Shown here one piece after another: positions 1 to 64,000 of a stretch of 64,000 nucleotides of DNA. A model generated the notes under the pieces. That model saw only the letters and a list, made by a program, of their open reading frames with translations. It ran no database searches and was not told where the DNA came from. Origin of the DNA: an uncultured Pseudomonadales bacterium (lineage in GTDB: Bacteria > Pseudomonadota > Gammaproteobacteria > Pseudomonadales > Balneatricaceae); contig CALKFY010000039.1 of assembly GCA_938084925.1 (NCBI GenBank), forward strand, positions 29,070 through 93,069, read 5' to 3'. How positions within the stretch are numbered: position 1 is the stretch's first letter; the number at the start of each line of letters is the position of its first letter. Position numbers and translations under genes: made by a program.

Positions 1-512
1 TGAGCGTGATGTACAACGACTTCATTATGGTAGGGCCTCCTAGCGACCCAGCACGCTTGAGAGACTTGCACAAGGTTAGCGAGGGTTTACAAACTATTGC
101 CAATGCTAAGCAGCGTTTCTTGTCTCGTGGCGATGATTCGGGTACCCATAAGAAAGAACTACAATTGTGGCAAAGTATTGCAGCCAATCCTGGTTTTTCC
201 GGCTACCTGGAAGCTGGGCGTGGTATGGGGCATACTCTGCAAATGGCATCTGAATTGCAGGGTTATACCTTAACTGATCGCGGCACCTGGTTGTCCATGA
301 AAGATAAGCTAGACCTCAGTGTCGTACTGCAATCTGATCCACGCTTACTGAACCCCTACCAAGTTATTTTGATTAATCCTCAGCGTCATGCTCATGTGAA
401 AGTTGATTTGGCACGACACTTCCAGCAATGGCTGGTAGGGAAGTCAGGCCAGGCTGCCATTGGCAGTTTTAGAATTAATAATGAAATTCTTTTTGTGCCA
501 TCTGCCGATTAA
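1..512 (+). CDS. tupA: Tungstate ABC transporter substrate-binding protein, 3' part (5' end outside window)
   Basis: ORF track 6..512; frame is open to the left edge. 'MYNDFIMVGPPSDPA', 'SRGDDSGTHKKE' and 'INPQRH' fit TupA-type binding proteins, and tupB/tupC-like genes follow. Confidence 0.85.
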   Translation, partial: SVMYNDFIMVGPPSDPARLRDLHKVSEGLQTIANAKQRFLSRGDDSGTHKKELQLWQSIAANPGFSGYLEAGRGMGHTLQMASELQGYTLTDRGTWLSMKDKLDLSVVLQSDPRLLNPYQVILINPQRHAHVKVDLARHFQQWLVGKSGQAAIGSFRINNEILFVPSAD

Positions 513-532
513 ACGGATAAAGTGAGAGACTT

Positions 533-1243
533 ATGACGGAACTATGGCAAACCCTGTTACAAGCATTAGCGCAGCTCGCTAGTGGTGATGATCAGCTATG
601 GGGTATTGTGGGTGTTTCTTTTAGTGTTTCTCTTTCAGCATTGCTGATTGCATTGTTGCCTGCGTTGACGCTTGGTTTCGTGCTGGCCTATTACCAGTTC
701 CCTGGGCGTTGGATTGCCATAAGCATTCTAAATAGCTTGTTGGCGGTACCCACGGTAGTGGTTGGTTTAGTCTTGTATATGTTGTTATCAAGAGCTGGCC
801 CCTTGGGTGATTATCATCTTTTGTTTACTCAGCCGGCCATGGTAATCGGTCAAATTTTGCTTTGTTTCCCGTTGTTAGTTTCTATGAGTTTGAGTGCCTT
901 TCAAGCTGCGGATCAGCGAGTCTTGGAAACGGCCAGAACCTTGGGTGCCAATCGTTGGCAGGCCTTTACTACCTTATTGTTTGAAGTGCGTTTTGCCTTG
1001 ATGGCGGCCGTGGTAACCGCTTTTGGACGTATCATAGCCGAAGTAGGTTGCGCCATGATGGTGGGTGGTAACATTCTTCATCATACGCGAAATATCACTA
1101 CAGCTATTGCCTTGGAAACGGGCAAGGGTGAGTTTGTCCAAGGTGTGGCCTTGGGTTTGGTATTGTTGAGCTTATCCTTAGTGCTTAATGTGAGCTTAGG
1201 TTGGATGCAAAGTAACAGTCGTGTCTTAAGGCAGGCTTCATAA
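533..1243 (+). CDS. tupB: Tungstate ABC transporter permease
   Basis: 236 aa multi-helix permease; EAA-like motif 'ETARTLGANRWQAFTTLLFEVR'; between tupA and the ATPase. Confidence 0.85.
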   Translation: MTELWQTLLQALAQLASGDDQLWGIVGVSFSVSLSALLIALLPALTLGFVLAYYQFPGRWIAISILNSLLAVPTVVVGLVLYMLLSRAGPLGDYHLLFTQPAMVIGQILLCFPLLVSMSLSAFQAADQRVLETARTLGANRWQAFTTLLFEVRFALMAAVVTAFGRIIAEVGCAMMVGGNILHHTRNITTAIALETGKGEFVQGVALGLVLLSLSLVLNVSLGWMQSNSRVLRQAS

Positions 1244-1869
1244 TGCGCCTAGTTCTTACCAACGTTAGCCAGGGCTTTGCTGCGCAACCTTTGTTTAGTA
1301 ATGCTAGTGCCACCCTACATAGTGGTCAGGCGGTGCATCTGCATGGGGCCAATGGCGCTGGCAAGTCTACCTTGATGAAAATTATGGCTGGCCTACAAAC
1401 ACCTCTTACAGGCAGGGTCGAAAGGGTGTTTGATAAAGCTGAGAAGAATAACCGCCAAGCGGTGATTTACTTGCATCAGCAAACCTACCTGTTCGATACC
1501 AATGTGCGCGCTAATGTGGAATACGGCCTCAAACTGCGGGGTGAAAAAAACACATCGAAGGTTGATGAAGCTTTGGAGTGGGCGCGCCTTGATCATATTC
1601 AAAATCGTGCCGCACATCATTTGTCGGGTGGCGAACGTCAGCGCTTAGCTTTGGCTAGAGCTTTGGTCTTGGATCCACAGGTCATTCTGTTAGACGAACC
1701 CAGTAGTAACTTAGACGTCGAGTCAATGGAGCGTATCCAGCACATGTTGGCTGAGCTGAAAGGTAAGGGCACTGGCTATTTGTTAGCTTGTCATCAGAAG
1801 AACTTGGTGAGTCAGTGTTGCGACCAAAACTGGTATTTGCAAAATGGCCAGTTAGTGATCGCAGATTAG
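1243..1869 (+). CDS. tupC: Tungstate ABC transporter ATP-binding protein
   Basis: Walker A 'GANGAGKST', signature 'LSGGERQRLALARAL', Walker B 'VILLDEPSS'; stop/start overlap with tupB. Confidence 0.85.
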   Translation: MRLVLTNVSQGFAAQPLFSNASATLHSGQAVHLHGANGAGKSTLMKIMAGLQTPLTGRVERVFDKAEKNNRQAVIYLHQQTYLFDTNVRANVEYGLKLRGEKNTSKVDEALEWARLDHIQNRAAHHLSGGERQRLALARALVLDPQVILLDEPSSNLDVESMERIQHMLAELKGKGTGYLLACHQKNLVSQCCDQNWYLQNGQLVIAD

Positions 1870-1888
1870 ATCCTTGATTGTCGCCAAA

Positions 1889-2527
1889 TTAATGGCGACG
1901 TGCTTTCTTTTTACCATAAGGCGGTTTGCCTTTAGGCTTGTCAGCAGGCACACGGAACAACAAGAATAGATCTTGTACCAGTTCTGGAATTTGATCGCAT
2001 AACTGTTGGCAGAACTTAGGATCTTTGCGTAACTCGGCTAGTTCTTGGTCTTCGTCTAGGTTGGCCGCAAGCATAAACGGCAACAAGCATTCTGCTACCG
2101 CATCTTCATGTTCGCCAAACCACGCATCTTCTTGACTGAATACCACTTCCATAAAGCCTTGAGCCCAGTATTCCAGTAGGCAATCACCTTCTTCATCGAT
2201 TTCTAAAGTTAGGTCACATGGTGGGTCGATAACAATATCTGATTCTAAGCAAGTACGGATATAGTTATTTTCCTGAAGTATTAGATCTACCATAGCAGCA
2301 TCGATGTTGCAGGCATCAGATTGTGGATTTTCTGCTAGTACGTTGGTAAGCCATGCGGATTCAGTCATGGGTGAAGGGCTGACGTTTAGGGCACACAAGT
2401 AACCGTGTAGAGCGATATAATCAAGGGCTTCTTCTTTCAGGTTGTCAGACAACAAGTAGTCATCTAGTTGTTCTAATTGTTCGTCAGTTAACGGTTCGCA
2501 TGAATTGGACATGGTCGCTGCTCTCAA
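1889..2527 (-). CDS. UPF0149/YecA-like family protein
   Basis: 212 aa acidic protein with 'LHGYLCALNVSP' and 'WAQGFMEVV' motifs typical of YecA/YgfB-like proteins. Confidence 0.7.
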   Translation of the reverse strand: MRAATMSNSCEPLTDEQLEQLDDYLLSDNLKEEALDYIALHGYLCALNVSPSPMTESAWLTNVLAENPQSDACNIDAAMVDLILQENNYIRTCLESDIVIDPPCDLTLEIDEEGDCLLEYWAQGFMEVVFSQEDAWFGEHEDAVAECLLPFMLAANLDEDQELAELRKDPKFCQQLCDQIPELVQDLFLLFRVPADKPKGKPPYGKKKARRH

Positions 2528-2620
2528 TGCTGGTAGGAATACGGCTTATTGTAACCCAATTTGTTTTATTTGGGCATTGTCTAATGACATATGCAAAGCG
2601 CTCAAGGATAATAGCGCGCC

Positions 2621-4414
2621 ATGTACGACAGTCCCCAATCCCTATTGCACAGCCTATTTGGCTACGAAGAATTTCGTGGCCAGCAAGGACAAATTATCGA
2701 CCACCTCATTAATGGTGGTGATGCTTTAGTATTGATGCCTACTGGGGGCGGTAAATCTCTGTGTTTTCAAATACCTGCTTTAATGCGTCCAGGCCTTGGT
2801 GTGGTGGTTTCGCCATTGATCGCCTTGATGCAAGATCAGGTCATGGCGTTACAGCAATTGGGGGTCAAGGCACAAGCTTTGCACTCAGCAATGGACTGGC
2901 AGACGCAACAACATATTGAGCAACAAGTTCTCAATGGCGAACTGGAGTTGTTATATGTCTCTCCAGAGCGGCTTTTGACCCAGCGTTGCCTAGATATGCT
3001 AAAAGCCGTTGAAATCAGCCTATTTTCTATTGATGAGGCTCACTGTGTGTCTCAATGGGGGCACGACTTTAGACCCGAATATCTGCAATTAGATTGCTTG
3101 CAGCAGCTATTTCCACGGGTGCCAAGAGTTGCCTTAACGGCGACGGCTGATGGTCCTACTCAGGCAGAAATGGTGAAACGCTTGCACTTGCAGCAAGCTG
3201 AGCAATTCATTAGTAGCTTTGATCGTCCCAATATTCGCTATCGTATCTTGCAGAAGCAGCAGGGTAAGCAGCAGTTACTACGCTTTATTCAAACCCAACA
3301 TCAAGACAGTGCTGGTATCGTTTACTGCGGTTCACGTAAGAAGGTGGATGAACTAGCCCAATGGTTAAGTCAATCTGGTGTGCCAGCCTTGCCTTACCAT
3401 GCGGGTATGAGTGCTGATCAGCGTAGTCAAAATCAAGCTAGGTTCCTGCAAGAAGAAGGCTTAGTCATGGTGGCGACTATTGCCTTTGGTATGGGTATCG
3501 ACAAGCCTAACGTGCGCTTTGTAGCGCATATAGACCTACCCAAGAGCATTGAGTCTTACTACCAAGAAACAGGCCGTGCTGGCCGTGACGGTTTGCCTGC
3601 CGATGCATGGATGATTTATGGATTGCAAGATGTCGTCTGGTTGCGTCAGCGTTTGATGGAATCGGAAATGGACGAGGCGATTAAGCGTTCAGAGCAAGCC
3701 AAGCTAGATTCTATGCTAGGTTTATGTGAAGTTACTTCCTGTCGTCGTCAGGTGTTATTGGGTTATTTTGGTGAAAAACTTGAACAAGTCTGTGGCAACT
3801 GTGATAACTGTTTAGAGCCTGTGGCGACTTTCGACGGCACGGAAGTTGCCCGTAAGGCTTTGTCTTGTGTATACCGTAGCGGTCAGCGTTACGGTGTTAG
3901 CCACCTAGTGGATATCTTGTTAGGCAAGCCTACAGATAAGATAAAACAAGCTGGTCATGATCAAATCACCACTTTTGCTATTGGCCAAGAGTTAGACCAA
4001 AAGCAGTGGCGTTCCGTATTCCGACAGCTTCTCGCTCAAGGCTTTATTGCCAGTGATCCCACCGTTTACGGTGGTATAAAGCTTATGCCCGATTGCCGAC
4101 CATTGCTTAAAGGCGAAACCTCTATTCAGTTACGTCTAGATCGTAAGGTTTCTAGCAAAGCTGGCAAGAAGCAACGCACGCCAGTAGCCGTGGCAGATTT
4201 AGGCTTATGGCAAGCTCTACGCGAGCAGCGTATGGCCTTAGCCCAAGAACAATCCGTACCTCCTTATGTCATCTTCAGCGATGCCACTTTGCTGGCCATG
4301 ATCGAAACCAAGCCTCAGACTCTTCTGCAAATGAATGATGTGCCTGGTGTCGGTGAGAAGAAACTTGACCGTTACGGCGAAACCTTCCTTGCCGTCATCG
4401 CCGAACACGCCTGA
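2621..4414 (+). CDS. recQ: ATP-dependent DNA helicase RecQ
   Basis: 597 aa; '[16 protein letters not shown]', '[17 protein letters not shown]', '[10 protein letters not shown]', RecQ-Ct zinc cysteines, HRDC-like C-terminus. Confidence 0.95.
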
Positions 4415-4885
4415 TCCTATTTACGCTGTAGTTTAATCTGTGGTCCCTAGGCCTGGCTTGTGAGTACAGGCCCGGGTGATAAATCTTTTTCTGTCCTAAA
4501 AAGCAGGCAGAAAAAGAATTTCACCCTGTCCTCCATCTCACCGTGCTAGTCTCTAGGGGGCCCAAGATTCCTAGACGAGCGCTGTAGTACTAATGTGCCA
4601 TTCGCGGCTGCAGGTATGTGCGAGCTAAAGGGCTACGTAGCTCGTCATCGAGTCTTGGGGATCTATCGGCGGCACTTGATGAATAAATGATCTGGGTGCA
4701 ATTCTTTTGTGCCCGTATTTTGGGCCAACAAAAGAATTGCACCCAGATAAAAATTCTCAGAGGTCAGATAGGGAACCACAAGACTTAAATTGAGCTGAGT
4801 AGGTGGGGGAAGTACTTCGAAGCTGCCACTGAGCTATATTTATATGGTAAAATCGCCGCCAAATTAAGTAACCAAAGCAATCCCC

Positions 4886-5422
4886 ATGGCAAGCCTACAA
4901 GAACAGTTAATGAAAGCCGGTTTGGCTAACGAAAAACAAGCCAAGCAAGCTTCCAAAGCTAGCAAAAAGAAAGCCCGTGACCAGCGTAAAGGCGTGGACA
5001 CAGGTGAATCTGCAGCAGACCGTGCTGCACGTGAAAAACAGCAGCAGGCAGAGCGCTCCAAGCAGCTTAATGCCCAGCGTGATGCGCAGCAGCAAGCCAA
5101 AGCATTCGTGGCTCAGGTTAAGCAAATGGTAGAAGGCTGCCGCTTGGACATTAGTGGTGGTGAACAGGCTTACAACTTCGTTGACGGTAAGGCTATCAAA
5201 AAACTCTACGTGACTGCGGAACAACAAGGTTCCCTAAGTCGCGGTCACTTGGTTATCGTGGGTCTTGAGGGTGAATACAGCGTGGTGCCAGCTAGCGTTG
5301 GTGAACGTGCCCTAGAACGTACCGACAAGGTATTGGTTGTTAAAGCCGACGTGAAAGAAGATGTGGCAGAAGAAGACGACCCTTATGCGGACTATGTTAT
5401 TCCTGATGACTTGATGTGGTAA
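4886..5422 (+). CDS. DUF2058 (YaiL-like) protein
   Basis: 178 aa; lysine/glutamine-rich coiled N-terminus 'MASLQEQLMKAGLANEKQAKQ' characteristic of DUF2058. Confidence 0.8.
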   Translation: MASLQEQLMKAGLANEKQAKQASKASKKKARDQRKGVDTGESAADRAAREKQQQAERSKQLNAQRDAQQQAKAFVAQVKQMVEGCRLDISGGEQAYNFVDGKAIKKLYVTAEQQGSLSRGHLVIVGLEGEYSVVPASVGERALERTDKVLVVKADVKEDVAEEDDPYADYVIPDDLMW

Positions 5423-5431
5423 TACTGAATA

Positions 5432-6361
5432 ATGGTTGATGTATACACTCCAGACCAAACTGCTGAACTAGCGCCTGCAGCAGCTGTTGTAGCGGCAAAC
5501 AATATCGATGATGCAGATGCTGCCAAAGAGATCAAAACACGCTTAAACAAGCTTCAGAAGCGCCTGCGTCGTGATGTAGGTAGGGCAATTGAAGATTACA
5601 CCATGATTGAAGCTGGCGATAAGGTTATGGTGTGCTTGTCTGGCGGTAAAGATTCCTACACTATGTTGGATATCTTGCTCAATCTGCAAAAGAGCGCTCC
5701 CGTTGATTTTGGCATAGTGGCGGTTAACCTTGATCAGAAACAACCAGGTTTTCCTGAGCATATTTTGCCTGCTTATCTAGCAAGCATCGGTGTCGATTAT
5801 CATGTTATCGAACGTGATACCTATAGCGTGGTGAAAGCCGTCGTGCCAGAGGGCAAGACCACCTGTGGTCTTTGCTCACGCATGCGCCGTGGTACCTTGT
5901 ACCGCTGGGCTGAAGAAAATGGGATTACCAAGATTGCCCTCGGCCATCATCGTGATGACATACTACAAACCTTATTCTTGAACATGTTCCATGGTGGCAA
6001 GCTCAAAGCTATGCCAGCGCGTTTGTTAAGCGATGATGGTAAGCACACGGTGATTCGCCCATTGGCTTATGCCCGTGAAGACGACATCATTGCTTATTCA
6101 GATCTTAAGCAATTTCCTATTATTCCTTGTAATCTGTGTGGTTCTCAAGAAAATCTACAACGTCAGCATATTAAAGGTATGCTAAACGATTGGCAGGAGC
6201 AGTATCCAGGACGCATCGAAAATATGGCGAGAGCGCTACAGCATGCTGTGCCATCACATTTGATGGATCGTGAATTGCATGATTTTACTGGCAAGAGTAG
6301 CCAGCAAGTACGTGGGGAAGAAAGCCAAGAAGATGCGAGTTTAGAACTTCTTTCACTTTAA
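5432..6361 (+). CDS. ttcA: tRNA 2-thiocytidine(32) synthetase TtcA
   Basis: PP-loop '[11 protein letters not shown]', '[15 protein letters not shown]', '[13 protein letters not shown]'. Confidence 0.95.
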
Positions 6362-6370
6362 ACTATAGAC

Positions 6371-6395
6371 GGGGTCAGACCTCAGGTCTGACCCC
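6371..6395. repeat. REP-like palindrome, perfect 12-bp arms with 1-nt centre (GGGGTCAGACCTcAGGTCTGACCCC)
   Basis: Direct reading; lies between convergent ttcA and apt. Related copy at 42672-42696. Confidence 0.85.
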
Positions 6396-6412
6396 AAATA
6401 TCAAAATTTCAA

Positions 6413-6943
6413 CTAATAAGCGCACAAGCTGAAGCAAGGGATGCCAACACTAGCCACACGGGCACTGCCGCCTAAGTCAGGCAGGTCTACAATGGCAGCT
6501 ACTTCTGTTACTTCAGCACCCAAGCGCTTTATCAGGCTAATGGCCGCCATCAAAGTGCCACCTGTAGCAATCAAATCATCAAACAACAATACCTTATCAC
6601 CATCGCCACAGGCATCAACCTGCATTTCTACGGTGGTAGTACCGTATTCTAAGGTGTAATCTTCGCTTACACATTCGCCTGGCAACTTGCCTTTTTTACG
6701 TACTAGGATCAAAGGTAGGTTGAGTTTGTAAGCCATAATGGAGGCAGCTAAAAAGCCACGTGCGTCAATACAAGCAATATGGGTGACTTCTGTATTCATA
6801 AAGCGAGAGCAAAGTTCATTGACCAGGTGGTGTAAAACCTTTGGGTCCTTGAATAAAGGCGTGATGTCGCGAAAGGTTACACCGGCTTCAGGCCAGTCTT
6901 GAACAGCGCGAATGACGTTGCGTAAATCGATATCTTGGGTCAT
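6413..6943 (-). CDS. apt: Adenine phosphoribosyltransferase
   Basis: 176 aa; 'FRDITPLFKDP', PRPP motif 'VLLFDDLIATGGTL'. Confidence 0.95.
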   Translation of the reverse strand: MTQDIDLRNVIRAVQDWPEAGVTFRDITPLFKDPKVLHHLVNELCSRFMNTEVTHIACIDARGFLAASIMAYKLNLPLILVRKKGKLPGECVSEDYTLEYGTTTVEMQVDACGDGDKVLLFDDLIATGGTLMAAISLIKRLGAEVTEVAAIVDLPDLGGSARVASVGIPCFSLCAY

Positions 6944-6959
6944 AGGTTACTCCAGTCAG

Positions 6960-7622
6960 TTACGACCATATAGGTAGGGTGTATAACCCTAAAATCATCA
7001 TAGATAAGCCCAACAGGCGTTGGCTTAGTTTGTGGCGCAACAAATCTTTCATTTGTTGCGCGAGTATGCCACTAGCTAAGTTTGCAGGCAGGGTGCCAAC
7101 ACCAAATGCCAGCATCAAGAGGGCGCTTTGCTGCCAATCAGCGGAGCTAGCTGCCCAAATTAAACTTGAATAAATTAAGCCGCAAGGTAACCAGCCCCAG
7201 AGTAAACCAAGCGCTAAAGCTTGGGGGAGGCTTTGGATGGGCATTAAACCTTTGGTAAGGGGTTGTAGTAATGTCCATATACCTTTACCAATAACTTCTA
7301 TGCGTCTTACGCCTTGCCATATCTGTGCTATCGCTAAGCCCATTAGCATGAGCATGCCGCCGGCAAAGTACAGACTGAATTCTAAATACTGATTGAGTTG
7401 CAGGCCATTGGTCAAGCTACCAATCAAGCCGCCCACTAGGGCACCTATTAAGGCGTAGCTAAGAATACGACCAAGATTAAATACTAAGCTATAGGCTAGG
7501 GCCTTACTTCCGTCGTGTTTGACGCCAAGAGTGAGGGCGGCACTGATGCCACCGCACATGCCGATACAATGGCCAGCCCCGGCAAAGCCAATGGCAACTG
7601 CTGCCAGTACTTCTGGGCTCAT
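6960..7622 (-). CDS. Sulfite exporter TauE/SafE-like membrane protein of the cco locus
   Basis: 220 aa; 'GFAGAGHCIGMCGGISAAL' and 'WGWLPCGLIYSSL' motifs of the TauE/SafE-like family found next to ccoS. Confidence 0.8.
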   Translation of the reverse strand: MSPEVLAAVAIGFAGAGHCIGMCGGISAALTLGVKHDGSKALAYSLVFNLGRILSYALIGALVGGLIGSLTNGLQLNQYLEFSLYFAGGMLMLMGLAIAQIWQGVRRIEVIGKGIWTLLQPLTKGLMPIQSLPQALALGLLWGWLPCGLIYSSLIWAASSADWQQSALLMLAFGVGTLPANLASGILAQQMKDLLRHKLSQRLLGLSMMILGLYTLPIWS

Positions 7623-7625
7623 AAC

Positions 7626-7850
7626 TTAGTCGTCGCTCTTTTCTTGCTTGTTATCGGTAGTCTTTTTTGTACTCGATTTTAGTCCTTTGGCTTCATCAGG
7701 GATTAGGTCATAATCGTCATCAAACAGGATCTTGCTTGCTGGTGAGTCCATATCATCAAATTGACCGCTTTTTAAGGACCAATGTAGGCCGTAGGTAGCA
7801 ACAGCAACCAGAATAATGGCAACGGGAATAAGTAGAAATATGATATCCAT
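7626..7850 (-). CDS. ccoS: cbb3-type cytochrome oxidase assembly protein CcoS
   Basis: 74 aa; single TM then 'SLKSGQFDDMDSPASKILFDDD'. Confidence 0.9.
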   Translation of the reverse strand: MDIIFLLIPVAIILVAVATYGLHWSLKSGQFDDMDSPASKILFDDDYDLIPDEAKGLKSSTKKTTDNKQEKSDD

Positions 7851-7877
7851 GATAGGCCTTACAAATCTATTGAGAGT

Positions 7878-10322
7878 CTATTGTACGTCATGCTTGATGC
7901 GACGCAAACGGGTGGCATTAAGCACCACAAATAGTGAGCTAAAGGACATGCCTGTAGCTGCACCCCAAGGTGGTACAAGGCCCATGGCAGCTAAGGGAAG
8001 TGCCACTAGGTTGTACAACAAAGCCCAGGCCAGGTTCTGTATCATAATACGGCGTGTGTGGCGGGCTTTTTTAATTAATACCGATATCAAGCCAAGATGG
8101 TCGCGTAACAATAGGGCAGGCGCACTAGCTTTGCTTAAATCTGTGCCCGAAGCCATGGCTAAAGAGGCGTTTGCTGCCGCCATAACGGGAGCATCGTTGA
8201 TGCCATCGCCAATCATCAGTACAGTTTTACCTTGTTTTTGTAGGTCTTGAATATAAGCTAGTTTTTGCGCAGGTGTTTGGGCAGCACGCCAGTCATCCAT
8301 GCCTAGAGCTTGAGCGAGTTCCGCAACATTGTCTTGATGATCACCTGAGAGGATAGATAAATGCATACCTAGTTGTTTTAACTGTGGCATGACCTTGTGT
8401 AATTCCGGGCGTTTGGCGTCGCTGATATGGAACCAGGCCAAGGCTTGCTGTTCGCTGCCGAGTAACAACCATACACCTTCACCAGCTGGGCGTTCGGGTT
8501 TTGACCAGTCACCAAGTTGCTGGACAAATTCGGGTTTGCCAATGCGTACTTGGGTTTGTTGTTCTGGCCAATAGGCGCTTAAGCCCTGTGAGGGGTGGTT
8601 AGTGATCTCGTCAAGCTGTAGGTCACTAGCGTCTAGGTGGCGAAAGGCACGGCTAATTGGGTGTTCTGATTGCTGTTCTAAGCAGGCGCCGATAAGTTTG
8701 CACTGTTGTTCTGCAACATCCCCGATAGCCACAGTGTTATGCAAGGCCATAGCGCCGGTTGTCAGCGTGCCGGTCTTATCAAATACAACAGTGTCTACCT
8801 TGGCAATCTCTTCGAGGGAATCCTCACGAGTCATGAGTATGCCTTGGCGGCGTAAACTAGCAGTAGCTACGGCTGTGGCTGTTGGTGCGGCTAGGGATAA
8901 GGCACAAGGGCAGGTGATGACCAATACCGACAGGGTTATCCAAAAGGCCTTGTCAGGGTCGATAAAGTACCAGCTCGTATAAACACTGGCGGAAATAACC
9001 AGTACCGCGAGTACGAAATAATGGGCAACCTGATCAGCGCTTTTAGACAGCTTGGGTCTAAAACTGTGGGCTTGCTGCACCATGCTTAGTATTTGTTGCA
9101 GGCGGCTATCGTCTTGAGTTTTGGTGACCTGCATAGTTAAACTGCTAGAGACGTTGACGGTACCAGCCGTGAGTGGGTCGCCTTGATGCTTTTCAACGGG
9201 CATAAATTCGCCCGTAAGAGCGGCTTCGTTGATGCTACTAGAACCTTGCTGCAGGATGCCATCGGCAGGAATGGTGGCCCCTGGCAAAACACGAATCAGG
9301 TCGCCAGCTTCTAGCTTGGTGACAGCAATTTGTTGGATTCCATTGTCATCAGTGAGGCGATCACAGACGGGGGGTAGTAGCTGATGTAGTTCATTACCGG
9401 CATGGCCAGCATGATAGCGCGCAGTAGATTCAACAAAGCGTCCTAATAGCAGCAAAAAAGTAAACATGGTGACTGAGTCGTAATAGACTTCACCAGTTTG
9501 CATCACTGTTGCCCAGATACTGGCAATATAAGCAGCGCCAATAGCTAAGGAAACTGGAACATCCATAACTAGGTGGCGATTTTTTAGGGCTCGATAGGCA
9601 GCCTTGAAAAAAGGCACAGCAGAATAAAGTACAACGGGGGTGGTGAGTACTAAGGCGGCCCAGCGCATGAAGTACATGTAGTTCACTTCCATACCTTGTG
9701 CCATACCAGCATACATGCCAAAAGACAGCATCATTACCTGCATAGCGCCGAGGCCGGCGACGCCGAGACGGAAAATCATCTGGAGTTTGTCTTTGGCTTT
9801 ACGCTGTGCGGCTACGCTGGCTTGGTAAGGCCCAGGTTGATAGCCAATGGCGTCAATAGCCGCCATGATTTGGCTAAGCTGTATTTGCTCATTGTCCCAG
9901 TGCACATAAGCTCGCTGGGTGGTAAGGTTGACGTTAAAGTGCAATACGCCAGTTTGTTTGCTCACGTGTTGATTAAGCAGCCATACACAGGCAGCGCAGG
10001 TTAGGCCATCGATGACCAGCTCTGTTTCTCGTTCAGGGCCTTGTTTGGTGCGTACAAAGGCGCTCTGCACGTCGCCATCGTCATAGGCTTGCCAGTGGCT
10101 CGCATCGTTGACTTCGATATTAATATTGGCGGGTAGACTAGGGCCGGCACCGCGGCTCACCTCGCGGTGACGATAATAATCGGCCAAACCTTGGTCAATA
10201 ATGGTGTTGGCAACGGTTTGGCAGCCAATGCAGCACACAGCATGCTCAATGCCGTCCAAGGTCACCTGATAACTAGCGTCAGGTGACACAGAGTCATTGC
10301 AATGAAAACAATCTATGGACAT
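7878..10322 (-). CDS. ccoI: Copper-translocating P-type ATPase CcoI
   Basis: 814 aa; N-terminal Cys motif, HMA 'GLTCAACVW', 'CPCALSLAAPTA', 'DKTGTLT', 'GDGINDAPV'. Confidence 0.93.
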   Translation of the reverse strand: MSIDCFHCNDSVSPDASYQVTLDGIEHAVCCIGCQTVANTIIDQGLADYYRHREVSRGAGPSLPANINIEVNDASHWQAYDDGDVQSAFVRTKQGPERETELVIDGLTCAACVWLLNQHVSKQTGVLHFNVNLTTQRAYVHWDNEQIQLSQIMAAIDAIGYQPGPYQASVAAQRKAKDKLQMIFRLGVAGLGAMQVMMLSFGMYAGMAQGMEVNYMYFMRWAALVLTTPVVLYSAVPFFKAAYRALKNRHLVMDVPVSLAIGAAYIASIWATVMQTGEVYYDSVTMFTFLLLLGRFVESTARYHAGHAGNELHQLLPPVCDRLTDDNGIQQIAVTKLEAGDLIRVLPGATIPADGILQQGSSSINEAALTGEFMPVEKHQGDPLTAGTVNVSSSLTMQVTKTQDDSRLQQILSMVQQAHSFRPKLSKSADQVAHYFVLAVLVISASVYTSWYFIDPDKAFWITLSVLVITCPCALSLAAPTATAVATASLRRQGILMTREDSLEEIAKVDTVVFDKTGTLTTGAMALHNTVAIGDVAEQQCKLIGACLEQQSEHPISRAFRHLDASDLQLDEITNHPSQGLSAYWPEQQTQVRIGKPEFVQQLGDWSKPERPAGEGVWLLLGSEQQALAWFHISDAKRPELHKVMPQLKQLGMHLSILSGDHQDNVAELAQALGMDDWRAAQTPAQKLAYIQDLQKQGKTVLMIGDGINDAPVMAAANASLAMASGTDLSKASAPALLLRDHLGLISVLIKKARHTRRIMIQNLAWALLYNLVALPLAAMGLVPPWGAATGMSFSSLFVVLNATRLRRIKHDVQ

Positions 10323-10326
10323 AGAT

Positions 10327-10848
10327 TTACTGGTTAGGAGCGAAGACGATGTTAGCAGGCCAGGGCGTGCTGACTTCTGTCATCATACGCCAGCTATTGG
10401 CCTGATCCATCAGATGAAGGTAACGACGGCCTTCAATTCCTTTGCTTAGGGTGCCGTAGTAGTTGCCATCTGGACGTTTAGCTAGGATCAAATCTTGGTC
10501 CCAATTTTCCATTGTGGGGTGAATAACCTGTAGCATCAATTGTGGATCAAGGAACTCGTTAGTGGCGTTTAGGGTTAACCTAAGGTCGCCTGTTACAGGG
10601 TCAATAACTAGCCCACCTTGTAAGCCTAAAATGGCAGCTTGGCGCAGACGGCTATTGTCGATATTGAAGCTCTTGGCTGATTTGGCGTAGTCGCCTTTGA
10701 CCATGCCATCAAACGTCACTACAGACAGATAAGCGTAGCTAGTACCAAAGATGAATACGGCGATTAGGGGCGTTAACAGAAACCATAACCAAGGTTGACG
10801 GTACCAAGGACGGTTGGCTTCGGTGTTAGCATTGGCGGTGCTGGGCAT
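10327..10848 (-). CDS. ccoH: FixH/CcoH family protein
   Basis: 173 aa, one N-terminal TM; between ccoG and ccoI. Confidence 0.85.
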   Translation of the reverse strand: MPSTANANTEANRPWYRQPWLWFLLTPLIAVFIFGTSYAYLSVVTFDGMVKGDYAKSAKSFNIDNSRLRQAAILGLQGGLVIDPVTGDLRLTLNATNEFLDPQLMLQVIHPTMENWDQDLILAKRPDGNYYGTLSKGIEGRRYLHLMDQANSWRMMTEVSTPWPANIVFAPNQ

Positions 10849-10859
10849 GGTTACTCCAA

Positions 10860-12296
10860 TTATAAAACTTGATCGGCAGGAGCTAGGAAACGAGATTCCT
10901 GTTCCATTTGAATGGATTTGTCATCAACTGATTTTACATCAAATGTGATGTCAGTTTTAGGGCTCTCGAGATCATCCGTGTGAATACGGATACGTAACAT
11001 CTCTTCGATGGTAGCGTTTGGTGCAATTTGCAGTCGTTGTTTACCAAGGTATTCGTAGTTTTCTACGTCGTTAAGATCAACACTTATGGTAATGCCTGCT
11101 TGACTCTTGTTAGAGACCTTAAGGTGGTAGGTGTTTTCAATAATGCCCTCACCTAAATCCCGGAATAAAGTCTGTCGATCGCGAATAAGGTCAACTTCGA
11201 TAGGTACACGGGCGAATAACTGCATGCCTATATAGGTGGTGATAGCCAGTACTGCCACGCCATAACCGATAAAGCGTGGGCGTAGTAGATGATAGGTTTG
11301 GCCTTCGAGTACATTTTCCGTAGCGTAGCGCACCAACCCTTTTGGTTTACCTAAACGTTCCATTACTTCGTTACAACCATCAATACAGGCAGCACAAGAG
11401 ATGCATTCATATTGCAGACCATCACGGATATCTATGCCGACAGGGCATACGGCCACACACACGCCACAATCGACACAATCGCCTAGGTCGTCCTCGATAG
11501 CCTGCTTGCGGGAGCCTTTTCCACGAGGTTCGCCACGGGCTTCATCATAGGTGACGATTAAGGTGTCTGGGTCAAACATAACACTTTGGAAGCGCGCATA
11601 AGGACACATGTGTTTACACACTTGCTCGCGCATATAGCCGGAGTTTAGGTAAGTGGCCACGGTGAAGAACAGTAACCACCAGGATTCCCAAGGGCCAAAT
11701 TCCATGGTGGAGAACTTGCCAAGTAGCTCTTGGATCGGTGTAAAGTAGCCGACAAAAGTGATAGCCGTGGCAATTGATATCGTCCCCCAAAGGCTGTGTT
11801 TTACAAATTTTTTGCGAAACTTGGTAAGGCTCATGGGCTTGCTGTCTAGCTTCTTGCGCTCATTACGGCTACCCTCGGCAAACTCTTCGGCCCACATAAA
11901 GAAGTAGGTCCATACAGTTTGGAAGCAGGCATAGCCACACCAAGCGCGACCCGCAAAGACGGTGACAAAGAAAAGCACAAAGGCAAACAAAATCAACAAG
12001 CCGCTCAAAAGGGCAAAGTCTTGTGGCCAAAAGGTCAGAAAGAAAACGTGGAATTGTCGCGCAGGTAAATCAAATAGTACCGCCTGACGATCATCCCAGC
12101 TTAACCAAGGTGTGAGGTAATACATCAACAGCAGTCCCCAAGCGCTGATGTTGCGTACGTTACGATAAATGCCTTTGTAGGCCCTAACGTAGATGCGTTC
12201 ACTCTTTTCGTACAGCTCTACGACCTGTTTTTTTGGTGGGCTGTCGACTTGCTTAGTGGGAATCTTGTCCATGTTCATCCTGCAAAACAGTATCAA
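10860..12296 (-). CDS. ccoG: Cytochrome c oxidase accessory protein CcoG (FixG/RdxA)
   Basis: 'CGYACFQTVW', ferredoxin motifs 'CVDCGVCVAVCPVGIDIR' and 'CISCAACIDGC'. A start a few codons downstream is possible. Confidence 0.92.
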   Translation of the reverse strand: MILFCRMNMDKIPTKQVDSPPKKQVVELYEKSERIYVRAYKGIYRNVRNISAWGLLLMYYLTPWLSWDDRQAVLFDLPARQFHVFFLTFWPQDFALLSGLLILFAFVLFFVTVFAGRAWCGYACFQTVWTYFFMWAEEFAEGSRNERKKLDSKPMSLTKFRKKFVKHSLWGTISIATAITFVGYFTPIQELLGKFSTMEFGPWESWWLLFFTVATYLNSGYMREQVCKHMCPYARFQSVMFDPDTLIVTYDEARGEPRGKGSRKQAIEDDLGDCVDCGVCVAVCPVGIDIRDGLQYECISCAACIDGCNEVMERLGKPKGLVRYATENVLEGQTYHLLRPRFIGYGVAVLAITTYIGMQLFARVPIEVDLIRDRQTLFRDLGEGIIENTYHLKVSNKSQAGITISVDLNDVENYEYLGKQRLQIAPNATIEEMLRIRIHTDDLESPKTDITFDVKSVDDKSIQMEQESRFLAPADQVL

Positions 12297-12306
12297 TTTA
12301 TAAATC

Positions 12307-12360
12307 TAACAATTAAAAAAGCGGACTCAGAGAGTACTGAATCCGCTTTTTTAATTGTTA
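12307..12360. terminator. Bidirectional terminator-like hairpin, 24-bp stem (23/24), 6-nt loop, A/T tracts on both sides
   Basis: taacaattaaaaaagcggactcag / agagta / ctgaatccgcttttttaattgtta, between ccoP and ccoG. Confidence 0.85.
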
Positions 12361-12406
12361 TGACGCGGTAGAGTAGGGGCTTTGCTAAGCAAGGCCCCTA
12401 TTGTCA

Positions 12407-13291
12407 TTAGTTAGACAGACTGTAAACGTAGCCAGAGATCAGGTGGATCTTGTCTTCACTCAACAAGGCACCGTGTGCAGGCATGACACCGTTACGACCC
12501 TGGCGAATGGAGTGAGCTACCTTTTCAAAACTGCTGCCGTACAACCAAGTGTTGTCTGTTAGATTAGGTGCACCAAGCATTTGGTTACCTTTACCATCAA
12601 CCCCGTGGCAGGCAACACACATGGCCTGATAAGTCGTCTTGCCTTGGGCTGTTGCCTTGGCATCAACTTCTTGGCCACTCAAACTCAAGACATAAGATGT
12701 CACGTTACGAACGCCGTCTTCACCAATGATGGGGCCCCAAGGTGGCATGGCACCGGTACGACCATTGGTGATAGAAGCCTTGATAGTTTCACCCGCACCA
12801 CCGTACAACCAATCACTGTCAGAAAGGTTAGGGAAACCATAAGCACCGGCGCCACCTTGACCGTGACATACAGCACAGTTGTTGTTGAACATACGCTGAC
12901 CCATTAGACGGGCATCGTCATTACCGGCAATTTCCTCAACACCTAAATTGGTGAACTGAGCAAACACTGGCTTGTAGTGTTCGTCAGCATGGGCCATTTC
13001 TTCTTCCCACTGGTTGTAGCTGGTCCAGTTCAGGTAGCCCTTATAGGTGCCAAGACCTGGATAGAGGAACAGATAAACGACACCGAAAACAATGGTGATC
13101 ATGAACATGTTGAACCACCAGCGCGGTAGTGGGTTATCCAGTTCTTCAATGCCGTCAAAGGCATGGTCCATGGTTTCAGTGGTGGTTTCTTTAAACACTT
13201 CGCTTTTGCGAGTGCGCAATACTAAGATCAAACAGCCTAGGATTACCGCAATGGTAATAGCTGAGATCCAGAAGCTCCAAAAACTAGTCAT
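12407..13291 (-). CDS. ccoP: cbb3 oxidase subunit III (diheme cytochrome c)
   Basis: Two CxxCH motifs 'CAVCHG', 'CVACHG'. Start reassigned from 13396 to 13291 (MTSFWSFWIS...) because the track N-terminus overlaps ccoQ in another frame. Confidence 0.92.
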   Translation of the reverse strand: MTSFWSFWISAITIAVILGCLILVLRTRKSEVFKETTTETMDHAFDGIEELDNPLPRWWFNMFMITIVFGVVYLFLYPGLGTYKGYLNWTSYNQWEEEMAHADEHYKPVFAQFTNLGVEEIAGNDDARLMGQRMFNNNCAVCHGQGGAGAYGFPNLSDSDWLYGGAGETIKASITNGRTGAMPPWGPIIGEDGVRNVTSYVLSLSGQEVDAKATAQGKTTYQAMCVACHGVDGKGNQMLGAPNLTDNTWLYGSSFEKVAHSIRQGRNGVMPAHGALLSEDKIHLISGYVYSLSN

Positions 13292-13460
13292 GTTTGATGT
13301 CTCCGTTTTTTTCCTTGGCCTGCTCTTCGTCAGCGAAAGGCAGGTTTGCGGCTTCATCGAAGCCTTTTGTACGTCGTGGACTGAGAACCCATGCATAGAG
13401 CCCGATAAAGGTTATCAGCATGATGACTACTATGTATGGGCCGTAGCTATCGTAGGACAT
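13284..13460 (-). CDS. ccoQ: cbb3 oxidase subunit CcoQ (not in the supplied ORF track)
   Basis: Hand translation: MSYDSYGPYIVVIMLITFIGLYAWVLSPRRTKGFDEAANLPFADEEQAKEKNGDIKHD*; one TM plus CcoQ-like tail; 8-nt overlap with ccoP start. Confidence 0.9.
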   Translation of the reverse strand: MSYDSYGPYIVVIMLITFIGLYAWVLSPRRTKGFDEAANLPFADEEQAKEKNGDIKHD

Positions 13461-13462
13461 AA

Positions 13463-14074
13463 TTAACGCCTGTTAGACATCACAGTGCCTAGCTGTTGAA
13501 GGTAGGCAACCAGAGCAGTAATCTCGGTCTTACCTTGCACTTCAGCTTCAGCATTAGCAATGGCTTCGTCGGTAAATGGAACACCTACCATACGCAGGGC
13601 TTCCATCTTCTTCGGAGTGACTTCGCCATCTAGCTTATCGCTAAACAACCAAGGATAAGAAGGCATGATGGACTCTGGTACAACGTCACGAGGGTTATAC
13701 AAGTGGGCCCGGTGCCAGTCGTCAGAATAACGGCCGCCTACGCGAGCCAAATCTGGACCAGTACGCTTGGAGCCCCAAAGGAATGGGTGGTCGTAAACGA
13801 ATTCTCCGGCAACAGAGTAATGACCGTAGCGCTCAGTTTCGGCACGGAACGGACGAATCTGCTGAGTGTGACAGACGTTACAGCCTTCTCGAATATAAAT
13901 ATCGCGACCTTCAAGTTCCAGAGGGGTTAGTACTCGTAGGCCTTCAACAGGTACGGTAGTTTCCTTTTGGAAAAATAAGGGAACGATTTCTGCTAGACCA
14001 CCACCGCTAATGACGATGACGATCAATAGAATCATCAGACTGATGTTCTTTTCAATGGTTTCGTGTTTGATCAT
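13463..14074 (-). CDS. ccoO: cbb3 oxidase subunit II (monoheme cytochrome c)
   Basis: 203 aa; '[23 protein letters not shown]'. Confidence 0.95.
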
Positions 14075-14086
14075 GATGGCGATTCC

Positions 14087-15508
14087 TTATGCAGCAGATG
14101 AAGCAGCGGCCGGAGCAGTAGAATTACTACGTACGGTCTGCCATGTGTTGTAAGCCATAACCAGCATGCCGGTTAGGAAGAAAGTACCACCGATAACACG
14201 TACCAGGTAGCCCATGTAACTGGCTTCTAGTGCTTCAACGAAGCTATAAGTCAGCGTGCCGTCTTGGTTTACTGCGCGCCACATTAAGCCCTGTAGAATA
14301 CCGTTAACCCACATAGCAGCGATGTATAAAACAACGCCAATAGTGGCTAGCCAAAAGTGCGTGTTGATCAGCTTCACGCTATACATAGAGGCTTTGCCCC
14401 ATAGCTTGGGCAGCATGTGATAAATGGCACCAATTGAAATCATGGCAACCCAGCCCAAAGCACCGGCATGTACATGACCTATGGTCCAGTCAGTGTTGTG
14501 AGATAACGCGTTAACTGTCTTGATTGACATCATTGGGCCTTCAAAGGTGGCCATGCCGTAGAATGACAAAGATACTACCAAGAAGCGTAATACAGGGTCG
14601 GTGCGTAGTTTGTGCCATGCGCCAGACAAGGTCATCATGCCGTTGATCATGCCGCCCCAAGATGGTGCTAGTAGAATCAGGGACATAACCATACCTACAG
14701 ATTGGGTCCAGTCAGGTAGAGCTGAATAATGCAAGTGGTGGGCGCCAGCCCACATGTAGGTAGCGATCAAAGCCCAGAAGTGTACTACCGATAAACGGTA
14801 GGAATAGATTGGGCGTTCGGCTTGTTTAGGTACGAAGTAGTACATCATGCCCAAGAAACCGGCAGTTAGGAAGAAGCCTACGGCATTGTGACCGTACCAC
14901 CACTGCACCATGGCATCCACTGTACCAGCATAGGCAGAGTAGGACTTGGTTAAGGTTACTGGAATGGCAGCACTATTGACAAGGTGCAATACGGCAACGG
15001 TGATGATGAAGGCCATGAAGAACCAGTTGCCCACATAAATGTGGGAAGTCTTACGCTTAGCTACCGTGCCAAGGAAGACAATAGCGTAGGAAACCCATAC
15101 CAAGGTGATCAAAATATCGATTGGCCATTCTAGTTCAGCGTATTCCTTGGAAGACGTGATACCCATAGGTAGGGTGATGGCTGCCAATACGATGACCAGT
15201 TGCCAGCCCCAGAAAGTAAATTTCACTAGTGGTTCTGCAAACAGGCGCACCTGACAGGTGCGCTGTACTATATAGTAGGAGGTGGCGAACAAAGCGCTAC
15301 CGCCAAAAGCGAAGATTACTGCGTTGGTGTGCAGTGGGCGCAAGCGACCGAAGCTCAACCAGGCGGTATCGAAGTTAAGGGCAGGCCAGACCAATTCAGC
15401 AGCGATCCAGACACCGACGGTCATGCCGACGATACCCCAGATAACTGTCATAATTGCAAACTGGCGCACGACCTTATAGTTATAAGTGTCGGGAGTAGTT
15501 TCACTCAT
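14087..15508 (-). CDS. ccoN: cbb3 oxidase subunit I
   Basis: 473 aa; heme-copper oxidase I with '[28 protein letters not shown]' and '[27 protein letters not shown]'. Confidence 0.96.
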
Positions 15509-15528
15509 AGTAGTTTCTCATCAAGTGC

Positions 15529-15582
15529 TAAAAAAATAATAAAAGTCCCTTGTACCAATTTACTGAGCTGGCACTAAGGACC
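15529..15582 (-). promoter_or_regulatory. Terminator-like hairpin plus U-rich tract in the ccoN 5' leader (candidate attenuator)
   Basis: Minus strand GTCCTTAGTGCCA-GCTCAGTAAAT-TGGTACAAGGGAC followed by TTTTATTATTTTTTT, ending 20 nt before the ccoN ATG; 12/13 pairs counting G.U. Confidence 0.5.
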
Positions 15583-15870
15583 TTTTAGTTATTGTAGCTC
15601 TAGCTTTTAAGTTAGAGCTTGCCCTTTTATGTGGGCGAATTTACGCGGAGAATTATCCTTTAAAAAGGCGCACTATTCAATCTGAATGGTGGTTAAATTC
15701 CCGGTATAAATCAAAAATATAGCTCACATATATCGAATCGTTATTTTCTTATGCCAATTTTATGGCTTTTGGTTTTGATTCGTACCCTAGGATTGGGGTA
15801 GGCTAGGTAAATCCTAAATCTTGCCTAGCTTCGTCAGTTTATCAGGAGCTCATTAACTAAGAAGTGACAT

Positions 15871-16551
15871 ATGTCAATTCAGTACCTCTCTAGTCTTTTG
15901 CATTGCCATCAATCTACACTAGGGGATTATCTACAAGGTGGTAGTGGTGATCAACACGTTATTCTCGCCCATGGTTCAGGCGTGGGCATGCGCCACGATT
16001 TCATGCAGCGTCAAGCTGATGCTCTTATTAATCAAGGCTTTAAGGTGAGTTTATTTGAATATCAATATATGCAAACCATCACTGCTACCGGTAAGCGTCG
16101 TCCCCCGGCAAGAATGCCTGTGCTGCTGGAAGAGCATCGTGCTTGGTTGGCTGAGCTAGGGCAGGGTAAGTCAGTTTGGTTGATGGGCAAGTCTATGGGG
16201 GGGCGTTCATCTAGTTTATTGGCCCAAGACGGCGAATCAAAGTTGGTTTTAGGTTGGTGTGCCCTTGGTTACCCCTTTCACCCCCAAAAAAAACCGGATA
16301 ACTTGCGGGTTGAGCATCTCTTAACTAACGCTAGTCCAGGTTTGATTATACAAGGCACGAGGGATGCCTTGGGTAATCAAGAAGAAGTGGTCACATATCA
16401 AATTCCTAGATCTATTAAGGTGCATTGGCTGGCACATATGGATCATGGTTTTAATGCCTATAAACAAGCGCCTATAACTCAAGAGCAAGCGATTCAACAA
16501 AGCGCTGTTTGGTTTAAAGAATGGGTGTTGCAGCAAATTGAAGATGAATAA
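15871..16551 (+). CDS. Alpha/beta-hydrolase family protein (KANL3/Tex30-like)
   Basis: 226 aa; 'ILAHGSGVGM', 'LMGKSMGGRSSSLLA', C-terminal 'MDHGFNAYK'. Confidence 0.75.
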   Translation: MSIQYLSSLLHCHQSTLGDYLQGGSGDQHVILAHGSGVGMRHDFMQRQADALINQGFKVSLFEYQYMQTITATGKRRPPARMPVLLEEHRAWLAELGQGKSVWLMGKSMGGRSSSLLAQDGESKLVLGWCALGYPFHPQKKPDNLRVEHLLTNASPGLIIQGTRDALGNQEEVVTYQIPRSIKVHWLAHMDHGFNAYKQAPITQEQAIQQSAVWFKEWVLQQIEDE

Positions 16552-16619
16552 CGGTCGAAACCCTGATTGATTCGAGGTAAACTGCCGTCACTTTTCGAAA
16601 GCGCAACAGATATGACATC

Positions 16620-16859
16620 ATGACTTCTTCTTTGACTCCAGATCTCGTGCTAGATGCCGTGGGGCTTTTTTGCCCAGAGCCTGTGATGATGATGCACAGT
16701 AAAATTCGTGATATAGAATCAGGCCAGATCTTGCAAGTGTTGGCAACGGATCCCTCAACCAAAAGAGATATTCCTAAATTCTGTATTTTTTTGGGGCATG
16801 AGTTGCTGAGCCAGGTTGAAGAAGGCGAGCAGTACCATTACTTAATTCGCAAAGGCTAA
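16620..16859 (+). CDS. tusA: Sulfurtransferase TusA family protein
   Basis: 79 aa; '[45 protein letters not shown]'. Confidence 0.9.
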
Positions 16860-17584
16860 GCTTCGGATGTGAAGCTATTCAACAGTTCTTGTAGATCTTG
16901 ATCGCTTTCTTTTAGCTTGACTGCTATGCGGTATTGAAAAAAACAACAAAAGTCATCGCTGTCTTCGCAAGGCATCAAGGCTGCGTCCCCTAGTAGAACT
17001 GGCCAGCGTTCAACTTCGTGCAGATTAATCACCATAGCTTGTACGCTACCATTACTCAACAAGCGCCAGCTAAACACTTCATTCATGCTAAAGCTTTTTA
17101 AATCATCATTTGAAAAAATCGCATGGGTACCACAGGTATCAGGCAGTTCCTGAATAATTACTTCTTCTGCACTCGGTTCAAAATGGAAATAATCTGCGGC
17201 TGACTGCAACTCTAGGCGTTTGTGTTCTGGGGCTGCCACTACAAGTTCATCTACTCCTGGGTCAAAATAACCGAGAAAGAAACCTGAGTCAGGGTGATTT
17301 AATTCTGTGCAGCGAATTAACTGATCAAACCATGGAATCATACCGTCAACAGAGCCATCGGCAAGTAATGCCCAAAATAGTATATTGACGCTATGCACTT
17401 GTTGGCCTGGTTGTGGAGTGCCATGAGTGTCGGCATAGAGTGCCTCGAAACCATCTAGCTCCGACGCGAGGCGGACTATCTGAGGTGTTTTCTCAGATGT
17501 GTATTGTTGGCCACTAAATAAGTCAATAACCTTACTTTCGGTGACATTTGTTGGCCCTGTGGAAGGTTTTCGTGAATTACTCAT
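16856..17584 (-). CDS. Hypothetical protein
   Basis: 242 aa ORF, convergent 4-nt overlap with tusA; no family recognised. Confidence 0.6.
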
Positions 17585-17771
17585 AACCTACTCCTGTCGT
17601 CAACTAAAGGGAAAAACTCAATGCTGATTTGACAATGGGTATCCACAGTATAGGCAGGGATATTAGAAAAACACAAGTTTCTGGTTCTGGAGAGAGCGCC
17701 CAAAATCGTCAAATAATACCTAATTAGTGGCTATTTGTTAGCGTTTTGGCGTTTCTAGTGTAGCTAGGCAG

Positions 17772-18206
17772 TTGTTTAATGGGTACAATTCGTTTGCCAA
17801 TGAAGGCAATGTTTTTTTGATGGACGTGTTGATGAGCGGTGAAAACTTTAAAGGCGTAACCCATATGCTTGAGCAGATGGAAGCGTTTGTGGAGAAAACT
17901 GAACAGGGCCTTAAACAAGGTCGTGAGCGAGTAGGTAAGCTGCGCACGCAATATCAAACGCTAAAGGCAAGTGAAACTGTGCTGAAGCAACAGCAAGAAA
18001 AGACATTACCTTCAGAGCCTGAATTAAAGGCTCCAGTTAATAAAATACAGCAGCCTGCTGCAGAACCTGCCGCCCTTAAGGCGGAAGCTCCAAAATCACC
18101 CACTAAGCGAGTATTACGAGCTAGCCCTAGCCAGCCCGACTCGGAACCGTCACCAGAAACTGAAATACAGCATGAATCAACAGAACGAACCTACCTCCGA
18201 AAATAA
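17772..18206 (+). CDS. Hypothetical coiled-coil protein upstream of proQ (start uncertain: 17772, 17820 or 17832)
   Basis: 'MSGENFKGVTHMLEQMEAFVEKTEQGLKQGRERVGKLRTQYQTLK...' then a Pro/Ala-rich tail; overlaps proQ start by 35 nt in another frame. Confidence 0.55.
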   Translation: MFNGYNSFANEGNVFLMDVLMSGENFKGVTHMLEQMEAFVEKTEQGLKQGRERVGKLRTQYQTLKASETVLKQQQEKTLPSEPELKAPVNKIQQPAAEPAALKAEAPKSPTKRVLRASPSQPDSEPSPETEIQHESTERTYLRK

Positions 18207-18828
18207 TTCCGTAACGCCAGAAGTAGAAGCACCTGCAGTAGTCGCTGCTGAGTCTGCGACTCCGGTAGCTAATGAAGCCGCCGCAGCTGAGCGCAAAAAA
18301 GCCAAAAGTCGCGCTGCTAACAGGGCTGCGGTTCAGTTGCTTTGCGAAACCTATCCGCAAACCTTTGCGATTTCTGAACCTAAGCCTTTGAAAATTGGTA
18401 TTCAGGAAGAGTTGGTTGCTGATGGCAAGCTTAGTCAAAATAAGATTAAGCGTGGTCTAGCTAGTTATGTGCGTGCGTACGCTTATTTGCGTTCACAAAC
18501 TGATGGTGCTGCACGTGTTAACCTTGCTGGTGAAGCAGATGGTGCGGTAACGGCAGACGAGGCCGCACATGCGGTGAGCAAGTTGCCAGCTCAGCGTGAG
18601 CCTAAGCCGCGTAACAAGAATGCTCGCGCGGGTGATAAGTCTGGTGACAAGCGCGGTGCACGTCGTCCTAACAAGACAGCAAAGCAGTCACAGCAACGTC
18701 AAGCTCATGCTAAGCAAGCCCGTCAAGGTCAGCCTAAGGTGGAAAAGGCAGATAATCCTTTCCAAGGTTTAGACGATGGTCAGCGCATGGCAAGCAAGTT
18801 AGATCTGTTGTTGAGCAAACATAAGTAA
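18172..18828 (+). CDS. proQ: ProQ/FinO-family RNA-binding protein
   Basis: 218 aa; 'VQLLCETYPQTFAISEPKPLKIGIQEELVADGKLSQNKIKRGLASYVRAYAYL' matches the FinO/ProQ domain; basic tail. Confidence 0.88.
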   Translation: MNQQNEPTSENNSVTPEVEAPAVVAAESATPVANEAAAAERKKAKSRAANRAAVQLLCETYPQTFAISEPKPLKIGIQEELVADGKLSQNKIKRGLASYVRAYAYLRSQTDGAARVNLAGEADGAVTADEAAHAVSKLPAQREPKPRNKNARAGDKSGDKRGARRPNKTAKQSQQRQAHAKQARQGQPKVEKADNPFQGLDDGQRMASKLDLLLSKHK

Positions 18829-18846
18829 GCTGAACACCAACCTAAG

Positions 18847-18872
18847 AAGCCCGACACTGATCGGGCTTTTTT
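18847..18872 (+). terminator. Intrinsic terminator of the proQ-family gene
   Basis: aagcccgacactgatcgggcttttttt, hairpin plus T tract. Confidence 0.85.
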
Positions 18873-18884
18873 GTGCGTCAAATT

Positions 18885-18898
18885 TAGTGGTGCCACTA
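18885..18898. repeat. 14-bp near-palindromic bracketing repeat, left copy (tagtggtgccacta)
   Basis: Exact match to 19285-19298. Confidence 0.8.
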
Positions 18899-18906
18899 GC
18901 TATACC

Positions 18907-19038
18907 GGCTACAGGCAAGGTTTACTTATCTCACTTACGTCCTTGGCTGGCTCCGCCAGCTACCTTGTGCTAATCCATAATAGGTAACCATGCTCAGCGG
19001 CGTCATAATCGTTCCATAAGTAAACCTTGCCAGCAGCC
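18907..19038 (-). repeat. Short, inverted copy (A') of the dispersed arm-flanked element, central part deleted
   Basis: Reverse complement of 18930-19015 matches both ends of the 19.1-kb core (GATTATGACGC..GAGCATG and AGCTGGCG.AG.CAGCCAAG) but lacks the GCGCGAGGACTG..CCGCAGCGCCCATGG middle. Own arms 18907-18929/19016-19038, 21/23 paired. Confidence 0.8.
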
Positions 19039-19082
19039 TCTGCACTAGGTCATAACAATCGATAACACTCGCACTTAGCTAA

Positions 19083-19271
19083 AGCCATTATGCCGTTGCC
19101 CTTGACCGATTATGACGCAGCCGAGCATGACGGCTAGACCATGGAAATAGCGCGAGGACTGTCTGAGGCGTTTTTTGCCGAGTTCCGCAGCGCCCATGGG
19201 TTAGTCGTCAGCGCAGGGAAGCTGGCGAAGTCAGCCAAGCAAGTTAGGTCAAGGGCAACGGCGTGATGGCT
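19083..19271 (+). repeat. Dispersed arm-flanked element, copy A
   Basis: Core shares 'gccgagttccgcagcgcccatgg' exactly with copies B and C. Arms 19083-19107/19247-19271: 23 Watson-Crick and 2 G.U pairs. Confidence 0.9.
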
Positions 19272-19284
19272 GTGCGGAGGTGAC

Positions 19285-19298
19285 TAGTGGTGCCACTA
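19285..19298. repeat. 14-bp near-palindromic bracketing repeat, right copy (tagtggtgccacta)
   Basis: Exact match to 18885-18898. Confidence 0.8.
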
Positions 19299-19350
19299 AG
19301 TCTGGGTGGTTTTAGGACTAGAGTCTGTGGCATGGAGTGGTGAGAATAAA

Positions 19351-19376
19351 AAAGCCCGCTACTAGGAGCGGGCTTT
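19351..19376 (-). terminator. Intrinsic terminator downstream of trxA
   Basis: aaagcccgctactaggagcgggcttt; T tract on the minus strand. Confidence 0.8.
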
Positions 19377-19407
19377 CGGAAACCTGGTGAGGCTTATCTA
19401 TGACAAA

Positions 19408-19734
19408 TTAGGTGTTGTCAGAGATGAAGGCCAAAAGGTCAGACTTGGACATAGCGCCAACCTTAGTGCCCGCTACTTCGCCGTCTTTGAAAAGCATCAA
19501 AGTAGGGATGCCACGAACGCCAAACCGACCAGCGACTTCGGTGTTGTCATCAACGTTGATTTTGCAAACCTTAACACTGCCAGCAAACTCAGCACCAACC
19601 TCTTCCAAAACAGGAGCAATCATCTTGCAAGGGCCACACCAAGGTGCCCAGAAGTCTAGCAATACAGGGACGTCGGAGTTGATAACGTCAAGGTCAAAAG
19701 ATGCGTCGGTAACAGCTACTGTGTTTTCGCTCAT
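19408..19734 (-). CDS. trxA: Thioredoxin
   Basis: '[19 protein letters not shown]'; start trimmed to [10 protein letters not shown] (track 19761). Confidence 0.95.
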
Positions 19735-19902
19735 GGTAAGTTCTCCTGGCTTATTTGCCACTAGGTCATTAATGGGGCATATGATACTTGGTTTTACAAA
19801 AAAACTCAGCCTTATTTAGTCGAGTTAGGCTATTTGTATCAGATTTTTCTTATATAAGGTCTGTGTTTGACTTTTCAAGACCAAATACATCAAACATGGT
19901 GT

Positions 19903-21282
19903 TTAATCGACAATAACTTCTGGCAATGGTTTTTTCATTACTCGTAATACGCGAATACATAACAATAAGGCTGCACAGCTTAAGCCAACAATTAAGCCAA
20001 TCCAGAAACCCGAAGCGCCCATGCTAGGCAGAAAATAGTCGGTCAAACCAAGGGTATATCCTAAAGGTAAGCCGACGCCCCAATAAGATAAGACAATCAT
20101 AATCATAGGCCAGCGCGTGTCTTTGAAGCCTCGTAGTATGCCCGCTGCGGCGACTTGGATGGCATCGGATAGCTGGAACATAGCGGCTAAGAAGAACAAA
20201 CTCACAGCAACATCAATAACGGTTTGGTCACTGGTGTAAACGCGGGCAATATACTCTGGCAATAATAGCATCAAACTACAAGTAAACATGGCTGTGAGTA
20301 AGGCTAAAGAAAAACCAATGATTGCCGTTTGTTTAGTCTCTAATGCTTGTTTCGAGCCGACCGCCTGGCCAATCCGAATAGTCAGGGCGATACCGATGCT
20401 TAAGGGCATCATAAAGCTTAAAGAAGTGAAATTTAGCACCAATTGGTGACTCGCTACTACTGTGGCACCCAAAGGTGCTAAAAATAGGGCGATGATGGCA
20501 AACATAGTGGACTCGATAAATATCGAAATGCCAATGGGTACACCTACTTTAAGTAGTTGCTTTAACACCGTCCAGCTAGGTTTGTGTACCTTTTCGAAGA
20601 AATTACACTGATGGTAAATAGGGCGTAGGTAAACATAAACAGCCATACCTATTACAGTTACCCAGGCACTTATTAAGGTTGCCCAGGCGCAGCCAACACC
20701 ACCCATGGCAGGTAAGCCTAACTTGCCATAAATAAATATGTAGTTAAGAGGGATGTTCACTAGGGCGCCAAGTAAGCCAAAGTAAACCATGGGTTTAGCA
20801 AGGCCTAGGCCTTCACTAAAGCTGCGTAAGGACTGAATGACGGCCGTAGCGGGTAATATAAATGAGGCAATGATGAGGTATTCTTGGGCAATGTGTCGAA
20901 TATCACCCTCCACGCCAACCGCGTCATAGACATAGATGATTTGGGTCAGAAGAAGTATGCCAGCGATGCCGCATATGACCGCTAGCCATAGCGATTGCTG
21001 AACTAGAGGGCCTATTCTATGCAGTTTGTCTGCGCCAAATGCCTGTGCCACATTAGGTGTAGTTGCCATGATGATACCAACTACAAGGATCATCACCGGG
21101 AATAATGAACTGCCGCCTATAGATACGCCAGCTAAGTCTACGGCGGAATACTGACCAGCCATAATGGTATCCACCACCGTTGAGCTTAGGTGTAGTAGTT
21201 CGGCAATAAGGATTGGTGTTGCAAGTTTGATGAACTTGCGCCACTGATCCCCAGCATGAAATGTTTGCGAGACAATTGACAT
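19903..21282 (-). CDS. MATE family efflux transporter
   Basis: 459 aa, polytopic; 'IAELLHLSSTVVDTIMAGQYSAVDLAGVSIG'. Confidence 0.9.
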   Translation of the reverse strand: MSIVSQTFHAGDQWRKFIKLATPILIAELLHLSSTVVDTIMAGQYSAVDLAGVSIGGSSLFPVMILVVGIIMATTPNVAQAFGADKLHRIGPLVQQSLWLAVICGIAGILLLTQIIYVYDAVGVEGDIRHIAQEYLIIASFILPATAVIQSLRSFSEGLGLAKPMVYFGLLGALVNIPLNYIFIYGKLGLPAMGGVGCAWATLISAWVTVIGMAVYVYLRPIYHQCNFFEKVHKPSWTVLKQLLKVGVPIGISIFIESTMFAIIALFLAPLGATVVASHQLVLNFTSLSFMMPLSIGIALTIRIGQAVGSKQALETKQTAIIGFSLALLTAMFTCSLMLLLPEYIARVYTSDQTVIDVAVSLFFLAAMFQLSDAIQVAAAGILRGFKDTRWPMIMIVLSYWGVGLPLGYTLGLTDYFLPSMGASGFWIGLIVGLSCAALLLCIRVLRVMKKPLPEVIVD

Positions 21283-21354
21283 GAATAAAGGTGTGAAAAA
21301 CTAAGGTGCGCTATAATAGCCGTTCACTTCAATTTATGCATTAGAAATTGCGAT

Positions 21355-21894
21355 ATGGAACACGGTGTTACGCGACTTATTGAACTTTTCAATGGGCTTT
21401 TTGCGGAATCTTACAATACCCGCTTGGTAGCTGGTTGTGGCGAACCAATTTACTTACCTGCTGATAATCAGACACCTTACAACCAAGTCGTGTTTGCTCA
21501 CGGTTACTTTGCCAGTGTTATGCACGAGGTGGCCCACTGGTGTGTGGCAGGTAAGGAGCGTCGTTTGCTGGAAGACTTCGGTTATTGGTATCGTCCCGAT
21601 GGGCGTACATCTGAGCAACAAGCGGAATTCGAGCTAGTGGAAGTGAAGCCGCAAGCCATGGAGTGGATATTTACCCAAGCGAGTAAGCGAAAGTTTCATG
21701 CCAGTGCTGATAACCTTAGCGGAGATGAGCATGATGATAGTCGCTTTCGCTTTGCTGTAGCAAAACAAGCCAGACATTATATTCAAGACGGTCTACCAGA
21801 GCGTGCAGCAGCTTGGTCCAAAGTCTTGCATGATGAGTTTGGTGGTGAGCTGGAGACTGATTGTTTCCGCTGGCTAGATGAGCCTAAAAACTAA
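21355..21894 (+). CDS. epmC: Elongation factor P hydroxylase
   Basis: 179 aa; 'HEVAHWCVAGKERRLLEDFGYWYRPDGRTSEQQAEFE' typical of EpmC/YfcM. Confidence 0.9.
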   Translation: MEHGVTRLIELFNGLFAESYNTRLVAGCGEPIYLPADNQTPYNQVVFAHGYFASVMHEVAHWCVAGKERRLLEDFGYWYRPDGRTSEQQAEFELVEVKPQAMEWIFTQASKRKFHASADNLSGDEHDDSRFRFAVAKQARHYIQDGLPERAAAWSKVLHDEFGGELETDCFRWLDEPKN

Positions 21895-21912
21895 TTTAGC
21901 TGGGTTGCTTAG

Positions 21913-22506
21913 CTATAAACTTTGCTCAAGCAAACTAATGATTTCTGTCACGGGGGTGGCGTGAGGAATGGTGGTAAACAGCTTGCCTTCACGGTCTATC
22001 AAATAGATGCGTGAAGTATGGTCCACTGTGTAGCCCATGGCTGAATCTTGCAGTGGCACATGGCGGAAATAGGCACCATACTGACGGGTTAGTTTTTCCA
22101 GATAAGGAAGATCGCCAGACAATCCCTTCATGGTAGGATAGAAGTATTCCGTAAAGGCCGCCATGTTTTCGAGTGTGTCGCGATCTGGGTCGACACTAAT
22201 AAATAATGGTTGAATCTGAGCTTGTTGGCCTTCATCCAAGCTACGCATGGCTGCCGATAGGGATGATAAAGCAGTAGGGCAAACATCTGGGCAAGACATA
22301 AAACCAAAATAAACAGCTACGAGCTTGCCTTGATAATCACTTAGGCTTACTTCGCCAGTATTGCTGTTGAGAGTGAATTCACCGCCCAAAGCAGCATAAG
22401 GATTTGGGCCTTTAGCTTGCCAGAAATCCTGGCTGGCAGCCCAAATGCCGGCACCAAATAACAGAATAAGACTTAATAGATAAGCTAGCTTGGATTTGGT
22501 GCTCAT
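21913..22506 (-). CDS. SCO1/SenC family copper chaperone
   Basis: 'YFGFMSCPDVCPTALSSL', 'SVDPDRDTLE', 'YTVDHTSRIYLID'; start set at MSTKSKLAYLL (22506). Confidence 0.9.
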   Translation of the reverse strand: MSTKSKLAYLLSLILLFGAGIWAASQDFWQAKGPNPYAALGGEFTLNSNTGEVSLSDYQGKLVAVYFGFMSCPDVCPTALSSLSAAMRSLDEGQQAQIQPLFISVDPDRDTLENMAAFTEYFYPTMKGLSGDLPYLEKLTRQYGAYFRHVPLQDSAMGYTVDHTSRIYLIDREGKLFTTIPHATPVTEIISLLEQSL

Positions 22507-22574
22507 GTGTTCTGATCCTTGGTTGTTGTTTTGATGTTGATGGCGCAGCTGGCAATGGTTCGTTGCATTATGAC

Positions 22575-23072
22575 CTATTGCTTGGGTTCGCCCAATATTC
22601 CGGGTTGTACATCTGCATCTGCTTGGCCATCTTCTGTAGAAGTAAAATAGAAAGAACCCTCGTATGGTGGTAGAAAATCTATTCGCCAAATCATGTCGTG
22701 GTCTGGAATGCAGTTGGGTAGAGGTGTGCTGGCCCGCCAGTTGCTATCTTCGTTATCCGTTAGCTTGTTCAGATTTATATCGAACTGACCCATGTACATA
22801 TTATGGCCACTCAAACGGACAGTGAGCGTGTCTGCATTAGGCAAACCAGAGAAGTTGATTTGTATAGGGGTTGGTGTGATAACCTGGCCCTCTTGAGGGC
22901 TAGTTACTTGCATGGTCGTGGTGGTGCCAGAGATCTCACTACTGCACCATTGATGACTAGCATCACAAACGTCACCGCGCTGACGTTTTTCCCATTCTAG
23001 GCCCACCATCAAACCAATAAAGGCAGCCATAATGGCAATGAGGGCGAGGCGTAGTTGGGTAATTTTGTTCAT
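22575..23072 (-). CDS. Hypothetical membrane-anchored periplasmic protein upstream of SCO1
   Basis: Start MNKITQLRLALIAIMAAFIG; TM anchor; 'LSGHNMYMGQFDINL', 'PLPNCIPDHDMIWRIDFLPP'. Confidence 0.75.
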   Translation of the reverse strand: MNKITQLRLALIAIMAAFIGLMVGLEWEKRQRGDVCDASHQWCSSEISGTTTTMQVTSPQEGQVITPTPIQINFSGLPNADTLTVRLSGHNMYMGQFDINLNKLTDNEDSNWRASTPLPNCIPDHDMIWRIDFLPPYEGSFYFTSTEDGQADADVQPGILGEPKQ

Positions 23073-23082
23073 GTTTGGTTGT

Positions 23083-23937
23083 TTACTCGGCGTCGCGATA
23101 GGGGTTGGCAGTATAAGTGCCAAGCATACGGATGTTTTTCGCGAAGTAAGCTAGCTCATCCATTGCCAATATCATATTTGGATCATCGGGATGGGCTTCA
23201 CAATCTACATGGAATTGAGTGGCGATCATGCGGCCACCTGGCGTGTAGCTTTCTAGCTTGACCATGTTCACACCATTGGTGGCGAAGCCACCCATAGCTT
23301 TATACAAAGCCGAAGGAATGTTACGCACGGTAAACAAGAAAGAAGTTATGTACTTCTTGTCAGTTTCTCGTTGCGGAATGTTGTGTTCACGGGATAAGAT
23401 CAAAAAGCGGGTGGTGTTACCGTCTACGTCTTGAAAGTTATCTTGTAAAATATCCAGCTCGTAAAGCTCAGCAGCTAGGCTAGATGCAATTGCAGCGTGG
23501 CTTGGGTCTTGGCGTTGGCTAACTTCTACCGCTGCTCCCGCAGTATCTAAGGTGGCTCGAGGGAGCATACCCAAGCTGTTGGTACGTTTGTAGCACTGGG
23601 CAAGCGCTTGGGGGTGAGAGGCAACGGTTTTGATGTTATCAATGCTGCTACCTTTAATGGCCATCAGGCAATGATTAACCGGCTCAAAATGCTCACCAAT
23701 GATATACAAAGAAGTTTGGGGTAGTTGTCGATATATTTCTTCCACCCGTCCGGCTGTTGAATTTTCAACAGGAATCATGGCGATATCGGCTTCTCCGCGC
23801 TCTACGGTTTGCATGGCATCGGCAAAAGTAAGGCAGGCCAGGGTAGGAATGCCAGGAAACACTTTTGTACATGACAAGTGGGAATAGGCGCCTTCATGGC
23901 CTTGAAAGGCTAGGACTTTTGGGTGGGTGTCGTTCAT
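23083..23937 (-). CDS. pheA: Prephenate dehydratase (no chorismate mutase domain)
   Basis: 284 aa; 'AFQGHEGAYSH', 'IPVENSTAGRVEEIY', 'GNTTRFLILSR', C-terminal ACT-like 'LESYTPGGRM'. Confidence 0.9.
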   Translation of the reverse strand: MNDTHPKVLAFQGHEGAYSHLSCTKVFPGIPTLACLTFADAMQTVERGEADIAMIPVENSTAGRVEEIYRQLPQTSLYIIGEHFEPVNHCLMAIKGSSIDNIKTVASHPQALAQCYKRTNSLGMLPRATLDTAGAAVEVSQRQDPSHAAIASSLAAELYELDILQDNFQDVDGNTTRFLILSREHNIPQRETDKKYITSFLFTVRNIPSALYKAMGGFATNGVNMVKLESYTPGGRMIATQFHVDCEAHPDDPNMILAMDELAYFAKNIRMLGTYTANPYRDAE

Positions 23938-24033
23938 GTCGTGAAATAATCAAGTCAATTCAAGCCTTAGTGTACCAAAAACTGGCCCTAAGTTGGTATC
24001 ATTGGCGTTTTATATGACAACAAAAATTTTTCT

Positions 24034-24738
24034 ATGACTCCATCACGCTTGGCCAAGTTTCAAGACACCTTGGCACGACGTCAACTCGACCTTACTATCA
24101 TCACTGACCAAGTGAACAAGGGCCAGAATATTGCGGCTTTACTGCGCACCTGCGATGCCGTTGGTATTCATCGTGCACATGCAGTCACGCCAACGGAAGG
24201 ATATCGTGATTATGGTGGTACTGCCCGTGGTAGCCACCAATGGGTGAGTGTTGAGCAATACGCTCAAGTGGACGCAGCTTTAGTTGCAGCAAAGCAACAG
24301 GGTATGCAGTTGGTCGCCGCACATTTTAGTGATGCAGCGGTGGATTTTAGGGAGCTGGATTATACGCAACCGACGGCGTTGATTTTAGGTGCAGAAATGG
24401 AAGGTGTCAGTCCTGACGCTGTGGCAGCTGCAGATCATCATGTGGTAATTCCCATGTTAGGTATGGTGCATTCTTTCAATGTATCCGTTGCGGCAGCAGT
24501 GATATTGTTGGAAGCCCAGCGCCAGCGCGAACTGGCAGGTATGTATGCAAAACCCCAGTTGGAAGGGCGTGATTATGCTGATACCTTGTTTCGATGGTGT
24601 CATCCGGCTATTGCTGATTATTGTCATCGCTACGGTTTGCAATATCCGCCTATGGATGAAAATGCTGAAGTGCCAAATTTAAGCCAATGGTATGCCCTGG
24701 CTCGTGCTGGAACCGCTAAGTTACGTACATTTGACTGA
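24034..24738 (+). CDS. trmH: tRNA (guanosine(18)-2'-O)-methyltransferase
   Basis: 234 aa SPOUT; 'NIAALLRTCDAVGIHRAHAV', 'ILGAEMEGVS', 'MLGMVHSFNVSVAAAVIL'. Confidence 0.92.
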   Translation: MTPSRLAKFQDTLARRQLDLTIITDQVNKGQNIAALLRTCDAVGIHRAHAVTPTEGYRDYGGTARGSHQWVSVEQYAQVDAALVAAKQQGMQLVAAHFSDAAVDFRELDYTQPTALILGAEMEGVSPDAVAAADHHVVIPMLGMVHSFNVSVAAAVILLEAQRQRELAGMYAKPQLEGRDYADTLFRWCHPAIADYCHRYGLQYPPMDENAEVPNLSQWYALARAGTAKLRTFD

Positions 24739-24781
24739 CATAAGTCTGGTGGCTCTTAATCATCATTAAGGAAGGTCTTAT

Positions 24782-25942
24782 ATGACCAAATTGAATATTG
24801 TTGCTGACGAAAATATCTTACTATTGGAAGAGTTTTTTGCTCCGATTGCTAATATAACTAAGCTTGACGGGCGTGCTATTCGGTCACAACAGGTAGCGCA
24901 AGCGGATGCCTTGGTGCTGCGCTCTACGGCACAGGTGACATCTGAATTGTTGGCTGGTAGTAAGGTTCAGTTCGTCGGTACTTGTACCATCGGCATTGAT
25001 CACTTAGACACACAGTACATGGATGCCAATGGCATAGCGTGGCACAACGCACCAGGTTGTAATGCTGAAGGTGTCGTTGACTATGCCATTAGCGCTATCA
25101 ACCATGCTTGGCAAGTACATGGCAAAGACCCTCGAGAGGCTATCATTGGCGTGGTAGGTGCTGGTAACGTAGGTGGTCGCTTGATCAAGCGCCTGCAAGC
25201 GGCAGGTCTTAAAGTGATCTGTAGTGACCCTCCTAAGCAAGCTTCGCAGCAGTTCCCTGAATTGCCTTATGTAAGTTTGAGTGAGCTATTAGAAACGGCA
25301 GATATTGTTAGTTTACACACACCTTTGACCAGGTCTGGGAAAGACGCAACTCTTAATTTATTAAACGCTAATTTGCTTCAATGTATACGCCCAAATAGTG
25401 TTTTAATTAGTGCAGGTCGAGGTGAAGTGGTAGAACAGCCTGCATTGTTGCAACGTATGCAAAGCCAGAATGACTTGTTTGTATATTTGGATGTGTGGCA
25501 GCAAGAGCCAAATGTGGATCCTGCCATTACGCCTTATTGCCAAATTGTTACCCCGCATATAGCAGGGCACTCGTTAGAAGGTAAGGTGCGTGGCACAGAA
25601 ATGATTTACCAAAGTTTATGTAAACACTTTGCGTTGCCTATTACCCAAACCTTGGCGCCTTTGTTGCCAGAGGCTGCGGCGCAGCAGCTAGCTGTTGGTG
25701 CCTCAAGTGATGTCAAGATGGTATTAAATGCCGCCGTTAACAGTGTTTATAATATCTCCCAAGATAGCGATCGAACGCTGCAGGTATTGCCTAAACAAGC
25801 GGGTAAACAGGTCGCTAGCGAGTTTGATAATCTGCGTAAGCAGTACCCAATACGCCGCGAATTTAGCACTCTTAACCTGTTAGGCATACAGAAGTTAGAA
25901 GACCGTAAGTTGCTATCAGGTCTAGGCTTTAAGGTGTCTTAA
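24782..25942 (+). CDS. pdxB: 4-phosphoerythronate dehydrogenase
   Basis: 386 aa; 'GTCTIGIDHLD', 'GVVGAGNVGGRL', 'TPHIAGHSLEGKVRGTEMIY'. Confidence 0.92.
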   Translation: MTKLNIVADENILLLEEFFAPIANITKLDGRAIRSQQVAQADALVLRSTAQVTSELLAGSKVQFVGTCTIGIDHLDTQYMDANGIAWHNAPGCNAEGVVDYAISAINHAWQVHGKDPREAIIGVVGAGNVGGRLIKRLQAAGLKVICSDPPKQASQQFPELPYVSLSELLETADIVSLHTPLTRSGKDATLNLLNANLLQCIRPNSVLISAGRGEVVEQPALLQRMQSQNDLFVYLDVWQQEPNVDPAITPYCQIVTPHIAGHSLEGKVRGTEMIYQSLCKHFALPITQTLAPLLPEAAAQQLAVGASSDVKMVLNAAVNSVYNISQDSDRTLQVLPKQAGKQVASEFDNLRKQYPIRREFSTLNLLGIQKLEDRKLLSGLGFKVS

Positions 25943-25943
25943 T

Positions 25944-27071
25944 ATGGGTTTTAAGTTAGGTCTTATTGTTAATCCGCTGGCGGGTCTTGGTGGTAGTGTG
26001 GCTCTTAAAGGTAGTGATAATGTCGCTAAGGAAGCCTTAGTCAGGGGAGCTGTTCCGCGTGCCAATGAACGTTGCCAAATTGCACTGCAGGCCTTGCAAG
26101 GTATGGACGTAGAGGTTTTTTGCTGGGCCAAAGATATGGGTGAAGATTGTGCCCGTAATGCTGGCTTTAAAGTAAAAGTCTTGGGTAAGGCTGTCAATCA
26201 GCCGTCCACCGCACAGGACACTTTAGATGCTGCTCAAGGCTTAGTAGCTGCCGGTGTATCGGTGATTATGTTTGTTGGTGGTGATGGTACGGCTAGGGAT
26301 ATGCTGGAAGCTATTGGTGACCAAGTTCCTGTGGTTGGTGTACCTGCCGGCGTGAAGATTCATTCGGGAGTTTACGGTATTACTCCTAAGGCCGCTGGAC
26401 AGGTAGTGGCTCAGTTAATGCAAGGAGACTTGGTGAGTTTACGTAGCCACGAGGTGCGCGACATAGATGAAGTGGCTTTTCGTGAGGGTAAGGTAAGATC
26501 ACGCTATTACGGTGAACTACTGGTCCCAGAAGCACACCAGTATATGCAAGCGACCAAGTCCAGTGGTGTTGAAGTAGAAGAGTTGGTGCTACATGATATA
26601 GCAGAATTTATGCTTGAGAATATGCATGATGATGTGCGCTATATCATGGGCTCTGGCTCTACGGTGGCTGCGGTAATGTCTGTGCTCGGGCTAGAAAACA
26701 CCTTGCTAGGTGTCGATGTCGTAGAAAATGGTGAACTGTTGGCCGCGGATGTTACCGCGCAACAGTTACTTGAACTGTGCGGTGACCCTGAAGACGGCAA
26801 AAAATGTGAAATGGTGTTGACCTTGATTGGTGGGCAAGGCCATGTCTTTGGTCGTGGCAATCAGCAATTAAGTCCGCAGTTAATTCGCTCTATCGGCCTA
26901 GATAAAGTACACATTTTAGCTACCAAAACTAAGCTCAAAGCACTTAATAATCAGCCCTTACTGGTGGATACAGGTGATCCAGATTTAGATGAGGAACTGC
27001 AAGGCGTAGTGCCCGTTATTTGTGGCTTTAATGATCATGTTTTATACCCTATAGGCAACCCTCATGTCTGA
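25944..27071 (+). CDS. ATP-NAD kinase family protein (AcoX-like)
   Basis: 375 aa; 'GLIVNPLAGLGG', 'FVGGDGTARDM', 'GVPAGVKIHSGVYGITPKAAG'. Confidence 0.8.
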   Translation: MGFKLGLIVNPLAGLGGSVALKGSDNVAKEALVRGAVPRANERCQIALQALQGMDVEVFCWAKDMGEDCARNAGFKVKVLGKAVNQPSTAQDTLDAAQGLVAAGVSVIMFVGGDGTARDMLEAIGDQVPVVGVPAGVKIHSGVYGITPKAAGQVVAQLMQGDLVSLRSHEVRDIDEVAFREGKVRSRYYGELLVPEAHQYMQATKSSGVEVEELVLHDIAEFMLENMHDDVRYIMGSGSTVAAVMSVLGLENTLLGVDVVENGELLAADVTAQQLLELCGDPEDGKKCEMVLTLIGGQGHVFGRGNQQLSPQLIRSIGLDKVHILATKTKLKALNNQPLLVDTGDPDLDEELQGVVPVICGFNDHVLYPIGNPHV

Positions 27072-28002
27072 TGTTTTAAGTGTTTCCGAGCTAGTTGCTC
27101 ATATTCAACCTAAGCTGACTACTTTGCGTAACAACCAGGCGCGGCGTCTGCTGCATGGTCGTGGTGCTTGCTTTGCTGGTTGGCAGCATCTGAATATTGA
27201 TTATTATGCGGGTGTCGTGTTGCTGACTTGGTTTGCTGAACCTAGTTCGGAGCAAGCGTTGCAAGAAGCTTTGTTGGCCGCCTTTGCCGAACAAGATGAG
27301 ACTTTGTTAACCGGTATAGCGAGCCAGTATCGACATATCAGGCCTGCTACTACCCATGTTTTGTGGGGTGAGGTGCCTGATAAGCTAATAGCGACAGAAG
27401 GTGAAATGCAATTTTGGGTTGATATGAAACGCCAAAATAGCGGTTTGTTTATGGATATGGCTCCGGGCCGGCAGTGGTTGCTAGACAATGCTTCAGGTAA
27501 GCAATTGCTGAATACCTTCGCTTTCACCTGTAGCTTGTCTGTGGCAGCTATTGCTGGTGGTGCCCAGCGAGTGGTGAATATTGATATGAACGGCGGTGTA
27601 TTAAACCGTGGTCGTGAAAACCAAACGCTTAACGGTCAGCAAAGTGCGGATGTTGAATATTTGCCTTACAAGGTACTTAACAGCATTGGCAAGTTAGAGC
27701 GTAAAGGGCCCTTTGATCTATTAATTTCTGATCCACCGACCTTTCAGCGCGGCAGTTTTGAGTTTGATAAAGATTATGCTCGTTTGTTGCGTCGTCTACC
27801 AAGACTGTTAGCCTCAGAAGCGACTTTGCTGCTGTGTTGTAACAGTCCGCGGGTAACGGAGGTTGAGTTTCGTCAGCTGGTGGCGGATAACTTGCCTGAA
27901 GCGGAGTTTGTGGAACGGTTGCCCAGCAATGAAGACTTTGTAGAGCAGGGCCAAGCCCCGCTCAAAGTCTTGAGGTATCAATATACAGCTAGCGCAGATT
28001 AA
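27064..28002 (+). CDS. Class I SAM-dependent methyltransferase (RlmI/RlmK-like)
   Basis: 312 aa; 'QNSGLFMDMAPGRQWLLDNASGKQLLNTFAFTCSLSVAA', 'LLISDPPTFQRG'. Confidence 0.8.
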   Translation: MSDVLSVSELVAHIQPKLTTLRNNQARRLLHGRGACFAGWQHLNIDYYAGVVLLTWFAEPSSEQALQEALLAAFAEQDETLLTGIASQYRHIRPATTHVLWGEVPDKLIATEGEMQFWVDMKRQNSGLFMDMAPGRQWLLDNASGKQLLNTFAFTCSLSVAAIAGGAQRVVNIDMNGGVLNRGRENQTLNGQQSADVEYLPYKVLNSIGKLERKGPFDLLISDPPTFQRGSFEFDKDYARLLRRLPRLLASEATLLLCCNSPRVTEVEFRQLVADNLPEAEFVERLPSNEDFVEQGQAPLKVLRYQYTASAD

Positions 28003-29227
28003 TTGCCGAAGGGTCGTTACGCAGGGTAGCTAGATAAGTGGCTATACGCCCAACGGCCTCAATCAATTGTTCTTCGTGAGGTAGGAACACTACGCGGAAG
28101 TGATTATGGTCGTTGAGGTTAAAGCCACTACCTTGCACGACCAGTACCTTTTGTTGGGACAGTAGGCCAAAGGCAAACTTTTCGTCGTTATCGATTGAGT
28201 ACACTTCTGGATCTAAACGCGGGAATAAGTACAAGGCGCCTTTGGGCTTGTGGCAGGTAACCCCGGGCAGAGCCGTTAGCATTTGCCACGCAAGGTCCCT
28301 TTGACGAATTAGGCGGCCATCCCCTTCGATTAACTCATTAATGCTCTGGTAGCCGCCTAAGGCTGTCTGAATGGCGTGCATGGAGGGGACGTTGGCGCAT
28401 AAGCGCATGCTGGCCAGCATATCTAAACCTTGGATATAGTCCTTGGCTCGATGTTTGGCCCCAGAAAGCACCATCCAGCCCGATCGGAAACCTGCGGCGC
28501 GGTAGGTTTTGGATAAGCCATTAAAGCTAACAAAGAAAACATCGTCGGCTAAGCTAGCCATAGGTGTCGCTACCACACCGTCATAAACGATCTTGTCATA
28601 GATTTCATCAGCGTAGATAGTCAGATTGTTTTGACGCGCTAATTCGATGATGGCTTCTAGGGTTTCATCACTGTATACCGCACCTGTAGGGTTATTAGGG
28701 TTAATAACCACGATGCCTTTAGTGCGTGGGCTGATTTTGCTCTTGATGTCATCTAGATCCGGCTGCCAGCCATTTCCTTCATCACAACGATAATGCACTG
28801 GGCTGCCACCTGATAAAGCTACAGCTGCAGTCCATAGGGGATAGTCTGGCGAAGGTATTAGGACCTCGTCACCTTCATTAAGTAGGGCTTGCATGGCCAT
28901 GACGATCAACTCACTAACACCATTGCCGATATAAATGTCTTCGATAGTGACATTGGCAATACGCTTGCGTTGACACTCATGCATGACGGCTTTGCGCGCT
29001 GAAAATAAACCCTTTGAATCGCAGTAGCCTTGCGCGTTAGGCAGGTTGTGCACAACATCTTGCATAATTTCTTCAGGTGCATCAAAGCCAAACGGAGCAG
29101 GGTTGCCGATATTTAACTTGATGATGCGACTACCTTCGTCTTCTAGGCGTTTGGCTTCTTCCATCACTGGGCCACGAATGTCGTAGCACACGTTGTTGAG
29201 CTTTTGAGATTTTTTAATCTGAGACAT
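27989..29227 (-). CDS. alaA: Alanine-synthesising PLP aminotransferase
   Basis: 412 aa; 'IGNPAPFGFDAPEEI', 'NPNNPTGAVYS', 'FNGLSKTYRAAGFRSGWM'. Confidence 0.88.
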   Translation of the reverse strand: MSQIKKSQKLNNVCYDIRGPVMEEAKRLEDEGSRIIKLNIGNPAPFGFDAPEEIMQDVVHNLPNAQGYCDSKGLFSARKAVMHECQRKRIANVTIEDIYIGNGVSELIVMAMQALLNEGDEVLIPSPDYPLWTAAVALSGGSPVHYRCDEGNGWQPDLDDIKSKISPRTKGIVVINPNNPTGAVYSDETLEAIIELARQNNLTIYADEIYDKIVYDGVVATPMASLADDVFFVSFNGLSKTYRAAGFRSGWMVLSGAKHRAKDYIQGLDMLASMRLCANVPSMHAIQTALGGYQSINELIEGDGRLIRQRDLAWQMLTALPGVTCHKPKGALYLFPRLDPEVYSIDNDEKFAFGLLSQQKVLVVQGSGFNLNDHNHFRVVFLPHEEQLIEAVGRIATYLATLRNDPSAINLR

Positions 29228-29409
29228 GGTGATATTTTTGTAGTGTGATAATAAAAACTAATCATACGTGGTAAAAAATATTAATCAATTCCAAAATGAG
29301 ACATGTTTTAGTTTTTTTCGTCCACTTGCCTAATAATTTGTTAGTCTTGTCATAAGTGTAGTGTACAGAGGCTTTGGTGCTGCCATTAGGGGCGCAATAG
29401 GACGATATT

Positions 29410-29829
29410 ATGAATGACGAAAACGATAACCGGGAATATAGAACATTGAGCGATTTAGAGTGGCAGCAGAAACTTAGTCCAGAGGCATACCAAGTATGTA
29501 GACAAAAGGGCACCGAGCGACCTTATAGTGGTCAGTTTGATCAGCACTTTGAACCAGGGGTTTATACCTGTCTTTGCTGTGGGACGGAATTGTTTGTAAG
29601 TGACAGTAAGTTTAATGCCGGTTGTGGTTGGCCTAGCTTTGATGCCGAAATAACAGCGGGACGAATTACTGAAACTAAAGATGTGAGTCACGGTATGATT
29701 CGTACTGAAGTCACTTGTCAGCACTGCGATGCTCATTTAGGGCATGTTTTTGATGATGGGCCAACTAGCACAGGATTGAGGTACTGTATTAACTCTGTGG
29801 CTTTGGACTTTGCTAAGTCAAAGAAATAG
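29410..29829 (+). CDS. msrB: Peptide-methionine (R)-S-oxide reductase
   Basis: 139 aa; 'RPYSG', '[11 protein letters not shown]', 'CGWPSF', 'LGHVFDDGP', '[11 protein letters not shown]'. Confidence 0.95.
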
Positions 29830-29889
29830 ATACCGACCTACTTGACCAGTAAGTGATGCGAATGTAGGCCGGCAAGAGCATTAGAAGGT

Positions 29890-30462
29890 TTAATGCTTAA
29901 GCATAAAACGCGCTAAATTAGGGTCAGAAAATGCACGATCAATAGTATCGCTGAGTAGTTTGTTGATCATGCTTGCGTTTTTGCTGGCCTCAGGGGGATG
30001 GCTAAATTCCTGCTGACCTTGTGTTTGATAACTACCTTCGTGCACGCTGCCGGCGATTATTGTCGTAACCTTCAATACTGTCTCTAGGTCGACAATGTGC
30101 ATGAGGCTTTTTTGTCGTGTTGTATAAGTTAACGTTTCAATGGAAATTAGCATTTGTGCTGGTTGAGCTGAACTTTTACCATTAAATCCAAGTTGTTGAA
30201 GGGCATCAAGGGCTGTGCTTTGAACGGCAGCAGCTAGATCATTATTGATAGAAATAGTGCTAGTGTCATCATAGACGCCACCGCGGGTTCCTAAAATTTG
30301 GCTAGCACGCTTATCTTCGACTTGTACGCTGATTTGTCTACCTTGACCATAGGCTGGGCCGGTGGCTTGGGCTTGCGGATTTATATGTATAGTTTGAGGG
30401 CTTAAGGCACAGCCGCTTAGCAAACCAACACTAAGTATTATGGCAAATAGTAATCGTGACAT
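29890..30462 (-). CDS. YajG family lipoprotein
   Basis: 190 aa; lipobox 'LLSGCAL'; 'QISVQVEDKRASQILGTRGG'. Confidence 0.8.
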   Translation of the reverse strand: MSRLLFAIILSVGLLSGCALSPQTIHINPQAQATGPAYGQGRQISVQVEDKRASQILGTRGGVYDDTSTISINNDLAAAVQSTALDALQQLGFNGKSSAQPAQMLISIETLTYTTRQKSLMHIVDLETVLKVTTIIAGSVHEGSYQTQGQQEFSHPPEASKNASMINKLLSDTIDRAFSDPNLARFMLKH

Positions 30463-30636
30463 GGTAACTCCTATGAAAAGTAATATTTATTACTGTTTGT
30501 TAGGAGTTTAACAAAAGATAAAGGTTCCGCAAGTGGCTGTTTTTTCCTCCTAAACCCATGCTGGAGAGAAAAACTGATTGCTATTTAACCAATTTCTAAA
30601 AAGTTGAAAAAAAACAGGTTTTTTTCATTTAAACGT

Positions 30637-30664
30637 TTGACATGCCTGCCAAAATCATTAAAAT
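30637..30664 (+). promoter_or_regulatory. Sigma70-type promoter of the tRNA cluster (TTGACA-16-TAAAAT)
   Basis: ttgaca 30637-30642, taaaat 30659-30664, then a GC-rich discriminator. Confidence 0.7.
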
Positions 30665-30714
30665 GCGCAGCACTTGAACGCAACGCCGGAGACGGTGAAG
30701 CGAACAGGAAATGC

Positions 30715-30791
30715 GGAGCGGTAGTTCAGCTGGTTAGAATACCGGCCTGTCACGCCGGGGGTCGCGGGTTCGAATCCCGTCCGTTCCGCCA
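30715..30791 (+). tRNA. tRNA-Asp (GTC)
   Basis: ggagcggtagttcagctggttagaataccggcctGTCacgccgggggtcgcgggttcgaatcccgtccgttccgCCA; cloverleaf and encoded CCA. Confidence 0.97.
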
Positions 30792-30839
30792 TTTTTTCAG
30801 GTCCCCTTGAACTGACCTGAAAGTTGGAAGACGTACACT

Positions 30840-30915
30840 GGGTGATTAGCTCAGCTGGGAGAGCATCTGCCTTACAAGCAGAGGGTCGGCGGTTCGATCC
30901 CGTCATCACCCACCA
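30840..30915 (+). tRNA. tRNA-Val (TAC)
   Basis: gggtgattagctcagctgggagagcatctgccttACaagcagagggtcggcggttcgatcccgtcatcacccaCCA. Confidence 0.97.
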
Positions 30916-30931
30916 CGTGTACACATATTGC

Positions 30932-31008
30932 GGAGCGGTAGTTCAGCTGGTTAGAATACCGGCCTGTCACGCCGGGGGTCGCGGGTTCGAATCCCGTCCG
31001 TTCCGCCA
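30932..31008 (+). tRNA. tRNA-Asp (GTC), identical second copy
   Basis: Identical to 30715-30791. Confidence 0.97.
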
Positions 31009-31105
31009 TTTCCATTAAAGCCACTTAGTTGTGGTTTTTTTGTGCCTGAAATTTACCATCTCTATATCACTTATCTTTTTTAACTTCGATCCGACGCTAT
31101 AGCTG

Positions 31106-31298
31106 GGTGCTTGCGGGTACCCTACTGGCCGGTTATGACGCCGCCGAGCATATTGGCTAGACCACGGATAAAGCGCGAGGACTGTCTGAGGTCTGTTTTT
31201 TAGGCCGAGTTCCGCAGCGCCCATGGAATAGGTAATAGCGCAGGGAAGCTGGCGAAGCCAGCCAAGGAAGTAAGGCCAGTAGGGTACCCGCGAGTGCC
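31106..31298 (+). repeat. Dispersed arm-flanked element, copy B
   Basis: Core aligns with A and C. Arms 31106-31130/31274-31298: 22 Watson-Crick and 3 G.U pairs, sequence unrelated to the other copies' arms. Confidence 0.9.
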
Positions 31299-31335
31299 AA
31301 GCGGGCAGGTGGTACGGTGTAACAATTAAGGGCTC

Positions 31336-31381
31336 GATCCTGGCGGTGTTAAAAACTCGACCCTGGTTGCGTCAAAAACTC
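31336..31381. repeat. Tandem 2 x 23-bp repeat (18/23 identical) at the 3' end of the DUF924 gene
   Basis: gatcctggcggtgttaaaaactc / gaccctggttgcgtcaaaaactc. Confidence 0.75.
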
Positions 31382-31885
31382 AATTTCCTCTGCAGTCGAT
31401 TCACGGCCTAGAATGGCATTGCGATGAGGGTAGCGCCCAAAGCGGTCTATAATGGCCTTGTGGCGAAGTTCAAAGTTAAGCGTATTGTCATTGCCTAGGC
31501 TGGCAAATAAAGCCTCTGCTTGTACGTGAATGGCCGCAGATTCGCTATGCATAAACGGCATATACAAAAACTGTTTCTGACTCGTGTCCATAGCCTTGTC
31601 TAAGCCGTGATGAATGGCTTCTTGGGCTAGAGCCAAAGCCATGGCATCTCCAGCAAAAGCTAGCCCGGAATCACGGTACAGATTACGTGAGAACTGATCT
31701 AATACGATGATTTCTGCCAATCTACCCATGGGCTCTTGGCGCCAGCTATATAACTCGCCTGCTTGGGCTTGTTGGTTTAAACTGCGAAAACGCTGACCAA
31801 TAAGCTTATCCACCTCCAAGTCTTTCAGAAACCATTGCTTTTGAGTCAGTTCTTGAAACCAGAAGTGAATGATATCTTGCCACAT
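31349..31885 (-). CDS. DUF924 family protein
   Basis: 178 aa; 'IHFWFQELTQKQWF', 'LDQFSRNLYRDS', 'FLYMPFMHSES', 'RYPHRNAILGRESTAEEIEFL'. Confidence 0.9.
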   Translation of the reverse strand: MWQDIIHFWFQELTQKQWFLKDLEVDKLIGQRFRSLNQQAQAGELYSWRQEPMGRLAEIIVLDQFSRNLYRDSGLAFAGDAMALALAQEAIHHGLDKAMDTSQKQFLYMPFMHSESAAIHVQAEALFASLGNDNTLNFELRHKAIIDRFGRYPHRNAILGRESTAEEIEFLTQPGSSF

Positions 31886-31902
31886 AGTGTTACCTATTTT
31901 GG

Positions 31903-32541
31903 GTGATTTGCGTCTTTATTAACGGCACTTGCGTATACACTATAGAGCAAGTTTTAAAGAAAAAGGGGTTTAATGTGCAAATAAAGCGACTAGCAAGGTT
32001 ATTTAATGTACTGCTGCTTGTCTTTGTTGTGTGGCAGTTTGAATTATCCCTAAAAGCTCCGGACACAGTTACCGAGTTGCGCGACATGAGTGGTCGCATG
32101 GCGAGTTATTTGCTCTTGCTTTCCTTGCTTTTTACACCTGCCAGTCACCTGTGGCCATCATTACGTGTATATGTGCCATTAAGGCGTTATGTGGGGCTTT
32201 GGGCCTTTACTATGGCCTTAGTGCACTTATTGGTTTGGGTAAGCTTAGAGTTCAATTTTGACTGGTTGCTGATGTGGCAAGAAACTACAGACAATCTATT
32301 TATTTGGATGGGGCTTATAGCGCTACTGTTGTTATTGCCCATGGCTCTAACCTCTAATCGAAAGTCCTCTGGAAGGCTTGGCTATCGTCGCTGGCAGGCT
32401 TTGCATAGTTTAACGTACGTAGCATTACCCTTGGCATTAGGGCACTATCTAATGGCGCAAAAGGTAGCTACAGGGGAGCCGGTGGTATTGTTGGTAGTTT
32501 TAGTTTTGGTGATGATTTGGAGGTTTAAGCATGCCCGTTAA
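31903..32541 (+). CDS. msrQ: Heme-binding membrane subunit MsrQ (YedZ-like); start may be downstream
   Basis: Ferric-reductase-like TM protein; 'GRMASYLLLLSLLFTPASHLWP', 'LRRYVGLWAF', 'RRWQALHSLTYVALPLALGHYLM'. Confidence 0.85.
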   Translation: MICVFINGTCVYTIEQVLKKKGFNVQIKRLARLFNVLLLVFVVWQFELSLKAPDTVTELRDMSGRMASYLLLLSLLFTPASHLWPSLRVYVPLRRYVGLWAFTMALVHLLVWVSLEFNFDWLLMWQETTDNLFIWMGLIALLLLLPMALTSNRKSSGRLGYRRWQALHSLTYVALPLALGHYLMAQKVATGEPVVLLVVLVLVMIWRFKHAR

Positions 32542-33469
32542 AAGTTCAGATATTACTCCGCAGGCTTTATTCATGCAACGTCGTCGCATGCTTGGGTTGG
32601 GTTTAGCAAGTTTGAGTTTGCCTTTAGCAAGTGGCTTGTTTGCCGATGAAGAAGAGCTATTGGACCCAGATGCCCCTTTATCTTTAGGCGGACAGGCAGT
32701 GGCTGTTAACAAGCCTATTACTGCAACACGTTTAGATATTATTAATAGTTACAACAACTACTATGAGTTTGGTTTTGGCAAAGAAGATCCATCGCAAGCT
32801 CCTAAAACATTGATCACCTCGCCTTGGAGTGTGACAGTCGGTGGCGTTGGTGTCGATAATCCAGGTATCTATGATATTGCTGATTTACACGCAGAACACG
32901 ATATTGAAAATCGTTTGTATCGGTTTCGCTGCGTGGAGGCTTGGTCCATGGTGGTGCCTTGGAATGGTATTCCTTTGGCCGCAATAATTAAAGCTGCTAA
33001 ACCTAACAGTAAGGCAAAATATGTGCGTTTTGAAACCTTATATGATGATAAGCAGATGCCTAACGCCAATTGGGCAGGTGGTCCATATATCGAGGGGTTA
33101 ACGATAGCTGAGGCTGTACACCCTTTGACCTTAATGGCGACAGGAATTTATGACGAGCCTTTACAGCAGCAAACAGGTGCGCCGATACGTTTGGTGGTGC
33201 CGTGGAAATATGGTTTTAAATATGCCAAATCCATTGTTCGTATTGACTTGGTTGAAGAGATGCCTCGCAACACTTGGTGGCGTCAAAACCCTCAGGAATA
33301 TGGCTTTTATGCGAATGTGAATCCCAAATTTAATCACCCGCGCTGGTCGCAAGCTAGTGAGCGGGTAGTCGGTAGTTTTGGTCGTCAAAAAACCTTGATA
33401 TTTAATGGTTATGCTGACGATGTGGCGTATTTATACCCAGATTTGAGTGACCGGCGTTATTTTTATTAA
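32531..33469 (+). CDS. msrP: Protein-methionine-sulfoxide reductase catalytic subunit MsrP (YedY-like)
   Basis: Tat-like 'QRRRMLGLGLASLSL'; molybdopterin Cys region 'YRFRCVEAWSMVVPWNG'; 'PIRLVVPWKYGFKYAKSIVRI'. Confidence 0.92.
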   Translation: MPVKSSDITPQALFMQRRRMLGLGLASLSLPLASGLFADEEELLDPDAPLSLGGQAVAVNKPITATRLDIINSYNNYYEFGFGKEDPSQAPKTLITSPWSVTVGGVGVDNPGIYDIADLHAEHDIENRLYRFRCVEAWSMVVPWNGIPLAAIIKAAKPNSKAKYVRFETLYDDKQMPNANWAGGPYIEGLTIAEAVHPLTLMATGIYDEPLQQQTGAPIRLVVPWKYGFKYAKSIVRIDLVEEMPRNTWWRQNPQEYGFYANVNPKFNHPRWSQASERVVGSFGRQKTLIFNGYADDVAYLYPDLSDRRYFY

Positions 33470-35826
33470 GATCTAGAACAGACTTTCTGTTGGTGGGCGT
33501 GGACCCAATAGTTGAGTGGCTTGGGCTGACCGTAATAGTAGCCTTGAACTTGTTTTACACCGGCATCAATTAGCGCATCAGCTTGCTCTTGCTCTTCAAT
33601 ACCTTCGGCAATGATGTCAAAGTTTAATTCTTTTGACATGGTTACTAGGGCTCTGACAATAGCAATTGATCTTGGGTTGTCTTGCAGGTCGATGATAAAG
33701 CTACGGTCAATCTTTACAAAATCAGCAGGAATGTCACGAATGCGGTCCATGTTGGAGTGTTCCATGCCAAAGTCATCCAGTGCTATGCGAATGCCGTTTT
33801 CACGTAGATAATTGACGTTGTTTACGACTAGTTGCTGGTCATGAATTTCCGCTGTTTCGGGTAGCTCGATGATTAGTTTTTTTGCATTAGCTCCAGCTTG
33901 CTGTAGCTGGTTGACAATATCTGTCACGTAGCGCGGCGTGTGAAAGAAGGTGCTGTCAGCATTGATCGAAAGATAGTAATTCTCATCAAGTTCGTGCAGT
34001 TTCTGCAAAATAGGTAAGGTTTGTTTTTTGCTGGCTTTTTTGAACAGCGCGTACACAGGCCGGGACAATACCGTATCGATAAATTCTTTCGGTGCCAATA
34101 CGCTACCATCGGCGCGTTCCCAGCGCATCAACGCTTCAAAGCCAACTATATCTCCTGTGTCTATTTTGCAAATAGGTTGCAGGTAATAAACAAATTCATT
34201 GTTCTCTAAGCCTTGCATGATAGCGTCTAATTTAGGTGCGCTGCGGGCTTGGCTCCAGTGTTCGATAAAAGCTTGATCGGCAACGCGGATACAGTTTTTG
34301 CCGGCTTCTTTGGCTTCATACAGGGCGGCATCTGCTTGGCTCATAACATCTTTGAGTAGGCTGTCAGCGCCTAAGCGGGCAAGGCCTATGCTAATGCTAC
34401 GTGAAATTTCAGTGTTATGTAGATTAATGCTGGTTTTGGCAACTTGCTGGCGGATGTTATTGGCAAACTTAAGCGCTTCCTCTAGTTCGTCGGATTGTAA
34501 TGCAATACAAAACTCTTCGCCTCCCAGTCGGGCGGCAAAACTGCGATCATCACAAGCGTGGTGAAATACCCGAGAGCATGCTTTTAGTAACAGGTCGCCT
34601 GCGTGGTGGCCATAAATATCGTTAACACTCTTAAAGTTATCGAGATCTATCATTAGGATGCAGTAGTCGCTGTCACGTACACCATCGGCCATTTGGTTGG
34701 AGAAATATCGTCTGGATTTAAGATTGGTTAGCTCGTCGATTTCGACCAGATGCTTATAGGTCTGCTTTTGCAGTTCTAAGGATTTTGTTAAGTTAAACAG
34801 CTTTGCATTTTTCTGTTCTAGGTTTTGGTTGGCGTTGGTTATTTCTACGCTTTTTTGTTCAAGCTGCAAGCGTAAGGCATCGACTTCAGGTGAAGCCATT
34901 GTTAGCCCAACCCGACCCGAAGGCGAGAGAGATAATGTAAATGGTTGTCCTTGCTTTGCCGCAGATACAAAGCCGTCGCGTATTAGGGCCAATGAGCCGA
35001 TGATAAAAACAGTTATTGCATAGGTAGTAAACTCACTAGGTGGAATAAATGGCATATTGTTTTGGCCCCAAGCGAAAGGGGCAATAGCTGCAGCAATAGC
35101 AACCGCGACAGTGCCACCAAAGGATCCGGCAAAGTATACCGTGGTAAGCAAACTCGCAATTAATAACCAATAGTTACTAGGAAACAGGTAAATAACTGCC
35201 AAGTGAATCAGCGTGGCAGCAAAGGCTTGCAGCATTCTTTGCTGCCATTGTGAGAGGAATTCTTGACGTTGTCTGTATGTTTCTAAGAAGGTAAACATGA
35301 CGTTGCCAAGTACTGTAAACTCTAATAGATGTAGGTGAAAGAGTATGTCTTCAAAGGCGCTGAAGTGCGTCATGAAGTCTTCGTCATAGCGTATTACATG
35401 AAGCATGAGTAAGCTAATGAAATAAGCGGCGGCAACAGGTATTGCCGATGGCAAGTAAGCGACAAAATAGCCGCTGAATTCGCTAGGAGACCAAAGGCCA
35501 GTCAGTCTTTTACCAATGTAGCCAACACTGAATCCGCCTCCGAGTGTAACAAAGTCGAGCAGCATGCTAGCGTTAGTTGGAGCAAATATTAAGCAAGAAA
35601 TAAAATATGATAGGGCTATAGTGGGTAATGTATAGGCCCATTCGCGAACCGGTAGTAGAAATACCAGTGCCGCAATAACTGATAGATTAATTGATGACGC
35701 TGGTACGAGTCCCGAGCCAACAATTAACCAGTAGTAAGCATTTGCAGCAACAACAAGTGCTCCTGCAAGCATAATTTGCACAATGGGCGCCTTGTTAATG
35801 CCTATGCTACTACTGGAGGTCATCAA
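33466..35826 (-). CDS. Membrane-anchored GGDEF/EAL protein with MASE1-like sensor
   Basis: 786 aa; multi-TM N-terminus; 'RLGGEEFCIAL' (GGEEF); EAL 'GFEALMRWE', 'ALDDFG', 'VKIDRSFI', 'QGYYYGQP'. Confidence 0.9.
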   Translation of the reverse strand: MMTSSSSIGINKAPIVQIMLAGALVVAANAYYWLIVGSGLVPASSINLSVIAALVFLLPVREWAYTLPTIALSYFISCLIFAPTNASMLLDFVTLGGGFSVGYIGKRLTGLWSPSEFSGYFVAYLPSAIPVAAAYFISLLMLHVIRYDEDFMTHFSAFEDILFHLHLLEFTVLGNVMFTFLETYRQRQEFLSQWQQRMLQAFAATLIHLAVIYLFPSNYWLLIASLLTTVYFAGSFGGTVAVAIAAAIAPFAWGQNNMPFIPPSEFTTYAITVFIIGSLALIRDGFVSAAKQGQPFTLSLSPSGRVGLTMASPEVDALRLQLEQKSVEITNANQNLEQKNAKLFNLTKSLELQKQTYKHLVEIDELTNLKSRRYFSNQMADGVRDSDYCILMIDLDNFKSVNDIYGHHAGDLLLKACSRVFHHACDDRSFAARLGGEEFCIALQSDELEEALKFANNIRQQVAKTSINLHNTEISRSISIGLARLGADSLLKDVMSQADAALYEAKEAGKNCIRVADQAFIEHWSQARSAPKLDAIMQGLENNEFVYYLQPICKIDTGDIVGFEALMRWERADGSVLAPKEFIDTVLSRPVYALFKKASKKQTLPILQKLHELDENYYLSINADSTFFHTPRYVTDIVNQLQQAGANAKKLIIELPETAEIHDQQLVVNNVNYLRENGIRIALDDFGMEHSNMDRIRDIPADFVKIDRSFIIDLQDNPRSIAIVRALVTMSKELNFDIIAEGIEEQEQADALIDAGVKQVQGYYYGQPKPLNYWVHAHQQKVCSRS

Positions 35827-35827
35827 A

Positions 35828-37024
35828 TTAGGCGCTAGCTATGGATGCAATGTCTGCGATAGGGCTAACATCGGCATCATAATCTACGCCTTCAATACCA
35901 AAACCAAATAAACGCAAGAATTCTTCCTTGTAACCCTGCATATCACTGATATCATTTAGATTTTCATCGGTAATTTGGGCCCACAACTCTTCAACTTTGC
36001 GTTGCACATGAGGTTCGATTTCTTTGTAATCGGCACGTAAGCGACCTTCGTCATCCAAACGTGGCGTATTGCCACAGAGGCTTTCGCGGAATAATAAGTC
36101 AATTTGTTCAATACAGCCTTCGTGAGTGCCTTCTTCCTTCATGACTTTGAATAGCAAGCCTAGGTACAAAGGCATAACTGGGATAGCTGCACTAGCTTGT
36201 GTGACGACTGCTTTTAGTACGGATACGCGTGCATCACCACCGAGGGTGGCCATAGTCTCGCGAATGCCGATAACCTTTTTGTCCAAGTCTTTTTTTGCTG
36301 CACCAATCGTGCCATCCCAATAGATGTCACGAGTGACTTCTTCACCCACATAGGTGTAGGCAGTGGTTTTGCAACCTGGGGCCAATACATCGGCGGCGCT
36401 TAGGGCGTCAATCCACATTTGCCAGTCTTCACCACCCATAACGGCGACGGTGTTATCAATCTCTTCTTGCGATGCAGCTTCAATGGTGAATTCTTTGATA
36501 ATACTCTTATCCGTGTCCACACCTTGTTGTACCACATCCTTACCGATAGGCTTAAGTGTAGACATATGAACTTCGCCAGTCTTTGGGTGTTGACGGCGAG
36601 GGGAGGCAAGGCTGTATACGACCATATCTACCTGACCTAGGTCGGCTTTGATGGTATCAATGGTTAGCTGCTTAATTTCGTCAGAAAAAGCGTCGCCATT
36701 AATGCTCTTGGCGTACATGCCTTGCGCTTCGGCAAATTTGTGAAAGGCTGCTGAGTTATACCAGCCAGCTGTGCCAGGTTTTTTTTCCGTGCCTGGCTTT
36801 TCAAAGAACAATCCTAAGGTGTCAGCACCACTACCGAAAGCCGCAGTGATGCGAGAGGCTAGGCCGTAGCCCGTGGAGGAGCCGATAACTAGGACTTTTT
36901 TAGGGCCGTTTTCGAGCGCGCCATTGTTCTTAACATATTCAATTTGGCTTTGGACGTTAGCTTCACAACCTGTAGGGTGGGTAGTGATACACATAAAGCC
37001 ACGTACACGGGGTTTAATAACCAT
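35828..37024 (-). CDS. fabV: Trans-2-enoyl-ACP/CoA reductase
   Basis: 398 aa; '[17 protein letters not shown]', '[13 protein letters not shown]', '[30 protein letters not shown]'. Confidence 0.95.
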
Positions 37025-37129
37025 GATATTCCCTTGTTATTGATTTACAGACGCTATTATAGCGGTATAACGGGATTTTAACAGTCTCAAAATAAAAGCA
37101 AAAAACCTTGAATTTAATGGTTTTTTGCA

Positions 37130-37157
37130 TTGACCAAGAGTTATAAATCTATATAAT
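37130..37157 (+). promoter_or_regulatory. Sigma70-type promoter of the lone tRNA-Val (TTGACC-16-TATAAT)
   Basis: ttgacc 37130-37135 and tatAAT 37152-37157, about 45 nt upstream of the tRNA. Confidence 0.7.
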
Positions 37158-37202
37158 ACGCAGCTCATTCAGCCACGACCTTTGCTGAATGTCTCAAAAA
37201 GT

Positions 37203-37278
37203 GGGTGATTAGCTCAGCTGGGAGAGCATCTGCCTTACAAGCAGAGGGTCGGCGGTTCGATCCCGTCATCACCCACCA
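37203..37278 (+). tRNA. tRNA-Val (TAC)
   Basis: Identical to 30840-30915. Confidence 0.97.
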
Positions 37279-37535
37279 CTTTTTCTGTTTTATTCTTGTT
37301 TATTTCTATTTGTCACTTTCCTAATTTTGGAACTTGTGATTTTTGTCGTTCCTGTAATTCATGATATTTAAGTAAAACGTCGAAAATATTATATAAATAC
37401 GCCTGTTTATTAAAAAAACGACCAGTGTTGTCGAATTTAACTTAGTTAAAAGCTAGGTCTTTAAGTACCTTTGCATACTAGTATTCCATATCCTTTCAAT
37501 GTGGAGATCCTAGGTGACAGACAACTGGAGGCCGT

Positions 37536-38792
37536 ATGGGCAAGTACAACGCCCTTAATATTGCATGGCAAGCCCTGCGTGGTAACAAAAATTGGCAGCG
37601 CGCTTGGCGTGATCCACAACCCAAGTCCCATTACGATGTAATAATCATTGGTGGCGGTGGCCATGGCCTAGCAACGGCCTATTATCTAGCCAAGGTGCAT
37701 GGCATTACTAATGTTGCCGTGTTGGAAAAAAGCTGGATAGGCGGTGGTAACGTTGGCCGTAATACCACTATTGTACGTTCCAATTACATGCTTGATGGCA
37801 ACGCCCCATTTTACGAAATGGGTATGGACCTTTGGCGTACCATGGCGTTAGATCTAAACTACAATGCCATGTTCTCACCTCGCGGTGTTATGAACCTTGC
37901 TCACAGCAAGGCTCAATATGATGCTTTCGCACGTCGTGGCAACTCTATGTGTCTCAATGGCATTGATGCCGTAATTCTATCCCGTGACGAAGTCCTTGAA
38001 CGTGAGCCGGCACTACGGGCCGCTGATCAAGAACGTTTCCCTATCTTTGGCGGTCTACTTCAGCCTGAAGCAGGTAACGCTCGCCACGATGCCGTGGCTT
38101 GGGGTTATGCTCGTGCCGCCGACCAGTTGGGTGTAGACATAATTCAGAACTGTGAAGTCCTAGACTTCATTAAACAGGGTGAAGAAATCGTCGGGGTGAA
38201 AACTAACCGTGGTGATATCCGTGCCGACAAGGTAGGTTTGGCTGTAGCGGGTAACTCCAGCCGCTTAACCAGCAAGTTAGGTTTGCGCTTACCTATTGAA
38301 AGCCATGTGCTACAAGCTTTTGTTACGGAACCATATAAGCCTGTGGTTAACGGTGTTGTTACCTTTGGTGCTGGACACTTTTATGTTTCCCAATCCGATA
38401 AAGGCGGTTTGGTATTTGGTGGCGATATAGATGGCTATAATACCTATGCGCAACGCGGTAACCTGCCAGTATTTGAAGACGTTATCTCTAGTGGCTTATC
38501 TATTATGCCAGGTTTGTCACGCCTAAAATTATTACGTAATTGGGGTGGCATCATGGACATGTCCATGGATGGCTCGCCAATCATTGATGTTGGTCCTATT
38601 GATGGCTTGTACCTAAACACTGGTTGGTGCTACGGCGGCTTTAAAGCTACGCCGGCATCGGGTTGGTGTTTTGCTCATACCATTGCCAACGACAAGGCCC
38701 ACGCCCTAAACGAAGCTTATACACTGGATCGTTTTGCCAAGGGTTACACCATTGATGAAAAGGGCGCAGGCCCTTATCCGAAAGCACATTAA
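37536..38792 (+). CDS. soxB: Sarcosine oxidase beta subunit
   Basis: 418 aa; 'DVIIIGGGGHGLATAYYLAKVHGITNVAVLEKSWIGGGNVGRNTTIVRSNY'. Confidence 0.95.
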   Translation: MGKYNALNIAWQALRGNKNWQRAWRDPQPKSHYDVIIIGGGGHGLATAYYLAKVHGITNVAVLEKSWIGGGNVGRNTTIVRSNYMLDGNAPFYEMGMDLWRTMALDLNYNAMFSPRGVMNLAHSKAQYDAFARRGNSMCLNGIDAVILSRDEVLEREPALRAADQERFPIFGGLLQPEAGNARHDAVAWGYARAADQLGVDIIQNCEVLDFIKQGEEIVGVKTNRGDIRADKVGLAVAGNSSRLTSKLGLRLPIESHVLQAFVTEPYKPVVNGVVTFGAGHFYVSQSDKGGLVFGGDIDGYNTYAQRGNLPVFEDVISSGLSIMPGLSRLKLLRNWGGIMDMSMDGSPIIDVGPIDGLYLNTGWCYGGFKATPASGWCFAHTIANDKAHALNEAYTLDRFAKGYTIDEKGAGPYPKAH

Positions 38793-38807
38793 TAGGACGC
38801 TAAGCAT

Positions 38808-39092
38808 ATGTTACGAATTAACTGTCCTCATTGTGGTGAGCGCGAACACTCCGAATTCACTTATGGTGAAGACGCCAATCGCAGTTTGCCTGCCACCGAT
38901 GCCAGCCTAGAAACCTGGAACGAATATGTTTACCAGCGTGATAACGTTGCTGGTGAACACATGGAATATTGGCACCACGCACTAGGTTGCCGAACCTGGT
39001 TGAAGGTGCAGCGCAATACTTTAACTCACGAAATTAGCTGGGTTGGTTTGCCACATGATATGCCACCTAGCCAGACGGAGGCACAGTCATGA
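38808..39092 (+). CDS. soxD: Sarcosine oxidase delta subunit
   Basis: 94 aa; 'MLRINCPHCGEREHSEFTYGEDA', 'EYWHHALGCRTWLKVQRNTLTHEI'. Confidence 0.95.
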   Translation: MLRINCPHCGEREHSEFTYGEDANRSLPATDASLETWNEYVYQRDNVAGEHMEYWHHALGCRTWLKVQRNTLTHEISWVGLPHDMPPSQTEAQS

Positions 39093-42058
39093 GCGGGTTT
39101 AGACATGGCGCAGGCCGCCTAGGTGACAAAGAAATTGCCTTTAGTTTTGATGGCCGCAACTTAGCCGCACGCGAAGGTGATACCGTTGCTTCCGCTCTAG
39201 TAGCTAATGGCATCGAAGTGGTTGGTCGTAGCTTTAAGTATCACCGCGCTCGCGGTGTAACTTCATGCGGCCCAGAAGAAACGGGTGCTTTGGTGACTAT
39301 TGGTCACGGCGCTACAGCAGAACCCAATGCCCGCGCTACCATGCAATTGGTAACGCCAGGTATGGAAGTGAGTTCACAAAACTGCTGGCCTTCACCTAAA
39401 TTAGATTTGTTGTCGTTGAACAATGTTATCGGTTCTATTTTGCCGGGTTCTCCTTTTGCCGCGGGTTTTTATTACAAGACCTTTATGTGGCCCGCCAAAT
39501 TCTGGTATAGCTTTTATGAGCCAACTATTCGTCGTGCGGCAGGTATGGGTAAGGTGCCTACGGACGCTGATCCAGATGTTTACGACCGGGTGAATAGCTT
39601 TACCGATGTCGCTATTGTTGGTGGTGGTTCTGCGGGTTTAAGTGCAGCGCTTAGCGCTGCCCAAAGTGGTCTACGTGTTGTACTGATGGATGAGCATGCG
39701 GAGTTTGGTGGTCAACTGCTTAATGAAGCGGTGAATCAAGGCAATCTTGAATTAGAACAGTGGCGCCTAGATACTATTGCAGCACTAGAAGCGGCAGATA
39801 ACGTGACTCTGTTACGCAAAACTATTTGTTGGGGCCGTTTTGATGGCAACACCTTAGCTGCTCACGAAATCGTTGACGGTAAAGTGCGTCATAATTATCA
39901 CAAGATTCAAGCTAAGAAAGTCATCATTGCTGCTGGTGCTATTGAACGCCCATTGGTGTTTGCTAATAACGATAAACCTGGTGTTATGTTGGCTTCTGGT
40001 GCCCGTAAAATGCTTAATCACTATGGTGTTGCTGCTGGCAAAACCATGGTGGTATTTACTAACAACGATAGCGCCTACCAAACAGCCTTTGATTACCATG
40101 ACCAAGGTGTTACCGTGAGCGCCGTGGTTGATAGTCGCCAAAAGCCTTCTGCGCAGTTGCTTGCCGCTTGTATGGAGCGCGGTATCCCAGTACAAACCCA
40201 AAGTGTGGTTACCAAGGCTAAAGGTTGGCATGGTGTACGTAGCGTAGCCGTAGCTGATTTGGCTGCTAATGGTCAAAGTGTTGGTCAGACACGCAGTATT
40301 GCTTGTGATGTCTTAGCTCACTCAGGTGGCTGGACTCCGCAAGTACAAATGGCTGCTCATGGTGGCACACCACCAATATACGATAACCAAATTGCCGCTT
40401 TTGTGGTTGACCAACAAGCCGAAGATACCTGGTCAGTGGCCGGTGCCGAAGGTGAGTTTGGTTTGCATGCGGGTATCGATCAGGCTGTAGCTGCTGCACA
40501 AGCTGCTTGTCAGGCACTGGGTGCTAGTGGTGGTGATATAAGCAAGCCTACGCAAGATATCGCTGGTGAGCTAAATATTCAGCCACTATGGCGTGTACCG
40601 GCTAAAGGTAAGCAGCTGATTGATATTCAGCACGACGTGACGTCTGCGGACATTGTGCAATCGCATTTGGAAGGTTTTGTTTCCGTTGAGCACATGAAAC
40701 GTTATACCACTTTGGGTATGGCTAATGACCAAGGACGTACGTCCAACGTTAACGCCCTGGCTATTATGGCGCAATGCCAAGGCCAGAGTATTGCCGAAAC
40801 CGGTACTACGCGCTTCCGTTCTCCGATTGCTCCTGTGTCTATGGGTGGTATTGGTGGTCGCGAACTAGGTGAGCACTTTAAGCCATTACGCCGTACACCA
40901 ATGCAAGAATGGCATGAGCGCCGTGGTGCCGTGTTTGTAGAAACAGGCTTGTTCCGTCGTGCTCAGTATTACCCCCTAGCCGGTGAAACCATTGATGATG
41001 CTTATGTGCGTGAAACGGCTCATGTGCGCTCCAAGGTTGCCATGTGCGATGTCAGTACCTTAGGTAAGATTGAAATCGTTGGTCCTGATGCGGCCGAGTT
41101 CTTGAACCGTGTTTACATCAACATGTTTAGTACCTTGCCAGTTAACAAGGCCCGTTATGGTGTCATGCTACGTGAAGACGGCATTGTGTTTGACGACGGT
41201 ACCACTTCGCGCTTGGCAGAAGATCGTTACTTTATGACTACCACCACAGCCAAAGCAGGCCCTGCTTTGGCCCATATGGAGCGTTGTTTAGAAATAGACT
41301 GGCCAGAATTGAAAGTGCGTGTTAGTTCCATTAGTGAGCGTTGGGCTGCTATGGCTGTGGCTGGACCACAGGCTCGCGCCACCTTGCAAAAGGCTTTCCC
41401 TGCCATGGACTTCAGTAATGAAGGTTTTCCATTTATGGGTGTGGTCCACGGTGAACACAATGGTGCTACTTTGCGCGTACTACGTTTGAGTTTCTCCGGT
41501 GAAATGGCCTATGAGGTTTATACGGAAGCCGACCATGGTGAGGCCGTATGGCAACACATCATGGATGCAGGTGCCGACTTTGACATTATTCCTTATGGCT
41601 TAGAAGCCTTGGGTGCGTTACGTATCGAGAAAGGTCACGTAACGGGTGCCGAACTAGATGGCCGCGTTACCTTGGGTGATGTGAACATGGAAGGCATGGC
41701 TTCTAAGAAGAAGTGGTTTGTGGGTAAGAACCTAATGCAGCGTGAAGGCTTGCAAGATGCTGAGCGTCCACGTTTGGTGGGTTTGAAAGCCGTGAATCCT
41801 AATGAAGCCATTCAAACGGGCTCTATTTTGGTTACCGAAGCCAATGCCGGAGCTGGTGCCGATAAGCAAGGTTGGGTGAGTTCTATGACTTATAGTCCAG
41901 AGCTTAACAACTATATTGCTTTGGGTTTCTTGCGAGACGGTCCTAACCGACATGGCGAGAAGATCTATGCGGCGTATCCGTTAAAAGGTATTAACGTGGA
42001 AGTTGAAGTGGTGAGCAGCCATTTTGTCGACCCAAGCAATGATAGGGTGAAAGGCTAA
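39089..42058 (+). CDS. soxA: Sarcosine oxidase alpha subunit
   Basis: 989 aa; 'FKYHRARGVTSCGPEE', FAD motif 'DVAIVGGGSAGLSAALSAAQSG', GcvT-like C-terminus. Confidence 0.95.
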   Translation: MSGFRHGAGRLGDKEIAFSFDGRNLAAREGDTVASALVANGIEVVGRSFKYHRARGVTSCGPEETGALVTIGHGATAEPNARATMQLVTPGMEVSSQNCWPSPKLDLLSLNNVIGSILPGSPFAAGFYYKTFMWPAKFWYSFYEPTIRRAAGMGKVPTDADPDVYDRVNSFTDVAIVGGGSAGLSAALSAAQSGLRVVLMDEHAEFGGQLLNEAVNQGNLELEQWRLDTIAALEAADNVTLLRKTICWGRFDGNTLAAHEIVDGKVRHNYHKIQAKKVIIAAGAIERPLVFANNDKPGVMLASGARKMLNHYGVAAGKTMVVFTNNDSAYQTAFDYHDQGVTVSAVVDSRQKPSAQLLAACMERGIPVQTQSVVTKAKGWHGVRSVAVADLAANGQSVGQTRSIACDVLAHSGGWTPQVQMAAHGGTPPIYDNQIAAFVVDQQAEDTWSVAGAEGEFGLHAGIDQAVAAAQAACQALGASGGDISKPTQDIAGELNIQPLWRVPAKGKQLIDIQHDVTSADIVQSHLEGFVSVEHMKRYTTLGMANDQGRTSNVNALAIMAQCQGQSIAETGTTRFRSPIAPVSMGGIGGRELGEHFKPLRRTPMQEWHERRGAVFVETGLFRRAQYYPLAGETIDDAYVRETAHVRSKVAMCDVSTLGKIEIVGPDAAEFLNRVYINMFSTLPVNKARYGVMLREDGIVFDDGTTSRLAEDRYFMTTTTAKAGPALAHMERCLEIDWPELKVRVSSISERWAAMAVAGPQARATLQKAFPAMDFSNEGFPFMGVVHGEHNGATLRVLRLSFSGEMAYEVYTEADHGEAVWQHIMDAGADFDIIPYGLEALGALRIEKGHVTGAELDGRVTLGDVNMEGMASKKKWFVGKNLMQREGLQDAERPRLVGLKAVNPNEAIQTGSILVTEANAGAGADKQGWVSSMTYSPELNNYIALGFLRDGPNRHGEKIYAAYPLKGINVEVEVVSSHFVDPSNDRVKG

Positions 42059-42585
42059 TGGCTAGTGCACTAGAACAACATTTTGCTATGCCACAGGTAT
42101 TTGCTGCGGTATCCATCAATGAAGTTGCGGCCACAAAAATGTGGCAGCTTGAAGGCTTTGCTTCAGTCGAGGCACAGGTCGCTAAGTTAACTAACATGGC
42201 GGTCCCCAGTGCCGGCAAGTTCACCGAAGCGGGTGATCAACGAGTGGTATGGCAGGGCAAGGATCGTTACTTTTGGCTAACCGATGTCACTAACGTAGAT
42301 TCTGCCGAAGACTTTTATGCTACCGACCAGTCGCAAGGTAAAACGCAATTGCAAGTGAGTGGTGCCGATGCTCGGGCTTTGTTGGCCCGGGGTATACCTG
42401 TAGAGCTTGATGATGCCGCTTTTGCTGTAGGTGATATTAACATGACGCACATCAATCACATTGGCGTGAGTGTGATGCGCCTAGCTGACGTTGATGAGCA
42501 GCCGGTATTTGAACTTTGGGTAATGCGTGGTTTTGCCGTCTCCTTAATGGAGTTCCTAACGGCGTCGGCTGCGACCTTGCGTTAG
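42058..42585 (+). CDS. soxG: Sarcosine oxidase gamma subunit family
   Basis: 175 aa; stop/start overlap with soxA; 'GADARALLARGIPVELDDAAFAVGD'. Confidence 0.9.
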   Translation: MASALEQHFAMPQVFAAVSINEVAATKMWQLEGFASVEAQVAKLTNMAVPSAGKFTEAGDQRVVWQGKDRYFWLTDVTNVDSAEDFYATDQSQGKTQLQVSGADARALLARGIPVELDDAAFAVGDINMTHINHIGVSVMRLADVDEQPVFELWVMRGFAVSLMEFLTASAATLR

Positions 42586-42671
42586 TCATTTGCGTCGACC
42601 CATAGTGAATATTATCAACGGGTACTTGCAGTGCCCGTTTTTATTAGAGACACTCAAACTAGTTTATTTGT

Positions 42672-42696
42672 GGGGTCGGACCTTGGGTCTGACTCT
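42672..42696. repeat. Degenerate copy of the 6371-6395 REP-like palindrome
   Basis: ggggtcggaccttgggtctgactct versus ggggtcagacctcaggtctgacccc: 20/25, all differences transitions. Confidence 0.7.
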
Positions 42697-42730
42697 AAAT
42701 ACCCTATTATAACGACTACAGGAAAACCTC

Positions 42731-43858
42731 ATGACTGCACTACTGCCCAACGTTGATCCAGATGGATTGTTAGAGTACTCCGTTGTTTATACGGATCGTG
42801 CTTTAAATCATATGTCCCAAGCTTTTCAGGCCGACATGCGCTATGTGAACGAAACCTTAAAATCTGTGTATAACGCCGAACAAGTAGCTATTGTTCCTGG
42901 TAGCGGTACTTTTGGTATGGAGGCCGTGGCGCGTCAATTTGCTACGGGCAAGAAAACCATGGTTATCCGTAACGGTTTCTTTAGTTTTCGTTGGACCCAG
43001 ATTCTTGAAATGGGCAATATTGCCGCTAGTTCCACCGTGCTTATGGCACGTCAAGGACAGGAAGGTGACACAGAACCATTCCAGCCAGCACCTATCGCTG
43101 AAGTACTAGACACTATAGCTAATGAAAAGCCAGAAGTGGTGTTTGCGCCACACGTAGAAACGTCTTCTGGCATCATTTTGCCTGATGGCTATATTGAAGC
43201 AATGGCTGAAGCTGTGCATGCCGTAGGTGGTATTCTAGTGTTGGATTGCATTGCTTCTGGTTGCCTATGGGTAAACATGAAAGAGCTGGGTGTAGATGTA
43301 CTTGTTAGTGCTCCACAAAAAGGCTGGAGTGGTTCGCCATTTGGCGCCCTAGTGATGCTAGGCGAACGTGGTGTTGCCATGTTGGAAGCAACCACGAGCA
43401 CTAGTTTTGCTGCGGATTTGAAGAAATGGCGCGACATCATGATGGCCTATGTTAATGGTGGCCACGCTTATCACGCTACTATGCCTACGGACTCCATTGC
43501 GGCTTTCGCTACTGTTATGCGCGAAACCGAAGCTTATGGCTTTGCCAAGGTGAAAGAAGAGCAGCAAGGCCTAGGCGATGCTGTACGCGCAATGTTAGCT
43601 GGTCGCGGCATTAAGAGTGTTGCTGCCAACGGTTTTGGCGCACCAGGTGTGGTAGTAAGTTATACCGCCGATGACGGTGTGCAAAACGGTAGTAAGTTTG
43701 TGGCCGAAGGCATGCAGATTGCTGCTGGTGTACCGCTTGTGTGTGATGAACCTGCGGGCTTTAAGACCTTCCGCCTTGGTTTATTTGGCTTGGACAAGCT
43801 GCACAACATCGAGCGTAGCGTGGCTTCTCTGGAATCCGCCTTGGATAAAGTGCTATAA
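42731..43858 (+). CDS. Class V aminotransferase (alanine/serine-glyoxylate aminotransferase family)
   Basis: 375 aa; 'VAIVPGSGTFGMEAVARQF', PLP-Lys region 'LVSAPQKGWSGSP'. Confidence 0.85.
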   Translation: MTALLPNVDPDGLLEYSVVYTDRALNHMSQAFQADMRYVNETLKSVYNAEQVAIVPGSGTFGMEAVARQFATGKKTMVIRNGFFSFRWTQILEMGNIAASSTVLMARQGQEGDTEPFQPAPIAEVLDTIANEKPEVVFAPHVETSSGIILPDGYIEAMAEAVHAVGGILVLDCIASGCLWVNMKELGVDVLVSAPQKGWSGSPFGALVMLGERGVAMLEATTSTSFAADLKKWRDIMMAYVNGGHAYHATMPTDSIAAFATVMRETEAYGFAKVKEEQQGLGDAVRAMLAGRGIKSVAANGFGAPGVVVSYTADDGVQNGSKFVAEGMQIAAGVPLVCDEPAGFKTFRLGLFGLDKLHNIERSVASLESALDKVL

Positions 43859-43883
43859 ACTTTAATCCAAAATGGTTACTATC

Positions 43884-43909
43884 AAAACGGCCCTAGTGGC
43901 CGTTTTTTT
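43884..43909 (+). terminator. Intrinsic terminator of the aminotransferase gene
   Basis: aaaacggccctagtggccgttttttt. Confidence 0.85.
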
Positions 43910-43951
43910 GTTTAATTTCCAACCTTCATATCCAGAAAGCAAAAACCAATA

Positions 43952-44662
43952 ATGCCTTCCTATTCATTTCGTTTAGACAAAATTATCAGCCAGCATACGG
44001 GACTCGGTAAACGGGACGTTAAGTTGTTGTTGGCCCGGCAACGGGTATTGGTAGACGATGTTGTTTGTACAACAGCCGACACATTGATTGGACAATTTAC
44101 CCAAGTGCAAATAGATGGCGACATTGTACAATCTAAGCAGCCTGTTTATGTCGTTCTAAATAAGCCAAAAGGCGTGGTGAGTGCAACCACGGACGCTGTC
44201 CATCAAACAGTGTTGCAATTGCTGCCAGAAGAATTTTCAAACCTACATGTAGCCGGCAGGTTGGATCTCAACTCTACTGGCTTGATGCTCCTCACTAACG
44301 ACGGTAGCTGGTCATCGCGCATTACCGGGCCAGATACCAAGTTGGCAAAGCGTTATCGTGTAACTGTGCAAAAGCCATTGGGCGAAGACTATATCCAGGC
44401 CTTCGCTGAGGGCATGTACTTTGCATTTGAAGATATCACCACTGCACCGGCACAATTACAGATTGTTAGTGACTATGTGGCCGATGTGACCCTAACAGAA
44501 GGTCGCTATCATCAAATTAAGCGTATGTTCGGGCGTTTTCGTAATCCCGTAGTTGCTTTGAATCGGTATCAGGTTGGGGGTTTGTGTTTACCTGCTGATC
44601 TAGCGGAGGGGGAGTATTGGCAATTATCTCAGCTTGAGGCGGAAGGCGTGTTTACTAGCTAG
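43952..44662 (+). CDS. rsuA: RsuA-family 16S rRNA pseudouridine synthase
   Basis: 236 aa; S4-like N-terminus, 'LNKPKGVVSAT', 'VAGRLDLNSTGLMLLTNDG', 'LTEGRYHQIKRMFG'. Confidence 0.85.
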   Translation: MPSYSFRLDKIISQHTGLGKRDVKLLLARQRVLVDDVVCTTADTLIGQFTQVQIDGDIVQSKQPVYVVLNKPKGVVSATTDAVHQTVLQLLPEEFSNLHVAGRLDLNSTGLMLLTNDGSWSSRITGPDTKLAKRYRVTVQKPLGEDYIQAFAEGMYFAFEDITTAPAQLQIVSDYVADVTLTEGRYHQIKRMFGRFRNPVVALNRYQVGGLCLPADLAEGEYWQLSQLEAEGVFTS

Positions 44663-45120
44663 ATAATGCCCATATCCATGCTGGCCATCATCATTTGTCC
44701 TAACTCATAGCATTGTTGGCCAAAGTCATCCCGCCATTGCCCATGGCAAAGCAGCCTTGCCTGTACTGGTTTCCAGTTAAGTCCACCACAAATGGATTCT
44801 ACAGCTCGTGTGGCGCCAGTGCCATCAAGGCCGGCTCGTACCACTAACGCATAGCTAAGGCCTTGTGTAGGCCCTTCTAGGTCATAGAAAGTGCGATCAA
44901 ACAGGTCTTTGGTAGTGCCTGCCATATAACCGAGGTTTTCTGTTGTTAAAAACACCAAAGCATCGGCGTTCAGCAAGTCTTCAGCACCACATTGTGCCGG
45001 TGTCAGCATACGTACTTGACTATTTTCTGTGGCTTCCGCACGCGCGCCAGCTAGCAGTTGAGCCGCCATCACTTGGGTATTAGCAGAAGGTGTGTGGCAT
45101 ATCAGCAGAAGTTGTTTCAT
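44659..45120 (-). CDS. Flavodoxin/NADPH-dependent FMN reductase-like protein
   Basis: 153 aa; 'LICHTPSANTQVMAAQLLAGA', 'DALVFLTTENLGYMAGTTKDLFDRTFYDL'. Confidence 0.75.
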   Translation of the reverse strand: MKQLLLICHTPSANTQVMAAQLLAGARAEATENSQVRMLTPAQCGAEDLLNADALVFLTTENLGYMAGTTKDLFDRTFYDLEGPTQGLSYALVVRAGLDGTGATRAVESICGGLNWKPVQARLLCHGQWRDDFGQQCYELGQMMMASMDMGII

Positions 45121-45193
45121 GGCTGTAATTTGAACTTACCGTTGCGAGTCATTAAAGCATCATATTAGAATGGTTTTTTTACTTCAATAGGGT

Positions 45194-45517
45194 TTGCAGG
45201 GTTTAACGCTTATGAAAGATGACAAGGTTATTTGTTACACGCCAACTCCAGGCAAACAACCCACGCACATTGCACGTTGGAAGTACGAGTGTGTGCGCGC
45301 TGCTATTTTGCAAGCTTTGCCAGAGCAGGGTGAAGGGCTGTTGTTTAAGCAATTACCGGCTTTGGTTGCGGGGTTGCTTAGCGCTGAACAAAAACAAAAT
45401 CTTGGTTCGGTAAGCTGGTACACAACAACCGTGAAGCTGCATTTGGAGACTAGGGAAGAAATTGCCCGTGTTGCTGGCGCTTCTCCGCAGAGGTTGTTGA
45501 AGTCATATAGCCTCTGA
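45194..45517 (+). CDS. DUF6958-like small protein
   Basis: 'PGKQPTHIARWKYECVRAAILQALPEQGEGLLFKQL...SWYTTTVKLHLETREEIARVAGASPQRLLKS'; family assigned from memory of the motif. Confidence 0.6.
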   Translation: MQGLTLMKDDKVICYTPTPGKQPTHIARWKYECVRAAILQALPEQGEGLLFKQLPALVAGLLSAEQKQNLGSVSWYTTTVKLHLETREEIARVAGASPQRLLKSYSL

Positions 45518-45533
45518 TCATTAGCTGCACTTA

Positions 45534-45729
45534 AGGCCATTGCTTATTTCAGCTTGTCCGATTATGACGCAGCCGAGCATGACTGCTAGAACATGGAAAT
45601 AGCGCGAGGATTGTCTGAGGCCTGTCTTTTGGGCCGAGTTCCGCAGCGCCCATGGGCTAGAAGGCACGCACAGGGTAGCTGGAGAAGCCAGCCAAGGAAC
45701 TAAGGTCAAGCTGAAATAAGCAATGGCCT
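45534..45729 (+). repeat. Dispersed arm-flanked element, copy C
   Basis: Core aligns with A and B. Arms 45534-45559/45704-45729: 25/26 Watson-Crick pairs, one U.U. Confidence 0.9.
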
Positions 45730-45819
45730 GAGTTCGCTACATGGTCCGCTGCCTAGACTGATGGACCTCAAGAGGTTATGAGGTTCGCAGAGACGCCACT
45801 CCATGACATCCATGTCACC

Positions 45820-45852
45820 GCGGCATACCGTACATCCTGTACATCCTGTACA
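45820..45852. repeat. Short tandem repeat of tacatcctg beside further small palindromes
   Basis: gtacatcctgtacatcctgtacat; nearby tgacatccatgtca is a perfect 6-bp hairpin. Confidence 0.6.
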
Positions 45853-45853
45853 T

Positions 45854-45877
45854 AAAAAAGCCCAGCTTAGCTGGGCT
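45854..45877 (-). terminator. Intrinsic terminator of etfBA
   Basis: aaaaaagcccagcttagctgggct; T tract on the minus strand. Confidence 0.85.
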
Positions 45878-45905
45878 CTTTGTTAGTAGAGTTAGCAAAA
45901 ACGGC

Positions 45906-46835
45906 TTATAGCTCGTTTTCTAGCTCTGGTACGGCGTCGAACAAGTCAGCAACCAAACCATAGTCAGCAACCTGGAAGATAGGTGCTTCGCTATCTTTGT
46001 TGATAGCCACGATGGTCTTGGAGTCTTTCATGCCTGCCAAGTGCTGGATAGCACCGGAGATACCCACGGCAATGTACAAGTCTGGGGCGATAACCTTACC
46101 AGTTTGGCCAACTTGATAGTCGTTAGGTACAAAGCCTGCGTCAACCGCGGCACGGGATGCACCTACAGCGGCGCCAAGCTTGTCAGCAACGCGTTCCAAC
46201 ATTGGGAAGTTGTCACCACTTTGCATACCACGGCCACCAGAAATAACGATGCTGGCAGAAGTTAGCTCAACACGGTCAGATTCAGAAGCAGCAACACCGA
46301 CAAAGCGAGACTTGCCAGTGTCAGCAGCAGCAGCCACGTCTTCAACAGTAGCGGAGCCACCTTCAGCGCTGGCAGCGTCAAACTTGGTAGTACGTACAGT
46401 GATTAGCTTGATGCTATCGCTAGACTGAACTTTCGCCATGGCGTTGCCAGCGTAAATTGGACGCTCGAAAGTGTCGGCAGAAATTACGGCACTGATTTCA
46501 GAAATCTGGCTGACATCCAAAAGCGCAGCAGCGCGAGGCATAAAGTTCTTACCAAAGGTGGTAGCTGGAGCCAATACGTGGCTGTAGTCAGCGGCGATGC
46601 TGACGATTAGGTCGGCCATGTTCTCAGCCATGTAGCCAGTCAAAGAAGCATCGTCAGCGACGCGTACGCGGCTAACGCCAGCAACGGCGGCGGCAGCTTG
46701 TGCAGCAGCGGCGCAGTCAGAACCAGCAACCAATACGTCTAGGTCACCACCAATTTGTTGTGCAGCAGTGATAGTGTGAAGTGTAGCACCTGCTAGGGCG
46801 CCATTTTCGTGTTCTGCAATTACTAATACAGTCAT
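45906..46835 (-). CDS. etfA: Electron transfer flavoprotein alpha subunit
   Basis: 309 aa; '[14 protein letters not shown]', '[18 protein letters not shown]'-like, '[26 protein letters not shown]'. Confidence 0.95.
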
Positions 46836-46848
46836 GCTATATGCTCCC

Positions 46849-47598
46849 TTAGATAACCTTGGCTTCGTTTTTCAACTTGTTAACCAACTCAGATACGGTT
46901 TCAACCAATACGCCAGCATCGCGGGCAGGTGGTTCCATCACTTCTAGGGTGGTCATACGGTTGGCTGTGTCTAGACCTAGGTCAGCCAAAGCTTTCTTGT
47001 CTAGAGGCTTACGCTTAGCTTTCATTACGTTTGGTAGAGAGGCATAGCGTGGCTCGTTTAGACGCAGGTCAACGGTCACAACCGCTGGCATGTTGACGTC
47101 AATTGACTCAAGGCCAGCGTCAACTTCACGCGTAACCTTAGCCGTGTCGCCATTGATTTCTAGCTTGGAAGCAAAGGTAGCTTGTGGCCAGTCCAAAAGG
47201 GCAGATAGCATCTGACCAGTTTGGTTGCAGTCATCATCGATAGCTTGCTTACCAACCATTACCAGGTTTGGTTGCTCTTCATCAACGATGGCCTTAAAGA
47301 TCTTGGCGATGGCCAAAGGCTCTAGGGTTTCATCAGTTTGTACCAAGATGGCACGGTCGGCACCTAGGGCCAAGGCGTTGCGTAGAGTCTCTTCGGACTT
47401 AGCAGCGCCAATGGACAAGGCTACAATTTCTTCTACCGTACCGGCTTCCTTAAGACGAATCGCTTCTTCAACAGCGTTTTCATCAAAAGGGTTCATGGTC
47501 ATTTTGGCATTGGTCAGGTCGATACCGGTTTTGTCCGCATTGACACGGGCTTTCACCTGTGGGTCCAGGACGCGTTTGACGCCAACTAGTACTTTCAT
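46849..47598 (-). CDS. etfB: Electron transfer flavoprotein beta subunit
   Basis: 249 aa; '[13 protein letters not shown]', '[17 protein letters not shown]', '[25 protein letters not shown]'. Confidence 0.95.
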
Positions 47599-47631
47599 GG
47601 ACGTGATCTCATCTAGATAGTTAGAAAAGCG

Positions 47632-47701
47632 ATTAGTTTTTTAATATTTATAAAACTAATCCTACATTTTTGACCAGCAGAATAAAGTTATTCTGCTGGT
47701 C
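47632..47701. repeat. Two perfect inverted repeats upstream of etfB (9 bp and 14 bp arms)
   Basis: attagtttt..aaaactaat (47632-47660) and gaccagcagaataa-ag-ttattctgctggtc (47672-47701). Confidence 0.8.
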
Positions 47702-47834
47702 ATCTTAAAAACAGCTTAATTGTGCAGTGTTAAAGCGATTCACTCAAACGAATTTTTGTGATCTATAGATGAAAAAAAATAATTCTACACTGCTATAGTC
47801 TCGCTCTTGCGCCGCACAATATACCTATAAATGC

Positions 47835-50360
47835 TTATGCACGCAATTTGATATTTGTAGGGTCGTACGGTGACTCTTCAACCACGGTTGCTTGGTATAG
47901 CTCACCAAGGATCTCGATCTGTAGCTCAGTGCCTACAGCGGCAAGTTCCGGGGTAACCATGCCCAGTGCCAAGGACTTGTTGCAACGCCAACCAAAACCA
48001 CCGGAGGTTGCACGGCCAACGAGTTCGCCGTCCTTGTAGATAGCTTCAGAACCACGAGCGTCAGCGTCAGTGACGCCATGCACTTCCATGGTGACAAAAG
48101 CATTCTTAGGACCACGCTCATTCCAAGCGATCAAGGCTTCTTTACCGATAAAATCTTGTTCTTTATCTAGGCGTACGAAGCGGCCTAGGGCAGACTCTGT
48201 GGCGGAGTATTCAATGGACATTTCACGTGGAATCAAACGGTAAGACTTTTCTAGGCGCATGCTGTCCATAGCACGAATACCAAATGGTTTGATGTTAAAC
48301 TCAGCACCGGCCTTCATGACTTCATCAAAGATGTAGTTTTGCATTTCCATTGGGTGGTGTAATTCCCAACCCAATTCGCCGACGAAGTTAACACGCAAGG
48401 CTTCTGCCGTGGCGTAACCAACGTTGATTTTCTTACCCGTCAACCACTTGAAGCTGTCGTTGGACAGGTCGGTGTCAGTTAGCTTCTGTAGTAGCTCGCG
48501 AGACTTAGGTCCAGCAATAACCAATACACCAGTTTGGGTAGTAACACGCTGTACGTCAACGCTACCGTCGGTGGGCTTAAGCTTGAACAGGTAGTCATGG
48601 TCGTGAGTTTCAAAAGCACCGGCAGAGACTAGGTAGTAGCTTTGTGGGCCGGTCTTGTAAACCGTAAATTCTGCTCGTACGCCGCCGTTTTGGGTCAGCA
48701 TATGTACCAAGGAGATACGACCAATGGTCTTCGGCATCTTGTTAGCAAAGATGGATTCCAGCCAAGCTTCAGCACCTGGGCCTTTCACTACTGCCTTAGC
48801 AAAGGCAGACATGTCTAGGATGCCGACGTTTTCTTCCACGTGCTTACATTCGTTACCCACAAACTCATGGTAGTTGGAGCGACGGAAAGAGTTCTTTTCA
48901 ACGATGCGACCATCTTCTAGTGGCTCAGAGAAGTTCTGGTTCCACAGTACGTCGGCTACATCGTCAGTTTTTAGGTCTTCGGCGGTTAGGGCGTAGTCTG
49001 TGCTGGGCATAAACCAGTTAGGACGTTCCCAGCCGTAAACAGAGCCAAATACCGCACCCAATGCTTTCATACGGTCATAGCAAGGCGTGGTCTTTAGGGG
49101 GCGCGCGGCTTCGCGCTCTTCGTCAGGGTAGTGGGTGGTAAAGACGTTGGCGTAAGCTTCTTCGTTCTTGTCTTTTAGGTAGCCACGGGTAGCGTAAGGG
49201 CCAAAGCGACGTGGGTCAACGCCCATCATGTCTACCGTAGGCTCGCCATCAACTATCCATTCAGCTAACTGCCAGCCAGCACCACCAGCGGCAGTAATGC
49301 CGAAGGAGTGGCCTTCGTTTAACCAAAATCCCTTCAAGCCAGGCGCTGGGCCAACAATGGGATTGCCATCTGGGGTGTAGGCGATAGCGCCGTTATAAAC
49401 TTCTTTCACGCCCACTTCGGCAAAACCAGGTACACGGTTCATGCAGAATTCGATGTGCGGCATCAAACGGTCTAGTTCTTCGTTAAACAGTTCGTATTCA
49501 CAGTCATCCGCCGGGCCGTCAACGTAACATACAGGGGCGCCTTTTTCGTATGGGCCTAGCAGTAAGCCGCCAGCTTCTTCACGTAGGTAGTAGCCACCGT
49601 CAGATTCACGCAATACACCCATTTCTGGTAGGCCTTGCTTCTTGCGTTCTAGGATTTCTGGGTGGGGCTCGGTAACGATGAACTGGTGTTCAACTGGGAT
49701 AACAGGAATATCTAGGCCAACCATTTCGCCGGTCTTACGGGCAAAGGAACCGGTGCAAGATACGACGTGTTCACAGGCAATGTCACCCTTGTCGGTCTTC
49801 ACGATCCAAGTGCCGTCAATTTGTTGTTCGATGGCTTCTACGGTGGTATAGCGGTATATTTCTGCACCCATGTTACGGGCGCCAGCACATAGTGCCTGGG
49901 TCAAATCTGCTGGCTGAATATAACCATCGTCTGGATGCTGGATAGCACCTAGCAAGCCTTCTGTATTACACATTGGCCAAACTTCTTTGATTTCGTCAGG
50001 GGTCAAGAACTTGGCTTCTACACCAACGGTCTTGGCAACGCCAGAGTAGTACTTATACTCGTCCATGCGGTATTCGCAGTTGGCCAAGCGAATGTTGGAG
50101 ACCACAGAGAAACCCACGTTCATACCGGTTTCTTTTTCTAGATCATGGTAGAAGTCTACCGAGTACTGGTGTAGCTTACCTACGGAGTAGCTCATGTTAA
50201 ACAGTGGCAACAAACCAGCAGCATGCCAAGTTGAACCAGACGTAAGTTCCTTACGCTCCACCATTACTACATCACTCCAACCTTTTTTGGCTAGATGATA
50301 CAAAGTACCCGCACCTACGGCGCCACCACCGATAACTACAACTTTTGCAGATGATTTCAT
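47835..50360 (-). CDS. FAD-dependent oxidoreductase with C-terminal GcvT/aminomethyltransferase region (dimethylglycine/sarcosine dehydrogenase-like)
   Basis: 841 aa; 'VVIGGGAVGAGTLYHLAKKGWSDVVMVERKELTSGSTWHAAGL', GcvT-like 'FGIRAMDSMRLEKSYRLIPREMSIEYSATESALGRFV'. Confidence 0.88.
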   Translation of the reverse strand: MKSSAKVVVIGGGAVGAGTLYHLAKKGWSDVVMVERKELTSGSTWHAAGLLPLFNMSYSVGKLHQYSVDFYHDLEKETGMNVGFSVVSNIRLANCEYRMDEYKYYSGVAKTVGVEAKFLTPDEIKEVWPMCNTEGLLGAIQHPDDGYIQPADLTQALCAGARNMGAEIYRYTTVEAIEQQIDGTWIVKTDKGDIACEHVVSCTGSFARKTGEMVGLDIPVIPVEHQFIVTEPHPEILERKKQGLPEMGVLRESDGGYYLREEAGGLLLGPYEKGAPVCYVDGPADDCEYELFNEELDRLMPHIEFCMNRVPGFAEVGVKEVYNGAIAYTPDGNPIVGPAPGLKGFWLNEGHSFGITAAGGAGWQLAEWIVDGEPTVDMMGVDPRRFGPYATRGYLKDKNEEAYANVFTTHYPDEEREAARPLKTTPCYDRMKALGAVFGSVYGWERPNWFMPSTDYALTAEDLKTDDVADVLWNQNFSEPLEDGRIVEKNSFRRSNYHEFVGNECKHVEENVGILDMSAFAKAVVKGPGAEAWLESIFANKMPKTIGRISLVHMLTQNGGVRAEFTVYKTGPQSYYLVSAGAFETHDHDYLFKLKPTDGSVDVQRVTTQTGVLVIAGPKSRELLQKLTDTDLSNDSFKWLTGKKINVGYATAEALRVNFVGELGWELHHPMEMQNYIFDEVMKAGAEFNIKPFGIRAMDSMRLEKSYRLIPREMSIEYSATESALGRFVRLDKEQDFIGKEALIAWNERGPKNAFVTMEVHGVTDADARGSEAIYKDGELVGRATSGGFGWRCNKSLALGMVTPELAAVGTELQIEILGELYQATVVEESPYDPTNIKLRA

Positions 50361-50545
50361 GGATTGCTTTCTCCAGAAGATAGATTATTTACGCTATGGC
50401 AGGCTTGCCAATTAGCATGATATCGAAAGCAGGAATGCTACAGGGCAGGGGGTAGCTAGGCTTATCCGAATACGACGCTCAAACATAGTTGAGGTGACGT
50501 GGCGTGATAAGTCAGTATAGGGCTCTGTTGTCACTGACCTCGTAT

Positions 50546-51019
50546 CTAAAAGCGACAGCTACTGAGATGTCTCTTTTCTAGATACTGCTGATGATACTCT
50601 TCTGCTAGCCAGTATTCTTGCGCTGGCTCAATGGCCGTAACTATTGGGCCTGGAAAATAACCGCTTTTTTGCAGTTGTTGCATGAGTGCTTGGGCTTCTA
50701 CTTTTTGTACTTGGGTATGGTAGAAAACCACGGAACGATATTGCGTGCCTATGTCCGGCCCCTGACGATTTGGTGTAGTTGGGTCGTGATTAGCCCAGAA
50801 TAGTTGTAAGAGTTGTTCGTAACTAATGGTGCCATCGGTAAATTCGACTTGTACGACTTCCACATGATCGGTTTCGCCGCTACATACTTCTTGATAGCTG
50901 GGGTTTGCCTTCGGGCCACCCATATAACCAACACTGGTTTTCATTACGCCAGGCTGTTGCGCAAGTAGTGCCTCAATTCCCCAAAAACATCCGGCACCAA
51001 AGGTGGCTGTATGTAACAT
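50546..51019 (-). CDS. msrA: Peptide-methionine (S)-S-oxide reductase
   Basis: 157 aa; 'TFGAGCFWGIEALL', 'GYMGG', 'DHVEVVQVEF'. Confidence 0.95.
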   Translation of the reverse strand: MLHTATFGAGCFWGIEALLAQQPGVMKTSVGYMGGPKANPSYQEVCSGETDHVEVVQVEFTDGTISYEQLLQLFWANHDPTTPNRQGPDIGTQYRSVVFYHTQVQKVEAQALMQQLQKSGYFPGPIVTAIEPAQEYWLAEEYHQQYLEKRHLSSCRF

Positions 51020-51173
51020 GCTAGAAACTCCAATTCATTCAGTTTGTTATCAACAGGTAACTTGGATTTGATCCAAGTCTGCTAGTTGCTAATAACTATG
51101 TTACGTGAAGCGAAGTCCCGTGTATAATGTCGCATCGACAGTTTTCACTACCTATTTTATCAAGATAACTAAT

Positions 51174-52490
51174 ATGTCTGCCAAGCAACGTGTATTAACC
51201 GGTATTACTACCACAGGAACCCCCCATTTAGGTAACTACCTAGGTGCTTTGAAGCCTGCTATTGAAGCTAGCCAAGATCGGCAAAATGATAGTTTTTACT
51301 TTATGGCGGACTATCATGCTTTAATAAAGTGCCAAGATCCACAAACAGTACATCGCTCCTGTCGCGATATTGCCGCTATCTGGTTGGCTCTGGGTCTGGA
51401 TACCGATCGTGCTACCTTTTATCGTCAGTCTGATATTCCTGAAATACCGCAGTTGACTTGGTTGCTCACCTGTATGACCCCTAAGGGTATGATGAACCGC
51501 GCCCACGCTTACAAGGCGTCTGTAGATGAAAACAACCGTCAGGGTAATCCTGATGTTGATGACGGCGTAAGTATGGGCTTGTTTAGCTACCCAGTATTGA
51601 TGGCTGCTGATATTTTGATGTTCAATGCTCATCAAGTGCCTGTGGGTAAAGATCAGATTCAACATATTGAAATGTGCCGTGATATTGCTGCGCGCTTTAA
51701 TCATGCTTTTGGTGAGCATTTTGTCTTGCCTGAAGCCATGGTTGATGAAGGTGACCCAAAGGTATTGTCTGGTCTAGACGGTCGCAAGATGAGCAAGAGC
51801 TACGGCAACATCATTCCTTTGTTTGCGCCTGCTGATGAACTAAAGCGATTGATTGGTCAAATTAAGACTAATAGTTTGGCTCCGGGTGAGGCCAAAGATC
51901 CAGATGCCTGCACTTTGTTTGAAACTTATTCTGCCTTTGCTAGCAAAGCTGAAGCCGAGGCTATGCGCGTGCGCTATGCCGAAGGTATTGCTTGGGGGGA
52001 CATGAAGCGGGAACTTTTTGAGTATCTAGATGATCACTTACAAGACGCACGCGGTAACTATAACCGCATTATCGCTGACCCAGCTTATATAGAAGCTGAA
52101 TTGCAAAAGGGCGCTCACAAGGCACGCCAATACACAGCACCCTTTATGGATCGTTTGCGTGCAGCTGTAGGCATTATGCCTCTGGATAGCCAAGTGCAAG
52201 TAAGTGCAGCTACTAGTAAGGCAAAAAAGGAACTTACTGCAGAAGAACAAGCCAAAGCAGATGCCGGTAAGGCTCGGGCAATGGCAATTGCCAAGCAACG
52301 CGAAGCCGAAGAGCAGGCAGCAATTAATGCCAAGGTCGAAGTTATAAAAGCACAATGGCAAGCTCAGGGTGGCAGTGCCGGAGTCTTGGTAGAATTAACA
52401 GCACAGCTTGAAGCTGAAGTTAGCCAAGCGAAGAAGAAACAACGTAAACAGTTGCAGCAGGTTTTGGCAGCGGTACAGGCCTTAGCCTAG
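51174..52490 (+). CDS. trpS: Tryptophan--tRNA ligase
   Basis: 'GITTTGTPHLGNYLGAL', 'KMSKSYGN'; start trimmed to MSAKQRVLTG (track 51105). Confidence 0.93.
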   Translation: MSAKQRVLTGITTTGTPHLGNYLGALKPAIEASQDRQNDSFYFMADYHALIKCQDPQTVHRSCRDIAAIWLALGLDTDRATFYRQSDIPEIPQLTWLLTCMTPKGMMNRAHAYKASVDENNRQGNPDVDDGVSMGLFSYPVLMAADILMFNAHQVPVGKDQIQHIEMCRDIAARFNHAFGEHFVLPEAMVDEGDPKVLSGLDGRKMSKSYGNIIPLFAPADELKRLIGQIKTNSLAPGEAKDPDACTLFETYSAFASKAEAEAMRVRYAEGIAWGDMKRELFEYLDDHLQDARGNYNRIIADPAYIEAELQKGAHKARQYTAPFMDRLRAAVGIMPLDSQVQVSAATSKAKKELTAEEQAKADAGKARAMAIAKQREAEEQAAINAKVEVIKAQWQAQGGSAGVLVELTAQLEAEVSQAKKKQRKQLQQVLAAVQALA

Positions 52491-52516
52491 TACCCTGCAA
52501 GCATTAGGAGACTAGC

Positions 52517-53221
52517 ATGGCCAAGCATATCGTAATCGTCGAAGATGATGCCGATCAGCGTGAAAATTACCAAGTTGCCTTAGAGCAGCGTGGTTATCAA
52601 GTGACGGCCTATGCTAGTAAAGAATCCGCCCAAGAAGGTTTAATGCAGGTAAAACCAGACCTGGTTATCTTGGATATCATTATGCAAGATAATATTGATG
52701 CAGGTTTTCAGCTGTGCAGTGACATCCTCAAGCGCTTTCCTCAGATTCCGGTATTGTTTTTAACGGAGCGAGTGGAAGAGATAGACCGCATTATTGGTTT
52801 ACGTATGGGGGCTTGGGATTATCAGCCCAAACCCGTATCTCTTGGTTTTTTGGCCGAGAAGGTAGCCACCTTGCTACGCTTAAGTGACATTCGTGACGCT
52901 CCTGCTGAAGTGGAACAAAGTGTGCGGCAAGTGGGGGCTTTACGCTTGCTGGAAGAAAGTCGTTTGGCGCAGTGGGATGGCAAGGATATAGAAGGGCTAA
53001 CATTGACAGAGTTTCGTATGTTAGAGGCCTTAACACGCCGCCCAGGCCATATTGTTACTTACGATGTATTGGCTCAGGCTACGCATCAGCATTATGTCTC
53101 TAACAACACCATTAGTACTCACATTCGCAACATTAAGCGTAAGATAAAGAAGCTGGATAACAGTTTTGATGCTATCAAGTCCGAATATGGTTTGGGGTAT
53201 CGATGGCCGGACAATAGCTAG
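52517..53221 (+). CDS. pdsR: Response regulator, PdsR-like (dedicated sortase system type)
   Basis: 234 aa; receiver plus winged-helix; 'IVEDDADQRENYQVALEQRGYQVTAY', 'DAGFQLCSDILKRFPQIPVLFLTER'. Subfamily assigned from motif memory. Confidence 0.65.
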   Translation: MAKHIVIVEDDADQRENYQVALEQRGYQVTAYASKESAQEGLMQVKPDLVILDIIMQDNIDAGFQLCSDILKRFPQIPVLFLTERVEEIDRIIGLRMGAWDYQPKPVSLGFLAEKVATLLRLSDIRDAPAEVEQSVRQVGALRLLEESRLAQWDGKDIEGLTLTEFRMLEALTRRPGHIVTYDVLAQATHQHYVSNNTISTHIRNIKRKIKKLDNSFDAIKSEYGLGYRWPDNS

Positions 53222-55371
53222 TGAATAACAGTAACTCAACAGAGCAAACTAAACGTCGCCGTTGGCGCCCAAGTGGCCAGGCTATGTTGTTTCTGGTGGT
53301 TTTGTTGAGTATGCCTTTGTTGTCGTACCGTTTCTTAGCAGAAACCCGCGTGTTTATGATTGAGGGCCAGTCTCAAGCACAAGAGCAGCTTGCTCAAGGT
53401 GTAGTGACTTTATTCCAAGGTCGGGAAGATTTATTGGAAGAGCTGCCTTACTTGGATAGCCAGCAGGTAGTATTTAGCCATCCCCTTAGTCACAAGGTAA
53501 AGGTCGATGGTTATACCAGTGAATGGCTAGATTTTCAGCTCTTTGCTAATCACTTTGGTAGTGGTGAGGAAGGAGATGAAGATGGGTACAGCTTACTACT
53601 CGGTGAATACGAAGATCGGATTTATGGGCTAGTGCGTATACAAGATAATGTCACCAAGTTGCGTGAATGGGGAAATAAACAGCTCGATCGCAGTGACCAT
53701 TTGCGTTTATCATTGCCTGACCGCAATGGTAACGAGCGTCGTCTAATTATTGTTGCTACCGAACCCGGTCAGATGGAAGTTTGGTATGTAAAAGATGACT
53801 GGGCGACTTCTTTATATCGCAATCCTTCTTCGTCGTTCATTATCCAAGCGGTGATGCGGCCTTTAGTCGACGGTTATTTGGTGGAATTTGCATTGCCACG
53901 GTATTTTCTTAACGAGCGGCAAGAGTTTGGTTTGGCGGTAGCGGATGTGGATGACGATGATGGCACCATGCGTCACCTTAAAACCCTAGTAGGTTCTGAT
54001 ACCAACATTGAAAGTCATTACAACCTGCTAGCTATGCGTTCGCCAGAAGCTAACAAGATTCTAGCTAGTTTGGATCGTGCCAATTCACAAATCATTATCT
54101 ACGATAAGCAGCTTCGTGTGCGGGCCAGTGTGGGTAAGCTGGCTACTAACGTACCTGAGTCTTTGCAGCCCACTACCATTGTTGAGCGTATGCAAAGTTG
54201 GTTGAACAATGCCTTAGACTGGTTTGTGGCAATCCCAACCTTCCTAAGTAGTTCGCAAGAAGCTAGTCAAGAGCGTCGCTTGCTAAATCAAGCTTTGGGC
54301 AACGAGTTTGCTAGTGGTCGCTGGCATCGCAGTGCCAATGAGGAAGTACTAGCTGTTGCTGCCCCTATTACTGACCAAGAAGGTGCCTTGTTGGGTGTGG
54401 TGCTAATCAAACAGTCGACGGCGCAAATTCTCAAATTACAACGTCAAGCCATGGAAAATATTACCATGTTGAGCTTTGCCACCATGGTGGCTATGTTGAT
54501 GGTGTTGTTGGCTTATTCTTGGCGTCAAGCATACCGTGTGCAACGACTAGGGCAGGAAGCTAAAGAAATCGTTGATCCTAGCGGACGCTTACGTACCAAT
54601 CAGTTGCACAGTGATGTGCGTTCTACTGATCGTATTGGGGGCTTGGCACGTAGCTTTTCAGAAGTAGTAGAGCGCTTGCACGATCATCAGCAATTTATCT
54701 CTACTATGCCTAGAACCTTACGCCACGAAATAAACAACCCGCTTAATGCCACCATGACGTCACTCGAAAATTTGCAGCGTCATGGTGTTGCTGACGACCA
54801 ACAGCGCTACCTAGATATTGCCCAGCGAGGTTTGATAAAGATAAGTGCTATTGTCGAAAAGCTAGCTGATGCTGCTAACCTAGAAGAAGCGTTACAAGAA
54901 GATGAGTTAGAGCCTATGAACTTAGCTTACTTGGTGGAAACCTATGTAAGCCATCAAGAGGGGCGTAGTGCCACCGGGCAAGCTGACGTGGTGTTTGCTT
55001 GTGATGAAGCTCAGGTAGCGGTAGCTGGGGTCGATTATCGCATTGAACAAATGTTAGATAAGCTACTTGATAATGCGCGTGATTTTAGAGTTGCCAATAG
55101 CTCAATTGTGGTGAGATTGTATCAACAAGATCTTTATTGCTATCTAGAAGTTGAAAATCAAGGGCCTCATATACCAGAAGAGATGCAGGGTAACTTGTTT
55201 ACCTCTATGGTAAGCGCGCGCCAAGGTGGTGCCGGTCAAGCCCACTTTGGCTTGGGTTTGTATGTGGTGCGTATGATTGCTCTGTATCATGGCGGTGAGG
55301 TTTCTGCTCACAACTTGATTGACCCACAGAGTGTTATGTTTAGAGTGCGCTTGCCGCTTTTGTTGGTTTAA
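53221..55371 (+). CDS. pdsS: Histidine kinase, PdsS-like, with large extracytoplasmic domain
   Basis: 716 aa; 'VKVDGYTSEWLDFQLF...' periplasmic domain, HAMP-like, 'LRHEINNPLNATMTSLENL', HATPase 'FGLGLYVVRMIALYHGG'. Directly abuts pdsR. Confidence 0.65.
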   Translation: MNNSNSTEQTKRRRWRPSGQAMLFLVVLLSMPLLSYRFLAETRVFMIEGQSQAQEQLAQGVVTLFQGREDLLEELPYLDSQQVVFSHPLSHKVKVDGYTSEWLDFQLFANHFGSGEEGDEDGYSLLLGEYEDRIYGLVRIQDNVTKLREWGNKQLDRSDHLRLSLPDRNGNERRLIIVATEPGQMEVWYVKDDWATSLYRNPSSSFIIQAVMRPLVDGYLVEFALPRYFLNERQEFGLAVADVDDDDGTMRHLKTLVGSDTNIESHYNLLAMRSPEANKILASLDRANSQIIIYDKQLRVRASVGKLATNVPESLQPTTIVERMQSWLNNALDWFVAIPTFLSSSQEASQERRLLNQALGNEFASGRWHRSANEEVLAVAAPITDQEGALLGVVLIKQSTAQILKLQRQAMENITMLSFATMVAMLMVLLAYSWRQAYRVQRLGQEAKEIVDPSGRLRTNQLHSDVRSTDRIGGLARSFSEVVERLHDHQQFISTMPRTLRHEINNPLNATMTSLENLQRHGVADDQQRYLDIAQRGLIKISAIVEKLADAANLEEALQEDELEPMNLAYLVETYVSHQEGRSATGQADVVFACDEAQVAVAGVDYRIEQMLDKLLDNARDFRVANSSIVVRLYQQDLYCYLEVENQGPHIPEEMQGNLFTSMVSARQGGAGQAHFGLGLYVVRMIALYHGGEVSAHNLIDPQSVMFRVRLPLLLV

Positions 55372-55373
55372 GG

Positions 55374-55673
55374 TTGCTGGTTGAAATAATGTGTCAGAAC
55401 GAATCAAAAAAGCAGTCTTTCCCCATCCCCAAAGGCTTAATGAGTCGTGGTTTAATTGGCTTCGTTAAGTTGTACCGGTTGGTGCTGAGCCCTATGCTAG
55501 GTGCCAACTGCCGTTATATGCCTACTTGTTCTAGCTATGCTATTGAAGCGATTAGTTTGCATGGCCCCTTAAAGGGTACTGCTATGTCACTATGGCGTAT
55601 TGTGCGCTGTAACCCTTTCTCTCAGGGTGGCTATGACCCGGTACCGGGTAGTGAGGATTATAAGGCGGACTAG
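55374..55673 (+). CDS. yidD: Membrane protein insertion efficiency factor YidD (start possibly downstream)
   Basis: 'LYRLVLSPMLGANCRYMPTCSSYAIEAISLHGPLKGTAMSLWRIVRCNPFSQGGYDPVP'. Confidence 0.93.
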   Translation: MLVEIMCQNESKKQSFPIPKGLMSRGLIGFVKLYRLVLSPMLGANCRYMPTCSSYAIEAISLHGPLKGTAMSLWRIVRCNPFSQGGYDPVPGSEDYKAD

Positions 55674-55715
55674 CCGCCTTATTGCTGCTCATTTCCATCA
55701 AATGCTTGCTGTTAG

Positions 55716-56345
55716 TTAATCAGCAAATGGAAAATCGTCTTCTTCTTGCCAACCACCTAGCTGACGCCAGCGATTTACAATGTGACAAAATAGCTCAGCG
55801 GTCTTTTCTGCATCGTAAAGGGCGCTATGGGCCTCACGGTTACTGAAAGGTATCTCCGCGGCATTGCAGGCTTTGGCTAACACGGTCTGACCAAAGGCCA
55901 AGCCAGCTAGTGTGGCCGTGTCAAAAGTAGAAAAGGGGTGGAATGGGTTGCGCTTGTGCTGAGCACGTTGTGCTGCTGCATTTACAAAACCTATGTCAAA
56001 AGCGGCATTGTGGCCAACCAAGATTGCGCGTTTGCATCCAGCAGCTTTAACTGCTTTACGTATAGGCTTGAATACCTTATCCAAGGCGTCCTTTTCGTCC
56101 AACGCTTCGCGATCTGGGTCAAACGGATCTATACCAGTAAATTCAAGCGCTGCCTGCTCTAGATTTGCGCCTGCAAAAGGCTTTACATTGGCCTGTACTG
56201 AGTCACGAATATACAACAAGCCATCATCATCCATATCGATAATCACCGCGGCAATCTCAAGTAGAGCGTCAGTAGCGTTGTTAAAGCCAGCGGTTTCAAC
56301 ATCAACAATTATGGGGAGGTAGCCGCGAAAGCGTTCAGAAATCAT
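55716..56345 (-). CDS. rnt: Ribonuclease T
   Basis: 209 aa; '[29 protein letters not shown]', '[22 protein letters not shown]'. Confidence 0.95.
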
Positions 56346-56357
56346 GCTAAACAGTCC

Positions 56358-57389
56358 TTAGTCTTGCAATTTCCAGTGCAGGGTTTCGCCTGCGCCAAGA
56401 GGGATAATGGTGTCACCGGCATAATCAAGGCTGCTAGGCACTTGCCAGTCTTGCTTAACCAGCGTGATGGTCTTGCTGTTGATTGGTAAACCATAGAAGT
56501 TGGCACCGTTGAGGCTAGCAAAAGCTTCAAGCTTGTCGAGGATACCCAATTCTTCAAAAGTCTGGGCGTACAGTTCAATAGCCGCTGGCGATGAATAGCA
56601 GCCGGCACAGCCGCAAGCACTTTCCTTGGCGCCTTGAGCATGGGGAGCGGAGTCGGTACCTAGGAAGAAGCGCGAATTGCCGCTAACTACAGCATCCTGC
56701 AGAGCCTGTTGGTGTATATTGCGCTTTAAAACTGGTAAGCAGTATAGGTGCGGCTTAACACCGCCAACTAGTAAGTTGTTACGGTTATACATCAAGTGTT
56801 GTGGGGTAATGGTCGCGCCAACGTTCTCGCTAGCCAGCTGTACAAATTCTGCAGCTTCTTTAGTGGTGATGTGTTCAAACACTAGGCGTAAATTAGGAAA
56901 GCGAGCAAGTAAAGGTATTAGTTGACTGTCGATAAAGCCCTTTTCACGATCAAAAATATCCACGTCAGCGTGCGTGATTTCACCGTGCACCAACAATGGC
57001 ATGCCTAGTTCTTCCATGGCGGCAATGGCGTCAAACACCTTCTCCATTGCGGTTACGCCTGCGGCAGAGTTAGTTGTCGCGCCGGCTGGATAAAGCTTTA
57101 CCGCTTTGACGATGCCAGAAGCGTGTGCTTCTCGGATGTCGGCAGCGCTAGTTTGGTCCGTAAGATATAAAGTCATCAGGGCTTCTAGGCTGGTGCCTTG
57201 AGCATCTAGTCTGGCTTTGTACTCACGTGCCAATGCGGTACTGGTGACCGGTGGTGTCAGGTTGGGCATGATGATTGCACGACCAAACTGATGGGCGGAA
57301 TCTTGTACTGTACGGGCTAGGACTGGCCCATCACGTAGGTGTAGATGCCAATCATCAGGTTGAACAAGAGTAAGAGTTTGTGCCGTCAT
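56358..57389 (-). CDS. pyrC: Dihydroorotase
   Basis: '[11 protein letters not shown]', 'MPLLVHGEI', '[34 protein letters not shown]'; start trimmed to MTAQTLTLV. Confidence 0.95.
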
Positions 57390-57676
57390 TAGGATGCCTT
57401 TTAGTAAAGCTGTGCATGTGTAGCCATAATCAAAGCTGCACAGGAAATAAGGATAAATAATTGGCCGCCATTTTAACAGCAAAGTAGGGGGCTTGTCAGA
57501 TATGCTTGACCTTGTTTCTAAAGGATTATTAGCTTTGTAGGTCTTAGATGCCGTAGGCGATAATTAATACCATAGACGGGGTAACTTATTGCTCACAAAA
57601 GGAGTATAATTTGGCCTTGGTTTTTCTACGTGTAGTTAGTGCTGCACGCTTTGAACATGTCATTAGGATGGAATTC

Positions 57677-58897
57677 ATGTCTGAAATTAACAAAGTTGTA
57701 TTGGCCTACTCAGGTGGCTTGGATACTTCTGTAATCGTGAAGTGGTTGCAGGAAACTTATAACTGTGAAGTCGTTACCTTTACCGCTGACCTTGGTCAGG
57801 GCGAAGAAGTCGAGCCTGCACGTGCTAAAGCTGAAGCTTTGGGTGTGAAGGAAATTTACATTGAAGATTTACGCGAAGAATTTGTACGTGACTTTGTTTA
57901 CCCTATGTTCCGTGCTAACGCCGTATATGAAGGTGAGTACCTTTTAGGCACCTCCATTGCACGTCCTTTGATCGCTAAGCGTTTGATTGAAATCGCTAAC
58001 GACACTGGTGCTGATGCTATTTCTCATGGTGCTACCGGTAAAGGTAATGATCAAGTACGTTTTGAGCTGGGTGCTTATGCGCTTAAGCCTGGTGTACAAG
58101 TGATTGCGCCATGGCGTGAGTGGGACTTGAGTTCCCGTGAAAGCTTGGTTAACTACTGTGAAACCCACGGCATTGACGTTGACTTCAAGAAGAAGAAAAG
58201 CTCCCCTTATTCTATGGACGCTAACTTGTTGCACATTTCTTATGAAAGTGGCTTGTTGGAAGATCCTTGGGCTGAAGCCGAAGAAGAAATGTGGCGCTGG
58301 AGTGTGTCTCCAGAAGCAGCTCCAGATGTAGCTACTTATATGGAATTAACCTACGAAAAGGGCGACATTGTTGCTATCGACGGTGAAGCCATGAGTCCTG
58401 CGACTGTGCTAGAGACTTTGAACAAGATTGGCGGCGCTAACGGTATTGGCCGTTTGGATATCGTTGAAAACCGTTACGTTGGTATGAAGTCACGTGGTTG
58501 CTACGAAACCCCTGGTGGCACCATTATGTTACGCGCACACCGTGCTATCGAATCCATCACTTTGGATCGTGAAGCAGCACACCTAAAAGATGAAATTATG
58601 CCAAAGTATGCCAAGGTTGTTTACAACGGCTACTGGTGGTCTGAAGAACGCCAGATGATGCAAGCGATGATTGACCGTTCTCAAGAATATGTTAACGGTG
58701 TAGTACGTTTGAAGCTTTATAAAGGCAACGTTGATGTTGTTGGTCGTAAGTCTGCAGATAGTTTGTTTGATGAAGCTATGGCGACTATGGAAGACGATGC
58801 CGGTGCTTACGATCAGCAAGACGCAGCAGGCTTCATCAAGCTTAATGCCTTGCGTATGCGTATCGAAGCCAGCAAGGGCCGCGACCTACTTAAGTAG
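57677..58897 (+). CDS. argG: Argininosuccinate synthase
   Basis: '[20 protein letters not shown]', '[13 protein letters not shown]'; start trimmed to [10 protein letters not shown]. Confidence 0.95.
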
Positions 58898-58941
58898 TGT
58901 TTTGAGGCCTAGCTCTGTAGAGCTAAGTTAGTATAAAAGAC

Positions 58942-58978
58942 AAAAAGAGACTCATGTTAAGCATCAGTCTCTTTTTTT
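58942..58978 (+). terminator. Intrinsic terminator of argG
   Basis: aaaaagagactcatgttaagcatcagtctcttttttt. Confidence 0.85.
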
Positions 58979-59124
58979 GTATTTAAAATTAGACCCAATA
59001 GGTAGTATTAATAACCCAGAAAATACCTAAATGTAGTGAATTTCCATTGTTTCTCCATAATTGGTGCATTGTTTATCCATCTTGTGAGCCTTTAATAGAT
59101 GGTGATAGTGACAAGGAGCCACTT

Positions 59125-59313
59125 ATGCAATGTTTCATCCCTTTTTCCGAGGAACTGGTAGAGCAGCACCCTGAGCTCATGGATGCCAGCCTAGTACCAT
59201 ATCGCGAAGAGTTTATGGATTATGCCATGAAATTCGAGGTGCTGACCCCTGCAGAAGCTGCCAATATGGAAAGCACTGGTTTCTGTGGCAAAGAAAAATT
59301 GAAGGCTTTGTAA
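59125..59313 (+). CDS. Small hypothetical protein
   Basis: MQCFIPFSEELVEQHPELMDASLVPYREEFMDYAMKFEVLTPAEAANMESTGFCGKEKLKAL; upstream AGGAG-like site and downstream terminator. Confidence 0.55.
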   Translation: MQCFIPFSEELVEQHPELMDASLVPYREEFMDYAMKFEVLTPAEAANMESTGFCGKEKLKAL

Positions 59314-59369
59314 CATTTTTTGAACTTTTGGGAAATATCCCGCTCCAAGTAGTATATCAGTAAGACAGC

Positions 59370-59427
59370 ATGCCCTTACAAGTTAACCGCTTCCCCTTCG
59401 AGTTAACCTGTACAGGGCATTTTTTTG
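59370..59427 (+). terminator. Long-stem intrinsic terminator
   Basis: atgcccttacaagttaac..gttaacctgtacagggcatttttttgcc. Confidence 0.8.
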
Positions 59428-59469
59428 CCTTTTATTCGCTACTTGTGGGCCAAAATATACCTAATGAGC

Positions 59470-60867
59470 TTAGCGAGATGAGCGCTTGTCCCATGGGCTA
59501 GGGGCTTTGCCTGTATTGCCTGAACTCTGCTTTTGTCCACTAGGCTTGCCTTGACGTGCTTTGTTGCCATTAGGTTTATTGGCATTGGTGGATTTGCGTC
59601 GTGGTGCTAACTTTTGATTGCCAGAATCATTCTTAGACCCACTTGCACGATTGTCGGTATTACCTGTTTTAGGTTTGTTCTTTTTTGGGCGCTTAGCTTT
59701 TAACGGTCTAATAGGCTTGGAATGGGGCACTTCATGGCTGGGTTCAAAGCCAGATTCATATTCACGTTCAATGTGCTTCTGAATCAGTTGCTCAATATCA
59801 TTTAGGTAATCAATTTCATCAGCGCTGACTAATGACAAGGCTTCGCCTGTCTGCTCGGCGCGACCAGTACGGCCGATACGGTGTACGTAGTCCTCTGCCA
59901 CATTAGGTAGGTCTAAGTTGATAACGATAGGTAGCTGGCTGATGTCTAGCCCACGTGCGGCTATATCAGTGGCAACCAGTACCTGTATAGATTTGTCTTT
60001 GAAATTGGCCAATGCTTTCATGCGTGCCGATTGGCTTTTGTTGCCGTGAATAGCCGCCGCACTGATGCCGGCAGTATCTAGTACTTTAACCAGTTTATTG
60101 GCACCATGTTTGGTGCGGCTAAATACCAATACTTGGTACCAGTTATGCTGTTTAATAAGATGGATAAGTAACTTAGGTTTGGACTTTTTGTCGGCAGGTA
60201 TAAGCCACTGCTTGACGTTTTTGGCGGTGCTGTTGGGTGGGGTTACGTCAATTTGTTCTGGGTTGTGCATCAAACCACGGGCAAGATCACGAATATGATC
60301 AGCAAAGGTTGCTGAAAACATTAGGTTCTGGCGCTTTTGCGGGAGCAAAGCCATGATCTTCTTAAGATCATGGATGAAGCCCATGTCCAGCATGCGGTCA
60401 GCTTCATCGAGTACTAACATTTCCAAGTCATCAAAGCTGATAGCATTTTGCTGATAAAGATCGAGTAAGCGGCCAGGGGTAGCCACCAGAATATCAACAC
60501 CGCCACGCAAGCGTTGCATTTGGGGGTTGATTTTTACCCCACCGTATACCACTTCACTGCGAATACCTAAGGGCTGACCATAACGGTGGGCGTTTTCATG
60601 CACCTGTGCTGCAAGTTCTCGTGTAGGCGTCAACACTAGGGCGCGGGCTTGGTTGTTTTTGGCTTTTGGGCCCTTAGCCAGCATCTGTATCATTGGCAGG
60701 CTAAAGGCCGCTGTTTTGCCAGTGCCTGTTTGGGCAGCAGCCATAACGTCTCGGCCACCAAGTATGGCTGGAATAGCCTTAGCTTGGATCGGTGTCGGTG
60801 TTGCATAGCCATTGGCAACGAGATGGTCGTTAAGCGTTTGGCTTAAACCAAGCTGGGAAAAAGGCAT
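59470..60867 (-). CDS. rhlE: DEAD-box ATP-dependent RNA helicase RhlE-like
   Basis: '[15 protein letters not shown]', '[13 protein letters not shown]', 'HRIGRTGR', basic low-complexity tail; start trimmed to MPFSQLGL. Confidence 0.92.
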
Positions 60868-61048
60868 AATATTGGAACTCCAGAAATGAGGCCGCAAGGA
60901 TACCGTATTTGCTGACTTTTAGCTATTTTGTACGTCTTTATATTGGTTTTTAATAGCTTAATCAGATGACGTTTTAATGGGTTTTTATGTCGCTCTCAGG
61001 TAAAATGCAGATCCGCTTTATGCAATTTATATTAAACGCTCAGGTCCC

Positions 61049-64000
61049 ATGTCCAATACCTCTGTTTTTGCCACCAATTCCCTATATCTTGAATTTCTTC
61101 AGAGCCTAGAAAAGGCTGGTTTTAACGGTGAGATGAGCCCTGATAAAGCCACTCGCCTAAGCTTGGCCACCGATAACAGTGTTTATCAAATCATCCCTCA
61201 AGGTGCGGTATTTCCTAGCCATGAAGCTGATCTGCTAGTTTTGTTTGAACTCGCTAGTAAGCCTGAGTTTAACGGCATCCAATTTGCTCCTCGTGGTGGT
61301 GGTACCGGTACCAACGGTCAATCTTTAAATACTGGGCTGGTGGTGGATTGTTCACGCCATATGCGCGATATCCTGGAACTGAATCTTGAGCAAGGATACG
61401 TACGCGTACAGCCAGGTATCATCCGCGACCAGCTAAACGATGCCTTGCGTGCACACGGTGTATTTTTTGCACCTAGTTTATCTACTAGCAACCGTGCCAC
61501 AGTGGGCGGTATGGCTAGCACCGATGCTTGTGGTCAAGGATCACGTATTTATGGGCGTACTAGTAATCACGTTAAAGGTTTAAAAATCATTTTAGCGGAT
61601 GGTGAACAGGTAGCTTGTCAGCCCATGACTAGTACAGAGTTGGACGTGGTTATTGCCAAGGGTGACCGCACTGGCCAACTATATAAACAAGTTGCGCAAT
61701 TGGTAGCACAAAAAGCCAGTTTAATTGAACAGGTATTTCCTAAGTTAAATCGTTTTATGACGGGTTATAACCTAGCTCACATCCAGTCCCAAGATACATT
61801 CAATATGGCGGCTTTGGTGTGTGGTAGTGAAGGTACCTTGGCCATGGTGTCAGAGCTGACTTTGCAGCTTACACCTATCCCCAAGCATAAGCAGCTATTG
61901 GCTTTACGATACACCAGCTTTGATGCGGCTTTGCGCGATGCGAATCGCTTGGTTGAACTTAACCCAGATGCCATTGAAACCATTGATGACACGATCATCA
62001 AGTTGGCTAAAGAAGATGTTATTTGGCATCGAGTTGGCGGTTTCTTAGGTGCCGAACAGGCCGATGAAGTGAAAGCCGTTAACCTAGTTGAATTTAGCTC
62101 TATGCAGGATGAAGAGTTGGTTACCAAGGTTGATGCTGTTTGCGCTGATTTAGATGCTGCTCAGACCAGCTCAGCTATTGGTTACTTTCGTACCGCTCAA
62201 GCTGCGGATATGGGCGCCCTATGGGATTTACGTAAAAAAGGCGTTGGCCTGCTAGGCAATGTTAAAGGCAAGCGTCGTCCTATACCGTTTGTAGAGGACA
62301 CGGCCGTACCTCCTGAAAACCTAGCCGATTATATCGTCGAGTTTCGAGCCTTACTTGACGGTCTAGGCATTCGTTATGGCATGTTTGGTCATGTTGATGC
62401 CGGTTGTTTGCACGTGCGCCCAGCGTTAAATATGCGTGATCCCGATGATGCTAAGCTAATGCGTCATATATCGGATTCTGTATCTCAGTTAGTACGCAAG
62501 TACGGCGGTGTCATGTGGGGCGAACATGGTAAGGGTTTCCGTAGTGAATATACACCTGAAGTCATTGGACCTGAATTGTATGCAGATATGCGTCAAATCA
62601 AAGCCTGGTTTGACCCTCATAATCAGCTTAATCCGGGTAAAATTTGTACGCCTTGTGGATGCGATTCAGATCACGCTACTAATGACATCGAATTGGTAAA
62701 AGTTGATGATCCTCGCACCCGTGGTGCTATGGATAGACAGATACCCGAATCAGTGATTGAACATTGGGAGCCTATCATTGCTTGTAATGGCAATGGTGCT
62801 TGTTTTAATTATCAGGCCGAGTCTGAGATGTGTCCTTCCTACAAGGCCACCAAAGACCGTGTGCAATCTCCTAAGGGCCGAGCCAGTTTATTGCGCGAAT
62901 GGCTGCGTCAGGAGCAAACAGGGACTGTCGATAAAGAACTAGAAGAGCAAACCTACACGGCATTGAATACCTGTCTAGCCTGTAAGGCTTGTACTACTCA
63001 ATGCCCCATCAAGGTAGACATCCCCACTTATCGTAGCCGCTTTTTGGCTAGCTATTTTAGTAATCGACGCCGTCCTCTAAAGGACTATATGATTGCTGGC
63101 GTAGAAGAATTTGGGATTTGGGCCGGTAAATTATCGGGTCTTATTAATCCAATCATGCAAACCAGTTTAGCAAAGCAGTTGAGCAAACAGCTCATGGGCA
63201 TGCAAAATATGCCAGCAGTGCACACTTATCGATTGTCTAAACTTACCGGTATAGCCGGCGTCGAAGCCTACCGTAAAGAATATTTAGATGATCTATCTGA
63301 TATTGATAAGCTACGTCGGGTGATAATTGTCCAAGATGCATTCACCTCGTGTTTTGATTTACCTACGGTGCAGGCTATATTGCGGGCGTTGGTGGCTATG
63401 GGTTTTGTTCCCGTAGTGATGCCTTTAGGTGTATCTGGTAAAGCTAGGCATGTGAAGGGGTTTGAAAAGTCATTTAACAAACTGGCGCAAGCGCAAGCTG
63501 TTAAACTCAAATCTGCTGCTGCAACGGGTATTCCTTTGGTTGCTATAGATCCTAGTGTGGGGCTTATCTATCGTGATGAGTACACCCATGTTGTAGATAA
63601 TATGCCCATGGTATCCTTGTTGCATGAATGGTTAGCAACGGCCATGGAAGGGGTTGTCTGCCCAGATCTTTCATCTAAAGCGGCCAACTCCATTAGTCTC
63701 TTTGCCCATTGTAGTGAGAAGGCCATGTTACCCAACAGCAATCAGTTATGGCAGCAGGTATTTGCTAAGTTTGGTCTGCAAGTGCAAACCCCGGCGGTAG
63801 GTTGTTGCGGTATGGCTGGCACCTTTGGTCATGAGGTGGCTAATCAAGACGTTTCTCAAACCTTGTTTGACATAAGTTGGAAGCAACCAGTTGCGGATGC
63901 TGGCATTGTTTTGGCTACGGGCTACTCTTGCCGTACTCAAACTAAGCTGCAAACAGCCAGCACAGGCAAGAGCGTCTTACATCCTTTGCATTACTTACAA
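61049..64000 (+). CDS. ydiJ: FAD-binding and 4Fe-4S oxidoreductase, YdiJ/D-2-hydroxyacid dehydrogenase type, truncated by window end (not in ORF track)
   Basis: Frame opens at ATG 61049 (MSNTSVFATNSLYLEFLQSLEKAGF...) with no stop through 64000; 'APRGGGTGTNGQSLNTGLVVD', 'NPGKICTPCG', 'CLACKACTTQCPIK'. Confidence 0.88.
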   Translation, partial: MSNTSVFATNSLYLEFLQSLEKAGFNGEMSPDKATRLSLATDNSVYQIIPQGAVFPSHEADLLVLFELASKPEFNGIQFAPRGGGTGTNGQSLNTGLVVDCSRHMRDILELNLEQGYVRVQPGIIRDQLNDALRAHGVFFAPSLSTSNRATVGGMASTDACGQGSRIYGRTSNHVKGLKIILADGEQVACQPMTSTELDVVIAKGDRTGQLYKQVAQLVAQKASLIEQVFPKLNRFMTGYNLAHIQSQDTFNMAALVCGSEGTLAMVSELTLQLTPIPKHKQLLALRYTSFDAALRDANRLVELNPDAIETIDDTIIKLAKEDVIWHRVGGFLGAEQADEVKAVNLVEFSSMQDEELVTKVDAVCADLDAAQTSSAIGYFRTAQAADMGALWDLRKKGVGLLGNVKGKRRPIPFVEDTAVPPENLADYIVEFRALLDGLGIRYGMFGHVDAGCLHVRPALNMRDPDDAKLMRHISDSVSQLVRKYGGVMWGEHGKGFRSEYTPEVIGPELYADMRQIKAWFDPHNQLNPGKICTPCGCDSDHATNDIELVKVDDPRTRGAMDRQIPESVIEHWEPIIACNGNGACFNYQAESEMCPSYKATKDRVQSPKGRASLLREWLRQEQTGTVDKELEEQTYTALNTCLACKACTTQCPIKVDIPTYRSRFLASYFSNRRRPLKDYMIAGVEEFGIWAGKLSGLINPIMQTSLAKQLSKQLMGMQNMPAVHTYRLSKLTGIAGVEAYRKEYLDDLSDIDKLRRVIIVQDAFTSCFDLPTVQAILRALVAMGFVPVVMPLGVSGKARHVKGFEKSFNKLAQAQAVKLKSAAATGIPLVAIDPSVGLIYRDEYTHVVDNMPMVSLLHEWLATAMEGVVCPDLSSKAANSISLFAHCSEKAMLPNSNQLWQQVFAKFGLQVQTPAVGCCGMAGTFGHEVANQDVSQTLFDISWKQPVADAGIVLATGYSCRTQTKLQTASTGKSVLHPLHYLQ

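What the first reader, a model, noticed from the sequence alone, without database searches (positions are those of the whole stretch)
18885..19298. Head-to-head pair of long and internally deleted copies bracketed by an identical 14-bp near-palindrome
Between proQ and trxA an inverted copy A' (18907-19038) lacks the central GCGCGAGGACTG..CCGCAGCGCCCATGG domain but keeps both core ends and its own arms. The full copy A (19083-19271) follows. The pair is enclosed by exact repeats tagtggtgccacta at 18885-18898 and 19285-19298. This could be a composite mobile unit with target duplication, or two insertions between palindromes. The short form also shows the middle domain is dispensable for whatever creates the arms.
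Basis: seen in the sequence. Interest (0 to 1): 0.65.

Follow-up and report, generated by a model that had tools for sequence, protein, structure and literature searches.

The report
Empty mobile gene cassette, folded ends
The two facing repeats between proQ and trxA are the two ends of one small mobile DNA element that is empty here; in related bacteria the same folded ends enclose swappable genes, some of them resembling anti-virus defence genes, and the enzyme that moves it is unknown.

Summary
A head-to-head pair lies between proQ and trxA: A' (-), with a 69-bp internal deletion, and full-length A (+). Exact 14-mers TAGTGGTGCCACTA bracket it. The repeat is a fold-conserved unit with strong covariation. 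A covariance model finds it in 53 of 392 genomes of the order. Head-to-head is the normal arrangement: 50 of 57 neighbouring unit pairs. The pair is therefore one element with long structured ends. In other genera the same pair encloses 0.7-4.7 kb of varied cargo, including PD-Lambda-4-, UzuA- and PDC-S31-like defence genes. At one orthologous locus in two species the ends are conserved and the cargo is different. Copies 99.9% identical occur in unrelated contexts. The 14-mer is best read as the element's self-palindromic terminal repeat; a palindromic terminal inverted repeat also looks like a direct repeat. A target duplication is not excluded: an empty proQ-trxA site has one such palindrome, but two other empty sites have none. 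The short form is a deletion product, not evidence about how arms arise. No transposase was found; Y1 transposase shows no association.

The parts
18885..18898 (.). left terminal palindrome TAGTGGTGCCACTA (part of CTAGTGGNNCCAC terminal repeat)
   Evidence: same motif at the ends of other pairs in this genome (degenerate) and in BH14/G014
18907..19038 (-). unit A', left end of the element, with a 69-bp internal deletion (P3 and the 3' strand of P2 lost)
   Evidence: (18925-19020, 53.1 bits)
18907..18929 (-). outer (3') P1 arm of A'
   Evidence: inverted repeat I3
19016..19038 (-). inner (5') P1 arm of A'
   Evidence: inverted repeat I3
19039..19082 (.). spacer where other family members carry cargo genes; no gene here
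   Evidence: gap between model matches 78 bp, typical of cargo-less pairs
19083..19271 (+). unit A, full length, right end of the element
   Evidence: 19098-19256, 139.2 bits, E 1.4e-39
19083..19107 (+). inner (5') P1 arm of A
   Evidence: inverted repeat I2
19129..19144 (+). stem P2, 5' strand, covarying
19150..19193 (+). hairpin P3 with conserved internal loop CTGTYTGA/GAGTT
19194..19209 (+). stem P2, 3' strand
19221..19235 (+). hairpin P4, covarying
19247..19271 (+). outer (3') P1 arm of A
   Evidence: inverted repeat I2
19285..19298 (.). right terminal palindrome TAGTGGTGCCACTA
31121..31283 (+). single full unit of the same family
   Evidence: 132.8 bits
45550..45713 (+). single full unit of the same family
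   Evidence: 131.3 bits

Best explanation
The pair is one cargo-less, partly decayed copy of a family of non-autonomous mobile gene cassettes. Each end is an outward-facing unit of about 150-190 nt that folds into a T-like structure: a long stem P1 of variable arms, which carries hairpin P2/P3 and hairpin P4 with conserved unpaired loops. A short self-palindromic terminal repeat follows each unit (CTAGTGGNNCCAC in this genus, TCGCCCNNNNGGGCGAAA elsewhere). SHOWN: the conserved fold; head-to-head pairing as the rule; gene cargo in other genera; different cargo between conserved ends at one orthologous locus; near-identical copies in different surroundings. INFERRED: a recombinase supplied in trans by the host or another element recognises the folded ends and moves the element; homologous recombination between dispersed ends exchanges the cargo. 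In this copy the cargo is absent and the left unit has lost its central hairpin.
For: Covariation: 28 of 41 pairs change on both sides, score 0.431 against 0.147 shuffled and 0.07-0.12 slid. 53 of 392 genomes and 20 of 142 genera positive, a lower bound. No match in 698 kb of viral DNA picked only for a shared 15-mer. 50 head-to-head pairs against 4 tandem and 3 tail-to-tail within 6 kb. Cargo ORFs lie between pairs in L118, L119-L123, L161 and L347-L350, with PADLOC matches PD-Lambda-4 2.6e-54, UzuA 2.6e-93, PDC-S31 6.4e-48 and Pfam GFA, GNAT, GIY-YIG, DUF2971, Abhydrolase. At the ygiQ-methyltransferase locus of G132 and G159, flanks are 85-91% and units about 82-85% identical but the cargo is not homologous. 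G261 copies L357 and L358 are 99.86% identical over 1.5 kb, and similarity ends at the terminal palindromes. The window pair aligns column by column with pairs at two other loci of the same genome.
Against: No transposase or recombinase gene was seen inside any pair examined and none is associated: Y1_Tnp is in 32 of 53 unit-positive and 202 of 339 negative genomes, p = 1. Single units also exist in this genome. Exact element boundaries and target duplications are not resolved. The G261 twins could be homogenised by gene conversion between older insertions rather than freshly moved. Cargo was not seen in the window's own genome or genus, whose pairs are all short.
Confidence: 0.66

Rival explanations
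1. The pair inserted into a pre-existing palindrome TAGTGGNNCCACTA and duplicated it; the 14-mers are a target-site duplication.
For: The orthologous BH14 site, lacking the element, has a single TTAGTGGTACCACTGA. The two 14-mers are identical on the same strand, centre TG/TG. Solo copies of the palindrome exist elsewhere in G014, some inside other repeats. L032 ends also share a centre, CA/CA.
Against: In L035 and L037 the centres are inverted (AA/TT) and in L039 different (AA/TA). Terminal palindromes of other genera match mainly as inverted repeats. Empty counterparts of two filled G014 loci carry no palindrome, and neither do other genus members at proQ-trxA. A palindromic terminal inverted repeat mimics a direct repeat.
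Confidence: 0.25
2. The units are structured RNAs acting at the transcript level, for example as 3'-end or regulatory structures of outward transcription; mobility is secondary.
For: Conserved unpaired loops with covarying stems. In P1 arms G.T exceeds A.C mismatches on the unit-sense strand 68 to 16 (p = 9e-9, not corrected for relatedness), as expected if that strand folds as a single strand.
Against: P2 shows no such asymmetry (54 to 40, p = 0.18). Units are paired in opposite orientation and sit between convergent genes here. A folded single DNA strand would give the same signal. No Rfam match.
Confidence: 0.25
3. The units are REP/BIME-like repeats moved by a Y1 (RAYT/IS200-type) transposase.
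For: Palindromic intergenic repeats in head-to-head pairs. This genome and G014 each hold one Y1 gene, while four sampled relatives without the element hold none.
Against: No association over 392 genomes (p = 1.0), and the complete genome G222 with 12 units has no Y1 match. The Y1 genes of G000 and G014 are flanked by a different palindrome (GGGGTCTGACCCC) and no unit.
Confidence: 0.05
4. The units are atypical integron recombination sites used by IntI.
For: Cargo resembles integron cassette content (inference). IntI is commoner in unit-positive genomes: 34 of 53 against 138 of 339, odds ratio 2.6, p = 0.0017, uncorrected for relatedness.
Against: attC 7-bp cores at both ends in 0 of 121 units, shuffled mean 0.2. 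Pairs are scattered, not arrayed next to intI; in two of three intI loci looked at there is no unit, in the third it lies about 14 kb away. 19 unit-positive genomes lack a match at the IntI threshold used.
Confidence: 0.06

Closest known systems
MITEs and cargo-carrying non-autonomous transposons (MITE, MIC, TIME)
   Same: Short, gene-free or carrying cargo, terminal inverted repeats, intergenic, dispersed, apparently moved in trans; MITE transcripts are predicted to fold (PMC10969869).
   Different: The inverted repeats are about 150-190 nt with a covarying multi-hairpin fold rather than simple sequence-conserved repeats; no parent IS found; no clear target duplication; sequences of the arms differ freely between copies while staying complementary.
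Integron gene cassettes with attC sites
   Same: Small varied cargo genes including defence, GNAT and GFA types, bounded by structured sites; cargo changes while the frame stays.
   Different: Two inverted units per cassette rather than one attC; no GTTRRRY/RYYYAAC cores; single scattered elements, not arrays by intI.
REP/BIME elements with RAYT transposases
   Same: Intergenic palindromic units in head-to-head combinations, many copies per genome.
   Different: Much larger composite fold, gene cargo, no association with Y1 transposase.
IS110/IS1111 seekRNA/bridge RNA elements (PMC11187229)
   Same: Conserved non-coding structure at a mobile element.
   Different: No DEDD transposase inside any pair examined; two opposed units; cargo of unrelated genes.

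Membership tests
MITE / non-autonomous inverted-repeat transposon | no transposase gene inside | tested here: met
   No ORF of note in the window pair; cargo ORFs elsewhere include no recognised transposase or integrase. An IS481-like IS in G261 is a later insertion.
MITE / non-autonomous inverted-repeat transposon | terminal inverted repeats | tested here: met
   Opposed units plus terminal palindromes at both ends.
MITE / non-autonomous inverted-repeat transposon | target-site duplication | tested here: inconclusive
   A single palindrome at one empty site, none at two others; the G261 twins show no obvious direct repeat.
MITE / non-autonomous inverted-repeat transposon | ends match an autonomous parent IS | tested here: inconclusive
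   No parent seen among loci examined; ISfinder was not available.
Integron cassette / attC | GTTRRRY ... RYYYAAC cores at the ends of the site | tested here: not met
   0 of 121 units with such 7-mers at both ends.
Integron cassette / attC | array next to intI | tested here: not met
   Pairs are dispersed; no unit near intI in G000 and G222, one pair about 14 kb away in G261.
REP/BIME-RAYT | cognate Y1 transposase in the genome, flanked by the repeat | tested here: not met
   G222 has 12 units and no Y1; Y1 loci of G000 and G014 are not flanked by units.
Rfam RNA family | covariance-model match to a described family | tested here: not met
   No match at gathering score; weak E-value matches only to leader families and one scaRNA, judged chance.

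The most novel reading that the evidence does not exclude
A previously undescribed class of bacterial mobile gene cassette, widespread in one gammaproteobacterial order with at least one betaproteobacterial and one phage-contig example. A T-shaped folded nucleic-acid structure at each end, rather than a primary-sequence end, is the recognition site. It is moved by a yet unknown enzyme and shuffles anti-phage and other accessory genes outside integrons.
Probability: 0.33. Interest if true: 0.87.

Novelty: new variant of a known kind. Interest (0 to 1): 0.68.

Why it matters
If the reading holds, a large family of non-coding 'intergenic repeats' is really the ends of swappable gene cassettes. 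That offers a sequence-and-fold handle for finding single-gene defence cassettes outside integrons, prophages and Tn7-like elements. It also poses a concrete question: which enzyme reads a fold-conserved end whose arm sequence is free to vary?

Tried and rejected
Y1/RAYT transposase as mover: no association over 392 genomes. attC/IntI: cores absent; the genome-level IntI association (p = 0.0017) was not corrected for phylogeny and is not taken as support. A second regex for attC arrays was written with the two cores in the wrong order, so it says nothing and is not used. Rfam: nothing. Plasmid and phage collections searched with the window pair or the phage unit: no match, except short matches to the terminal hairpin in Variovorax, Caballeronia, Pasteurella and Ilyobacter; of these only Variovorax holds recognisable units. 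A 15-mer of the core scanned through viral contigs gave 120 stretches, none supported by the model among the 80 listed loci searched. Palindrome as a common REP: AGTGGNNCCACT is not enriched in G000 (3 sites); G014 has 10, no more than the reversed control. Eight literature searches by sequence and by concept found no description; no preprints and few subscription journals are held, so absence there is weak evidence.

Full report
WHAT IS THERE. Between proQ (18172-18828, +) and trxA (19408-19761, -) the window holds A' on the minus strand and A on the plus strand, 5' ends facing, bracketed by exact 14-mers TAGTGGTGCCACTA at 18885 and 19285. Both are the same repeat: a covariance model built from 26 copies scores A 139.2 bits and A' 53.1 bits. 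Two further full units lie at 31121-31283 and 45550-45713. A DNA search found 11 matches in the 2.38-Mb assembly and the model 13. The genome is a marine Oceanospirillaceae-type metagenome assembly, judged from the closest named records.

THE UNIT. The alignment and pair counts give a fold with variable P1 arms, stem P2, hairpin P3 and hairpin P4, separated by strongly conserved unpaired stretches (ACGCNGCCGAGC, GAGGACTGTYTGAGG, CCGAGTTCCGCAGCGC, GCGCAGGG, CAAG). 28 of 41 pairs change on both sides; the covariation score is 0.431 against 0.147 in shuffles and 0.07-0.12 when partners are slid. The pair counts were made on the same sequences the structure was derived from, so the slid control is somewhat favourable to it. 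The P1 arms are not made afresh by each insertion: the arms of the window pair align position by position with those of the pairs on contigs C129 and C35, diverged but still complementary.

THE SHORT FORM. Against C129 and C35, A' lacks 69 bp, which removes P3 and the 3' strand of P2. A second short form, the left unit of L032 in G014, lacks a different 67 bp. They are independent deletion products.

THE PAIR IS THE ELEMENT. Over the printed matches of 24 genomes plus a few, 57 neighbouring units lie within 6 kb of each other: 50 head-to-head, 4 tandem, 3 tail-to-tail. Forty head-to-head gaps are short (-9 to 267 bp; the window's is 78) and ten are 0.7-4.7 kb. The longer gaps carry genes: L119 (142 aa), L120 (DUF3592 protein and a 163-aa protein), L121 (148 aa), L161 (200-aa lipoprotein-like), L122 (DUF6731 protein and a 154-aa protein), L123 (1304-aa alpha/beta hydrolase-STAND-like protein, PADLOC PD-Lambda-4 2.6e-54), L347 (alpha/beta hydrolase), L348 (GFA protein and UzuA, 2.6e-93), L349 (198 aa), L350 (three ORFs, one GNAT) and the phage contig L118 (DUF2971/PDC-S31, 6.4e-48).

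CARGO CHANGES, ENDS STAY. G132 (L121) and G159 (L161) have an element at the same site between a YgiQ-like gene and an RNA-methyltransferase-like gene (named from the translations, by eye). Flanks align at 85-91% and units at about 82-85%, but the cargo does not align at all. This is the strongest single piece of evidence for cassette behaviour. It fits either dedicated recombination or homologous recombination between conserved ends.

MOBILITY. In G261 the composites L357 and L358 are 99.86% identical over 1.5 kb, and similarity stops at the terminal palindromes. Five elements of that genome carry an IS481-like insertion sequence (family judged from the ORF by eye) at the same point just outside a unit; in L359 the sequences on the two sides of the IS belong to different end types. 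Gene conversion between dispersed copies would explain this as well as transposition does. For two filled G014 loci (L175, L176) counterparts without the pair exist in relatives.

THE 14-MER. In this genus each composite ends in CTAGTGGNNCCAC; in other genera in TCGCCCNNNNGGGCGAAA, usually next to a T-rich hairpin. The target-duplication test is mixed. The BH14 proQ-trxA site without the element has a single palindrome (12 of 14 identical), as duplication predicts, but deletion of an element by recombination between its terminal palindromes would leave the same. More distant relatives have none at that site, and two other empty loci have none. At other elements the palindrome centres are mostly inverted or different between the two ends.

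DNA OR RNA. With stems called by Watson-Crick matching only, P1 arms contain 68 G.T and 16 A.C mismatches on the unit-sense strand (p = 9e-9); P2 contains 54 and 40 (p = 0.18). This hints that the sense strand folds as a single strand, RNA or ssDNA. Sequences are related, so the p-value overstates the case.

DISTRIBUTION AND PARTNER. 53 of 392 genomes of the order are positive, 20 of 142 genera (a lower bound because few candidates per genome were scored). A pair also occurs in Variovorax and in one viral contig. Y1 transposase is not associated: 32 of 53 against 202 of 339, p = 1.0. Integron integrase is somewhat commoner in positive genomes: 34 of 53 against 138 of 339, p = 0.0017, not corrected for phylogeny; but the units lack attC cores. 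The mover is unknown.

SHOWN AND INFERRED. Shown by sequence: the conserved fold, the pairing rule, the cargo, the cargo difference at one locus, near-identical copies. Inferred: recognition of the fold by an unknown recombinase in trans; cargo exchange by homologous recombination; the palindrome as part of the element. Defence function of cargo rests on family matches, not on tests.

Noticed in passing
window 4438-4781: Another palindromic intergenic element with related ends (CTAGGGACCACAG ... TTGTGGTTCCCTATC as inverted repeats) and two long hairpins, but no recognisable unit. It occupies the same gene-flanked locus as a unit pair in G014 (L176).
   Followed up: partly
L357-L361 (G261): An IS481-like insertion sequence sits at the same position, just outside a unit, in five different elements of one genome; in L359 the two sides come from different end types.
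   Followed up: partly
G014:C147 (L177) and G000:C38 (L007/L226): The right flank of a G014 pair is next to a single unit in G000, while its left flank lies on another contig of G000 and tens of kb away in G010 and G012: a rearrangement with a breakpoint at an element.
   Followed up: no
L046 (G000:C37) and L045 (G014:C11): The only Y1 transposase genes of these two genomes are bracketed by a different palindrome (GGGGTCTGACCCC type); in G014 copies of that repeat enclose solo CTAGTGGNNCCACTAG palindromes (L169, L171, L172).
   Followed up: partly
L135, L137, L138: The T-rich terminal hairpin (TTACTTTCTTT..AAAGAAAGTAA) recurs in Ilyobacter, Caballeronia and Pasteurella; the Caballeronia and Pasteurella copies lie in inverted pairs around a different core, which suggests sister families.
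   Followed up: no
392 genomes of the order: Integron integrase is commoner in unit-positive genomes (64% against 41%, p = 0.0017, uncorrected for relatedness), though units lack attC cores.
   Followed up: partly
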